From an uncultured Lachnospiraceae bacterium (lineage in GTDB: Bacteria > Bacillota > Clostridia > Lachnospirales > Lachnospiraceae), in NCBI GenBank assembly GCA_947165025.1, contig CAMUYQ010000014.1:1-45753 (forward strand): a stretch of 45,753 bases of DNA, written 5' to 3'. Shown here one piece after another: positions 1 through 45,753 of the stretch. How positions within the stretch are numbered: position 1 is the stretch's first letter; each line of letters starts with the position of its first letter. Position numbers and translations under genes: made by a program. The notes under the pieces were generated by a model. It was not told the origin of the DNA and did not search any database. It was given only the letters and a program-made list of their open reading frames with translations.

Positions 1-713
1 TCACGAATCTGACGTTTTTTATGGGTCAGATCGGAAGTTGGTTTTGCAAGTGAGCTTGCGTTCTGTTTCATAGTGTAAGAATCATATTGATATATAGGTA
101 TTCCGGCTTTTATGGCTGCTTCAAAAACATATTCCGAAGCCGGTCCATATACTATTATACCTGACGGATGGAGTACATCAACCACTATCGCAACCTGGTC
201 TCTGAAAATCTTTCGATTTTCCAACTTATGCGTAAAGCCATGTGAGCCAATTGCTATCAACGTTCCTTTCGGATAGGCTGCCAACGCACCTATTGTCTCA
301 TTATTACCTAGTCTGACATTAGGAATAACCTTTAGCCCTTGCAATCCGTAATAATATGTAATTGCCAAATTATTAAAAATCTGGCTTTTCTGAACAACCA
401 GTGGCATATTATCATACGGACTTGGATCAATTCCAATCACGCAATAATATTTGCGAAGTTTCTCAACATATCCCTGCGGATAATTTAGTATTGGAATAAA
501 TCCACTATCATTACAATAAAATGACATGCCAGATTCTTCCGGTACAGTCACATCCTGTCTTCTGTCCCATTGGAACACATCTTTCGGTGGCTTCTTTGGG
601 ACCATCCATTCTTCAATAATAGGATATCCATCAGGCTTTGTTCTCGCCGCACCTTTTGTTAACTCGGCCTGAAATACATCCCTAATAAAAGGTTTCTTTG
701 GTTTTCTAACCAA
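1..713 (-). CDS. DUF4417 domain protein (C-terminus cut by window edge)
   Basis: I translated the minus strand from a TTG codon at 713-711, which is preceded at good distance by an AGGTGA ribosome binding site; a GTG three codons upstream is an alternative. About 237 codons are visible without a stop, then the frame leaves the window. The segment IGIDPSPYDNMPLVVQKSQ, followed by a YYYGLQGLKVIPNVRLG-like stretch and an IGSHG motif, matches my recollection of DUF4417, a family of unknown function common in phages and integrative elements of Clostridia. No catalytic function can be given. It has its own strong promoter and a leader of about 148 nt with duplicated operator-like sites, unlike the neighbouring operons, and the base composition is AT-richer than lysS. 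It is probably cargo of a mobile element ending near lysS. Confidence 0.75.
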   Translation of the reverse strand, partial: MVRKPKKPFIRDVFQAELTKGAARTKPDGYPIIEEWMVPKKPPKDVFQWDRRQDVTVPEESGMSFYCNDSGFIPILNYPQGYVEKLRKYYCVIGIDPSPYDNMPLVVQKSQIFNNLAITYYYGLQGLKVIPNVRLGNNETIGALAAYPKGTLIAIGSHGFTHKLENRKIFRDQVAIVVDVLHPSGIIVYGPASEYVFEAAIKAGIPIYQYDSYTMKQNASSLAKPTSDLTHKKRQIR

Positions 714-751
714 TTTAATCACCTGCTTTCTTAATATTACAATTGTTAACT

Positions 752-771
752 TGTTCGCTATTTTCTAACAC
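752..771 (-). promoter_or_regulatory. Second operator-like copy O2 in the leader
   Basis: The minus strand reads GTGTTAGAAAATAGCGAACA, which is 19 of 20 identical to O1 and in the same orientation, 95 bp downstream of it and about 38 bp before the start codon. Two same-orientation copies suggest cooperative binding or looping. Between them lie a short direct repeat (GAYTGTAGTT at 804-813 and 823-832) and a GGGA-GAAA-TCCC mini-hairpin (789-800) followed by six Ts on the transcript strand, a possible weak attenuator. Confidence 0.55.
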
Positions 772-844
772 CGGTATAAAAAATATATGGGATTTCTCCC
801 GTAGATTGTAGTTACTTACACAGACTGTAGTTTACTCATGTTTG

Positions 845-867
845 CGTGTTCGCTACTTTCTAACACG
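845..867 (-). promoter_or_regulatory. Dyad operator O1 at the transcription start
   Basis: The minus strand reads CGTGTT-N11-AACACG, a perfect 6-bp dyad. Its core GTGTTAGAAAGTAGCGAACA recurs with one mismatch at 752-771. The position over the predicted start site suggests binding by a dimeric repressor. The regulator is not in the visible sequence. Confidence 0.6.
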
Positions 868-896
868 ATAATACTACCTCATTCATGTTTTGTCAA
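868..896 (-). promoter_or_regulatory. Sigma-A promoter of the DUF4417 gene
   Basis: On the minus strand a perfect -35 TTGACA (896-891) is separated by 17 nt from -10 TATTAT (873-868). Transcription should start near 861, giving a leader of roughly 148 nt before the TTG start at 713. The dyad operator at 845-867 begins directly after the -10 box and so covers the start site, as expected for a repressed promoter. Confidence 0.8.
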
Positions 897-962
897 CAAG
901 ATAATGTGATGATAATTTTTCGGCCACTATATTTTGTGTCATATATACTCTTATTATTAACA

Positions 963-1027
963 AACCCTCCACAAGTCATGTCAAAATACTGATTGTTTTC
1001 ACTGCTTTTGACATTCTCGTGAGGGTT
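963..1027. repeat. Long imperfect inverted repeat
   Basis: Left arm 963-986 (AACCCTC, then ATGTCAAAA) and right arm 1006-1027 (TTTTGACAT, then GTGAGGGTT) are complementary over about 20 positions with a few mismatches and about 19 nt between them. The RNA or DNA hairpin would be substantial. There is no T-tract on either side, so it is not an ordinary terminator. Confidence 0.65.
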
Positions 1028-1043
1028 CGTTTTATAATAGTCA

Positions 1044-1077
1044 AGCCCACTTAAGAATAAGTGGGCTCGTCTACGAG
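1044..1077. repeat. Perfect 10-bp hairpin plus small adjoining hairpin
   Basis: AGCCCACTTA (1044-1053), loop AGAA, TAAGTGGGCT (1058-1067) is a perfect stem. It is followed by CTCGT-CT-ACGAG (1066-1077), which shares two bases. Neither strand has a following T-run, so intrinsic termination is not well supported. Together with 963-1027 it makes a structured segment of about 115 bp downstream of lysS. Confidence 0.6.
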
Positions 1078-1097
1078 TGTATTCTCTTTTATTAAAA

Positions 1098-1119
1098 TTT
1101 GGTCGCAATTTGGTCGCAA
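1098..1119. repeat. Tandem 11-bp direct repeat near lysS 3' end
   Basis: TTTGGTCGCAA occurs twice head to tail (1098-1108 and 1109-1119), followed by TTT. Short tandem repeats just inside an element end resemble arm-type sites of tyrosine integrases. About 25 bp further, next to the lysS stop, CCTTGA-TAAT-TCAAGG (1144-1159) is a small dyad that could be a recombination core. The attachment-site reading is inference. Confidence 0.45.
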
Positions 1120-1167
1120 TTTCCGACCTTGTTACCTCGCAACCCTTGATAATTCAAGGATTATTCC

Positions 1168-2778
1168 TTAAATGGATTTGAGTGTCGGGAACAGCAGCAC
1201 ATCGCGGATGGCGGGGCTGTTGGTCAGAAGCATCGTGAGTCTGTCGATGCCGTAGCCGATGCCGCCTGTGGGAGGCATTCCGATCTCGAGTGCGTTAAGG
1301 AAGTCTTCGTCAGTGTGGTTTGCTTCCTCGTCGCCCGCTGCCGCAGCGGCATCCTGGGCTTTGAAACGCTCTCTCTGGTCGATCGGATCGTTCAGCTCCG
1401 AATATGCGTTGCACATTTCCCATGTATTGATGAACAGCTCGAATCTCTCAACGAGATCGGGTCTGTCGGGTTTTCTCTTTGTAAGAGGTGATATCTCAAC
1501 GGGATGATCCATTACGAATGTGGGCTGGATCAGCTTCTCTTCAACATATTCCTCGAAGAAAAGACTGATGATGTCGCCCTTCTGGTGATAAGGCTCGTAG
1601 TGGATGTCCTTCTCATCGGCAAGCTTCTTTGCAGCTGCCGTGTCGGGTATCTCGTCAAAGTCGATCCCCGTGTATTTCTTGATCGCATCGATCATTGTGA
1701 TGCGCTCGAAAGGCTTCTCAAAATCAAGCTCGATGTCGCCGTATTTGAACTTCGTAGTACCGAGCACTTCCTGTGCCACATAACGGAACATGTTCTCGGT
1801 AAGATCCATCATGCCGTTGTAATCGGTATATGCCTGGTACAGTTCCATGAGCGTGAACTCGGGATTGTGTCTCGTATCAAGTCCCTCGTTCCTGAACACG
1901 CGGCCGATCTCGTACACTCTCTCCAGTCCGCCGACAATAAGTCTCTTTAAGTAGAGTTCGAGTGAGATACGAAGATTCAGGTCCTCATCAAGCGCGTTAA
2001 AATGTGTCATGAACGGACGTGCTGCAGCTCCGCCCGCATTTGCAACGAGCATCGGAGTCTCAACTTCCATAAAGCCCTGTCCGTCAAGATATTTACGTAT
2101 CGTTGAAATGATCTTCGATCTCTTGATGAACGTATCCCTTGAAGTGTCATTCATGATAAGGTCAACGTATCTCTGACGGTAACGAAGATCTGTGTTTGTC
2201 AGTCCGTGGAACTTCTCCGGAAGAGGCTGGAGGTTCTTGGACAGAAGGATGACCGATGACGCATGGATGGAAACCTCTCCCATCTGCGTTCTGAACATGT
2301 ATCCCTTTACGCCGACGATATCGCCCGGCTCAAACTTCTTGAAATCGGCATACGCTTCCTCGCCGAGAGAATCCCTCGACACGTATACCTGTGAATTGCC
2401 TTTCAGATCGGAAACGTTGATAAAGGAAGCCTTGCCCATCACGCGCTTAAGCATGATACGTCCGGCAATGCTCACATTTATCGGAGAAGCGTCCATAACA
2501 GCACGCTTTGCTTCATAGTCCTGCTTCAGGAGTGCCTTCTTCTCTTCCTCGGGAAGGCTCTCATCAACGACAACATCCTTGTGGTCCGCAAGAAGCTTCT
2601 TCTCAAGCTCCTCGTATGCGGCCTTTGCATCTGCTGTATGATCGGTCTGATCATACTTCGTGATGACAAAAGGATCCTTGCCCGCTGCCTGCAGGTTCGC
2701 AAGCTTTTCTCTCTTATTCTTCAGTATCTGGTTAAGGTCGGGCTCCTGTCCGCCTTTATTCTGATCGTTGTTTCCCAT
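1168..2778 (-). CDS. lysS: Lysyl-tRNA synthetase, class II
   Basis: This enzyme charges tRNA-Lys with lysine in the cytoplasm. The 536-residue product has an N-terminal OB-fold anticodon-binding domain (INVSIAGRIMLKRVMGKASF region), class II motif 2 (RVFRNEGLDTRHNPEFT) and a C-terminal motif 3 (GIGYGIDRLTMLLTN). It is longer than the usual ~500 residues. The extra length is a charged insertion of about 35 residues before the OB-fold (around residues 65-100, VVVDESLPEEEKK), perhaps a lineage feature. The ATG overlaps the greA stop by one base (TAATG), so the two genes are translationally coupled and share the greA promoter. There is no convincing terminator after the stop; the DNA beyond looks like an inserted element. 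Confidence 0.97.
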   Translation of the reverse strand: MGNNDQNKGGQEPDLNQILKNKREKLANLQAAGKDPFVITKYDQTDHTADAKAAYEELEKKLLADHKDVVVDESLPEEEKKALLKQDYEAKRAVMDASPINVSIAGRIMLKRVMGKASFINVSDLKGNSQVYVSRDSLGEEAYADFKKFEPGDIVGVKGYMFRTQMGEVSIHASSVILLSKNLQPLPEKFHGLTNTDLRYRQRYVDLIMNDTSRDTFIKRSKIISTIRKYLDGQGFMEVETPMLVANAGGAAARPFMTHFNALDEDLNLRISLELYLKRLIVGGLERVYEIGRVFRNEGLDTRHNPEFTLMELYQAYTDYNGMMDLTENMFRYVAQEVLGTTKFKYGDIELDFEKPFERITMIDAIKKYTGIDFDEIPDTAAAKKLADEKDIHYEPYHQKGDIISLFFEEYVEEKLIQPTFVMDHPVEISPLTKRKPDRPDLVERFELFINTWEMCNAYSELNDPIDQRERFKAQDAAAAAGDEEANHTDEDFLNALEIGMPPTGGIGYGIDRLTMLLTNSPAIRDVLLFPTLKSI

Positions 2779-3377
2779 TACTTATCGGCTTTCTTCTTTG
2801 TTGTCTTCTTTGCAGGTTTTTCTTCCTTAGCGGCAGCCTTTGCAGTTGTCTTTGCAGGTGCCTTCTCTTCCGTCTTCTTGGTGTTCTTCTTTGCTCCTGC
2901 CGGCTTTTCAACCTTAAGGATCTTGTACTTGATCTCACCTGAAGGAGTATCAACGCTGATGGTTGCGCCCTTCTTTGCTCCGATGAGCTTCTTGCCGACC
3001 GGTGACTCGTTTGAGATCTTGTGGTTCAGGCTGTCAACCTCTGTAGATCCGACGATCTTGTAAACGACTTCTTCATCATATTCAATGTCAAGGAGTGTTA
3101 CCGTGCTTCCGAGTCCTACGGAATCCTTTGCAACATCCTCTTCAAGATAAACTTCAGCATTCTTCAGGATCGCTTCTATCTCTTCAATACGAAGTTCGTT
3201 ATCCCTCTGCTCTTCCTTGGCTGCATCGTATTCGGCATTCTCTGAAAGATCTCCCTGCTCACGTGCTTCCTTTATTTTCTGAGCTATCTGAGCCCTTATG
3301 ACCTCTTTTCTTTCATCGCGCTCAGCCTCGAGTTCGCGAAGCTTTTCATAAGACATCAGATTCTTTTTTTCTTCCAT
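2778..3377 (-). CDS. greA: Transcription elongation factor GreA with basic tail
   Basis: GreA rescues backtracked RNA polymerase by stimulating transcript cleavage. The N-terminal coiled coil carries the family signature GDLSENAEYDAAKEEQ with the acidic tip (D, E), and the C-terminal FKBP-like domain ends near residue 157 (PVGKKLIGAKKG, then GEIKYKILKV). I place the start at 3377 (MEEKKNLMSYEKL), preceded by a GGAAGGGATGGG-type site, because longer forms add an unconserved hydrophobic stretch and would include the promoter. The product is 199 residues. The last ~42 residues are a Lys/Ala/Thr-rich tail (AKKNTKKTEEKAPAKTTAKA, then KKTTKKKADK) not present in standard GreA. The gene heads a greA-lysS unit. 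Confidence 0.95.
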   Translation of the reverse strand: MEEKKNLMSYEKLRELEAERDERKEVIRAQIAQKIKEAREQGDLSENAEYDAAKEEQRDNELRIEEIEAILKNAEVYLEEDVAKDSVGLGSTVTLLDIEYDEEVVYKIVGSTEVDSLNHKISNESPVGKKLIGAKKGATISVDTPSGEIKYKILKVEKPAGAKKNTKKTEEKAPAKTTAKAAAKEEKPAKKTTKKKADK

Positions 3378-3432
3378 TGTAAAACCCATCCCTTCCAAAA
3401 TTATTAAGGATATACTCCAAAACAATAAACGA

Positions 3433-3461
3433 ATTATATCGCAAGGACTACGTTGCGTCAA
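3433..3461 (-). promoter_or_regulatory. Promoter of greA-lysS
   Basis: On the minus strand TTGACG (3461-3456), 17 nt, TATAAT (3438-3433). It lies at the very end of dus and just after it, about 55 bp before the chosen greA start, making greA-lysS a separate transcription unit from the upstream coaX-dus operon. Confidence 0.8.
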
Positions 3462-4435
3462 CAGACATTATCACCGCTGCTTCGCAGAAAATCATCCATC
3501 AGGCGTTTAAGGTCATCCAGTGACTCTGCTTCGTTAAGCCTGCCGCGAAACTGTGACGATCGCGGGTAGCCTTTCGTATACCATGCGGCGTGTTTTCGCA
3601 TCTCGCGTGAGCCTATATATTCGCCCTTGCATTCGATGAGCATCTTCGCATGACGAAGTATCATCTTTGCAACTTCTTCTCTTGAAGGCTTCTGCCACTT
3701 TCTTCCTTCGGATCTTTCCGACAGTTCTTTAAATATCCACGGATTGCCCTGCGCGGCGCGCCCTATCATCACGGCATCGCATCCGGTCTCAGCAAGCATT
3801 GCCTCTGCAGTTTCGTATGATACGACATCTCCGTTTCCTATGACCGGTATCGATACGGCTTCCTTAACCTGCCTGATGATATCCCAGTCCGCTTTTCCCG
3901 AATAGTACTGCTGTCTCGTCCTGCCGTGCACACATACTGCGGCGGCACCGCTGTCCTGCGCGATCTTAGCCATCTCGACAGCATTTATGTGATCATCGTC
4001 AAATCCTTTTCTGATCTTGACGGTAACGGGCTTTTTGACTGATGAGGAAACGGCGCTTATGATTTTCGCCGCAAGGCGCGGATCCTTCATGAGAGCGCTT
4101 CCTTCACCGTTGTTAACTACCTTCGGAACCGGACAGCCCATGTTGATGTCAAGGATCGAGAAGGGCCTGTTCTCGATCTTGGCGGCCATCTGCGCCATGA
4201 TATCGGGATCGGATCCGAACAGCTGAAGCGATACGATGCCCTCGGCGGGGTCGATCCTCATCATCTCCTCGGTCTCCCTGTTCTTGTAGTAGATGGCCTT
4301 GGCGCTTATCATCTCCATGCACGTCATGCCCGCGCCTGACTCGTGGCACAGCAAGCGAAATGGCAGGTCACTTACCCCTGCCATTGGTGCCAGTATCCAT
4401 TTATTCGGAAGGTCGACATTACCTATTTTTGGCAT
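3458..4435 (-). CDS. dus: tRNA-dihydrouridine synthase (DusB-like)
   Basis: This flavoenzyme reduces uridines to dihydrouridine in the tRNA D-loop using NAD(P)H. The 325-residue product shows the FMN-binding TIM-barrel start ([16 protein letters not shown]), the conserved cysteine general acid in [19 protein letters not shown], and the phosphate-binding segments [23 protein letters not shown] and [13 protein letters not shown]. The short C-terminal helical domain is present. Length and motifs fit the DusB group. Its start codon lies inside the end of coaX (17-bp overlap), so it is translated from the same mRNA as coaX. Confidence 0.95.
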
Positions 4436-5186
4436 ATATCAGTCTCAGTCCTTCAAGAGTCAGGTCACTGTTGTATTCGTCTATCATATCGGTCTCGTTG
4501 CTGATAAGACGTCCGAGACCGCCCGTTGCAACAACCTTGAGCTTGTCATATCCGGTCTCTTTCTTCACCTGTTTGATGATGTATTCGGTCTGTCCGATCT
4601 GGCCGTACATTAGGCCTGCCTGCATCGACCAGATAGTATCGTTTGCAAGTATCGACTTTGGCATTTCTATCTCGATCTCGGGAAGCTTTGCGGTTCCCGT
4701 CCAGAGTGCCTCGGCGCTTATCTTTACGCCCGGTGCCGTGATACCGACGGTGAATCTTCCATCCCCGGTCACAAGATCGTATGTCGTTGCCGTTCCGAAA
4801 TCAAGAACGAGGATCGGGCCGCCGTATATCTCATATGCGGCAACCGCATCGACTATCCTGTCCGGGCCGATCTCCTTTGGATTGGGAGTGTCGATCCTGA
4901 TACCGGTCTTGATGCCGGGGCCGACTACGAGCGGCTTGATATCAAGGTATTTCCTGATGCTTGCCGTGAGTGAATGCATGATATTGGGCACAACGGATGC
5001 GATGATAACGCCGTCTATGTCAGACAGCTCCACGCCGTTTCTGCCGGCAAGCTCACATATCTCGCTTCCGAATTCATCCGAAGTCCTCGGAGTCTTGCTC
5101 ATCATGCGAAATGTACATGAAAGCTTTTCGCCGTCATATACACCGCAGGTTATATTGGTATTTCCGACATCAAGTACTAATAACAT
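4419..5186 (-). CDS. coaX: Type III pantothenate kinase
   Basis: This enzyme phosphorylates pantothenate in the first step of coenzyme A synthesis. The ASKHA-fold motifs are clear: [14 protein letters not shown] at the N-terminus, [22 protein letters not shown] in the middle, [11 protein letters not shown], and [11 protein letters not shown] near the C-terminus. I choose ATG 5186-5184 because GGAGAG lies five bases upstream and the protein then begins [11 protein letters not shown], the family standard, giving 255 residues. The end overlaps dus by 17 bp. The gene starts 10 bp after the DUF6145 stop. Confidence 0.96.
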
Positions 5187-5196
5187 TTTCTCTCCT

Positions 5197-5550
5197 TTAT
5201 CTGTCCTCTGATACAAGACCGTCTATCGGCTCATTAAGGACAAACGCCTTATAAAAAAGTTCCAGGTTTTCAAACAGTTCCTCTTTGTGCTTTCTTACCT
5301 CTTTGACCATAAGGCCGGCACCGATCTCGTCATACAGAAGGTCACCCTCATCCGCATCGGTGATCAGGATAACGCTGCCGTCATCGTCAAATCCGATCAT
5401 GAACGAGCCGCCCACTTCTTCGGTAAACAGCACGCACATTATATGAAGTTCATCCTTTATCGAATCAGGAAGCTTGTTAAATGCTTCGTTGAAATAGTAT
5501 TTCTGCTCATAGGAGTTCGCCCCGCACAGAATGATCTTCGAAGTATCCAT
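5197..5550 (-). CDS. DUF6145-like small conserved protein
   Basis: A 117-residue acidic cytoplasmic protein of unknown function. The sequence [16 protein letters not shown], followed by [22 protein letters not shown] and [13 protein letters not shown], fits what I recall of DUF6145, a family seen mainly in Lachnospiraceae. The start at 5550 is set by a strong GGAGGTG site and by a one-base overlap (TGATG) with the stop of the upstream membrane gene. It sits between a small membrane protein and coaX. No catalytic motif is visible. Confidence 0.8.
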
Positions 5551-5849
5551 CAGGCACCTCCGATAAGCGAATAAAGGCATATGGAAGTCACTGCGGCAAA
5601 CGCAAGAGCTAAGAAGGCGAATACCCATCCGTTCTTCGATCCGCGCTTGAAGCACTTATATGAATTAAGTGCGAGTATGAGTGTCGCGCATGCGAACATT
5701 ATCGTATACAGAAGGTCCGTCGCACCCATCGTCAGCGATATTATGCTGCAGAAAATGATCATTAACGACAGAAACAGATCCGTAACGCTGACAAGAAAGA
5801 ACTCTCTCTTTGCAAGTGTTTTCAGATAGTCCAGAATCTCAGTGTTCAT
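5550..5849 (-). CDS. Small three-helix membrane protein, unknown
   Basis: A 99-residue protein I do not recognise. After a short N-terminal amphipathic segment (LDYLKTLAKREF) it has three hydrophobic stretches (roughly residues 18-40, 45-62 and 74-95), with the basic loop KCFKRGSKNG between the second and third. The gene is 7 bp downstream of argF and overlaps the next gene by one base, so it is co-translated with the DUF6145 protein. That suggests, but does not show, a joint role at the membrane. Confidence 0.75.
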   Translation of the reverse strand: MNTEILDYLKTLAKREFFLVSVTDLFLSLMIIFCSIISLTMGATDLLYTIMFACATLILALNSYKCFKRGSKNGWVFAFLALAFAAVTSICLYSLIGGA

Positions 5850-5856
5850 CGTATCC

Positions 5857-6843
5857 TCATCCCAAAGTAGCTGCCATCACGGCCTTTATCGTATGCATAC
5901 GATTTTCGGCCTCATCAAACACGACGTCGGCATACTTCTGGAATACCTCATCGGTAACTTCCATGTCGGCGATGCCGAACCTCTCGCCCATCTCGCGTCC
6001 GATAACTGTCTTGCGGTCGTGGAATGCGGGCAGGCAATGAAGGAAGATCGCATCCGGTTTTGCATGCTTCATCAGATCCATTGTGACCTTGTAAGGTGTA
6101 AGGTCGCGGATCCTCTCCTCCCATACTTCGTCGGGCTCACCCATCGATACCCATACGTCTGTATAGACTATATCAGCCCCTTCAACGGCCTTGTAAGGAT
6201 CTTCCTCAAACGTGATCGATCCGCCGGATATCTTTGCAAATTCCTCACACTCTTTGACAAGAGCGGCATTCGGGAAATACTTGCGGCATGTTCCGGCAAC
6301 AAAATGCATACCCATCTTGGTGCAGGCGATCATGAGAGAATTACCCATGTTGTAGCGCGCATCACCCATGTATACGAGCTTGCGGCCTTCGATCGTGCCA
6401 AGGTGCTCCCTTATCGTCAGAAGATCTGCCAGCATCTGTGTCGGATGATACTCGTTCGTCAGTCCGTTCCATACCGGAACAGGAGCGTACTTTGCAAGCT
6501 CTTCCACAATAGACTGCGCATATCCGCGGTACTCGATACCGTCATACATTCTTCCGAGAACACAAGCCGTGTCGGCAATGCTCTCTTTCTTTCCTATCTG
6601 TGAGGCCATCGGATCAAGGAACGTCGTCCCCATTCCCATGTCATGGGCCGCAACCTCAAATGAGCACCTTGTTCTCGTGCTCGTTTTTTCAAATATAAGG
6701 GCAACGTTCTTACCCGGATACTGCCTGTCGAATATTCCCTTTTTTTTCTTTTCCTTAAGCTCGGCGGCAAGATCGAGGAATTCTTCGATCTCCTCCTTCG
6801 TAAAATCCTTAAGCGTCAGAAAATCACGTCCCTTTAAGCTCAT
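5857..6843 (-). CDS. argF: Ornithine carbamoyltransferase
   Basis: It makes citrulline from ornithine and carbamoyl phosphate in arginine synthesis (the reverse acts in arginine fermentation). The carbamoyl-phosphate loop [16 protein letters not shown], the middle [11 protein letters not shown] and the ornithine-side HCLPAFHD are all present, and the length (328 residues) is normal. I prefer ATG 6843 ([11 protein letters not shown]) because GGAAG lies six bases upstream; an in-frame ATG at 6849 overlaps the nfeD stop as ATGA and is the alternative. No other arg genes are nearby, so it is an isolated gene in a mixed operon and the physiological direction cannot be told. Confidence 0.95.
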
Positions 6844-6845
6844 TC

Positions 6846-7289
6846 TCATCTTCCTTTCACACGTTTATAATCAACATATGCGACGTCACCGCGCATGTTT
6901 ATAACTGTTACGACTTCACCTTCGGGTATGACGGCATTAGGTCTGTTGCTCCTGGCCTCCCAGTTTCTGCCGCCTATCCTGACTACGCCCGATCTTGTTG
7001 CGTTATCGATCTTACATGTTACGATCGCATCGCATCCTTCAAGTTCCATCAGCTCCTTTTCGCGCCGCGCTCTCATCACGTACTTCATACCGATTGGTCT
7101 TACATATATGAACAGCACCAGAGCGACTGCAACTGCAGCTGCGATCTGCCAGATGTCCTTTACCTCGAAAAAATTTGTGACAAGGCCCGCCAGTGCGCCT
7201 GCCGCACCGCACGCACCTATCAGCTCGATCCTGATGAACTCGATCACGAGACATATGATCAGTATGATCAGCCATATCTTCGGTGTCAT
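6846..7289 (-). CDS. NfeD-family membrane protein
   Basis: A 147-residue protein with two to three N-terminal transmembrane segments ([14 protein letters not shown], a small-residue-rich [13 protein letters not shown] helix, and [14 protein letters not shown]). A C-terminal OB-fold-like domain follows ([44 protein letters not shown]), typical of short NfeD proteins, which often partner with SPFH/flotillin proteins. No SPFH gene is adjacent. GGAG precedes the ATG. It begins 15 bp after the fucosyltransferase stop and may be transcribed from the glycan operon. Confidence 0.85.
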
Positions 7290-7304
7290 GATCGTCTCCG
7301 AAAT

Positions 7305-8243
7305 CTAAACCCTTATCCAGCCCGGAAGAAGTCGCATCTGCGTATCCTCATCCGTCATGTATTTGTCCGGATAAACCGTTATGTGCTCATTGTTCTCGTT
7401 AAGTATCGAAGCCCACTGGGAAAATGTCGAATTCGCGATGATATTGGCTTTGCATTTCGTCATCAGCTGCATATCCCTGAAGCTGTCGTTACCCCTGTTT
7501 ATATCAACGACCGTCTTATCTTCAAGCCATGAGAACTCCTGTCTTACAAAGTCTGCATCTTCCGAGAAGATGTAAAACTTCGGATCCTTAATGTGCTCCC
7601 TGACCTTCTCAACAGCCGGTCTGTAATACTCCTGTCCGAGAAGGAGAAACTGTCCCGAATACGTTTCCGAGAGATAATCGCCGCGCCTTACGTGTATTGA
7701 TACGCTGTTCTCGTTCTTCATCTTATCGGCGATCCCGGCATTCTCGCCTGTCAGCGGTGGGAACTTAAGTTCCTTCTTCAAGCGGTCTATCCTGTCCCTG
7801 TAGTAGACTTCCTCGGTGAAATATCCAAATATGTAATGATTTTTGGAGACATCCAGATTACAGAAAACATCAAACGGTGTTTTCTTCGTCAGCTGATCGT
7901 AAGTGATGCCCGCCTTCTCGCACTTTCCTGCCTCGCGAAGCTTCCTGTTAACGGGCCCGAGAAGAAACTTCACACCCCTTGCAAAAGGTCCGCGAAACGG
8001 CGTTGCGATCTGTCCGGATACTTTGTAGATATCGGAAACGGAAGCCTCCTCGAATGAGAAAGCACTTCCCTCTACATTTTCAAAAATGCGCCGAAGTTCA
8101 AACCCGTGATGCTCGTCATCCGTATAAAACCATCTTGTATCGGCCAGTACCTTTGTGTCCGGATACCGCGTTTTCAGAAAACTGTACAGATTGTACTGGA
8201 ACATCTGGTTACCGAGACCCGACGTAAACCTGACTATTATCAC
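7305..8243 (-). CDS. GT11 alpha-1,2-fucosyltransferase-like enzyme
   Basis: A 312-residue glycosyltransferase of family GT11, which transfers fucose from GDP-fucose, usually in alpha-1,2 linkage. It begins with the family hallmark VRFTSGLGNQMFQYNLY and contains SIHVRRGDYL, the HxRRGDY donor-phosphate motif, plus SEDADFVRQEF and ANSTFSQWASILN near the end. It is the last gene of the glycan cassette and overlaps the aminotransferase gene by four bases (ATGA). No GDP-fucose synthesis genes are in the window. The acceptor cannot be predicted. Confidence 0.92.
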   Translation of the reverse strand: MIIVRFTSGLGNQMFQYNLYSFLKTRYPDTKVLADTRWFYTDDEHHGFELRRIFENVEGSAFSFEEASVSDIYKVSGQIATPFRGPFARGVKFLLGPVNRKLREAGKCEKAGITYDQLTKKTPFDVFCNLDVSKNHYIFGYFTEEVYYRDRIDRLKKELKFPPLTGENAGIADKMKNENSVSIHVRRGDYLSETYSGQFLLLGQEYYRPAVEKVREHIKDPKFYIFSEDADFVRQEFSWLEDKTVVDINRGNDSFRDMQLMTKCKANIIANSTFSQWASILNENNEHITVYPDKYMTDEDTQMRLLPGWIRV

Positions 8244-9355
8244 TTGGCTGTCTCCCCGGCAAGTTCCTTTATTATCGTGCAGATCCTGTCAACGTCATCC
8301 GTTGCGAGCGTTGCGCTCATCGGAAGCGTCAGTACTCTCTCAGCTGCCTGCTGCGCAACAGGTGTTAAGGAAGGATCAAACCGTCCCCTGTAACAGTCCA
8401 TGTCGCTTGTGAGCGGATAGAAATATTTACGTGTATAGATATCGTTTTCCTTCAGTCTGTCCATGACAGTCTGGCGGTCACATCCGAATATATTCTCATC
8501 GATCACTATCGGGAAGTATGCATAGTTGGGCTTGACGTCCTTCTGCACCGGCAGGATCTTAAGTCCCGGAATGTTTGAAAGATGCTCTCTGTATCGCTCT
8601 ACGACAAGGCGCCTCTTTTCGATCTCACCGTCGACATATTCGAGATTGCACAGTCCCATGACCGCGCAGAATTCATTCATCTTTGCGTTCGCACCGATAC
8701 CGTCGACGACCTCTTCGTTCTTGATACCGAAGTCTTTGAGTTTGTAAAGTTCCTTCATCAGATGCTCATCTTCCGTTGATATCGCGCCGCCCTCGATCGT
8801 GTGGAACACCTTCGTTGCGTGAAAACTGAACATCGAGGCATCACCGAATGCGCCGATACCTTTGCCTTTATACTCGCAGCCGAACGCGTGCGCCGCATCG
8901 TAAATTACCTTCAGACAGTGCTTTTTTGCTATCGCTTCTATCTTCTCGACATCGCATATGCATCCGTACACATGCACCGGCACGATCGCACACGTCTTCG
9001 GTGTGATCAGCGCCTCTATCTTGTCGGCATCTATCGTATATGTGTCGGGATTGATGTCGCAGAACACCGGCTTCAGGCCGTTTCTTACGATCGCATGTGT
9101 CGTTGATGCGAACGTGAACGGAGTCGTGATGACCTCACCGTCAAGATCAAGTGCCTGAAGCGTCATCTCAAGAGCCATGTGTCCGTTCACGAAGAGCGAA
9201 ACGTTTTTGACCTTCAGATATTCGCAGAGCTTCTCTGACAACTTTTCATGGTTTACGCCCATGTTCGTCAGCCACACAGAATCCCAGAGGGGCCTTATAG
9301 CCTCCACGTACTCCTCAAAAGGAGGCATTGATGATTTTATGACATTGATCCTCAT
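8240..9355 (-). CDS. DegT/DnrJ/EryC1-type sugar aminotransferase
   Basis: A PLP enzyme of 371 residues that converts a keto-sugar nucleotide to an amino sugar. Motifs: FVNGHMALEMTLQALDL (cofactor phosphate region), VPVHVYGCICDVEKI, IYDAAHAFG (Asp contacting the PLP ring) and SFHATKVFHTIEGGAI containing the Schiff-base lysine. The sequence resembles dTDP-3-amino or dTDP-4-amino deoxysugar aminotransferases. No sugar dehydratase or keto-isomerase gene is adjacent, so the substrate is unknown. It overlaps the GT11 gene, which fits supply and transfer of modified sugars in one pathway. Confidence 0.93.
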   Translation of the reverse strand: MRINVIKSSMPPFEEYVEAIRPLWDSVWLTNMGVNHEKLSEKLCEYLKVKNVSLFVNGHMALEMTLQALDLDGEVITTPFTFASTTHAIVRNGLKPVFCDINPDTYTIDADKIEALITPKTCAIVPVHVYGCICDVEKIEAIAKKHCLKVIYDAAHAFGCEYKGKGIGAFGDASMFSFHATKVFHTIEGGAISTEDEHLMKELYKLKDFGIKNEEVVDGIGANAKMNEFCAVMGLCNLEYVDGEIEKRRLVVERYREHLSNIPGLKILPVQKDVKPNYAYFPIVIDENIFGCDRQTVMDRLKENDIYTRKYFYPLTSDMDCYRGRFDPSLTPVAQQAAERVLTLPMSATLATDDVDRICTIIKELAGETAK

Positions 9356-9384
9356 TACGAATCTTTCTCCTTATTGTGCAAACA

Positions 9385-10368
9385 TCAGATGCACACCAGT
9401 CCTGCCTTAGACAGGATGTATCTGAACGCAAAGCCTGCAAGCGTTGTCTTCTTATCCTTCATCACGACATGCGTTATACCGTAGTCGTACATCTCATCAA
9501 GAAACTTCCTGTTCTCGGCGTTTGGCTTCCTCATAAAATCCTTAAGTGCCAGGCCGAAATCTGCAAGACATCTCTTTTTCGAATAGTCCCCAAGCTCTCT
9601 GTACTGCTCCACCCACTGCATCATCGTCTTGGAGAGCAGGCAATCCTCTCTTGCAATGTTTCTCTGCATCGCGATCGAGTTCCAGTTCGCGCCGCCCGCC
9701 TTCTTGACGTACCGCCACGCGCTCATCGTATCGTCCATGCGGTATATCTTACCCTGCATCAGCAGAAACAGCAATATGACAGCATCATCTGTAAAATCAC
9801 TGGCACGGTGCAGTATCGTATAATCAAGCTTTCCGTTTTTGTAAATGTTCCTTGATACTACCGTTGCGTAGTGCCCCGGCCACTTTCCGCTGTTGCAGTA
9901 ATCATCGTATGTAAAATCACCGCTCCAGTCGTAAAGGTCAACGACCTTCCTGATCTCGGGATCTTCTATGTCTTCGTTTTCCTCGTCAACGAGCCTGCAT
10001 GTATGGGTAACGGCAGTGTATTCGGGATGATCTTCGAGAAAATCGACCTGTTTCTGCAGCTTATGCGGATCGGTCCAGAAATCATCGCCTTCAAGGTACG
10101 CAAGGTATTCTCCCGTGCACTGCATCGTCGTCTCGTAGACGTTCAGTGTCGGCTTTCCCGTGTTATGCTCTCTCGGAACGAACCTGACCTCGGGATGGTC
10201 CTTTGCGATCTCTTCGATGATCTTTCGCGTCGAATCAGTCGAGCAGTCATCACCCACAACGACCTCAAACGGAAAATCGGTCTCCTGCGCGAGAATCCCT
10301 TCAAGGGCGAGTTCAACGTACTTCTCGTGATTGTATGTTATGAGAATGACACTGAGCTTGTAATCCAT
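9385..10368 (-). CDS. Family 2 glycosyltransferase
   Basis: A 327-residue GT-A fold transferase. The N-terminus LSVILITYNHEKYVELALEGIL, the nucleotide-binding VVGDDCSTDSTRK and the acidic YLEGDDFWTDPHKLQKQVDFL are typical of GT2. The C-terminal third (from about residue 200) is helical and lacks obvious transmembrane segments, so the enzyme is likely cytoplasmic, working on a lipid-linked glycan. It follows the flippase gene by one base. Donor and acceptor are unknown. Confidence 0.92.
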   Translation of the reverse strand: MDYKLSVILITYNHEKYVELALEGILAQETDFPFEVVVGDDCSTDSTRKIIEEIAKDHPEVRFVPREHNTGKPTLNVYETTMQCTGEYLAYLEGDDFWTDPHKLQKQVDFLEDHPEYTAVTHTCRLVDEENEDIEDPEIRKVVDLYDWSGDFTYDDYCNSGKWPGHYATVVSRNIYKNGKLDYTILHRASDFTDDAVILLFLLMQGKIYRMDDTMSAWRYVKKAGGANWNSIAMQRNIAREDCLLSKTMMQWVEQYRELGDYSKKRCLADFGLALKDFMRKPNAENRKFLDEMYDYGITHVVMKDKKTTLAGFAFRYILSKAGLVCI

Positions 10369-10369
10369 C

Positions 10370-12127
10370 TTATTTCTTCGTGTATTCGTCCGTAGCCTCG
10401 GTGATCTTTCCGCCGTCGACCTTGTAAACGTATCTGCAGTTTTCTATCGTGGTGAGCCTGTGTGCGATGATGATCATCGTCTTGCGGCCCTTGAGCCTGT
10501 CTATCGCTTCCATTACGGCAGCTTCTGTCTCGGAATCAAGTGCACTTGTAGCCTCATCGAGCACAAGTATCTCGGGATCTCCGTAAAGTGCTCTCGCGAT
10601 ACCGATCCTCTGCCTCTGCCCGCCGGACAGCCTTACTCCACGCTCGCCGACCATCGTATCAAGCCCTTCGGGGAGCGTCTTTACAAAATCAGCCAGCTGG
10701 GCTTCCTCAAGAGCTTTCCATACTTTGTCCTCTTCGATCTCTTCCTCCTCTATTCCGAATGCGACGTTAGACCTGATCGTCTCATCCGCAAGGAAGATAG
10801 CCTGAGGAATATAGGCGAGCATCTTTGACCATTTCAGCGGATGCTCGTGAACGTTCATGTCATCATAGAATACCGCGCCTTCCGTCGGTGTCAGTATTCC
10901 AAGTATCACATCGGCCATCGTGGACTTGCCTGCACCGGATGGCCCGACAAGACCGACAGACGCGCCGGTCGGGATCGAGAAGCTTACGTTTCTGAGTACA
11001 TCCCTGTCCGTATTCGGATATCTGTAGGACACATTATCGATGCGGATGACATGATCCTTTGATCTTTGATCAGCTGTCGCACCGGTTGAATCGGTAAGAT
11101 CGAATCCGTTCATATCCTCCGTATCCATGATATCCCTGTATATAAGGTCAACGGAGGGGCGCAGGAACACGATAAGGTTGATGTAATTGTCAATCTTTCC
11201 GACCGAAGGAAGGAGCTTGAACGCTGCCATCGCAAATGCCGCAAGCTGCGGGATCATATCGGAAAGGTCGTTGCCCATATAGAGCTTTGCACAAAGTACA
11301 AGAAGTATCGCACCTATACATACCGTTTCGATCAGATACTTCGGTGCCTGTCCGAGTATCTCGTTGTTCCTGACCGCATGATACTTCTTCTCGCCACGCC
11401 TTGTGAACGCGTTCACGAAGTATTTTTCCCTGTGGAGTATCTTGATATCCTTGACCGCACCGAGAGCCTGGTTGATCGCCTGATGCATCTTGCCGTCGTT
11501 GTACTGGGATATCTCACCGTTCTTACGGCTTCTTCCGTGGAATATGATCAGATAGAGCACCGATACGACGCCGAGGATCACTACTACCGAGACGGTTATC
11601 ATCCAGTCTACAACAAGCAGATAGATACACATGAGTGCGGATACGAGTATCTCCGCAAAAACGGAAAACGCTGTCAGAAGGAGCTGGAAGAACCGCTCCG
11701 AATCAAGCATTATCGACCTTATCATCTCTGCCGAGTTCTTGTCGAGATGGTATGTATACGGCTTCTTCAGATAACAGTCAATAAGTCTTCCGGAAAGCCG
11801 CAGCTGATTGTTGTAAATGAACGTGTACTGTATATAGCTTACTATCATCAGGTAGATGTTCTTGAACAGATACACGAGTATTAGCACAATCACGACATAC
11901 AGGAAGAACTGTCTGTCAGAATCGGCCCCGGTCAGATCGTATATGAAGCTGAGCACCCTGCTCTTCTGTATCGACTCGGGATTGCTGATAAGCGACACAA
12001 GCTGCGTGATGAGCGATACACCCGCAAGCTCGAGAGCAGCCCCGATAAACAGCGCAAGGCAGAGAAATACCGACTGTACCTTCTGCTTCCTGTTGAATAT
12101 GCGGTTTATCTTCTTAAACAGTGACAT
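10370..12127 (-). CDS. PglK-like ABC flippase for lipid-linked glycan
   Basis: A 585-residue half-transporter with a six-helix membrane domain (about residues 18-325) fused to an ATPase: Walker A GPSGAGKST at 395-403, Q-loop YIPQAIF, signature LSGGQRQRIGIARAL near 502, and Walker B ILVLDEATSALDSE. The overall layout, including the LLPSVGKIDNYINLI segment before the ATPase, resembles PglK, the lipid-linked oligosaccharide flippase of Campylobacter, more than multidrug exporters. Its place among glycosyltransferases supports export of an undecaprenyl-linked glycan. No oligosaccharyltransferase or ligase gene is in the window. Confidence 0.88.
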   Translation of the reverse strand: MSLFKKINRIFNRKQKVQSVFLCLALFIGAALELAGVSLITQLVSLISNPESIQKSRVLSFIYDLTGADSDRQFFLYVVIVLILVYLFKNIYLMIVSYIQYTFIYNNQLRLSGRLIDCYLKKPYTYHLDKNSAEMIRSIMLDSERFFQLLLTAFSVFAEILVSALMCIYLLVVDWMITVSVVVILGVVSVLYLIIFHGRSRKNGEISQYNDGKMHQAINQALGAVKDIKILHREKYFVNAFTRRGEKKYHAVRNNEILGQAPKYLIETVCIGAILLVLCAKLYMGNDLSDMIPQLAAFAMAAFKLLPSVGKIDNYINLIVFLRPSVDLIYRDIMDTEDMNGFDLTDSTGATADQRSKDHVIRIDNVSYRYPNTDRDVLRNVSFSIPTGASVGLVGPSGAGKSTMADVILGILTPTEGAVFYDDMNVHEHPLKWSKMLAYIPQAIFLADETIRSNVAFGIEEEEIEEDKVWKALEEAQLADFVKTLPEGLDTMVGERGVRLSGGQRQRIGIARALYGDPEILVLDEATSALDSETEAAVMEAIDRLKGRKTMIIIAHRLTTIENCRYVYKVDGGKITEATDEYTKK

Positions 12128-12136
12128 TTTTTCCCA

Positions 12137-13999
12137 TTAAGCCCTCTTCAGGAAATGCTGTTCCCAAAGGTACGGATAGAGCGCCTTGAATGCATTCTCT
12201 CCCATTGCAAACGTCGCCGCCGGATCTGAGATCACCTGCTCGATCTGTCTTCTGACAAGCGCCGGATCTATAAGATCACACGAATTAAACGAATCTGATC
12301 GCGTGATATCCGTAAAATACTCTTTAAGCGGTCCCTTCATCCATTCGACTATCGGCGTGTTGAATCCGATCTTCGTGCGCCTGTATGCTATCTCCTTAGG
12401 CATATACGGTGCCATCGCATCCCTGATGATCGACTTGGAAAATCCTCCGTGAAGTCTTGATGTCCAAGGGAGGCTCATTCCGAGCGTGACCATACGGTGA
12501 TCCATGAAGGGCATTCTTATCTCGATGCCGTTTGCCATCGAGTATCTGTCGTAATTACGGAGCAGTGTTGGAAGGATCGTCTCGTGGCTTGATGCATAGA
12601 GTGTCTTTCCGAGAGTATCCATCGCACGGTAGCGCGGATCGGATGCAGCCCTGACCTTCTTGTAAGGCTGTCTTTTTGCGTTCTTGATGTCGGCAAGCTT
12701 CTTCTTGAGCTCATCCATCCTGACCCCAAGCGGTGTCGGCATCTTCATGGCCATGTTCGAGCCGTCCTTAGGGAAGCTCTCAATATAGGCCGTCAGAACC
12801 ATATTCTTCTCATCCGTGCTTTTTGCATCAGCAAGTGCTTTTACAAAATCAAACGTATAGCCTCCGAACAGCTCATCAGCTCCGTGTCCGTCGATCGTGA
12901 CTATTGTGCCGTTTTCCCTGAGCTTTCCGTACAGCAGCATCATCGGGATCGGGCTTGTCAGATACACATCCTCCTGAAGATATACAAAATCGCCGAGCCT
13001 GTCTATCGCACCGACCGGATCAATCTCAACAAAAGTCGATTCTATCCCGAGAAAATCCGTGACCTGCCGTGCATATACACTCTCATCAAGTGTCGTTCCC
13101 GGGAAGGTCGCAACATAGGCATGCTGCCAGTCCCTGTTCATCCTGGCATCACTGCCGTTGCGCGCCAGATGGGCCATAGCGCATATAGTGGCGGACGAAT
13201 CAAGTCCTCCGCTGAGCGCGGTCCCTATTGTAACATCTGCACGCATGCGAAGTTTGCATGCATCCAGGAATATATCCCTGCAAAGCTCAACCTGCTCTTC
13301 ATACGATGACGGAAGATCCATCAGATGGTCGAGTGTATTCCAGTATCTTGATATTTTCAGAGTACCGTCAAATATTGCGCAGCACCCGGCCGGGAATCTG
13401 TATATGCCTTCTATTGCGCATTCTTCCGTGCTCTCGTAATAAACTATCCTGTCGGTGTCGGTGACTATGCCGCGGTTCGGCTTCACGTCCTTCATAAGAG
13501 GCGTCAGTGCCTTCATCTCCGAAGCGAATGCTATCGATGTCTTATCACTGTCCAAAAACGTGTAATAAAGCGGTTTTACCCCAAACCTGTCGCGGGCCAT
13601 AAAGAGCTTCTTCTCTTTCGTATCCCATATCGCAAATGCCCACATGCCGTTGAACATGTCAAGACATGCCTTTCCCCATTTGAGATATGCCGCGATCAGT
13701 ACTTCCGAATCACAGTCACTGTTAAACGAAAATCCGTCCGCTGCGAGCCTGTCGCGAAGTTCAAGGAAATTGTATATCTCGCCGTTAAAGACGATCATGT
13801 ACCTGCCGTCCAAATACGACATGGGCTGGGAGCCCTTTTCGGACAGATCGAGGATCGACAGTCTCCTGTGTCCGAGGACACAACCCTCACCCTGCCAGAC
13901 GTTACCGGCATCGGGGCCGCGGTGGGTCAGCCTGTCGGTACATTTTCCCGCAAGTCCGATATCGATTTTCGCATTAACTGCTCCGAATATACCGCACAT
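12137..13999 (-). CDS. asnB: Asparagine synthase-like glutamine amidotransferase
   Basis: A 620-residue class II amidotransferase. Cys2 (MCGIFGAV) is the glutaminase nucleophile, with RLTHRGPDAGNVW and MIVFNGEIYNFLELR in the glutaminase domain. The synthetase domain carries the PPi loop ALSGGLDSSATICA and IDGHGADELFGGY. It could simply make asparagine. Because it lies inside a glycan cassette, with one base to the gene before and nine to the gene after, it may instead amidate a sugar carboxylate, as AsnB homologues do in several O-antigen loci. The sequence alone does not decide. Confidence 0.9.
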   Translation of the reverse strand: MCGIFGAVNAKIDIGLAGKCTDRLTHRGPDAGNVWQGEGCVLGHRRLSILDLSEKGSQPMSYLDGRYMIVFNGEIYNFLELRDRLAADGFSFNSDCDSEVLIAAYLKWGKACLDMFNGMWAFAIWDTKEKKLFMARDRFGVKPLYYTFLDSDKTSIAFASEMKALTPLMKDVKPNRGIVTDTDRIVYYESTEECAIEGIYRFPAGCCAIFDGTLKISRYWNTLDHLMDLPSSYEEQVELCRDIFLDACKLRMRADVTIGTALSGGLDSSATICAMAHLARNGSDARMNRDWQHAYVATFPGTTLDESVYARQVTDFLGIESTFVEIDPVGAIDRLGDFVYLQEDVYLTSPIPMMLLYGKLRENGTIVTIDGHGADELFGGYTFDFVKALADAKSTDEKNMVLTAYIESFPKDGSNMAMKMPTPLGVRMDELKKKLADIKNAKRQPYKKVRAASDPRYRAMDTLGKTLYASSHETILPTLLRNYDRYSMANGIEIRMPFMDHRMVTLGMSLPWTSRLHGGFSKSIIRDAMAPYMPKEIAYRRTKIGFNTPIVEWMKGPLKEYFTDITRSDSFNSCDLIDPALVRRQIEQVISDPAATFAMGENAFKALYPYLWEQHFLKRA

Positions 14000-14000
14000 A

Positions 14001-15179
14001 TCACTTCCGACCGTTCTTTTTCGACAGTTTTTCCTTAACGCGAAGTTTCAGGACTTTGACCATCTTTTCGGCCGACAGTCCCCTGTATTCGTAAATATAT
14101 TTATACGCTTCCTCACCTGTAGCCGGAGGATTCGTGTTCTTTCCGATGTCATACAGAAACAGATCAGCGCCCTCAACCTCATACACGACGTTCGCATCAA
14201 GCGGCCTCATGCTGCGGCCGAAGCTCTTAACTACCCTGTATGGAAGTGATGCGCATGTAAGGACATACTTTACGGGACGTGCTGCCTCGTCATTCTTTGA
14301 TACGGATATCATCTCATCGATCGGCTTGTATCCGTACAGATCGACGATACAGTCATCTGCAAGGCGGATATTCTCAAAGAAAGAGTCGTATACCGCAGAT
14401 GAGCGGTCAAGTGTCGAAAATCTGCAGTAAAGAGGCCCTTTTGAACCGCTTATGGGAACCTGAAGATCTGTGTCGGGTTTGCACGCATGAGTTCCCATGT
14501 CCCCGAAGTTCGTTGTATAGCTGACTCTCGGATACAGCGTGTATTTACCGGTTTCGATCAGATAAACTATATAGTATTTAAGCCAGGATCTGTCGGACCA
14601 CCCCGACACGTTTGCGGGGACACTCACTCCTGCAAGATCCTTATCCTTATTGTCCGCATACCATGCTCTGAAGAGCTGCCACTGCTTCTTTGTATATGCC
14701 TGGCCCCACGACGACGGTATCTGAAGATACCAGTTGTCGTATCCGTCATCTATCGCCGCAAACGCTTCCCTCTTATGTACGTTGAACAGGTGGTTGTACA
14801 AAGATACCGAACCGATCCTGTCATCATCCTCGGCAAACTCAAGCGCCTTACAGGAAAACTCATAAAATGACGGTGCAACGAACAGATCGTCCTCAAGAAC
14901 AATGATACTGCCGTGATCTTCAGTCAGATCACCGCAGCTGAGTACATGCTCCCGAAGACCCATTCTCTCGGGCCTTTTTATCACGGTCTTTTTACCGTGC
15001 GAATATTCGAATTGATCAGCAACGCCGGCTGTCGCGTCAGAATCACTCTTATCAATGCTTATGATAAGTTCGGGCGCTGCCCCCGAAGGATAGACCGCCT
15101 TTTCGATCGATGTCAGCAGTCTCTTTAATGAATCGGGTCTGTCATACGCGATCACGACTATCGCAGGTGTCATCATCAT
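14001..15179 (-). CDS. GT-A glycosyltransferase, first gene of glycan cassette
   Basis: A 392-residue transferase with N-terminal PAIVVIAYDRPDSLKRLLTSI and metal-binding acidic motif IIVLEDDLFVAPSFYEF (EDD at residues 96-98). The fold resembles GT2 and GNT-I-type enzymes with an added C-terminal region of about 150 residues that I cannot assign. SWGQAYTKKQWQLFRAW is typical of bacterial sugar transferases annotated only as glycosyltransferase. The start is one of three consecutive ATG codons after AAAGGAT. It is preceded by the hairpin at 15201-15225 and heads the six-gene cassette. Confidence 0.87.
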   Translation of the reverse strand: MMMTPAIVVIAYDRPDSLKRLLTSIEKAVYPSGAAPELIISIDKSDSDATAGVADQFEYSHGKKTVIKRPERMGLREHVLSCGDLTEDHGSIIVLEDDLFVAPSFYEFSCKALEFAEDDDRIGSVSLYNHLFNVHKREAFAAIDDGYDNWYLQIPSSWGQAYTKKQWQLFRAWYADNKDKDLAGVSVPANVSGWSDRSWLKYYIVYLIETGKYTLYPRVSYTTNFGDMGTHACKPDTDLQVPISGSKGPLYCRFSTLDRSSAVYDSFFENIRLADDCIVDLYGYKPIDEMISVSKNDEAARPVKYVLTCASLPYRVVKSFGRSMRPLDANVVYEVEGADLFLYDIGKNTNPPATGEEAYKYIYEYRGLSAEKMVKVLKLRVKEKLSKKNGRK

Positions 15180-15200
15180 TAATTATCCTTTTGAAATCAG

Positions 15201-15225
15201 AGCCCCTTTCGAAACGAAAGGGGCT
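15201..15225 (-). terminator. Hairpin between fba and the glycan cassette
   Basis: AGCCCCTTTCG-AAA-CGAAAGGGGCT is a perfect 11-bp GC-rich stem 32 bp after the fba stop. On the minus strand only CTGATTTC follows, so the T-tract is poor. It may terminate partially, allowing some read-through from the strong fba promoter into the glycan genes. Confidence 0.6.
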
Positions 15226-15256
15226 CCTGTTTTAAAACCATACTGATATTGGCTTA

Positions 15257-16225
15257 TCAGGCCTTTCCGTCAGAACCGAGTACGTTCACGATCTTGTGAG
15301 CAACCATGTCCTTAACGGCCTGGCGTGCAGGCTTTAAGTACTGACGGGGATCGAAGTGATCCGGATGCTCTGCGAAGTACTTTCTGATATTACCTGTCAT
15401 TGCAAGACGGATATCTGAGTCGATATTGATCTTACATACTGCAAGCTTTGCAGCCTGACGAAGCTGTTCCTCAGGGATACCTACCGCATCGGGCATGTTT
15501 CCGCCGTACTGGTTGACCATCTTAACGAATTCCTGGGGAACCGATGATGAACCGTGAAGAACGATCGGGAATCCGGGAAGTCTCTTGATGCACTCCTCGA
15601 GAACGTCGAAGCGAAGCGGAGGCGGAACAAGGATTCCGTCAGCGTTTCTTGTGCACTGTTCTGCCGTGAACTTGTATGCACCATGGCTTGTTCCGATGGC
15701 GATGGCAAGTGAATCACAGCCTGTCTTGTCTACGAACTCTTCAACTTCCTCGGGACGTGTGTAGCTTTCCTTACCTGATTCTACAACGACCTCATCCTCG
15801 ATACCTGCAAGTGTTCCGAGCTCAGCCTCAACAACAACGCCGTTAGCGTGAGCATATTCAACTACCTGCTTTGTAAGAGCGATGTTGTCTTCGAATGACT
15901 TGGAAGAAGCATCGATCATGACTGATGTGAATCCGCCGTCGATACATGACTTACAAAGTTCGAATGTATCACCGTGATCAAGGTGAAGAGCGATGGGGAT
16001 CTCGGGATTTTCTTCAACTGCTGCTTCAACCAGCTTTACAAGATATGTATGGTTGGCATAAGCACGTGCTCCCTTGGAAACCTGAAGTATAACAGGGCTC
16101 TTGAGTTCGCCTGCTGCTTCCGTGATACCCTGAACGATCTCCATGTTGTTAACGTTGAAAGCACCTACTGCGTAACCGCCGTCATATGCCTTCTTAAACA
16201 TTTCGGTTGTGGTAACTAATGACAT
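15257..16225 (-). CDS. fba: Class II fructose-1,6-bisphosphate aldolase
   Basis: A zinc-dependent glycolytic aldolase that interconverts fructose 1,6-bisphosphate with glyceraldehyde 3-phosphate and dihydroxyacetone phosphate. The 322-residue product shows AVGAFNVNNMEIVQGI, the zinc-ligand motif ALHLDHGDTFELCK, VEAELGTLAGIEDEV, AIAIGTSHGAYKF and VLHGSSSVPQEFV. The length fits the type found in many Clostridia. A GGAGGATG ribosome site precedes the ATG and a near-consensus promoter lies just upstream, as expected for a highly expressed gene. Confidence 0.97.
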   Translation of the reverse strand: MSLVTTTEMFKKAYDGGYAVGAFNVNNMEIVQGITEAAGELKSPVILQVSKGARAYANHTYLVKLVEAAVEENPEIPIALHLDHGDTFELCKSCIDGGFTSVMIDASSKSFEDNIALTKQVVEYAHANGVVVEAELGTLAGIEDEVVVESGKESYTRPEEVEEFVDKTGCDSLAIAIGTSHGAYKFTAEQCTRNADGILVPPPLRFDVLEECIKRLPGFPIVLHGSSSVPQEFVKMVNQYGGNMPDAVGIPEEQLRQAAKLAVCKINIDSDIRLAMTGNIRKYFAEHPDHFDPRQYLKPARQAVKDMVAHKIVNVLGSDGKA

Positions 16226-16261
16226 AACGAATCATCCTCCTTTTTGCAAACTACCGCAAGA

Positions 16262-16290
16262 ATTATATCATCAAACTCTGCTGTTAACAA
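16262..16290 (-). promoter_or_regulatory. Promoter of fba
   Basis: Minus strand TTGTTA (16290-16285), 17 nt, TATAAT (16267-16262). The -35 box lies within the last codons of mfd and the -10 just after its stop, 36 bp before the fba ATG. This makes fba independently transcribed. Confidence 0.78.
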
Positions 16291-19200
16291 GTGTTTTCAA
16301 GTCTTCGCACATCTTAAGACTGATGTCCAGAGTCTGTCTGTTTGAGGTAAGCCGGCTTACCTCACCCTGGGAGAATCTGTACAGGAAACATGGCTTGGAA
16401 CCGGGGATCAGCTTGACTTTGCCTTTGTATGATGCAACAAACGGTGCGATCTTCTGCGGATCAAAGTCGGCATTATGAATGACCCTGAATTCGATCCCGT
16501 TCTCTTTCTCGGTTATGTCGGTGACAAATACCTTTCCTGCGACGGTACGCAGAAGTGCCACATCCAGAAGGTTCTCGACCGACCTGGGGATCGCGCCGAA
16601 CCTGTCTGTCAGCTCATCACGCATGTCATCTGCTTCCTCTTTTGACTGTATGCATGATATCCTCTTGTAAACGTCGATCTTTTGATTTTCGCTTGCGATA
16701 TATGTATCCGGGATGAACGCATCGATATCAAGGTCAACCGAGACATCGTTCTCTTCAATGACCTCCTCGCCCTTTTTGCGCTTGACGGCCTCGTTTAAGA
16801 GCTTACAGTACATATCGTATCCGACTGCGTTCATATGGCCCGACTGCCGCTCTCCGAGAAGGTTTCCGGCACCTCTTATCTCCAGGTCCTGCATCGCTAT
16901 CTTGAAGCCGCTTCCAAGCTCCGTGAAATCCCTGATAGCCTGAAGTCTCTTCTCCGCAACCTCGCGCAGTACTTTATTTCGTCTGTACATAAGGAACGCG
17001 TATGCCGTTCTGTTGGACCTGCCGACGCGGCCTCTGAGCTGATACAGCTGCGACAGTCCCATCTGGTCGGCATCGTGGATGATGATCGTGTTCACATTCG
17101 GTATATCAAGACCGGTCTCGATTATCGTCGTTGCGACAAGTACGTCTATATCTCCCGATACAAAATCATACATTATACGTTCGAGCTCGGCCTCCTTCAT
17201 CTGGCCGTGTGCAAATGATATGCGGGCCTCGGGAAGTATCCTTGTAAGTGCGCTTGTCATGTCAGCTATCGACTGCACCCTGTTATACACGTAGAATACC
17301 TGTCCGCCGCGCGCAAGTTCGCGCCCGATCGCCTCTCTTACAAGTTCCTCGTTGTACTCCATGACAAACGTCTGAATGGGAAGCCTGTCCTGCGGGGCCT
17401 CCTCGAGAACACTCATGTCCCTGATCCCTATCAGGCTCATATGAAGGGTCCTCGGGATAGGTGTTGCTGTCAGCGTCAGAACGTCAACATTTTCCTTGAG
17501 CTTCTTGATCTTCTCTTTGTGGGACACGCCGAAGCGCTGCTCCTCATCGATGATCAGAAGTCCCAGATCCTTGAACGACACATCCTTTGACAGAACGCGG
17601 TGCGTACCGATGACGATATCTACCATACCGCTTGCAAGATCCTTTACTGTCTGCGTGATCTCAGACCGGCTCCTGAAGCGGCACAGAAGGTCGATCCTGA
17701 TCGGATAGTCCTTCATCCTCTGGATAAACGTAGTGTAATGCTGCTGTGCAAGTACAGTTGTCGGCACAAGATACACGACCTGCTTCCCTTCCGAAACGGC
17801 CTTGAATGCGGCTCTTATAGCAATCTCGGTCTTGCCGTATCCGACATCGCCGCATATGAGTCTGTCCATGATCTTGTCAGACTCCATATCGCGCTTCGTA
17901 TCCCTGATAGCGGCAAGCTGGTCTTCTGTCTCCTCGAAAGGGAACAATTCCTCAAACTCGGTCTGCCATACGGAATCCTTGTCGTATTCGTATCCCTTTT
18001 TGGAAGAGCGGGCGGCATACAGATCCACAAGGTCCTGGGCAATAACGTCGACCGCCTCCCTGACCTTTGATTTGGTCTTGGCCCATTCCTGGCCTCCGAG
18101 CTTGTTGAGCTTAGGGGCCGCAGCTCCCGCCGATGCATACTTCTGGATCGTATCAAGAGCCGTCGCCGGGATATAGAGATTACCGCCGTCACGGTACGAG
18201 ATCTTCATGTAATCTTTCGTGACGCTGTCAACATTGACCTGTTCTATACCCTGGTATATACCGAGTCCGTGACTGGAATGCACGACATAATCACCGATCT
18301 TCAGTTCGGTGAAGCTTGCTATCCTGCTTCCCTCGTATTTCGGTCTGTGCTTTTTCTTCTGCTGTCTCTGCGTGAAGACATCGGCTTCCGATATGACCGC
18401 AAACTTAATTAGCGGATACTCAAATCCCTGGGAAAGATGCCCGTATGTGACCATCACTTCCTTCGGCTTGACTTCACGGTCCGTATCATCTGTATTAAAT
18501 GCGTTCACATGATTTTCGCGAAGGTCGTCCGCAAGTCTTGATGCACGCGTACGCGACGCGCAAACAAGGATGACCCTGTATGAATTCTTCGACAGTCTCT
18601 TAAGGTCCGCCACAAGGCTGTCAAAGCTGTTGTTGTAGCTGTTCATCGCCCTTGTGACGATATTGACGGTCGCTGATGTTTTGAACACGCCGCCCGGAAG
18701 AGACAGCGTGGACATGGCAACACCCGTCATGTTCTCAAAGCGGGCGAACACCTCATCTTTGGAACATATGAGCTTTGTCTGCGTCGGGAGCGCATATCCC
18801 TTTTCAAGACGCATTTTCATGCTCTCCGAAAACTCGGCCTCAACCGCGGATGCGCACTCTGCCATTCTCACCGGCTCGTCATAAAAATACAGGCACTTCT
18901 TCTTGGACAGATAATCGCATAGTGTCTCCGTATCATCATAGAAATACTCAAGGAAACTGTCGGTGTTAACGCCGCTCTGGCCCGCGATCTCAAGTTCTTC
19001 CTTAAGGTTGGTCGCGATCCTGTATGCATTTGCGCCCTCTTCCGTTTTAAAGATCCTGCGAAGCTTTTCACGTGCCTCTGTGGCTTCCTTTGTAACCTTC
19101 TCAAGTCCCTCTTCGATCCGCTCCCTGTCAAGCACCGTTTCCGATGCAGGGAAGATCGCAACGGTCGACATTTTTTCAACCGAGCGCTGGCTTAATATGT

Positions 19201-19816
19201 CAAACGTCCTGATCGAATCGATCGTATCGCCCCACAGTTCAAGCCGGACCGGGTTGTCGTCCGTAAGCGGATATATATCGACGATGCCGCCTCTTATCGA
19301 GAACTGTCCTTTTCCTTCAATCTGGTAGTTGCGGACATACCCCGCGTCAACAAGCTGTGCTGCAAGTTCGGATTCGGAAACGCTTCCGCCCTCGTCAAGA
19401 TATATCACGCTGTCTTCGATCGAGGATAGCGGCGGAAGGTGAGCCATGAAGGCGTCCACGGTCGTTACTATAGTGCATCTGTCTTCTTCCGTAAGTGCCC
19501 TGATGCAGCGCATCCTCTGCTCGGTTATGACGTTGCCGGCGATATCGGCCTGATAGAATATCAGATCTTTTGCGGGAAACAGATAAACGTTCCGGTCGTA
19601 GAACCTGTAATCCTCATATATCCTGCGGGCTTTTGTCTCACTAAAAGTAACGATGATTTTGAAATCAAAATCATCGCTCATTCCGTATACCATGTGAAGT
19701 TTTTGAGGATCAACGCATCCGTCCGCGGCAATGATACCTTTGCCTTTCTTAAGCAGTTCCTTTAAGGTCTCATACTCCGCAAGAGACGAAAACGGGGCAT
19801 CAAATGCTCTCATCAT
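16271..19816 (-). CDS. mfd: Transcription-repair coupling factor Mfd
   Basis: A 1181-residue DNA translocase that removes RNA polymerase stalled at lesions and recruits UvrA. The order is normal: N-terminal UvrB-like domains (IEGKGQFSIRGGIVDIYPL), the RNA-polymerase-interaction domain (GDYVVHSSHGLGIYQGIEQV), then a RecG-like helicase with Walker A GDVGYGKTEIA, DEEQRFGVSHKEKIK, LTATPIPRTLHMSLIG, and the motif VI region QLRGRVGRSNRTAYAFL. The C-terminal TRCF domain includes DAFIPDTYI. The start overlaps the end of pth by 17 bp, so the two are coupled. Confidence 0.97.
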   Translation of the reverse strand: MMRAFDAPFSSLAEYETLKELLKKGKGIIAADGCVDPQKLHMVYGMSDDFDFKIIVTFSETKARRIYEDYRFYDRNVYLFPAKDLIFYQADIAGNVITEQRMRCIRALTEEDRCTIVTTVDAFMAHLPPLSSIEDSVIYLDEGGSVSESELAAQLVDAGYVRNYQIEGKGQFSIRGGIVDIYPLTDDNPVRLELWGDTIDSIRTFDILSQRSVEKMSTVAIFPASETVLDRERIEEGLEKVTKEATEAREKLRRIFKTEEGANAYRIATNLKEELEIAGQSGVNTDSFLEYFYDDTETLCDYLSKKKCLYFYDEPVRMAECASAVEAEFSESMKMRLEKGYALPTQTKLICSKDEVFARFENMTGVAMSTLSLPGGVFKTSATVNIVTRAMNSYNNSFDSLVADLKRLSKNSYRVILVCASRTRASRLADDLRENHVNAFNTDDTDREVKPKEVMVTYGHLSQGFEYPLIKFAVISEADVFTQRQQKKKHRPKYEGSRIASFTELKIGDYVVHSSHGLGIYQGIEQVNVDSVTKDYMKISYRDGGNLYIPATALDTIQKYASAGAAAPKLNKLGGQEWAKTKSKVREAVDVIAQDLVDLYAARSSKKGYEYDKDSVWQTEFEELFPFEETEDQLAAIRDTKRDMESDKIMDRLICGDVGYGKTEIAIRAAFKAVSEGKQVVYLVPTTVLAQQHYTTFIQRMKDYPIRIDLLCRFRSRSEITQTVKDLASGMVDIVIGTHRVLSKDVSFKDLGLLIIDEEQRFGVSHKEKIKKLKENVDVLTLTATPIPRTLHMSLIGIRDMSVLEEAPQDRLPIQTFVMEYNEELVREAIGRELARGGQVFYVYNRVQSIADMTSALTRILPEARISFAHGQMKEAELERIMYDFVSGDIDVLVATTIIETGLDIPNVNTIIIHDADQMGLSQLYQLRGRVGRSNRTAYAFLMYRRNKVLREVAEKRLQAIRDFTELGSGFKIAMQDLEIRGAGNLLGERQSGHMNAVGYDMYCKLLNEAVKRKKGEEVIEENDVSVDLDIDAFIPDTYIASENQKIDVYKRISCIQSKEEADDMRDELTDRFGAIPRSVENLLDVALLRTVAGKVFVTDITEKENGIEFRVIHNADFDPQKIAPFVASYKGKVKLIPGSKPCFLYRFSQGEVSRLTSNRQTLDISLKMCEDLKTLVNSRV

Positions 19817-20390
19817 CTTCCTTTTTTGACTTGTTGAACCTGTTCATCGCAGCATCGATCCCGTCATTCATGATCGATACGACTGCATTGGCGGCTTCAA
19901 TGAAAGACACTTCCATGAACTCGCTTTCTTCTTTTGTGAAATGTCCGAGTACGTAATCGGCAAGATCATATCCTTTCGGTTTCTCACCCACTCCCACACG
20001 GACCCTTATGAACTCTTCTGTGCCAAGATGCGAGATGATGTTCTTCATCCCGTTATGGCCGCCGGCACTGCCGCTCTTTCTGATACGGATCTTTCCGGGA
20101 GGAAGAGCCACGTCATCATATATAACGATCAGCTCGCTCGTAACGTCGATCTTGTAGTAATCGGTAAGTTCCCTGACGCTCTCACCGCTTTTGTTCATAT
20201 ACGTCTGCGGCATCGCGATCATCACTTTGTTTCCCTCGATCACACCTCTTCCGCAGACAGCCTTGTGCTTTATGAAATCCGTGGCTATATCGAACCTGTC
20301 GGCAAGTATCTTTACCACTTCAAAGCCGACATTGTGCCGCGTTTTTTCGTATTCCGCTGAAGGATTGCCGAGGCCGACTATGATGAACAT
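19800..20390 (-). CDS. pth: Peptidyl-tRNA hydrolase
   Basis: It releases tRNA from peptidyl-tRNA dropped by ribosomes. The 196-residue product has the family start IIVGLGNPSAEYEKTRHNVGFE, with the catalytic His at residue 19 and Asn10, then PQTYMNKSGESV and YDDVALPPGKIRIRKSGSAGGHNGMKNI. The ATG lies one base after the ahcY stop with GGTGGGA upstream. The pth-mfd neighbourhood is common in Firmicutes. Confidence 0.97.
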   Translation of the reverse strand: MFIIVGLGNPSAEYEKTRHNVGFEVVKILADRFDIATDFIKHKAVCGRGVIEGNKVMIAMPQTYMNKSGESVRELTDYYKIDVTSELIVIYDDVALPPGKIRIRKSGSAGGHNGMKNIISHLGTEEFIRVRVGVGEKPKGYDLADYVLGHFTKEESEFMEVSFIEAANAVVSIMNDGIDAAMNRFNKSKKEDDESI

Positions 20391-20391
20391 C

Positions 20392-21645
20392 TTATCCCAC
20401 CGAAGAACTGTTCAGATACGCTTCCTGCTCGGGAGTCAGAACGTCGATCTTCTTGCCGAGGAATGCAAGCTTTCTTGTTGCAACGTCCATATCAACTTCC
20501 TGAGGAACATCGATGATCATCTTGTCGAAACTTCCCTGATGCTCAACGAGATACTTAGCTGAAAGAGCCTGGATCGCAAATGACATATCCATGATCTCAG
20601 CAGGATGTCCGTCTCCGCATGCAAGATTAACAAGTCTTCCTTCACCGAGCACGTTTATGAGCTGGCCTGTCGGAAGTCTGTATCCGATGATGTTGTCGCG
20701 CATCTCCTTTGTCTCGACTGCGATCTCACGCAGTCTTGCCATATCTATCTCACAGTCGAAGTGTCCCGCATTGCACAGGATCGCTCCATCCTTCATTACC
20801 GCAAAATCTTCTTCATCGATAACGCCGTCGCATCCTGTTACGGTCACGAAGAAATCACCGACCCTGGCTGCATCGTTCATCGGCATAACATCGAATCCGT
20901 CCATGACAGCTTCGATAGCCTTTACCGGATTGATCTCTGTTACGATGACTCTTGCTCCGAGTCCCTTTGCTCTCATCGCAACACCTTTTCCGCACCATCC
21001 GTATCCGGCAACGACTACGATCTTGCCTGCAACGATAAGGTTTGTCGTGCGGTTGATGCCATCCCATACAGACTGGCCCGTGCCGTATCTGTTATCAAAG
21101 AAGTGCTTGCATTCTGCATTGTTTACAAGGACCATCGGGAACTTGAGCTCACCCTTTCTGTCCATTGCAAGAAGTCTTAATATACCTGTCGTTGTCTCTT
21201 CACATCCGCCGATTATACCGGGAATGAGCTCGGGCATCTGTGTATGGATCATGTGAATAAGATCTCCGCCGTCATCAATGATGATGTTCGGACCGGGTGA
21301 AAGAACGGCCCTGATATGAGCCTCATATTCCTCGGGAGTCGTTCCGTGCCATGCATGAACTTCAAGTCCCGCCTTTACAAGAGCAGCAGCAACATCGTCC
21401 TGCGTGGAAAGAGGGTTCGATCCGGTAACATACATCTCGGCACCGCCCGCTGCAAGAACTTTGCACAGATATGCCGTCTTTGCCTCAAGGTGTACCGAAA
21501 GAGCGATCTTCTTGCCCGAAAAAGGTTTTGTCTTTGTAAACTCCTCTTCAAGAGTCCTTAACAGATCGCAGTTTCTCTTAACCCACTCAATCTTCTTTTC
21601 GCCCGAAGGCGCAAGGTTTATGTCTTTGATCTCACTTGCCATCAT
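20392..21645 (-). CDS. ahcY: Adenosylhomocysteinase (short form)
   Basis: It hydrolyses S-adenosylhomocysteine to adenosine and homocysteine, recycling the by-product of methyl transfer. Features: SVHLEAKTAYL, the substrate-side NNAECKHFFDNRYGTGQS, the NAD-binding VVAGYGWCGKGVAMRAKGLG and LCNAGHFDCEID. At 417 residues it is the shorter bacterial/archaeal form and lacks the usual Lys/Tyr C-terminal tail, ending SSSVG. The start is ATGATG; the first ATG overlaps the prs stop, and the second (21642) has better spacing to AAGGAG. Confidence 0.95.
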   Translation of the reverse strand: MMASEIKDINLAPSGEKKIEWVKRNCDLLRTLEEEFTKTKPFSGKKIALSVHLEAKTAYLCKVLAAGGAEMYVTGSNPLSTQDDVAAALVKAGLEVHAWHGTTPEEYEAHIRAVLSPGPNIIIDDGGDLIHMIHTQMPELIPGIIGGCEETTTGILRLLAMDRKGELKFPMVLVNNAECKHFFDNRYGTGQSVWDGINRTTNLIVAGKIVVVAGYGWCGKGVAMRAKGLGARVIVTEINPVKAIEAVMDGFDVMPMNDAARVGDFFVTVTGCDGVIDEEDFAVMKDGAILCNAGHFDCEIDMARLREIAVETKEMRDNIIGYRLPTGQLINVLGEGRLVNLACGDGHPAEIMDMSFAIQALSAKYLVEHQGSFDKMIIDVPQEVDMDVATRKLAFLGKKIDVLTPEQEAYLNSSSVG

Positions 21646-22832
21646 GCTTCTCCTTTTTGCTTGTACTCTGCGATCGCAGCCTGGATCCTGTCGTTCGGAT
21701 CGAGCAGATCGCTTATTGAAATGTCATGGTTTAATGTGTCTATGATGTATGCGATATATTTACTCATATCGCAGTTGATATAGTACTCCCTGTTAAGAAG
21801 CTCAGGTGTCTGGTAGATCAGGTTTGTCGTCAGCACCTTGTCGATAAGACCGGCTTCGTATGCTTCATCAAACAGCGACAGTCCGCCGGTAAACAGACCG
21901 AATGTTGCGGCAATGAATATCCTGCCTGCATTACGCTTCTTGAGCTGCTTTGCAACATCGATGACTGTCTCGCCCGATGAGATCATATCATCGACAACGA
22001 TCACGTCCTTGCCCTCAACACTTGATCCGAGGAACTCGTGGCTGACCATGGGATTGCGTCCGTCGACTACTCTCGTGTAATCCCTTCTCTTATAGAACAT
22101 ACCCATGTCAAGGCCGAGCACGTTTGCCATGTATATCGCACGGCTCATTCCGCCTTCATCGGGGCTTATTACCATCATGTGCTCAGAATCAAGCTTCAGA
22201 TCATCTATGCTTGCGAGCAGTCCCTTTATGAACTGGTATGTAGGCTGTATCGTTTCGAATCCGTTTAACGGGATCGCATTCTGGACCCTTGCGTCATGAG
22301 CATCGAAAGTGATGATATTGTCGACACCCATCCTTACAAGTTCCTGAAGCGCGAGCGCACAGTCAAGTGATTCTCTTGTGTTTCTCTTATGCTGTCTGGA
22401 CTCGTACAGGAACGGCATGATTACGGTGATCCTTCTTGCCTTTCCTCCGACTGCAGCTATTATTCTCTTAAGATCCTGGTAATGGTCATCCGGTGACATG
22501 TGGTTCTGGATGCCGCATAATGTGTATGTAAGACTGTAGTTGTTTACATCAACTATCAGATAAAGATCTGTACCCCTGACGGATTCGTTGATGATACCCT
22601 TTGCCTCGCCCGAACCGAATCTTGCGATCTTGGCATCGAGTATATACGAATCTCTCTGATATCCCGCAAACGCGAGCGAGTCCTTATGCTCGTTCTCCCT
22701 CTCGGTCCTCCATTTGACGAGATATTCGTCTATCTTCTTTCCGAGTTCTTTGCATCCCTCAAGCGGGATCATCCTAAGTGACCCGACCGGGATGGTCTCA
22801 AGGTTTCGTTTTTCTTCACGCGGGTTGTTCAT
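21642..22832 (-). CDS. prs: Ribose-phosphate pyrophosphokinase (long clostridial form)
   Basis: It makes PRPP from ribose 5-phosphate and ATP for nucleotide, His and Trp synthesis. At 396 residues it is longer than the usual ~315. Motifs: RITVIMPFLYESRQHKRN (catalytic flexible region), ITFDAHDARVQNAIP, VISPDEGGMSRAI and the PRPP loop VIVVDDMISSGETVID. The N-terminal ~65 residues and the stretch before the flexible loop differ from classical Prs, so this may be the second, divergent paralogue seen in Lachnospiraceae. It is coupled to ahcY. Confidence 0.9.
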   Translation of the reverse strand: MNNPREEKRNLETIPVGSLRMIPLEGCKELGKKIDEYLVKWRTERENEHKDSLAFAGYQRDSYILDAKIARFGSGEAKGIINESVRGTDLYLIVDVNNYSLTYTLCGIQNHMSPDDHYQDLKRIIAAVGGKARRITVIMPFLYESRQHKRNTRESLDCALALQELVRMGVDNIITFDAHDARVQNAIPLNGFETIQPTYQFIKGLLASIDDLKLDSEHMMVISPDEGGMSRAIYMANVLGLDMGMFYKRRDYTRVVDGRNPMVSHEFLGSSVEGKDVIVVDDMISSGETVIDVAKQLKKRNAGRIFIAATFGLFTGGLSLFDEAYEAGLIDKVLTTNLIYQTPELLNREYYINCDMSKYIAYIIDTLNHDISISDLLDPNDRIQAAIAEYKQKGEA

Positions 22833-22848
22833 TCAGGATCGCTCCTTC

Positions 22849-23814
22849 CTAAAAAGCAGATCGCCTCTTTTTTATCCTGATGTCCTGGACATCGGGATTG
22901 AGGATTTTGTAGTTACCGAAGATCCTTGAGAAATTGCGTTCCGTGTATCTGCTCCCCAACTCCTCAAAGGAAAGGTTTGTAGAGATTATCGTTGATTTTC
23001 TGCGAAGGTCTCTTTCATTAAGTATATCAAAGAGCCTTGACGCAACAAAAGAATTGACGCTCTCCGTTCCCAGATCGTCAATTATCAGCAGGTCACATGT
23101 AAATATATCGTATTGAAGATCCCGGGATTCGTCAAAATCATAACTGAAATGTTCCCGGGAAAGTGTATCAAACAACCGTATGGATGTAAAGTAGATTACA
23201 CTGTTTCCTTTATCAAGGATCTCTTTTGCCATGCAGTTGGTCAGAAACGTCTTGCCTACTCCGACATTACCGTACAGCAGTATGTTTTCGTATCTGTTTT
23301 CAAAATCATCCGCAAAACGCCTGCACTCACCGATGATCCCCTTCATCCGCTCACATTCTGTATCGGTATAATAATCGTATGAAAGCGTGGAGAAATTCTC
23401 TCTCTGAAGAATATCCTCGATATTTGACTGGCGGTACAGGTATCTGAGTATCGCCTGCCTGAGGCAGTGACATTTCTCTCTTCCGTTAATATATCCCGTA
23501 TCCTTGCAGTCTGGGCACACATGCTTCTCTTCGAGAAAATCATTTGCGAAGCCGTTCTCTTTAAGAAGAGTCTCCTGTTTTTTTACAAGAGCTGCGATAC
23601 CGTTCTTTAAAGTGATGATCGCATCCTTATCCCCGTCAACTGCTTTTTTGGCACATTCCGTTGCAAGGTCCGTTATCTCATCATCGATCTTCGAATACTC
23701 GGGTATCTTTGCATCAACTTCCCTGCGGGCCTTTTCGGCATCATGACGGGACTGCTCGCGCCGTTTTTCATATGCGCGCATTATCTCGTCATACTGCAAC
23801 TGTGTGAGTGACAT
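22849..23814 (-). CDS. DnaC/DnaI-like helicase loader ATPase
   Basis: A 321-residue AAA+ protein that probably loads the replicative helicase. The N-terminal coiled-coil region (residues 1-90) is followed by a zinc-binding cluster with Cys100, 103, 115 and 117 (CPDCKDTGYIN, then KCHC). Walker A GNVGVGKT is at 182-189, and Walker B (LLIIDDLGTESVNSF) and sensor 1 (STIISTNLSFEEL) follow. This domain order matches DnaI of Bacillus. It lies 20 bp downstream of the DnaD-like gene, as expected for a primosome pair. Confidence 0.9.
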   Translation of the reverse strand: MSLTQLQYDEIMRAYEKRREQSRHDAEKARREVDAKIPEYSKIDDEITDLATECAKKAVDGDKDAIITLKNGIAALVKKQETLLKENGFANDFLEEKHVCPDCKDTGYINGREKCHCLRQAILRYLYRQSNIEDILQRENFSTLSYDYYTDTECERMKGIIGECRRFADDFENRYENILLYGNVGVGKTFLTNCMAKEILDKGNSVIYFTSIRLFDTLSREHFSYDFDESRDLQYDIFTCDLLIIDDLGTESVNSFVASRLFDILNERDLRRKSTIISTNLSFEELGSRYTERNFSRIFGNYKILNPDVQDIRIKKRRSAF

Positions 23815-23834
23815 ATATACTCCTTGAAGTGTTT

Positions 23835-24800
23835 CTAATTCGACAGAACGTCTTTTCTCAAAGACTCGTAGTCGATCTCTCTTTCGTTAAAGTTGTGGAA
23901 CTTCCCGCCGGATGCTTTTTTTGTCTCGGTCTTTTTGACCGCCTTGACCTTTGAATCCGTTGATGAGTTCTTCCTGTGGAACTCTTCGTCCACCGCGATT
24001 ATGTCTTCAGTCTTCTGAACGCCTGCATCATGCCATTGTTTCAGTATCCCGTTGGCATATCTGATACTCGGTTTGCACGTTGCAAGGACTGTCCTTTTGC
24101 ATGCCTCTCCGATGATATCCATTCCGTATCCGTATCTCTCGGTCCATCTTCTGACATATGCGATCTCTGCCTCAACAGGCTGATGATCCTTCGGGAATCC
24201 GAGCGCATCCATCACAGCGTTCATCTCTTTCGGGATGTGTCTTGTCAGACGCTTTGCCGCATCAAGTGATACGACACCGGCTTCCTTCCATTCGGATGCG
24301 GTCTCCTCTATGCTCCTGAACGACTTCCTGTTATTGCTGATGCAGTACTCAAGAAGGTATTCGATCAGGTCAGCGGGAAATCCGAGACCGTCATAAATAT
24401 ACAGAAGCGTGGATACTTCATCCTGTTTGATCGGACGCTTCATATACTGTTCGGCAACGAGCATAAGCTGGGAAACATCACTCTGCCCTATAAGGCTTGA
24501 CATTTTCTCTTTTGAAAGAGACGGCTTTTGTGAGAACTCCACAACATTTCCTCCGCAAAGACTCTTCTTCTCTCTGCTCTTGCCGTTCCAGAAGCGAAGC
24601 GCACGCTTGACATCCTGTTCGGAATAATTGAAATAATCGGCGATCGAACTTACCGTTACGTTATCTGAGCCGTTTTTCAACAGATACAGATATATCTTAA
24701 GCTGGGATTCGTTTGCTTCCCTGAGGCACTTCTCCACTGCCACACCCGGGATCACAAGCGCATCACAGCACAGATCACTGTTAAGTGTGATATGATCCAT
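23835..24800 (-). CDS. DnaD/DnaB-family primosome protein
   Basis: A 321-residue replication initiation protein. The N-terminal winged-helix part (LKIYLYLLKNGSDNVTVSSI, then YFNYSEQDVKRALRFW) resembles DDBH1. Residues roughly 110-265 carry DnaD-type helical repeats (YIYDGLGFPADLIEYLLEYC, then a second copy ending SIRYANGILKQWHDAG with the YxxxIxxxW-like signature). The C-terminal ~55 residues are charged and probably unstructured. It starts with an AGGTGA site and an extended -10 promoter, and leads an operon with the DnaI-like loader, much as dnaB-dnaI does in Bacillus. Confidence 0.9.
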   Translation of the reverse strand: MDHITLNSDLCCDALVIPGVAVEKCLREANESQLKIYLYLLKNGSDNVTVSSIADYFNYSEQDVKRALRFWNGKSREKKSLCGGNVVEFSQKPSLSKEKMSSLIGQSDVSQLMLVAEQYMKRPIKQDEVSTLLYIYDGLGFPADLIEYLLEYCISNNRKSFRSIEETASEWKEAGVVSLDAAKRLTRHIPKEMNAVMDALGFPKDHQPVEAEIAYVRRWTERYGYGMDIIGEACKRTVLATCKPSIRYANGILKQWHDAGVQKTEDIIAVDEEFHRKNSSTDSKVKAVKKTETKKASGGKFHNFNEREIDYESLRKDVLSN

Positions 24801-24852
24801 CTATTTCTTCACCTGTTTCTTAATGATTTCAAAGCAATTTGATATGTGATGG

Positions 24853-24881
24853 ATTATAGCACTCAATCTTCAAAATTGAAA
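24853..24881 (-). promoter_or_regulatory. Extended -10 promoter of the dnaD-like operon
   Basis: Minus strand TGC-TATAAT (24861-24853) is an extended -10; a weak TTTCAA (24881-24876) sits 17 nt upstream as -35. The start site would be near 24846, about 46 nt before the ATG. The nearest DnaA-box pair (24928-24945) lies about 80-100 bp upstream of that point. Confidence 0.6.
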
Positions 24882-24927
24882 CCGTTGATTTTGCCCGAAA
24901 CCCAGTGTTTTCAAGGGTTTGCGGGAT

Positions 24928-24945
24928 TGTGGATGAAGTGGATAA
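24928..24945 (-). promoter_or_regulatory. Tandem DnaA-box pair 1
   Basis: Plus-strand TGTGGATGA (24928-24936) directly abuts AGTGGATAA (24937-24945). Each has 8 of 9 matches to TGTGGATAA, the complement of the DnaA box TTATCCACA, in the same orientation. They lie upstream of the dnaD-like promoter. Confidence 0.6.
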
Positions 24946-25012
24946 CTTTAGGTTTATTCATTATGTTATCCGGTTCATAAAACAATACGGATACTCGTTG
25001 GATGTCCCAAAT

Positions 25013-25049
25013 TTATAACGCGATACATGTTAACATGATCGCGTTATAA
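25013..25049. repeat. 37-bp near-perfect palindrome
   Basis: TTATAACGCGAT (25013-25024) and ATCGCGTTATAA (25038-25049) are perfect 12-bp arms. The centre, after one extra A, is CATGTTAACATG (25026-25037), itself a perfect palindrome. There is no T-run on either side, so it is not a standard terminator and looks like a protein-binding or cruciform site. Confidence 0.8.
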
Positions 25050-25119
25050 CCCCGGTCCATCTTGTTTTATGTTAAGCATAAATCCACACCCGATGTCAGC
25101 CCATCCGGGCCGTTACGGC

Positions 25120-25137
25120 TGTGGATAATGTGAATAA
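25120..25137 (-). promoter_or_regulatory. Tandem DnaA-box pair 2
   Basis: Plus-strand TGTGGATAA (25120-25128) is a perfect DnaA box complement and directly abuts TGTGAATAA (25129-25137, 8 of 9). The pair has the same orientation and the same zero spacing as pair 1. A weaker opposite box, AAATCCACA, lies at 25080-25088. The pair ends two bases before the murC stop codon. Confidence 0.65.
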
Positions 25138-25138
25138 G

Positions 25139-26518
25139 TCATGATCCCGTAAGATCATCTGCTACTTTTACTATGTCTCCGGCACCCATGGTTATCAACA
25201 AATCGCCGGGGGAACAATTCAGCAGCAGGAAATCTTCAATTTCGTCAAATGAACCAAAATATCTTGCTGAAGTTCCTAAACTTTTTATAGCCTCACAAAG
25301 ACCTTCCGAGGAGATCCCAAGATCATCCGTTTCACGCGCGGCATATATGTCGGCAAGAACAACCTCATCGGCAGCCGAAAGAGCTTTTGCAAACTCATCA
25401 AACAGCGCCTTTGTCCTTGAATATGTGTGAGGCTGGAACACAAGCCACAGTTTCTTATGCGCAACATTTTTTGCTGCCGCCAGCGTCGCCGCTATCTCGG
25501 TCGGATGGTGGGCATAATCATCAATGACGGTCACCTGACCGATCGTACCTTTATACTGGAACCTTCTGTCTGTTCCGGTGTAATCACCTATACCTTCTTT
25601 AATATATGAAGCGGGGATCTTCAGATGATCGCATACCGCGATCGCAGCAAGCGCATTTGAAACATTGTGTGCGCCCGGCACTGACAGATGAACGCTTGTG
25701 AGCGCCTTACCGAATGCCGTTACTTCAAACGATGCGCATCCCTTCTCATCATAGGTAATGTTCTCTGCAGTATAATCAGCCGGACTGTCTGATGATACCG
25801 TAACAACCCTGCACTTAACGTTTGCAGTTATCTCATCGATCCTGTCTATGTCGGCATTGATGACAAGAAGTCCGTCCTCAGGCAGAAGCTGTGCAAACTT
25901 CGCAAATGATTTTCTGATATCATCGATGTCCTTGAAAAAATCAAGGTGATCGGCGTCTATATTCAATATGATGGATATTGTCGGGAAAAAGCTTAAGAAA
26001 CTGTTCGTATACTCGCATGCCTCGGTAACAAAACACCCTGACTTTCCTATTCGGATGTTTCCTCCGATCGAAGGGAGCATTCCTCCCACAGATACCGTCG
26101 GATCCGCATCCGCCTTAAGGAGCACGCTCGTTACCATTGACGTTGTTGTCGTCTTTCCGTGTGTCCCGGATACGGCAATGCTCGTCTCGTAGTTTTTCAT
26201 GATCTGCCCGAGAAGTTCAGCCCTCGTGATCGTCGGGATCGAAAGCTCAATGGCCTTTGCCAGCTCGGGATTGTCCTGTTTTATCGCAGCCGTATAAACG
26301 ACAAGTGCGACATCTTCGGTGATATTTGCCGCACGCTGTCCGTAGAATACCGTGCAGCCTTCCGACTCGAGCTTTTTCGTAAGGTCGCTTACCGCCCTGT
26401 CGGACCCGGTCACGGTAAAGCCCGCATGAAGCAGTATCTCTGCGAGTCCGCTCATGCTTATCCCGCCGATACCGATAAAATGTACTTTCTCAGGTTTTGA
26501 AAAATCTATCCTATACAT
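25139..26518 (-). CDS. murC: UDP-N-acetylmuramate-L-alanine ligase
   Basis: It adds the first L-alanine to UDP-MurNAc in peptidoglycan synthesis. The N-terminal Rossmann motif HFIGIGGISMSGLAEIL, ATP-binding AVSGTHGKTTTTSMV, VTEACEYTNSFL, NIDADHLDFFKD and IDDYAHHPTEIAATL are all present. I place the start at 26518 (MYRIDFSKPEKVHFIGIGG), the usual family start, giving 459 residues; an in-frame GTG at 26545 adds nine residues with no ribosome site. The gene stands apart from other mur genes. Confidence 0.95.
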   Translation of the reverse strand: MYRIDFSKPEKVHFIGIGGISMSGLAEILLHAGFTVTGSDRAVSDLTKKLESEGCTVFYGQRAANITEDVALVVYTAAIKQDNPELAKAIELSIPTITRAELLGQIMKNYETSIAVSGTHGKTTTTSMVTSVLLKADADPTVSVGGMLPSIGGNIRIGKSGCFVTEACEYTNSFLSFFPTISIILNIDADHLDFFKDIDDIRKSFAKFAQLLPEDGLLVINADIDRIDEITANVKCRVVTVSSDSPADYTAENITYDEKGCASFEVTAFGKALTSVHLSVPGAHNVSNALAAIAVCDHLKIPASYIKEGIGDYTGTDRRFQYKGTIGQVTVIDDYAHHPTEIAATLAAAKNVAHKKLWLVFQPHTYSRTKALFDEFAKALSAADEVVLADIYAARETDDLGISSEGLCEAIKSLGTSARYFGSFDEIEDFLLLNCSPGDLLITMGAGDIVKVADDLTGS

Positions 26519-26527
26519 ATCCCATAT

Positions 26528-26556
26528 ATAATAGTCTACCGGCACAAAAAACTCAA
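26528..26556 (-). promoter_or_regulatory. Candidate murC promoter
   Basis: Minus strand TTGAGT (26556-26551), 17 nt, TATTAT (26533-26528). The predicted start site falls only about three bases before the chosen murC ATG, so either the mRNA is nearly leaderless or the true promoter lies further upstream. Confidence 0.45.
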
Positions 26557-26611
26557 TATGTAGTTGTGTTTATGAAAATTTAACAATTACTCGGATAATT
26601 TCGGTCTGTTT

Positions 26612-26641
26612 TTGTTTATTTTTAATCAAAACTGTGATAAA
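26612..26641 (+). promoter_or_regulatory. Candidate glgC promoter
   Basis: TTGTTT (26612-26617), 18 nt, then TGT-GATAAA (26633-26641), an extended -10 of moderate quality. It lies about 57 bp before the GTG start, in the AT-rich divergent gap between murC and glgC. Confidence 0.5.
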
Positions 26642-26697
26642 ATACGTATTGAGTGATTTTTCACCCACTACTACCAGGAAAGACATGAGGTGTTAAA

Positions 26698-27972
26698 GTG
26701 ATTAAGAAAGAGATGATTGCGATGTTGCTTGCCGGCGGTCAGGGAAGCCGTCTTGGCATCCTGACATCAAAGGTTGCAAAGCCGGCCGTATCATTTGGCG
26801 GAAAATACCGTATTATCGATTTTCCCCTTAGTAACTGCATCAATTCGGGCGTCGATACAGTCGGGATCCTGACTCAGTACCGCCCGCTGCGATTGAATAC
26901 CCACGTCGGTATCGGAATCCCTTGGGATCTTGACCGAAACATCGGTGGTGTCACCGTCCTTCCCCCGTACGAAAAAAGTACAAACAGCGAATGGTATACC
27001 GGAACGGCAAATGCCATTTATCAGAACATCGAGTATATGGAAACATATAATCCCGATTATGTTCTCATTCTGTCAGGTGACCATATCTACAAGATGGACT
27101 ATGAGGTAATGCTTGATTACCACAAGAGCAACAATGCCGAGATCACTATCGCGGCTATGCCCGTTCCCATCGAGGAAGCAAAGCGTTTCGGAATCCTTAT
27201 CACTGACGAGAACAGACAGATAACGGAATTTGAAGAGAAGCCCGAGAAGCCCCGCAGCAACCTGGCTTCAATGGGTATATACATTTTTAACTGGAAATCA
27301 CTCAAGGAATCTCTTGTTGCAATGGCAGACCAGCCGAATCTCGATTTCGGTAAGCACATAATCCCTTACCTTTTCGAAAAGGGCGGCAGATGCTTTGCAT
27401 ACGAATTCAACAGTTACTGGAAGGACGTCGGAACTCTCCATTCCTATTGGGATGCGAACATGGAGCTTATCGACATCGTTCCGGACTTCAACCTTTACGA
27501 AGAATACTGGAAGATCTATACGCGTTCCGAGACGCTTCCTCCGCAGTACATTTCAGAGAACAGTGTCGTCGAGAGATCCATCATCGGTGAAGGAACGTAC
27601 GTATACGGCAAGGTCTACAATTCAGTCATCGGTTGTAACATTACGATCGGCAAAGATACGGTTGTCCGTGATTCGATCATAATGAACAACACTGAGATCG
27701 GTGATAACTGTGACATCACCAAAGCCATCATCGCCGAGGATGTAGTCATAGGAAATAACGTGACACTCGGAACAGGTGAGGAAGCCGTTAACGAGACAGA
27801 TCCTACGATCTACACGAACGGCATCGTCACGATCGGCGAGCATACTACCGTTCCCGACAATATCAGCATCGGAAAGAACAGTGTCCTTTCCGGAAATCTT
27901 ACCGGAAAGGACTTTAAAGACGGCGCTTTGGGAAGCGGCAAAACTTTGATAAAGGCAGGTGACGAACTGTGA
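26698..27972 (+). CDS. glgC: Glucose-1-phosphate adenylyltransferase, catalytic subunit
   Basis: It makes ADP-glucose for glycogen synthesis. The 424-residue product has the nucleotide loop [39 protein letters not shown], the catalytic aspartate segment [14 protein letters not shown], and [20 protein letters not shown]. The C-terminal left-handed beta-helix repeats ([14 protein letters not shown], then [16 protein letters not shown]) follow. It starts with GTG after GAGGTG. Its stop overlaps the glgD start (GTGA), so the two subunits are made together. Confidence 0.97.
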
Positions 27973-29087
27973 GAGCGATCGGACTTATTTTAGCAGGCGG
28001 CAACACATACAGGATGAAAGATCTTTCACAAAAGCGCGCCATAGCCGCAATGCCTGTTGCCGGAAACTACAGGGCCATTGATTTTGCCCTCAGTAACATG
28101 ACCAATTCACGTATCACGAAGGTCGGCGTCATCACGCAGTACAACGCCGGCAGTCTTCACGAACACTTAAGCTCATCAAAATGGTGGGATTTCGGTCGTA
28201 AACAGGGCGGACTTCATATATTCACGCCGACCGTTACGAGTGAGAACAGCTTCTGGTACAGAGGCACGGCAGATTCAATATTCCAGAACCTTGCGTTCCT
28301 CAAGGAAAGTCATGAGCCCTACGTTGTGATCGCATCCGGTGACGGAATATACAAGATGGATTACAACGAGCTTTTGGAATTTCACATCGACAACGGAGCC
28401 GACATCTCTCTTGTATGCTCCGAGATCAACGATCCGAAGGACTGCGAACGTTTCGGTATGGTCAAGCTCAACGACGAAATGCGTGTTGTTGATTTCGAAG
28501 AGAAGCCCATCGCCGCAAAGTCAACTCTTGTATCGTGCGGAATATACGTTATCAGAAGAAGGCTTCTGATCGAGCTGATTGAAAAGTGTGCAGAGGAAGA
28601 GCGCTTCGATTTCGTAAGGGACATCCTGATCCGCTACATGAACATCAAGAAGATATGCGGATTCAAGATAAAATCATACTGGAGCAACATCGCTTCCGTT
28701 GAAGATTACTACCGCACGAACATGGACTTCCTCAAGAAGGACGTTCGCGACTTCTTCTTCAGACAGTATCCTGATGTATATACGAAGGTTGATGATCTTC
28801 CTCCGGCAAAATACAACGTGGGCTCAAACGTACGCAACTCTCTCGTTGCATCCGGTGCCATCATAAACGGAACCGTAGAAGGATCACTGCTGTTTAAGAA
28901 GGTGTTTGTCGGAAGTAACTGTACGATCAAGAATTCAATCATTCTCAATGACGTTTACATCGGCGACAATACATATATAGAAAACTGTATCGTCGAGAGC
29001 GGAGGAACCATTCTTTCCAACTCATATTACAAAGGTGAGGACGGTCCCAAAGTCGTCATCGAAAAAAGTGACAGGTATGTATTCTGA
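27969..29087 (+). CDS. glgD: GlgD subunit of glucose-1-phosphate adenylyltransferase
   Basis: A 372-residue paralogue of GlgC found in Firmicutes, where it acts as a regulatory or weakly active partner. It keeps the fold ([51 protein letters not shown], then the beta-helix [12 protein letters not shown]). The catalytic-loop region differs from GlgC: the Gln-rich glycine loop is altered and GDH becomes GDG. The GTG start overlaps the glgC stop by four bases. No glgA or glgB follows; spoVG is next. Confidence 0.94.
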
Positions 29088-29108
29088 GAAAGGATTGGAA
29101 TTGGGAAT

Positions 29109-29369
29109 ATGAACATTACTGATGTCAGGATCCGTAAAATGACAAAGGAAGGGAATATGAAGGCGGTTGCCAGCGTGACTCTCGACAATGAATTTGCGAT
29201 TCACGATATCAAGATAATCGAGGGAGAAAAGGGACTGTTCATAGCAATGCCCTCAAGGAAGACTCCCGAAGGCGAATACCGCGACATAGCCCATCCGATC
29301 TCAAAAGAATCACGTGAGGTTTTACAGACAGCAATTTTCGAAGCATATGAGAAGGTGCTTCTTCAATAA
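29109..29369 (+). CDS. spoVG: SpoVG-family regulator
   Basis: An 86-residue nucleic-acid-binding regulator linked to septation and sporulation in Bacillus and to virulence or envelope genes elsewhere. [40 protein letters not shown] and [19 protein letters not shown] are near-consensus. The length is typical. It sits 21 bp after glgD with no promoter seen, so it is probably co-transcribed with the glycogen genes, and it is followed by a terminator. Confidence 0.96.
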
Positions 29370-29386
29370 AATTGAGGGTGGATTAC

Positions 29387-29416
29387 AAAACCCCGGTGCA
29401 CATGCACCGGGGTTTT
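29387..29416. terminator. Bidirectional terminator between spoVG and the LUD gene
   Basis: AAAACCCCGGTGCA (29387-29400), CA, TGCACCGGGGTTTT (29403-29416) is a perfect 14-bp stem with T/A tracts on both sides. It can end the glgC-glgD-spoVG mRNA on the plus strand and the convergent LUD-protein mRNA on the minus strand. Confidence 0.85.
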
Positions 29417-29438
29417 CCCTTTGTAAGATAAGCCTGAT

Positions 29439-30080
29439 CTAATATCCGAGTTCTTCACCTACAAGGATTACTTTGATCCTTCCGGGAACAATTGAAGCTC
29501 TTGTTATGACTATCTCACAGCATATCGTATTCTCCAGACAGTCACCGCACCTTCCGGCTTTTGCACAGGGAGTGTCGCAGTTAAGACGTACCGTGTTTGC
29601 AGGAGATGCCATGTTTCTTGTTCTGTCTATTCCCGAATCAACATCCTTTACAACCTTGTTCATTCCGGCGATCACTATGACCTGATCGGGTCCGTAAATA
29701 AGAAATGATACCCTGTTTCCTCTTCCGTCGATATTTATAAGCTCACCGTCAAGCGTAATGGCATTCGTGCTCATCAGGAACGTATCGGCATTGACCATCT
29801 TTGCCTTGAGCTCTTTGACCTCGTCATCGCTCTTATAGTTCTCCCTGATGATAAGATCATGACCCGCATCTTTGATCTTCTGTTTCAGATCGGAATTGTC
29901 TATCGTCATCGATCCGCCGTATGCAACACTTTTTGTACCGCTTCCGATAAGCTCCAGAACCTTTTTCATCGCATCTTCCATCGTGTCGGCATAGTAGCCT
30001 TCCATCTTGCGAAGCTTCAGCTTCTTGATGATCCCGGCAGCCTGATTTTCGTAAAAGATCTTCTTGTTCCTGTCTGTCAT
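29439..30080 (-). CDS. LUD-domain (LutC/YkgG-like) protein with C-terminal Cys cluster
   Basis: A 213-residue LUD-domain protein. AGIIKKLKLRKMEGYYA, KSVAYGGSMTIDNSDL, FLMSTNAITLDGELINIDGR and the segment PDQVIVIAGMNKVVKD are typical. The C-terminus has five cysteines in CDTPCAKAGRCGDC and then CC in ENTICCEIV, suggesting a metal or Fe-S site not found in the simplest LutC proteins. LutC family members take part in lactate oxidation, but no lutA or lutB genes are adjacent, so its role is open. Confidence 0.85.
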   Translation of the reverse strand: MTDRNKKIFYENQAAGIIKKLKLRKMEGYYADTMEDAMKKVLELIGSGTKSVAYGGSMTIDNSDLKQKIKDAGHDLIIRENYKSDDEVKELKAKMVNADTFLMSTNAITLDGELINIDGRGNRVSFLIYGPDQVIVIAGMNKVVKDVDSGIDRTRNMASPANTVRLNCDTPCAKAGRCGDCLENTICCEIVITRASIVPGRIKVILVGEELGY

Positions 30081-30104
30081 AACCCTTCTCCTTTTCTGAT
30101 AGTT

Positions 30105-30827
30105 CTACCTGACAACAAACTGCGAAACGCTGAACGGTGTGCCCTCTTTGTCAAGAAGCGCGACTACCTTTTCCTTATCACTTTCATATACCGACGGGAA
30201 TATCATATCCCCGAGCATTGCCTGTTTTCTGTAGTCGATCCTCAGCGATACGATATCGATATCCTCCTGCTCGATCTGCGACATCGCAAGCTTTACGTAC
30301 TGTCCGTTGTTGACGTGATTGTTGCTGTCGAGATGATGCTTTACTATCTGAATACTCTCTTTTTTCGTTTCGACAAACCCGTCACCTTCCGGAATCGCAA
30401 CCTTTCTCGGATTGTATGTCATATCGAGTTTTTCCTCGATCTCATATGCACTGCTGATAAACTCAGGCGCTTTAACGGGTCTTACCTGCACCGAATCGAT
30501 CAGCGTCCACATTGAGTTCGCCTTTACGAGAAAATCACCCGCTTCATTTTTCATGTAAAAGTTACGCATACCGAAGCAGCCTTTAAAGCTGTACGGAAAT
30601 GTTCCCACCGTTACGTGATCGCACAGATGCGGAAGTGATGAGATCTGAAGGTCCCAGTAGTTTATGACCCATACAAGGTTCTGTTTTGTCAGAACATCAA
30701 ATCCAACGTTAAGGTCTTCGGACTGAAACGTCGAGCAGTCCTGAAACGCATCGATCAATGCTGTTATCGTAAGCTTTCTGTCAGTATCGCATTCGCTGAA
30801 TCCGATCCTCTTTGTATATTCGTACAT
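30105..30827 (-). CDS. Acyl-ACP thioesterase
   Basis: A 240-residue double-hotdog thioesterase that releases fatty acids from acyl carrier protein. The N-terminal hotdog (KRIGFSECDTDRKLTITALI, then FQDCSTFQSEDL) and the C-terminal one (VKHHLDSNNHVNNGQYVKLA, with the catalytic Asn/His element) fit the FatA/FatB-like bacterial family common in Clostridia. It lies 24 bp from each neighbour (LUD gene downstream, amino-acid binding protein upstream), and the functional link is not obvious. Confidence 0.92.
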   Translation of the reverse strand: MYEYTKRIGFSECDTDRKLTITALIDAFQDCSTFQSEDLNVGFDVLTKQNLVWVINYWDLQISSLPHLCDHVTVGTFPYSFKGCFGMRNFYMKNEAGDFLVKANSMWTLIDSVQVRPVKAPEFISSAYEIEEKLDMTYNPRKVAIPEGDGFVETKKESIQIVKHHLDSNNHVNNGQYVKLAMSQIEQEDIDIVSLRIDYRKQAMLGDMIFPSVYESDKEKVVALLDKEGTPFSVSQFVVR

Positions 30828-30850
30828 CTGTTATCTTCCTTTTCGGCCGT

Positions 30851-31642
30851 CTATTCTTTCGTTATGTCGGATCCGAAATATCTTTCCGATATCCAGGAAA
30901 GTGTACCGTCGGCATGCATGTCGGCAAGCGCCTTATTGATCGCTTCCCTGAGCGAGTCATTGTCCTCACCCTTTTTCAGCGGGATCGCGTACTTTGTTAC
31001 CTCGTCATCAACCGCAACTGTTTTGACTGCCGTATCGCCGGTCGTGTTGATATAATCCTGAACGGATGTGTTCGCATTTATAGTCGCATCCGCCGTACCG
31101 TTTTTGACAAGCTCCATCGTCTCTCCGAGGGTCGGAACATTAACAACGGTCGCACCGTGCTCTTCTCCCATCTGTGCGTATGTCGAACCGACCGAATTGG
31201 CGGTTTTCTTTCCCGCGAGATCATCAAATGACATGATATCGGACCTGTCGGCTTTTGTAACTACGACCGCCCTGTCAAAAGCATACGCATCGGTAAAATC
31301 AAACGTCTGGCTTCTGTCCTCTGTTACATCGACTCCGTTTGCCATCATGTCAAACGTTCCCTGTCTGACTCCGGTAAGACCTCCGTCAAAATCACCCTCG
31401 GCAAACTCCGCATCAACGCCTAGACGTCTTGCTATCTCCTGAGCGACCTCGACGTCAAAACCAACAAGTTCGTTTGTAGTTGCGTCATGATACGTAAAAG
31501 GCGCCCATGCTCCTTCCGTTGCAACGGTTATCTTACCTGCAGCCTTTATCCTCGCCAGATGGTCTTCCTTCGGCGATGAACAACCTGCCGAAAAGAGTAA
31601 CAGGATTGCCGATAAAGTAATGAGAAATGATCTTCTGTTCAT
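30851..31642 (-). CDS. Amino-acid ABC transporter binding lipoprotein
   Basis: A 263-residue family 3 solute-binding protein. The signal peptide ends in lipobox FSAGC with Cys21 as the lipid anchor. GKITVATEGAWAPFTYHD, LVGFDVEVAQEIARRLGV and EFAEGDFDGGLTGVRQGTFD are classic for polar amino acid or cystine binding. It overlaps the permease gene by four bases (ATGA). The cell-surface protein captures the substrate; the identity is unknown. Confidence 0.94.
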   Translation of the reverse strand: MNRRSFLITLSAILLLFSAGCSSPKEDHLARIKAAGKITVATEGAWAPFTYHDATTNELVGFDVEVAQEIARRLGVDAEFAEGDFDGGLTGVRQGTFDMMANGVDVTEDRSQTFDFTDAYAFDRAVVVTKADRSDIMSFDDLAGKKTANSVGSTYAQMGEEHGATVVNVPTLGETMELVKNGTADATINANTSVQDYINTTGDTAVKTVAVDDEVTKYAIPLKKGEDNDSLREAINKALADMHADGTLSWISERYFGSDITKE

Positions 31643-32337
31643 TTGTCCTCCTTTGATGCGTCAGTGCCGAGTGCTTCGTCAATTTCGTGCTTTGACAGTA
31701 TCTTCTCACCTTTTCTCTGGAAGTACTCGAGAACGGTTGAGAATAGCAGATATATAAACGCAACTTCCAGATAAAGCGGCAGGAACTGATATGTCCGTCC
31801 CGCTATCTGGCGTGTTGCCAGAAACATTTCCGTGACCGTGATGTTTGATGCAAGAGACGTATCCTTGACCATGCTGATGACAGAATTACCCAGTGTCGGG
31901 AACGCCGCTCTGAATGCCTGGGGAAGGACTATGTATCTCATCACCTGCCGGTACTTCATTCCCACACAGTAACCCGCTTCAAGCTGGGTTTTGGGAACGC
32001 TTTCCATGCACCCTCTTATCGTCTCGGCACAGTATGCACCTTCATTGATCGCAAACACGATGACCGCCACGAGAAATCCGTTCACCTTTATTCCAAAAGA
32101 GGACGGCCCGTAGTATCCGACCATGAGCTGTACGAGAAGCGGTGTGCCTCTGATGATCCAGATATAGATCCTGCATATCGTCGAAAAGACCGGTACATGA
32201 GCGTATTGTATCATGGCAACTATGACCGCGATCACGAGCGCAAGCGCAAAGGAGATCACGGTAAGCGGAATGGTCATTGCCAGTCCCGGAAGTATGATCC
32301 TCGGAAAGGATTCTATGAGCAGTTGCCACACTTGCAT
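31639..32337 (-). CDS. Amino-acid ABC transporter permease
   Basis: A 232-residue HisM/GlnP-type permease with about five membrane helices and the EAA loop (GYCVGMKYRQVMRYIVLPQA, then FRAAFPTLGNSVISMVKDTS), where the ATPase docks. It is followed by the binding protein, but no ATPase gene is found in the operon or window. The ATG lies only 11 bp after a terminator T-tract, with AAGGA in between. Confidence 0.94.
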   Translation of the reverse strand: MQVWQLLIESFPRIILPGLAMTIPLTVISFALALVIAVIVAMIQYAHVPVFSTICRIYIWIIRGTPLLVQLMVGYYGPSSFGIKVNGFLVAVIVFAINEGAYCAETIRGCMESVPKTQLEAGYCVGMKYRQVMRYIVLPQAFRAAFPTLGNSVISMVKDTSLASNITVTEMFLATRQIAGRTYQFLPLYLEVAFIYLLFSTVLEYFQRKGEKILSKHEIDEALGTDASKEDK

Positions 32338-32348
32338 ATCGTTTCCTT

Positions 32349-32383
32349 AAAAAAAGTGGCGGCTTACAAAGCGCAGCCGCCAC
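32349..32383 (-). terminator. Terminator after the MCP gene, just upstream of the permease
   Basis: Minus strand GTGGCGGCT, a 10-nt loop, AGCCGCCAC, then seven Ts: a strong intrinsic terminator. The permease ribosome site follows at once. Either the transporter depends on read-through, or the hairpin is a regulated attenuator. Confidence 0.85.
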
Positions 32384-32400
32384 CAAGCAAATACTGTCTA

Positions 32401-34863
32401 TTAAAGGCTGAACTTATTGATGATACTGTTAAGATCCGAAACAGCATCCTTACATTCGTTAACCTTGTTAACGCTGTCTGATGTATCGGACGCCATCTCA
32501 GTTGTTCTCTCTGCGATATCAACAACACCGTGTGATGTCTCGGTAACAGTCGTATCGATACCGCTGATCGCACCAACGATCTTCTCGATGTCAGCAGCAA
32601 GGCTCTCAACACTCTTCTTGATGTTTGCCATGCTGTCACCGAACGTGTCGGCATCTTCTCTGTACTGTACGCTGACTTTGCCGAATTCCTGATAATCGGA
32701 CAGAACGTTTGTCTCGAGGAAGGAAGTTGTCTGGGTCAGGCACTCTGACATCTGAACAACTGCACTGTTGACTTCCTCAACGATACTTCCGATGTTCTTG
32801 ACTGCTTCGGATGTCTGTGTTGCGAGATTGCCGATCTCTGTTGCAACAACGGCAAATCCGCGTCCTGCCTCACCTGCTCTGGCAGCTTCGATCGAAGCAT
32901 TAAGTGCAAGAAGACCGGTCTGTGAAGATATAGCCATGATGGCATCGGCAAGCTCATTGATCTTGTTGACGGCATGCGATGCATTGATGGCATCTTCGGA
33001 TTTAACCTTAACTGTTTCGTAGATCTCCATCGTCTTCCTGCTTGCCTTCTCTGTCGTTGTGGCAAGTTCATTAGCGCGCTCGGAAACCTCATTCGAAAGC
33101 TTCGTTCCCTCGTCAGCAAGCTGATCTATACCGCGTGCATTTTCCTGGACGTTCTCGACATTCTTTGCGATCGTTGTCGTTGTAGCAGCTGTCTCTTCCA
33201 TACCTGCTGCAAGTGCTTCCGTTGTTGCCGAGTTGTTTTCGCAGATACCGCCGACCTTGTCGATCGTTGCCTGAAGAACTCCGACGTTTGTATCGATACT
33301 CGTTCCAACACGGGCGATCATTCCGACCATGTCTCTTAAGTTACCTCTTGTCTTGGAAAGAGCCTTTGCGATAATTCCGACTTCATCGTTTCTCTTCTCG
33401 AGCTTATGGGACATACTGTCTTCAGTAAAGTCGTAGTTTGCAGTCTTGTTGATGATCGGAACAAGGTGCTCGAGAGCCTTGAGCATGAACATCGTAAAGA
33501 ATGCCACAAGAATGACTGCAACGATGACACAAAGCGCACCATAGAGAATGAGAAGGTTTCTCATGTGATCTACCTGAGCCATCATGACGTCTCTGTCCGC
33601 TGTAACTATGATTATGTTGCCGGCCGATGTGAATGCATAACCTGCAACCTTGTATGATCCCTTGTATTCATATGATACGGAACCGTCCGGAACTTCCTTG
33701 CCTGCTGCAAGATCCGCAACGATACCTTTGACTGCAGCATTCTCAACAGGCTGACCGATCTTCTCGGGATTTGTGTGATAAAGCATCGTTCCGTCACGGG
33801 ATACCATGTATGCATATGAGCCTTCAACTCCTGATATCTCGATCTCACCTATGAGCTTGTCATAGTCGATCTTGATGAGCTTGTCATAGTCAGCCGTTAC
33901 AAGAACAATGTTGCCTGTATCGGTAAATGAATATCCGGCAAGCTTGAAGGCACCCTTGTAATCATATACAACAAATCCGTCATCTACTGTCTTGCCTGCT
34001 GCAAGATCTGCAACGATACCTTTGACTGCTGCGTTCTCAACAGGCTGGCCGATCTTCTCCGCATTCGGATGCCACAGCATCGTTCCGTCGGGTGATACCA
34101 TGTATGCGTATGAGCCTTCAACACCGTTGATCGTGATGTTTCCGAGAAGCGTATCGTAATCGATCTTCATGAACTCATCATAATCAGCCGTTACGATAAG
34201 AATATTACCGGAAGCGGTAAATGCGTAACCCGCAAGCTTTAATGCTTCCTTGTACTCGTAAAGAACGGAACCGTTATCGACATGCTTTCCTGCCTTAAGC
34301 TCCTCTACTATACCTTTAACTGCCGCATTCTCGACAGGCTTACCAATCTTCTCGGCATTCGGATGCCACAGCATTGTTCCCGTGGGAGATACCATATATG
34401 CATATGATCCTTCGACTCCGAGTATCTTGACGTTACCAAGTACTCCGTTAAGTGAAGCACCTTCGCCGCCTGCTGCAAGGTTAACGCTCTTTGCAGCCTC
34501 CTCGGCAAGGTTCTGCGCATATGCCTTATATACAGTCTCACCGAACTGTCTGGAGAAGTTGATCGAAACAGCAGCTTCCTGCGCGAGGTTCTGTGCATAT
34601 CCACCGTATGCATCTTCACCGAACTGTGTGGCAAAATCCACGCCGATAGCCGCTTCTTCTGCAAGGTTCTGCGCATAGTTGAGATACGTCGTCTCCATTG
34701 TCGATGTAGCTCTGCTTGATGCGACAATAACCTGTACGACTACCGTAACGAACACGACCGCACTTATAAGAAGTGTGATCTTGGTGCTCATCTTTGAGAA
34801 AAATGTGAGTTCCTCTTTGTTCCTACGGGACTTAGCCTGAGATTTTGTAGCAGCTTTACCCAT
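32401..34863 (-). CDS. Methyl-accepting chemotaxis protein with triplicated sensor units
   Basis: An 820-residue chemoreceptor. TM1 is near residues 28-50. Three 26-residue helical repeats follow ([10 protein letters not shown] at 63, 89 and 115), then three 98-residue Cache-like sensor units (each starting [10 protein letters not shown], at 149, 247 and 345; each with ML(W/Y)H and ENAAVKGIV). TM2 is near 437-460, a HAMP-like linker follows, and then a standard signalling domain with hairpin tip [25 protein letters not shown]. Units 2 and 3 are more than 90 % identical at DNA level over sample stretches. The N-terminus is basic ([16 protein letters not shown]). The ligand is unknown; the signal reaches CheA. 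Confidence 0.95.
33537..34419 (-). repeat. Three in-frame 294-bp tandem repeats within the MCP gene
   Basis: Units start near 34419, 34125 and 33831 (minus strand), exactly 98 codons apart. The 3' parts of units 2 and 3 (for example 33996-34056 against 33702-33762) differ at only about four of 58 bases, which indicates recent duplication or gene conversion. Confidence 0.85.
34455..34683 (-). repeat. Three in-frame 78-bp repeats within the MCP gene
   Basis: Three copies of a 26-residue unit, each with YAQNLA(E/Q)EAA and a following QFGE-like turn (lost in the third), lie between TM1 and the first sensor unit. They are probably a helical stalk. Confidence 0.75.
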
Positions 34864-34922
34864 TTTCAGCCTCCAATATGTTAGAAAGATTATACGGGAA
34901 AGACATACCCATATTACAAATA

Positions 34923-34952
34923 ATTATATCCCTGCAGAACGCGTCAAGTCAA
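34923..34952 (-). promoter_or_regulatory. Promoter of the MCP gene
   Basis: Minus strand TTGACT (34952-34947), 18 nt, TATAAT (34928-34923), about 60 bp before the ATG. A second TATAAT at 34894-34889 lacks a good -35. No clear sigma-28 motif was found. Confidence 0.65.
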
Positions 34953-34976
34953 TTGAAAATGCGCTGTTTAAGGCAT

Positions 34977-36818
34977 TTAATGATAAAATATCTCGTCCCT
35001 GAGGTTTTCAAATTCCTTCATCGAGATCTTTTTTCCTTTAAACTGAAAATCGCTGTTCTCGTCATATCTGTCATCCGGGCTGTCCCAATACTCCGCAGAG
35101 AGCTCTGTTGACTCGACAATATTGCCCTTTCCGTCATATTTATCAAAGCAGTATATCTGCCTTCCCCCGTGTGACGTGTCGCTGTGACATACCCAGACTG
35201 CGTTATCAAACTGCCCATATGACAGTACTCCCGCTGTTCCTTCGCCCTGAGCAAGAACAACAACTTTTCCGTCCCTTGCATCAAGGAACATCCCGCCGTA
35301 TGGACCGTCCAGTATCAGTTCATCTTCACCGTCATTATCAAGATCGAGACGGTCAGAGACCTTATACCTGAGCCATTCTTCATCATTGACCAACAGATTG
35401 GCGATATTAAGCTTTCCATCGCTTCCAAATGCATCTATCTTTCCGGCCACAAAATCATCAAGAAGATCTGACGAATATCCGCTCTGCGGCGCTCCCGACC
35501 AGTCTCCCGAGTACTTGACGTACGCCCCGGGATAGCCGAGTCCCTTAATGCGGTTAAGTTCCGCATTTGCTTCAGACTCTGTAGCGTATATTCCTGCTGT
35601 GACAACGTACCATTTTTCTTTGTTAAGGTTACTCCAGTCACTTGAAATGAATACTCTTCCGTCAAGACCTATCGAAGAGAGCTTGTCCGCACTTTTATTT
35701 GCTTCCTTCTCATCCTTTGATGCAGCGCACCATATACCGTAAAACGGTGTGTTAGCAGGCTGGGATTCCGATACGATATCATCCTGTGCACTCCGGGCAC
35801 CTTCGGCTCTCGTGGTTTCGATCTTTTTAACGCTTATCGAATCTATTACAACTCCATACTCCGAGACAGTGCTCGGCAGAAGCTTATAACAAACGACATA
35901 ATTGAATAATGCCGGGTCGTTAGCCAGTTCTCCCCAGTAGCCGAAGTACATGTCAGCTTCACCGTTATACCCGTCTTCAGTCTCTTCAACACGGACCGCC
36001 TGTGTTTTTATATCAGTTTCGGTCTCTGTCTCATCACTGATCTTTATGCCGTATGTTCCTCTTTCGTTTGTATACTTTACCGCATCAAGGCTCACACACT
36101 GTTCTTTAGTCTGGAATGCATCCCACGAAGCTCCCGTCCCGAACATGTTAAGGCACGCTTTCTCCACGTCTTTTGAAGCAACTGATCTGCCGTGATATCC
36201 AAATCCGTCCGGCCCGACCTCGGCGCTCTTATCAGGCTCAACCTTATCGCCGTGATCAGCAAATGTCTCGTCAATGGTCCCGTCATCCTCACACGCAAGC
36301 GTCGCCGCCCTGATCTTCTCCGCATCGGTCAGCTTGATCTCCATCGTGTCGCCGATGTTTTTCAGCTCTTCATATTCTCTTGCCATAAGTGTTGAGTACA
36401 GATAAGGGCGAAGATTTTCATCCATTTCGGTAAGTACTTTCTTTGCATCATCAACACTTATCTTTGGAGCCGCCTCTGCAGGTTTTTCCTCTTCTGCCGG
36501 TTTTTCTTCCGGCACACTCTCTTCCTCGACCGGCTCTTCGACAGCAGTTTCAACATCTTCTTTCCTAAAGATATCCGTACCGAACCAGAGGGCCGCAAAC
36601 ACACCTCCTCCGACAATGATAAGGGCTCCCGCGATGATCGCTGCGATGACAGCCACCTTCCTGCCTCCCGAGTTCTTTTCAGTCCCCACCGTTTTCGTTT
36701 TAGCTGTCGAGCCTTCATTACTTTTTAGGATCTCTTCCTTCGACGGCTGCTTCGTCCCGCACTTCGGACAGAACAGCACACTTTCCTCAAGTTCTCTTCC
36801 ACATTTGATGCAATACAT
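34977..36818 (-). CDS. Zinc-ribbon membrane protein with SPOR domain
   Basis: A 613-residue protein of unknown function. Domains in order: zinc ribbon with CxxC pairs at Cys3/6 and Cys17/20, a basic linker, one membrane helix (about 54-79), a Pro/Glu-rich spacer (91-118), and a long extracytoplasmic region I cannot name (120-345). A SPOR-like domain follows at about 359-436 (FYGIWCAASKDEKEANKSAD, then WYVVTAGIYATESEANAEL), and a C-terminal region starts with a Ca-binding-like DLDNDGEDE (492-500) as in FG-GAP or EF-loop repeats. SPOR domains bind denuded peptidoglycan, so a cell-wall or division-site role is plausible. GGGAGG precedes the ATG. Confidence 0.85.
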   Translation of the reverse strand: MYCIKCGRELEESVLFCPKCGTKQPSKEEILKSNEGSTAKTKTVGTEKNSGGRKVAVIAAIIAGALIIVGGGVFAALWFGTDIFRKEDVETAVEEPVEEESVPEEKPAEEEKPAEAAPKISVDDAKKVLTEMDENLRPYLYSTLMAREYEELKNIGDTMEIKLTDAEKIRAATLACEDDGTIDETFADHGDKVEPDKSAEVGPDGFGYHGRSVASKDVEKACLNMFGTGASWDAFQTKEQCVSLDAVKYTNERGTYGIKISDETETETDIKTQAVRVEETEDGYNGEADMYFGYWGELANDPALFNYVVCYKLLPSTVSEYGVVIDSISVKKIETTRAEGARSAQDDIVSESQPANTPFYGIWCAASKDEKEANKSADKLSSIGLDGRVFISSDWSNLNKEKWYVVTAGIYATESEANAELNRIKGLGYPGAYVKYSGDWSGAPQSGYSSDLLDDFVAGKIDAFGSDGKLNIANLLVNDEEWLRYKVSDRLDLDNDGEDELILDGPYGGMFLDARDGKVVVLAQGEGTAGVLSYGQFDNAVWVCHSDTSHGGRQIYCFDKYDGKGNIVESTELSAEYWDSPDDRYDENSDFQFKGKKISMKEFENLRDEIFYH

Positions 36819-36904
36819 TTTTTCCTCCCTGAACTAATCTACATCTTCTCTTATCGAATACATCATCATTGCACCCTGATGTGGGTTGATACATACCACT
36901 TCTG

Positions 36905-39139
36905 TTATTCTTTGTCAGTTTCCTTTATCTCTGCAACGGTGTACGTCGGTTTGAAAACCCCGCTTCCGTTCATTTTGTAATAGCCTCTGAATATCCTGTT
37001 TACAGCAGATTCCACTCCTTCACCCTCAGTTCCCAGAAGAATGACAAGGAACTGATAACTGCCGTATCGCGTCAAGACATCAACGTCTCTTATTGTCTGG
37101 CGTATAGCCTGTTCCATATTGTGCATCGAGCTTTCAAGTTCTTCGGCGCCGGGATTTTCACCCTCTTCTGCTTCAAGCGTTATCATTATCAACCTGAACG
37201 AGCAGGAGAAACGTTGTCCCAGATTGGAAATGAATTCATACAGTTTTGTGAACTCTCTGTACTCGAGATTCATTGCCCCGTTGTAACTACCGCTGTTCTT
37301 TATGCTGTTAACAAGCTTACTGACATCCGTGTTCCGGCTTCTGTCGGTTTCCGATTCTTCATTATAGAATGAATATCCGCTCTTTCCGTTCTGTTTGACA
37401 TGATACAACGCTTTGTCAGCCCGGTTATATACGTCGGAATATGTATCATCCGGAGTGCACATTACCATTCCTGCCGAAAGCGATGCAATGCTTATCCGGG
37501 GATCATCCTTCTTGTTCTCTTCAAAATCGCTGATGATACCGCTTACCCGCTCTTCGGCTTCCGTTGCGGTAACATTTATCATAAAGACAAGGAACTCATC
37601 GCCTCCGAGTCTGCAGCACAGATTTCCTTTACCGTTTTCGGTCAGAGTATCACCCATCAGATGAAGGATCCTGTCTCCGGCCTCATGACCGTATGTATCG
37701 TTGATCTTTTTCAGATTATCCACATCAAGGAAGACCAGACATCCTTTCTCATTCTTCATCGATTGAGCGATCGCTATCTCTCCCGCACTCCTGCTCATTA
37801 TACCGGTCGTAATATCCACATCGTCCTTTGCACTCTGTGTCACAAACGATTCAACGACCTCTTTCAGAAGGGCTGATGATGACTGATCCGTCTCCTCATC
37901 AACAACCTTATCTTTAAGGATCTCATCAAGTGCACCTTCATCCCATAACGCTATCATTATGTCGGCATACTCCGGATCAAACTGTTTATTTCTTTCGTTG
38001 ACCAATTCCGATCTGATATGATCTTTGGAGCAGGCTTTTCTGTAGATCCTGTCGGAACTCATTGCATCAAATGCATCCGCAACAGCTACGATCCTTGCCT
38101 CTTCGGAAATCTCTTTTTCCTTTGATCCGAGCGGATAACCCGTTCCGTCATATCTTTCATGATGGCTTCCGGCAACATCATCCGCCATCTTTATCATTGT
38201 CTTTTCCTTAAGTATTTCCCTGCCCATCGTCGTATGGGATTTAATGATGTCGAACTCAACATCCGACAATTCTCTCGGACTGTTAAGTATTGAATCCGGC
38301 ACGCCTATCTTTCCGATATCATGAAGCAGTGCTGCATATTTCAGGTTTTCCCTGCGCTCATCATCCCATCCGAGTCTTTCCGCAATAAGGACTGAATACC
38401 GGCTTACTCTTGAAGAATGTCCTTTTGTATAAGGATCCTTCGCATCGATCGCATTGGCCAGTGCCTGTATCGTCTCAAAGGTCATCTGCTCGATCCGGTG
38501 ATTCTGTTCCTTAACAACAGCTGTCTGACGTTCAACCTCTTCCGTCAGGCGGTTGGTATGATCGATCTCAAACAGGGCGCTCCGATGATACTGGATCATT
38601 GCCATACACGTAAAGATTGAGATGCTCCCATACAGAAGCGGGAAACGTTCCATAAACTCCTGCGTATAATAGGGACTGATACGGGCGTTTAACGGAGTGT
38701 AGAACACAATGATATACACTATCGTATAATACGTTGAAAGGATGATACCGTACTTCACACTGACAAAATAGCTGATACCTATCGGAATGAGCAGGGACCA
38801 TATAATTGCCGATCCCTCACCTGCTCCCGTCAGTACATATACCGTACATGCGATCGCACAGAATATCGTCGGTATCTTTATGGCCAGTTCTCTGTTCTTA
38901 ATTATATATGTGCAATAAGCACAGCCCATACCGGCCAGCAGTGTTATGACTGACGCCGTTATCAGCCATGGGTTGTTTCCGGTTGAAAGATTTAACAGTA
39001 TAAGGGTAATGCTGAGAAGCATGGTTACTACACTCACAAACGTGAGTGCATTCATGTTTGATCTCAGCCTGTCGCCTACATAGATGGACCTGTCCAGATC
39101 TGCCCATATTCTTTTTGCCGAATCAAATATTCGTCTCAT
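36905..39139 (-). CDS. Membrane HD-GYP and GGDEF protein with degenerate second GGDEF
   Basis: A 744-residue signalling protein. About six membrane helices (32-185) and a short coiled coil (195-220) lead to an HD-GYP phosphodiesterase (HD at 273-274 in LLHDIGKIGVPD; GTGYP at 332-336). A GGDEF cyclase follows (CRLGGDEFLVF; motif 512-516). The last ~130 residues look like a second GGDEF fold that lost its motif (DVDVLTRYGSYQFLVIL). No RxxD inhibitory site precedes GGDEF. The protein may both break down and make cyclic di-GMP or a related dinucleotide. HD-GYP before GGDEF is the less common order. Confidence 0.9.
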   Translation of the reverse strand: MRRIFDSAKRIWADLDRSIYVGDRLRSNMNALTFVSVVTMLLSITLILLNLSTGNNPWLITASVITLLAGMGCAYCTYIIKNRELAIKIPTIFCAIACTVYVLTGAGEGSAIIWSLLIPIGISYFVSVKYGIILSTYYTIVYIIVFYTPLNARISPYYTQEFMERFPLLYGSISIFTCMAMIQYHRSALFEIDHTNRLTEEVERQTAVVKEQNHRIEQMTFETIQALANAIDAKDPYTKGHSSRVSRYSVLIAERLGWDDERRENLKYAALLHDIGKIGVPDSILNSPRELSDVEFDIIKSHTTMGREILKEKTMIKMADDVAGSHHERYDGTGYPLGSKEKEISEEARIVAVADAFDAMSSDRIYRKACSKDHIRSELVNERNKQFDPEYADIMIALWDEGALDEILKDKVVDEETDQSSSALLKEVVESFVTQSAKDDVDITTGIMSRSAGEIAIAQSMKNEKGCLVFLDVDNLKKINDTYGHEAGDRILHLMGDTLTENGKGNLCCRLGGDEFLVFMINVTATEAEERVSGIISDFEENKKDDPRISIASLSAGMVMCTPDDTYSDVYNRADKALYHVKQNGKSGYSFYNEESETDRSRNTDVSKLVNSIKNSGSYNGAMNLEYREFTKLYEFISNLGQRFSCSFRLIMITLEAEEGENPGAEELESSMHNMEQAIRQTIRDVDVLTRYGSYQFLVILLGTEGEGVESAVNRIFRGYYKMNGSGVFKPTYTVAEIKETDKE

Positions 39140-39149
39140 ATTCAGTTAT

Positions 39150-39177
39150 TTTATATCCTTTATGTGACAAAGCGCAA
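39150..39177 (-). promoter_or_regulatory. Candidate promoter of the HD-GYP gene
   Basis: Minus strand TTGCGC (39177-39172), 16 nt, TATAAA (39155-39150). The predicted start site is only about four bases before the ATG, and the nearest Shine-Dalgarno-like AAGGA is upstream of it, so this is a weak call. Confidence 0.35.
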
Positions 39178-39200
39178 CTGAAATGCTTGATTTTCATCAT

Positions 39201-39230
39201 AAAAAGTCCCCGATGCACACAACGGGGACC
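39201..39230 (-). terminator. Terminator after the aldo/keto reductase
   Basis: Minus strand GGTCCCCG, a 10-nt loop, CGGGGACTTTTT: an intrinsic terminator 27 bp after the reductase stop. It separates this gene from the HD-GYP gene. Confidence 0.85.
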
Positions 39231-39257
39231 TTTACCGTAATCTCTTCAGTATGATTT

Positions 39258-40136
39258 TCAGATATTGTTCGGATTGCTCTTTCTGTCAGGAATGGCAAAA
39301 TCAGGATGTTCTTCAAGCCATGCAGTCTGCGGCATACAGGACAGCATGGATATATCATCCTCTGACAGTTCAAAATCAAACACATCCATATTGGACTTCA
39401 TATGTTCGGGTGTCGACGCCTTCGGTATCGGCAGGATCCCTTTCTGAAGCAGAAATCTCAGATTGATCTGCTGGATGCTCTTTCCGTATTTCTTCGCAAG
39501 CTTGACAAGGATAGCATTTCCGATCGTTGCATTCTCCCTGCCCCTTCCTAGCGGTGACCAGGCCATAGGGATAACATCATGCTCCTGACAATACGATACA
39601 GCCTTCTCCTGCGAATAGCCCGGATGAAGTTCAAGCTGGTCGACAACAGGTTTGATCTTGCAATTATCCAATATATTTTTCAGATGATGCGGAAGGAAAT
39701 TACTAAGACCCAGCCTCTTGATCTTCCCTTTCTCAACCAATCTTTCCATAGCCTGCCAGGTCTCAATATCAAGCGACTTCCAATCCTCGTCATCGGCCCC
39801 CGTCTGTCTCGGCCAGTGCATCATATATATATCCACATAATCGGTCTGCAGACGGTTCAGAGAGCGTTCAAATGCCTTCTCAACATTTTCCGCACCCATC
39901 TCATCTATCCACATTTTCGTCTCAATGATAACTTCATTCCTTGCGATCCCGCTCTCTTTTAATGCGTTTCCAAGCGACCTCTCCGTCTCATACAGTGATG
40001 CCGTATCAAAGAATCTGTATCCGCATTCAATAGCCTTAAGGATCACATCCTTATTATCGGCAAATTCCTCGTTATACGTTCCAAAACCTATCTTCGGAAG
40101 TGTCGATCCGTCATTAAGTGTGTAGAACTCATTCAT
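39258..40136 (-). CDS. Aldo/keto reductase
   Basis: A 292-residue NADPH-dependent oxidoreductase of the AKR superfamily. The tetrad is visible: Asp and Tyr in GYRFFDTASLYETERSLGNA, Lys in VIIETKMWID, His in DIYMMHWPRQTG. LGLSNFLPHHLKNIL and the cofactor-binding IPKASTPEHMKSNM are also conserved. I choose ATG 40136 (MNEFYTLNDGSTLPKIGFGTYNEE) because GGAGG lies six bases upstream. That start overlaps the end of a truncated transporter reading frame, so the gene was probably once in an operon with that transporter. The physiological substrate is unknown. Confidence 0.94.
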   Translation of the reverse strand: MNEFYTLNDGSTLPKIGFGTYNEEFADNKDVILKAIECGYRFFDTASLYETERSLGNALKESGIARNEVIIETKMWIDEMGAENVEKAFERSLNRLQTDYVDIYMMHWPRQTGADDEDWKSLDIETWQAMERLVEKGKIKRLGLSNFLPHHLKNILDNCKIKPVVDQLELHPGYSQEKAVSYCQEHDVIPMAWSPLGRGRENATIGNAILVKLAKKYGKSIQQINLRFLLQKGILPIPKASTPEHMKSNMDVFDFELSEDDISMLSCMPQTAWLEEHPDFAIPDRKSNPNNI

Positions 40137-40257
40137 AAGCTGCCTCCTCCACTTTAATCCCTTTTTTCCATACACCGAACAGATAGAATGCCCACGTGAT
40201 CAAAAATCCCACGCCGAGTCCGTAATATCCGTTCAGCCATATGATATGTTTTTGAGG
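40129..40257 (-). pseudogene. C-terminal remnant of a membrane transporter gene
   Basis: Between the AAA/DUF4143 gene and the reductase the minus strand reads 42 codons (after a TAA at 40260-40258) ending in TGA: a hydrophobic helix GYYGLGVGFLITWAFYLFGV followed by WKKGIKVEEAAYE. This looks like the last membrane helix and cytoplasmic tail of a sugar-type transporter, but there is no start or upstream part. The stop overlaps the reductase ATG. The 5' part was presumably lost when foreign DNA arrived. The exact transporter family is not determined. Confidence 0.55.
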
Positions 40258-40278
40258 TTACCTGTATAGTTACCTATT

Positions 40279-41634
40279 TCAAAGACACATTGTCATATAA
40301 GGCGGAATGCAGATTATATCATCCTTAATGTCCAGATTTTTAGGATGTATAATATAGGCTCCACCAATTCTTTTCCCATAGACTTCCCTGAATCTGTTCA
40401 ATGACTTTGTCGTATATCTCTTTCCGGATTTTACTTCTATCGGAAAGGCTTTATACTTCAACTTACTGTTATTTGATATCAGAAAGTCGATCTCTATGTC
40501 ATTTCGATGCTTTTCTTCACTGTACCGGGTATAAAAAAATAACTTATGACCATTTGCCGTAAGCATCTGGGCAATCAGGTTCTCATAAAGCATACCCTCG
40601 TTTAATGACAGTTTGTCCTGCAAAATCTGCTTGTACACTTCACTTTCCAGCAATTCATTCTCGTTAAATGCATGACTGAGAAGTAGTCCAGTATCGCACA
40701 TATAGCATTTTAAATATGTTTCCGACAAATTTAATGCCGGTGCTATGCCCGGATTATCAGTTTTTCTGCACTCGTTGACTATCATACTGTCTGTCAGCCA
40801 GAAAAAAGTCTCTGCATACTGCTCGGCAAATGTTCCATCAACAATATTACTGAATACAACCCTTTTTTCATGCTTAGATAAAAGTGCAGGAATCATGTCA
40901 TACAGAGCAATAACTCTTGACCTGTATTTCGCGTTGATTTTCATAATATCCTCGCGATACAGACTCAGGATACCTCTCTTTATACTGTCAACTGCGCCAA
41001 AATCCTTATGCGAATCTATATATGTGGAAACCGCCTGTGGCATCCCACCTACCAGCATATATTCCCTGAACAGTTGCATCGCTTTATCATGGAGGCCTCT
41101 TTCCAAAGGGATAGTTTTTGAAAAACAATCCCGAACATATGATATAAGTATCTCGTCTCCAAGCGCACTGCTGAATTCCTCAAAGTCCATGGGGTACATC
41201 CGCACCGACCTCTCTTCTGAGGGAATCACTATATCTTTCACATTTTCCTTTATGGAAATGAGGGAACCTGTTTCAATATAATCATACCGCCCATCAGCAA
41301 CAAGGTACTTTATCATTTCTCTGGCCGTAGGAAAGCGCTGTACCTCATCAAATATAATTAGGCTTTTTCTTTCCTTCAGTTCCACTCCATATACGTTCTG
41401 GAGCATCATAAAAAGCGTATCCAGATCATTATTAAACCTCACAAAATAGCTTTTTACATCCTCGGATGTCCTTGCAAAGTCTATCAACAGAAAGCTTTCA
41501 TACTCGTTCTGTGCGAATTCCTTTACAATAGTCGATTTCCCGACTCGTCTGGCACCCTCGATCATCAATGCCTCTCTTCCTTCACACGCTTTCCATTCCA
41601 AAAGCCTTTCATATATCTTTCTTTTAAAAAGCAA
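40279..41634 (-). CDS. AAA_14/DUF4143 ATPase
   Basis: A 451-residue P-loop ATPase of a family widespread in accessory regions with no settled role. Walker A GARRVGKST is at 27-35 and Walker B is LIIFDEVQRFP near residue 95. A middle helical and winged part is followed by a C-terminal DUF4143 domain with a PD-(D/E)xK-like nuclease signature (DIEIDFLISN, then FPIEVKSGK). The start is TTG with GGAGGAG upstream. GC is lower than in core genes. It lies between a truncated transporter and a tRNA fragment, consistent with horizontal arrival. Confidence 0.9.
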   Translation of the reverse strand: MLFKRKIYERLLEWKACEGREALMIEGARRVGKSTIVKEFAQNEYESFLLIDFARTSEDVKSYFVRFNNDLDTLFMMLQNVYGVELKERKSLIIFDEVQRFPTAREMIKYLVADGRYDYIETGSLISIKENVKDIVIPSEERSVRMYPMDFEEFSSALGDEILISYVRDCFSKTIPLERGLHDKAMQLFREYMLVGGMPQAVSTYIDSHKDFGAVDSIKRGILSLYREDIMKINAKYRSRVIALYDMIPALLSKHEKRVVFSNIVDGTFAEQYAETFFWLTDSMIVNECRKTDNPGIAPALNLSETYLKCYMCDTGLLLSHAFNENELLESEVYKQILQDKLSLNEGMLYENLIAQMLTANGHKLFFYTRYSEEKHRNDIEIDFLISNNSKLKYKAFPIEVKSGKRYTTKSLNRFREVYGKRIGGAYIIHPKNLDIKDDIICIPPYMTMCL

Positions 41635-41667
41635 CGCAGTCTCCTCCGTTCGTTCGATTCTGTCTTG

Positions 41668-41696
41668 ATTTTACTATGTTTTTTAAAAATACGCAA
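41668..41696 (-). promoter_or_regulatory. Promoter of the AAA/DUF4143 gene
   Basis: Minus strand TTGCGT (41696-41691), 17 nt, TAAAAT (41673-41668), about 34 bp before the TTG start codon. Confidence 0.5.
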
Positions 41697-41821
41697 TGTA
41701 ATTATAGCGTCATCTTTGGTGTTTACGCAGTTTCATTTTGAAAGGATCTTTGATTATGCGCATTTTTGAAGAGTCCTAATCGCAAATTTGAATTGTACCA
41801 CAACAGATCATAAACAACATC

Positions 41822-41851
41822 AAAAAAGGAACCGGATATCCGGTTCCTTTT
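41822..41851 (-). terminator. Terminator downstream of the tRNA-Gln fragment
   Basis: AAAAGGAACCGGAT/ATCCGGTTCCTTTT is a perfect 14-bp dyad (41824-41851), followed by further Ts on the minus strand. It sits three bases past the tRNA 3' end, so it is probably the native terminator of the tRNA-Gln transcript, separated from the tRNA body by the inserted element. Confidence 0.8.
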
Positions 41852-41853
41852 CG

Positions 41854-41900
41854 CAGGGCTAGAAGGATTCGAACCTTCAGATGACGGAGTCAGAGTCCGT
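41854..41900 (-). tRNA. 3' half of tRNA-Gln(CUG), likely attachment-site duplicate
   Basis: The minus strand encodes anticodon stem-loop ACGGA-CTCTGAC-TCCGT (anticodon CTG), a five-base variable loop, a perfect T-arm GAAGG-TTCGAAT-CCTTC and the acceptor 3' strand TAGCCCT plus G; CCA is not encoded. The expected 5' acceptor strand AGGGCTA and a D-arm are missing: upstream is unrelated sequence that leaves only 13 nt for the D-arm. It is therefore a tRNA fragment, as left at one end of an element that integrated into a tRNA 3' end. The intact gene should lie at the far end, to the right of the window. Confidence 0.75.
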
Positions 41901-41959
41901 CCGTACCCCTTTCATGCCCATTGCAATATCAACGATATCTGAGCTCTATCATCGACTTA

Positions 41960-41980
41960 TTGACCTATGAATTGACCTAT
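41960..41980. repeat. Tandem direct repeat near the tRNA fragment
   Basis: TTGACCTAT occurs at 41960-41968 and 41972-41980, a 12-bp period, about 60 bp inside the presumed element end. The layout parallels the 11-bp repeat near lysS and resembles integrase arm sites. The rest of 41901-42123 holds no gene that I can see. Confidence 0.5.
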
Positions 41981-42123
41981 TAATCCATGGACTATACTAA
42001 TAAACATAATTGTTCTCAATTTCTATAAGAAGCCCCAATATTATTGTACTTAACAAATGCCGCCACAAACAGCAACCGAACCATATCATCTATCCAGCTC
42101 AATGAAGGTCCATTAGTGTAAAA

Positions 42124-45100
42124 CTATTTCTTTTTTTTATTTCTCTCTCTTCCTAGCAAAATCTTTCTATACTCATTATTAGCACGTTTCGTAGGATAGT
42201 ATAAACTAATATATCTTTGTAGTTCTTTTTCACTTAATTTCTCAGAAGAAATGAGATATCGACTTAATACGCGCATCTTCATATAGTTAAGTATTGGTGT
42301 ATTTAAACTCTCTTTATGATTGTTTAAATACTTGTCAAATTCTCCCTTATTATCACATTTTGCATACGCCATCATCATTTGAATAAAGTTACTAGGATTA
42401 TCCTCATCAGAAGAATACTTTTCTAAATACTTTATTGTATGTTTTCTTATACCCTCTTCAACTGGAATATTCAACAAATCCAAATAAAGCGACAGGGATT
42501 CTATTTGAAGATAGAGTAACATATCTTTTTCGTTTACTCTATCCCAATCCTTTGGCTTAAGATATACATTTCTATAACTATCTAGAAGATATTTGACGAT
42601 ATCATCCTTTTCTTTATCAACCTGTATGGCCCACAAGTAAAATATCATAGACGGTAACTGTTGCATAATACCGACAACCATTTCTTTGTCTCTCTTGTCC
42701 ATTCTATGTTCAAATCCCGGCAAGCACTTAGAAACAATGCTCAATAGTGTCATCCCGCGTATTATTTGATTAACCACAGCATCAACATCCTCCAAATCAT
42801 CTGCAAAATAATCACATACCATGATCTGTTCTTTTTCGTATTCTTCTAGTTCTCGTTTATCCATATGGTTTTCTTTTTCGCTCTGATCTATTTTATCAGA
42901 TGGCTTTGGGGGGTCTATAGGCATGTTTGTATTTATCTTATTTAAATATCCAATGTTTGTTTTTTTCGGGTTAAACGAACCCCATCCTTGAGTATACTTT
43001 TGTGCACTTTCTATTATTTTTCTAATCATAAATAAACTGTCCGTTAGGTATGTCACAAACAGTATAACATTTGAGTGAACCCCATACTTAATATACTTTG
43101 TCAAGTACTCCAAATCAGAATCATCTAGGTTATCGTTCCATAACCGAATGATTTGACGCGCTACAAAATACGACAAAACATTTTTATTACAAAATCGATA
43201 TTCCGATCCTTTATAATGCATTAATATTTTTGATGCAACGCAATCGTTTATAAGCGACGAGCACGATACATCATCATCATGAACCTCGTTGTATTCGCTA
43301 ACAAGATCGAAAATTGCATTCTCTGGAATATGGTTGATTTGCTTCTTAAAACTCCAATATGCAATTTGATCTAGCAAGACAAATACCTTCTCAACTGTGA
43401 TTTTAGGCGATACTCTAAGCAATCGATTAACTAAATTACTTTCAAAAACCTTACTAAAAACATTTCCTTCAGTTGAATAACCATCTTTAAAGTTTTTAAG
43501 GTAATACTGCGTGAACTGAATAACAAAGCACGGATTCATAGAATAGAATTTCCGCTGTTTTTTCAGTGCATTTGATATTCTTTCAACTATTTCATCATTT
43601 TCTTTTTCATCGGTTATACACACTATTTTATTTATCAGTTTTTTTCTTCTATCAAGTATCATTGGCATAATCCGATATCTTTTATACTGATTCATCTCAA
43701 TATTCTGCTTTATTCTCTCCGTTAAATCTAATTCAATAACCTCTCCTGTAGAATACACTATCACTCCAAAAAAATCTCTTAAATAGTCTAAAACATTTCC
43801 AATTTTCGTCTTTTCAATGTCATCTATATTATCAATCAAAAATACTTTTTTATATTTTGGCATTTGTGAAAAAGTTTCATATTCGCCATTTATGTCATCA
43901 TAATTCTCTCTGAAAACCTGTGGAATCAGCTTGTTTAGGCTTTGTATATTAGCATTTGCTATATCACAGTACAAACATACATATCCCCTTCTTTGCAATT
44001 CTGTATATACTCTTTTTAACAATACTGTCTTGCCGAAATTCTCACCTCCAACAATAGATACTCTTTTGTATTCAATTATTCTATCCAAGAACACTTCCTC
44101 ATCTGAGATCACAGTAGATTCTTTTGTTGAGTATTCATCAATTTCTTCCATATTAGGAAAAACAAAATAATCAAATACACATCCCGGAAGGTCAGTAATT
44201 GGATCATTATATAACAAATTTTCAAATTCTTTACTAAAACAGAATTTGTTATTATCGCTTTTATGACAGATTCTGTAACACTCATTTTTATTTATATCAT
44301 ACCGTGCCTTTGCCTCATTCCAAACATACTGCCTAGAGTTTAATTCATTCTGTTCTAAATCAATCGTATCAATATAGAACTGGCTTCTGCTCCAGTCACC
44401 CTTATCACTTAACTCTCCACCATTTAGATAAATATACTCATTATTACCGCACTTTATTACTTGCGTCTTCATCTCATGTTCATGTCCGCAAATAACAATA
44501 TGACACTTTCTCTGTATTATTTGTTCAATTCTGTTCTTTATTCTGTCATTAAACCAATGATGTGCATGATGCATTACTAGAATATTAACATCGCCATCCA
44601 GATTCTTTTCAATGCTTACTAATTCTGATTCAGGCAAGTAATGTAATCCTTTATCTTCATCAAGAGTGGAGAAAATAGCCGTATTAAGAAGACATGTGAC
44701 AATTCTTTTTTCTTGTACAGTCTGTTGATAAAAATTACATATCTTTTCATCGTTTTGAATTCTTTTTATTCCATTTGAAAAATTAAAATAATGTCTTTGC
44801 TTACATAATTCATTTTCTATATCACCATCTGTTACTCCATCACGAATAATACTCTGTATGGCCTTGTGACCTTTATCGTTTGTTAAATCCACGTCATGAT
44901 TACCAGGAACAACTAAAACATCAACACTTTTTAGTTTGAAAAATTTCATAATACGTTTTCTTAAGCACTGTATCATTTCGTATGCACTATCAAACTGTTC
45001 ATGTTTCCCTTGATCAGTTATATCACCAGATATAACGATACATAATCGATCAATATGATCAACTGTATTAAGAGTATCTGCTATTTTTTCAATGTTCTGT

Positions 45101-45162
45101 ATTGAAACATCTTTGTCATTTCGAATATGAATATCACTCAAATGTAAGTATACTAATTTCAT
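42124..45162 (-). CDS. Calcineurin-like phosphoesterase fused to P-loop NTPase (STAND-like, candidate defence protein)
   Basis: A 1012-residue protein. Residues 1-265 form a metallophosphoesterase with all five motifs: SDIH (9-12), GDITD (46-50), GNHD (87-90), HHAHH (198-202) and GHEHE (226-230). After a linker, a P-loop NTPase has Walker A GGENFGKT (372-379) and Walker B VFLIDNIDD (440-448), then helical and winged-helix-like stretches. The last ~350 residues are mostly helical, with a charged linker near 730-760, and have no family I know. Effector-NTPase-helical sensor order fits STAND conflict proteins. The start at 45162 has GAGGG nine bases upstream; an ATG at 45192 is possible. It is very AT-rich, within the tRNA-Gln element. 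Confidence 0.85.
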   Translation of the reverse strand: MKLVYLHLSDIHIRNDKDVSIQNIEKIADTLNTVDHIDRLCIVISGDITDQGKHEQFDSAYEMIQCLRKRIMKFFKLKSVDVLVVPGNHDVDLTNDKGHKAIQSIIRDGVTDGDIENELCKQRHYFNFSNGIKRIQNDEKICNFYQQTVQEKRIVTCLLNTAIFSTLDEDKGLHYLPESELVSIEKNLDGDVNILVMHHAHHWFNDRIKNRIEQIIQRKCHIVICGHEHEMKTQVIKCGNNEYIYLNGGELSDKGDWSRSQFYIDTIDLEQNELNSRQYVWNEAKARYDINKNECYRICHKSDNNKFCFSKEFENLLYNDPITDLPGCVFDYFVFPNMEEIDEYSTKESTVISDEEVFLDRIIEYKRVSIVGGENFGKTVLLKRVYTELQRRGYVCLYCDIANANIQSLNKLIPQVFRENYDDINGEYETFSQMPKYKKVFLIDNIDDIEKTKIGNVLDYLRDFFGVIVYSTGEVIELDLTERIKQNIEMNQYKRYRIMPMILDRRKKLINKIVCITDEKENDEIVERISNALKKQRKFYSMNPCFVIQFTQYYLKNFKDGYSTEGNVFSKVFESNLVNRLLRVSPKITVEKVFVLLDQIAYWSFKKQINHIPENAIFDLVSEYNEVHDDDVSCSSLINDCVASKILMHYKGSEYRFCNKNVLSYFVARQIIRLWNDNLDDSDLEYLTKYIKYGVHSNVILFVTYLTDSLFMIRKIIESAQKYTQGWGSFNPKKTNIGYLNKINTNMPIDPPKPSDKIDQSEKENHMDKRELEEYEKEQIMVCDYFADDLEDVDAVVNQIIRGMTLLSIVSKCLPGFEHRMDKRDKEMVVGIMQQLPSMIFYLWAIQVDKEKDDIVKYLLDSYRNVYLKPKDWDRVNEKDMLLYLQIESLSLYLDLLNIPVEEGIRKHTIKYLEKYSSDEDNPSNFIQMMMAYAKCDNKGEFDKYLNNHKESLNTPILNYMKMRVLSRYLISSEKLSEKELQRYISLYYPTKRANNEYRKILLGRERNKKKK

Positions 45163-45220
45163 TATTTCTAGCCCTCTAGTTCTCTTATACACAGATTATT
45201 CTTCCAATCTATACGGATAT

Positions 45221-45753
45221 CTATTCCGTTCTATTTTTCGTCTTCCAATAGCCTACTTTATTGGATCCTTCTCTTTCTACTAATTTTTTTCTCATCAATG
45301 ATGAAATAGTTCTCTGCACAGTCTTCTCAGATTTTCCTATCCGAATCGCCATTTCTGCTTTAGAGATACCCAAATTCTCATTTATAAGATTATAAATAAT
45401 CTGCTCCTGTTCAGATAATTCCACATCTATCTGGACATTTAACTGGACATTTGTCCTAATAAACTCAAAGAAAAACCCGTAGGCTTCTTTTCTAAAATCC
45501 CAAGAAACATTTTGTTTTTTACAATACTCGTTTACCCTCTGAAACCCTGTCCCCGATTTTTCAACATCTTTACTCCTAAAAAGGACATCTAGAATCAATC
45601 TATTTCTCTTATATGATGGAAGATTCCTGGAAATAAAGTCCAGCGGCGTTAACCCATCCGGAAAAGTTCCCGGATTATACACTTCTATCTTTCCCGGGTG
45701 AATCCCTACTTCTATTTCAGGAAGCGTTTCATAATCCGCATGCGCAAAAGCAT
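45221..45753 (-). CDS. RecG-like/AlbA_2-type ATP-binding protein, C-terminal part
   Basis: A reading frame entering from the right window edge; 176 codons to the stop are visible. The segment IEVGIHPGKIEVYNPGTFPD, then LPSYKRNRLILDVLFR and EKSGTGFQRVNEYC, is the C-terminal GHKL-like ATP-binding region of proteins annotated as AlbA_2/Schlafen or RecG-like transcriptional regulators (COG2865). A winged helix-turn-helix follows (SEQEQIIYNLINENLGISKA, then KTVQRTISSLMRKKL). It precedes the phosphoesterase-NTPase gene by 58 bp, so they may be co-transcribed. The N-terminal AlbA_2 domain, if present, is outside the window. Confidence 0.82.
   Translation of the reverse strand, partial: AFAHADYETLPEIEVGIHPGKIEVYNPGTFPDGLTPLDFISRNLPSYKRNRLILDVLFRSKDVEKSGTGFQRVNEYCKKQNVSWDFRKEAYGFFFEFIRTNVQLNVQIDVELSEQEQIIYNLINENLGISKAEMAIRIGKSEKTVQRTISSLMRKKLVEREGSNKVGYWKTKNRTE

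What the first reader, a model, noticed from the sequence alone, without database searches (positions are those of the whole stretch)
42124..45753. Phosphoesterase-NTPase fusion inside a tRNA-Gln element: candidate new anti-phage STAND-like system
Seen: one polypeptide with an intact metallophosphoesterase active site (all five metal-ligand motifs), an intact P-loop with Walker B, and a long helical C-terminus, in very AT-rich DNA just inside a presumed integrative element. Known: STAND/NACHT-type bacterial proteins (for example Avs) pair a toxic effector domain with an NTPase oligomerisation module and a C-terminal sensor, and calcineurin-like phosphoesterases occur as effectors in conflict systems. 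Inference: this is a triggered nuclease or phosphodiesterase that acts on nucleic acid or a nucleotide during infection. I cannot match it to a named system.
Basis: partly seen in the sequence, partly recalled or inferred. Interest (0 to 1): 0.85.

Follow-up and report, generated by a model that had tools for sequence, protein, structure and literature searches.

The report
Mobile phosphoesterase-NACHT anti-phage protein (DS-8 relative)
A bacterium carries, on a mobile DNA element parked in a tRNA gene, a large protein that joins a phosphate-cutting enzyme to a switch resembling human immune receptors; it is a distant relative of a recently described anti-phage protein, so it is probably a known kind of defence in a new branch.

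Summary
The protein is real: window 42124-45162 (-), 1012 aa, with all metal-ligand motifs of a calcineurin-type phosphoesterase (MPP), intact Walker A/B and an all-helical C-terminus. The tRNA-Gln element is real but mis-stated: the window holds only its 3' repeat (41818-41900); the complete tRNA-Gln, integrase, relaxase, Lamassu-like and OLD-like genes lie on another contig.

"Cannot match it to a named system" no longer holds. NCBIfam DS8_antiphage aligns over model positions 1-990 of 994 (E 2e-118), at 396 bits, below its 790-bit cut-off. DS-8 (Science 2026) is an E. coli MPP-NACHT protein whose defence needs both domains. The window protein belongs to a separate, mostly clostridial clade, several of whose genes lie beside BREX, restriction or recombinase genes or in prophages.

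The model resembles NLRC4/NAIP/NOD2 plus MPP enzymes. Its NACHT and C-terminus are homologous to those of plasmid TIR-NACHT proteins, so MPP and TIR look exchangeable on one chassis. Best reading: a triggered STAND-type defence whose MPP cuts a nucleotide-like molecule; the substrate is unknown and a nuclease is not excluded. New member of a known kind.

The parts
42124..45162 (-). MPP-NACHT-helical protein, 1012 aa, DS-8-like (stop codon included)
44263..45162 (-). metallophosphoesterase effector domain, residues 1-300
   Evidence: Pfam PF00149 E 1.1e-10; all motifs; fold
44155..44172 (-). junction motif DYFVFP (residues 331-336), lying just ahead of the NTPase; aligned with LDLFVFPD of the Vibrio TIR-NACHT protein
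43123..44154 (-). NACHT-type NTPase plus winged helix, residues 337-680; Walker A at 44026-44049
42127..43095 (-). all-helical C-terminal domain, residues 690-1012, putative sensor
   Evidence: no solved structure resembles it at E 0.001 or better
45221..45751 (-). 3' part of a RecG/AlbA_2-type regulator (HATPase_c_4 and a winged-helix end; the AlbA_2 half is not in the window), cut by the contig end, 58 bases upstream of the ATG, same strand
41818..41900 (-). att repeat: 3' part of tRNA-Gln(CTG) and its terminator, the chromosomal boundary of the element

Best explanation
A single-protein, DS-8-type anti-phage defence carried as cargo at the right end of a tRNA-Gln integrative mobilisable element. 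The helical C-terminus senses an infection cue, directly or through a host protein (inferred). The NACHT module, on ATP binding, oligomerises (inferred from NLR/STAND proteins). This activates the N-terminal two-metal phosphoesterase, which hydrolyses a nucleotide-type phosphodiester or pyrophosphate and so stops growth or phage replication (inferred; small molecule rather than DNA mildly favoured). Shown here: domain make-up, intact active sites, homology over all three domains to a validated anti-phage family, a mobile and defence-bearing element, and a homologous NACHT plus C-terminus that carries TIR instead of MPP elsewhere. The confidence given is for the triggered DS-8-type defence, not for the substrate.
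For: DS8_antiphage HMM over residues 7-986 / model 1-990, E 2.2e-118. DS-8 mutants in either the MPP or the NACHT domain lose defence (PMC13092281, passages read). 12 of 12 rows keep the active sites. Fold matches: YydB, NLRC4, NLRP3, NOD2, NAIP5, GpdQ, Rv0805, SMPDL3A/B. Element: integrase, NikA/MobC, relaxase, Lamassu-like LmuB and LmuC, OLD/ATPase-Toprim-like gene. Site supported in congeners. Relatives next to PglX-BrxL, Type IIG RM and a Type IV restriction enzyme, serine recombinases, and in prophages. C-terminal homology to TIR-NACHT proteins: prob 96.3, E 1.7e-9; reversed and five column-shuffled controls all below 1.
Against: Score is half the curated equivalog cut-off (396 of 790 bits). 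Identity to the four DS-8-like rows is 18-20% and 7-13% in the C-terminus; only one of those four rows (L012) passes the cut-off itself. No member of the window clade has been tested against phage as far as my searches show. Of 17 loci (duplicates L042 and L046 set aside) 7 have a defence or mobility neighbour confirmed by HMM; L032 has one by eye only, L037 (Fic) and L038 (AlbA_2) are weaker, and 7 (L036, L040, L041, L043, L044, L045, L079) have none confirmed. C9 and C14 are not physically linked in the assembly. The substrate is not known even for DS-8.
Confidence: 0.8

Rival explanations
1. The MPP domain is a nuclease (Mre11/SbcD-like) that degrades phage or host DNA after NACHT activation.
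For: By Foldseek E-value Mre11 (best 1.6e-6) ranks above Rv0805 (6.5e-6) and SMPDL3A (7.1e-6), though below GpdQ (1.1e-7). PADLOC labels an MPP-family model 'Effector, Endonuclease'; it matches 1 of 16 clade members (5e-19) and L014 and L048.
Against: In the profile search against PDB sequences the MPP-region matches among the 60 shown are GpdQ, LMO2642 and Rv0805/Icc; no Mre11 is listed. The Mre11 superpositions have rmsd of 22-29 A, and TM normalised to the target is 0.27-0.37 against 0.67 for Rv0805 and 0.54-0.57 for GpdQ, but that measure is confounded by target length. The doubled histidine 'MHH' recalls cyclic-nucleotide PDE/GpdQ enzymes (recalled, not tested).
Confidence: 0.3
2. The MPP degrades a signalling cyclic nucleotide (SMPDL3A-like), as the DS-8 authors suggest, rather than depleting a bulk metabolite.
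For: SMPDL3A/B and Rv0805 are fold matches; DS-8 authors' reading.
Against: The same chassis carries TIR, which in other systems depletes NAD+. SMPDL3A/B are only some of many MPP matches (E 5.7e-6 to 2e-5), behind YydB and GpdQ. No cyclase was among the neighbour genes scanned, but only selected neighbours were scanned.
Confidence: 0.3
3. Not defence: a regulator or repair enzyme of the host or element.
For: No infection data for this clade; a RecG/AlbA_2-type regulator gene is adjacent.
Against: Very patchy (3 of 295 genomes in the order, itself included; chassis in 5 of 397 in the family, itself included); mobile contexts; homology to DS-8 over the full length.
Confidence: 0.1

Closest known systems
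DS-8 (DeWeirdt, Mahoney & Laub, Science 2026; NCBIfam NF053861)
   Same: MPP, NACHT and C-terminal domain in the same order; all three parts align or are homologous; single protein; intact active sites
   Different: 396 bits against the 790-bit cut-off; 18-20% identity to four DS-8-like rows, of which one passes the cut-off; separate clade in the tree; mostly clostridial; untested. The E. coli DS-8 sequence itself was not fetched.
PADLOC PDC-S60 (PDLC05050, PDLC05051)
   Same: 14 of 16 clade members match PDLC05051, 2 match PDLC05050
   Different: a candidate family without a mechanism in the library; the match covers residues 6-745 only for the window protein
TIR-NACHT proteins on plasmids (Vibrio L082, Streptococcus L083, Lactococcus L085)
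   Same: NACHT and C-terminal domain (hhalign 99.8, E 1.8e-30)
   Different: TIR instead of MPP at the N-terminus
bNACHT proteins / NLRs (bNACHT25; NLRC4, NAIP)
   Same: effector-NACHT-sensor logic (PMC12169576, passages); NACHT fold
   Different: other effectors and sensors; no Pfam NACHT-family model among the matches at E up to 1
DS-9A and YydB-like MPP proteins
   Same: MPP domain (NF053862 E 1.4e-11; 9a6c_B top fold match)
   Different: no NACHT; paired with a HAD phosphatase (DS-9) or, in L048, near a DUF2326 ATPase
Avs (AVAST)
   Same: STAND logic
   Different: no Avs model among the PADLOC matches; different effector (recalled)

Membership tests
DS-8 (NF053861) | full-length alignment to the family model | tested here: met
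   residues 7-986, model 1-990/994, E 2.2e-118
DS-8 (NF053861) | curated equivalog cut-off, 790 bits | tested here: not met
   396.5 bits; it is a relative, not a certified equivalog
DS-8 (NF053861) | intact MPP metal ligands and NACHT Walker motifs | tested here: met
DS-8 (NF053861) | homologous C-terminal domain | tested here: met
   hhalign prob 98.1, E 7.7e-14 against four DS-8-like rows, one of which passes the cut-off
DS-8 (NF053861) | anti-phage activity that needs both domains | not testable with these tools
   needs infection assays
PADLOC PDC-S60 | match to the candidate models | tested here: inconclusive
   PDLC05051 E 7.3e-25 but only residues 6-745; no cut-off is given
NACHT/STAND NTPases | Walker A/B and NACHT-type fold | tested here: met
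   motifs; Foldseek NLRC4 6.4e-10, NLRP3, NOD2, NAIP5; ORC/Cdc6 AAA+ proteins also match, from 7.6e-7
NACHT/STAND NTPases | curated Pfam STAND cut-offs | tested here: not met
   nSTAND3 21.4 of 27.2 bits, nSTAND_NTPase4 21.9 of 27
Avs (AVAST) | match to Avs models | tested here: not met
   none among matches at E up to 1; that the library holds Avs models is recalled
Mre11/SbcD nucleases | nuclease activity and Mre11-type DNA-binding cap | not testable with these tools
   fold similarity of the MPP part only; no Mre11 among the 60 PDB sequence matches shown

The most novel reading that the evidence does not exclude
One NACHT-plus-sensor chassis is fitted alternately with TIR or with a metallophosphoesterase, implying that the MPP, like TIR, is a metabolite-depleting effector: it would cleave a dinucleotide or nucleotide pool (for example NAD+ at its pyrophosphate, or ATP) when the shared sensor is triggered. 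A third clade keeps the MPP-NACHT part with a C-terminus not detectably related in profile comparison, so both ends would be modular.
Probability: 0.3. Interest if true: 0.7.

Novelty: new member of a known kind. Interest (0 to 1): 0.45.

Why it matters
It extends the DS-8 type to an untested, mostly clostridial clade on integrative elements and prophages. It also makes the open question of DS-8 (what does the phosphoesterase cut, and what is sensed?) more tractable: TIR-NACHT proteins share the sensor, and NADase activity is easy to assay, so triggers might be found with the TIR version and carried over to the MPP version.

Tried and rejected
Rejected or empty: Avs membership; a complete tRNA in the window; relatives in phage records (no match for the window protein, or for the DS-8 homologue L012); plasmid records with full-length relatives of the window protein (13 records match, 0 cover 80% of it); a PDB relative by sequence (RecA fusions by the P-loop and one chance ribosomal match; profile search: RecA fusions, then LMO2642 and GpdQ at about 2e-4, then mostly P-loop matches); a solved fold for the C-terminus (best E 0.31, none at or below 0.001). 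BFVD search: NLR-, RFC- and MPP-like matches among the 50 shown, none covering the whole protein well (TM normalised to query at most 0.26). Promoter scan at chance level (20 found, 21.7 expected).

Literature (one library of open PMC papers): MPP or calcineurin-like terms with STAND/NACHT and phage gave 0 papers; 'DefensePredictor' gave 10; two of 'DS-8', 'metallophosphatase', 'phage defense' gave 2; 'NACHT' with 'metallophosphatase' gave the DefensePredictor paper and one unrelated paper. YydB/YydD gave 3 papers, listing only. Searches gave listings; of those I read passages of PMC12169576 only. Supplements were not read.

Results against or blurring my reading: the DS-8 model runs to position 977/980 in third-clade members L014 and L025, so their C-termini may be remotely related although hhalign found nothing. 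The DS-8 model also rings, below cut-off, in 1 of 14 control genomes, B. subtilis. Window genes at 34977-41634 (four queried) were not found at the right edge in the two congeners, so the flank next to the att site is not conserved, though genes from about 31.6 kb downwards are. The tree warns of long branches (window, L014, L023) and odd composition (L026, L030, L036).

Rows dropped: the tree left out the partial L038 and L043 and identical copies; A4 left out L032 (split frame), L042 and L046 (copies of L033). Neighbour proteins for HMM scans were picked by eye from the ORF list (5, of which 4 matched; 10, of which 9 matched), so those contexts are examples, not an enrichment test; no random-gene control was run.
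Full report
WHAT IS THERE. Window 42124-45162 (-) is one open frame of 1012 aa from an ATG. The MPP motifs D10xH12, G46D47, G87NHD90, H198H199 and G226HEH229, the Walker A GGENFGKT at 372 and the Walker B VFLIDN at 440 are all present. The stop-free run of 1023 codons compares with at most 165 in 200 base shuffles. In 12 aligned rows (the window and 11 relatives at 15-26% identity to it) the MPP ligands, Walker A G372, G377 and K378, and D444 are identical in 12 of 12, so the sites are under selection.

THE ELEMENT. ARAGORN finds no tRNA in the window. Window 41851-41900 is identical to G000:C9:109205-109254, inside and just past a complete tRNA-Gln(CTG) at C9:109180-109252; the repeat extends to 83 bp at 98.8% (41818-41900). 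Beyond that tRNA, C9 runs about 19 kb to its end. HMM scans name there an AlbA_2 regulator, an OLD/ATPase-Toprim-like gene, Lamassu-like LmuC and LmuB (PADLOC 1.3e-24, 7.6e-92), a tyrosine integrase, an actin-like gene, NikA/MobC, a relaxase and AgrB; an Xre-like regulator and a sensor kinase with its regulator are seen by eye. In 14 of 37 genomes of the genus, its own included, a relative of the GH25 gene beside the tRNA is found. Six of those loci (own, plus five at 78-86%) were scanned for tRNAs, and tRNA-Gln is present in 5 of 6; L059 ends early. In G1090 and G1066, element-type genes lie between tRNA-Gln and a further att repeat, and beyond it come window chromosomal genes (from about 31.6 kb or 30.1 kb downwards) in the window's order. 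The four queried window genes between 34977 and 41634 were not found there, so the immediate flank differs. The likeliest reading is that C9's right end and the window's right end are two parts of one integrative mobilisable element of at least about 23 kb; the assembly does not show the join. G864 carries a near-identical backbone (integrase 98.6%) with different cargo behind AlbA_2: SIR2_2, SMEK_N and DUF2326 genes.

WHAT FAMILY. Pfam gives calcineurin-like phosphoesterase (E 1.1e-10) with two STAND models below their cut-offs. NCBIfam gives DS8_antiphage, E 2.2e-118, residues 7-986, 396.5 bits against a cut-off of 790. DS-8 is described in PMC13092281 (abstract, introduction, passages and discussion seen): a one-protein system with MPP and NACHT, in which mutation of either of two predicted MPP catalytic residues or of a NACHT residue ablates defence; its substrate is unknown and it resembles human SMPDL3A. 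All 16 members of the window-clade alignment match the DS-8 model (best E 6.9e-120), and 14 of 16 match PADLOC PDLC05051 (PDC-S60). In a 23-row tree the window clade (15 rows, 100/99) is separate from four DS-8-like rows (99/99; L012 at 1116 bits, the others at 693-750 bits, below the cut-off) and from a third clade (4 rows, 100/100). The window pairs with the BREX-linked L030 (95/95), but it has a long branch and the tree tool warns that such places are unsure.

DISTRIBUTION AND CONTEXT. The window protein finds relatives in 3 of 295 genomes of the order, itself included. The DS-8 model finds 9 of 398 in the phylum and 10 of 397 in the family at E 1e-20, itself included, several of them in the MPP part only. 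The chassis (NACHT plus C-terminus) finds 5 of 397, itself included. A named-genome scan gave 16 loci: 14 with clostridial titles (one the isolate Tissierella creatinophila, the rest MAGs), one Treponema MAG and one Prevotella MAG. Counting 17 loci (those 16 without L042, plus L047 and L079): HMM-confirmed neighbours are PglX and BrxL directly upstream and an integrase downstream in L030; Type IIG RM upstream in L035; Type IV restriction enzyme downstream in L039; serine recombinases in L031 and L034; holin and endolysin in L033; endolysin and integrase in L047. Weaker: AlbA_2 in L038, Fic near L037; a recombinase by eye in L032. Nothing confirmed in L036, L040, L041, L043, L044, L045 and L079. 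A cut-off-passing DS-8 homologue on a Paenisporosarcina plasmid lies after genes annotated as restriction-modification and near one annotated as a Pycsar effector.

FOLD. The AlphaFold2 model (16-row alignment) has mean pLDDT 83.0 and pTM 0.62. PDB matches: YydB of B. subtilis (3.8e-13), NLRC4 (6.4e-10), NLRP3, NOD2 and NAIP5, with ORC/Cdc6 proteins from 7.6e-7; for the MPP GpdQ (1.1e-7), Mre11 (1.6e-6), SMPDL3B (5.7e-6), Rv0805 (6.5e-6) and SMPDL3A (7.1e-6). The C-terminal domain alone (pLDDT 79.7, pTM 0.80) is all-helical and matches no solved structure (best E 0.31). So a helical sensor-like domain is consistent with the model, but a known sensor fold is not shown.

MODULARITY. A tblastn with the DS-8 homologue L012 hit plasmid TIR proteins over its NACHT and C-terminal part (Vibrio, E 2e-70). 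TIR_2 is confirmed in 3 of 3, and the DS-8 model matches all three from position 299-310 to its end, that is, from about the end of the MPP domain. The window clade's own NACHT plus C-terminus, cut by me at residue 330, against these TIR proteins gives hhalign probability 99.8, E 1.8e-30, 608 columns. Split by domain, the C-terminus alone gives 96.3 / 1.7e-9, and against the four DS-8-like rows 98.1 / 7.7e-14. Controls: reversed 0.9, five column shuffles 0.1-0.3, C-terminus against NACHT 0.1. The third clade's NACHT matches (97.0) but its C-terminus does not (0.1); against this, the DS-8 HMM alignment of L014 and L025 runs to position 977/980, so remote kinship is not excluded. Effector and probably sensor are thus separately exchangeable. 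PADLOC's PDC-S60 model PDLC05050 matches both TIR and MPP forms over the shared part, so the grouping appears to have been made already; the main text of the DS-8 paper does not contain the word TIR.

MECHANISM. Shown: domains, intact sites, homology, context, exchange of effector. Inferred: sensing by the C-terminus, ATP-dependent oligomerisation, release of MPP activity, harm to the infected cell. For the substrate I mildly favour a nucleotide-type small molecule over DNA: the profile search of PDB sequences lists GpdQ, LMO2642 and Rv0805/Icc for the MPP part and no Mre11 among the 60 shown, and TIR, an NADase in other systems, is its alternative. Foldseek E-values do not separate the two. 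This is weak evidence.

VERDICT. A well-supported distant member of the DS-8/PDC-S60 kind of anti-phage MPP-NACHT protein, below the curated DS-8 equivalog cut-off, not a new system.

Noticed in passing
G000:C9:109253-128440 (L010, L011): The other part of the element carries Lamassu-like LmuB/LmuC, an OLD/retron I-B-like ATPase-Toprim gene, and AgrB with a sensor kinase and regulator (the last two by eye): a mobilisable defence element with a possible quorum-sensing module.
   Followed up: partly
L069 (G864, same genus): Near-identical element backbone at the same tRNA-Gln but with SIR2_2, SMEK_N and DUF2326 genes in the cargo slot: defence-type cargo is swapped on one backbone.
   Followed up: partly
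L068/L072 (G1090, same genus): Three att copies in about 14 kb from tRNA-Gln onwards, suggesting two elements in tandem at this hotspot.
   Followed up: no
L048:1800-5321 (viral contig): A free-standing MPP protein (485 aa) followed, after a 110-aa ORF, by a DUF2326 ATPase, resembling the B. subtilis YydB-YydD pair: the same kind of MPP with another partner.
   Followed up: partly
L033, L042, L046: What looks by eye like one prophage with the MPP-NACHT gene just behind its lysis genes, in two genomes with different genes downstream and in a viral contig.
   Followed up: no
window 40279-41634 (-): AAA_14/DUF4143 ATPase on the chromosomal side of the att site, strong match to PADLOC PDC-S01 (5.3e-106); not found at the site in two congeners; meaning unclear.
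   Followed up: no
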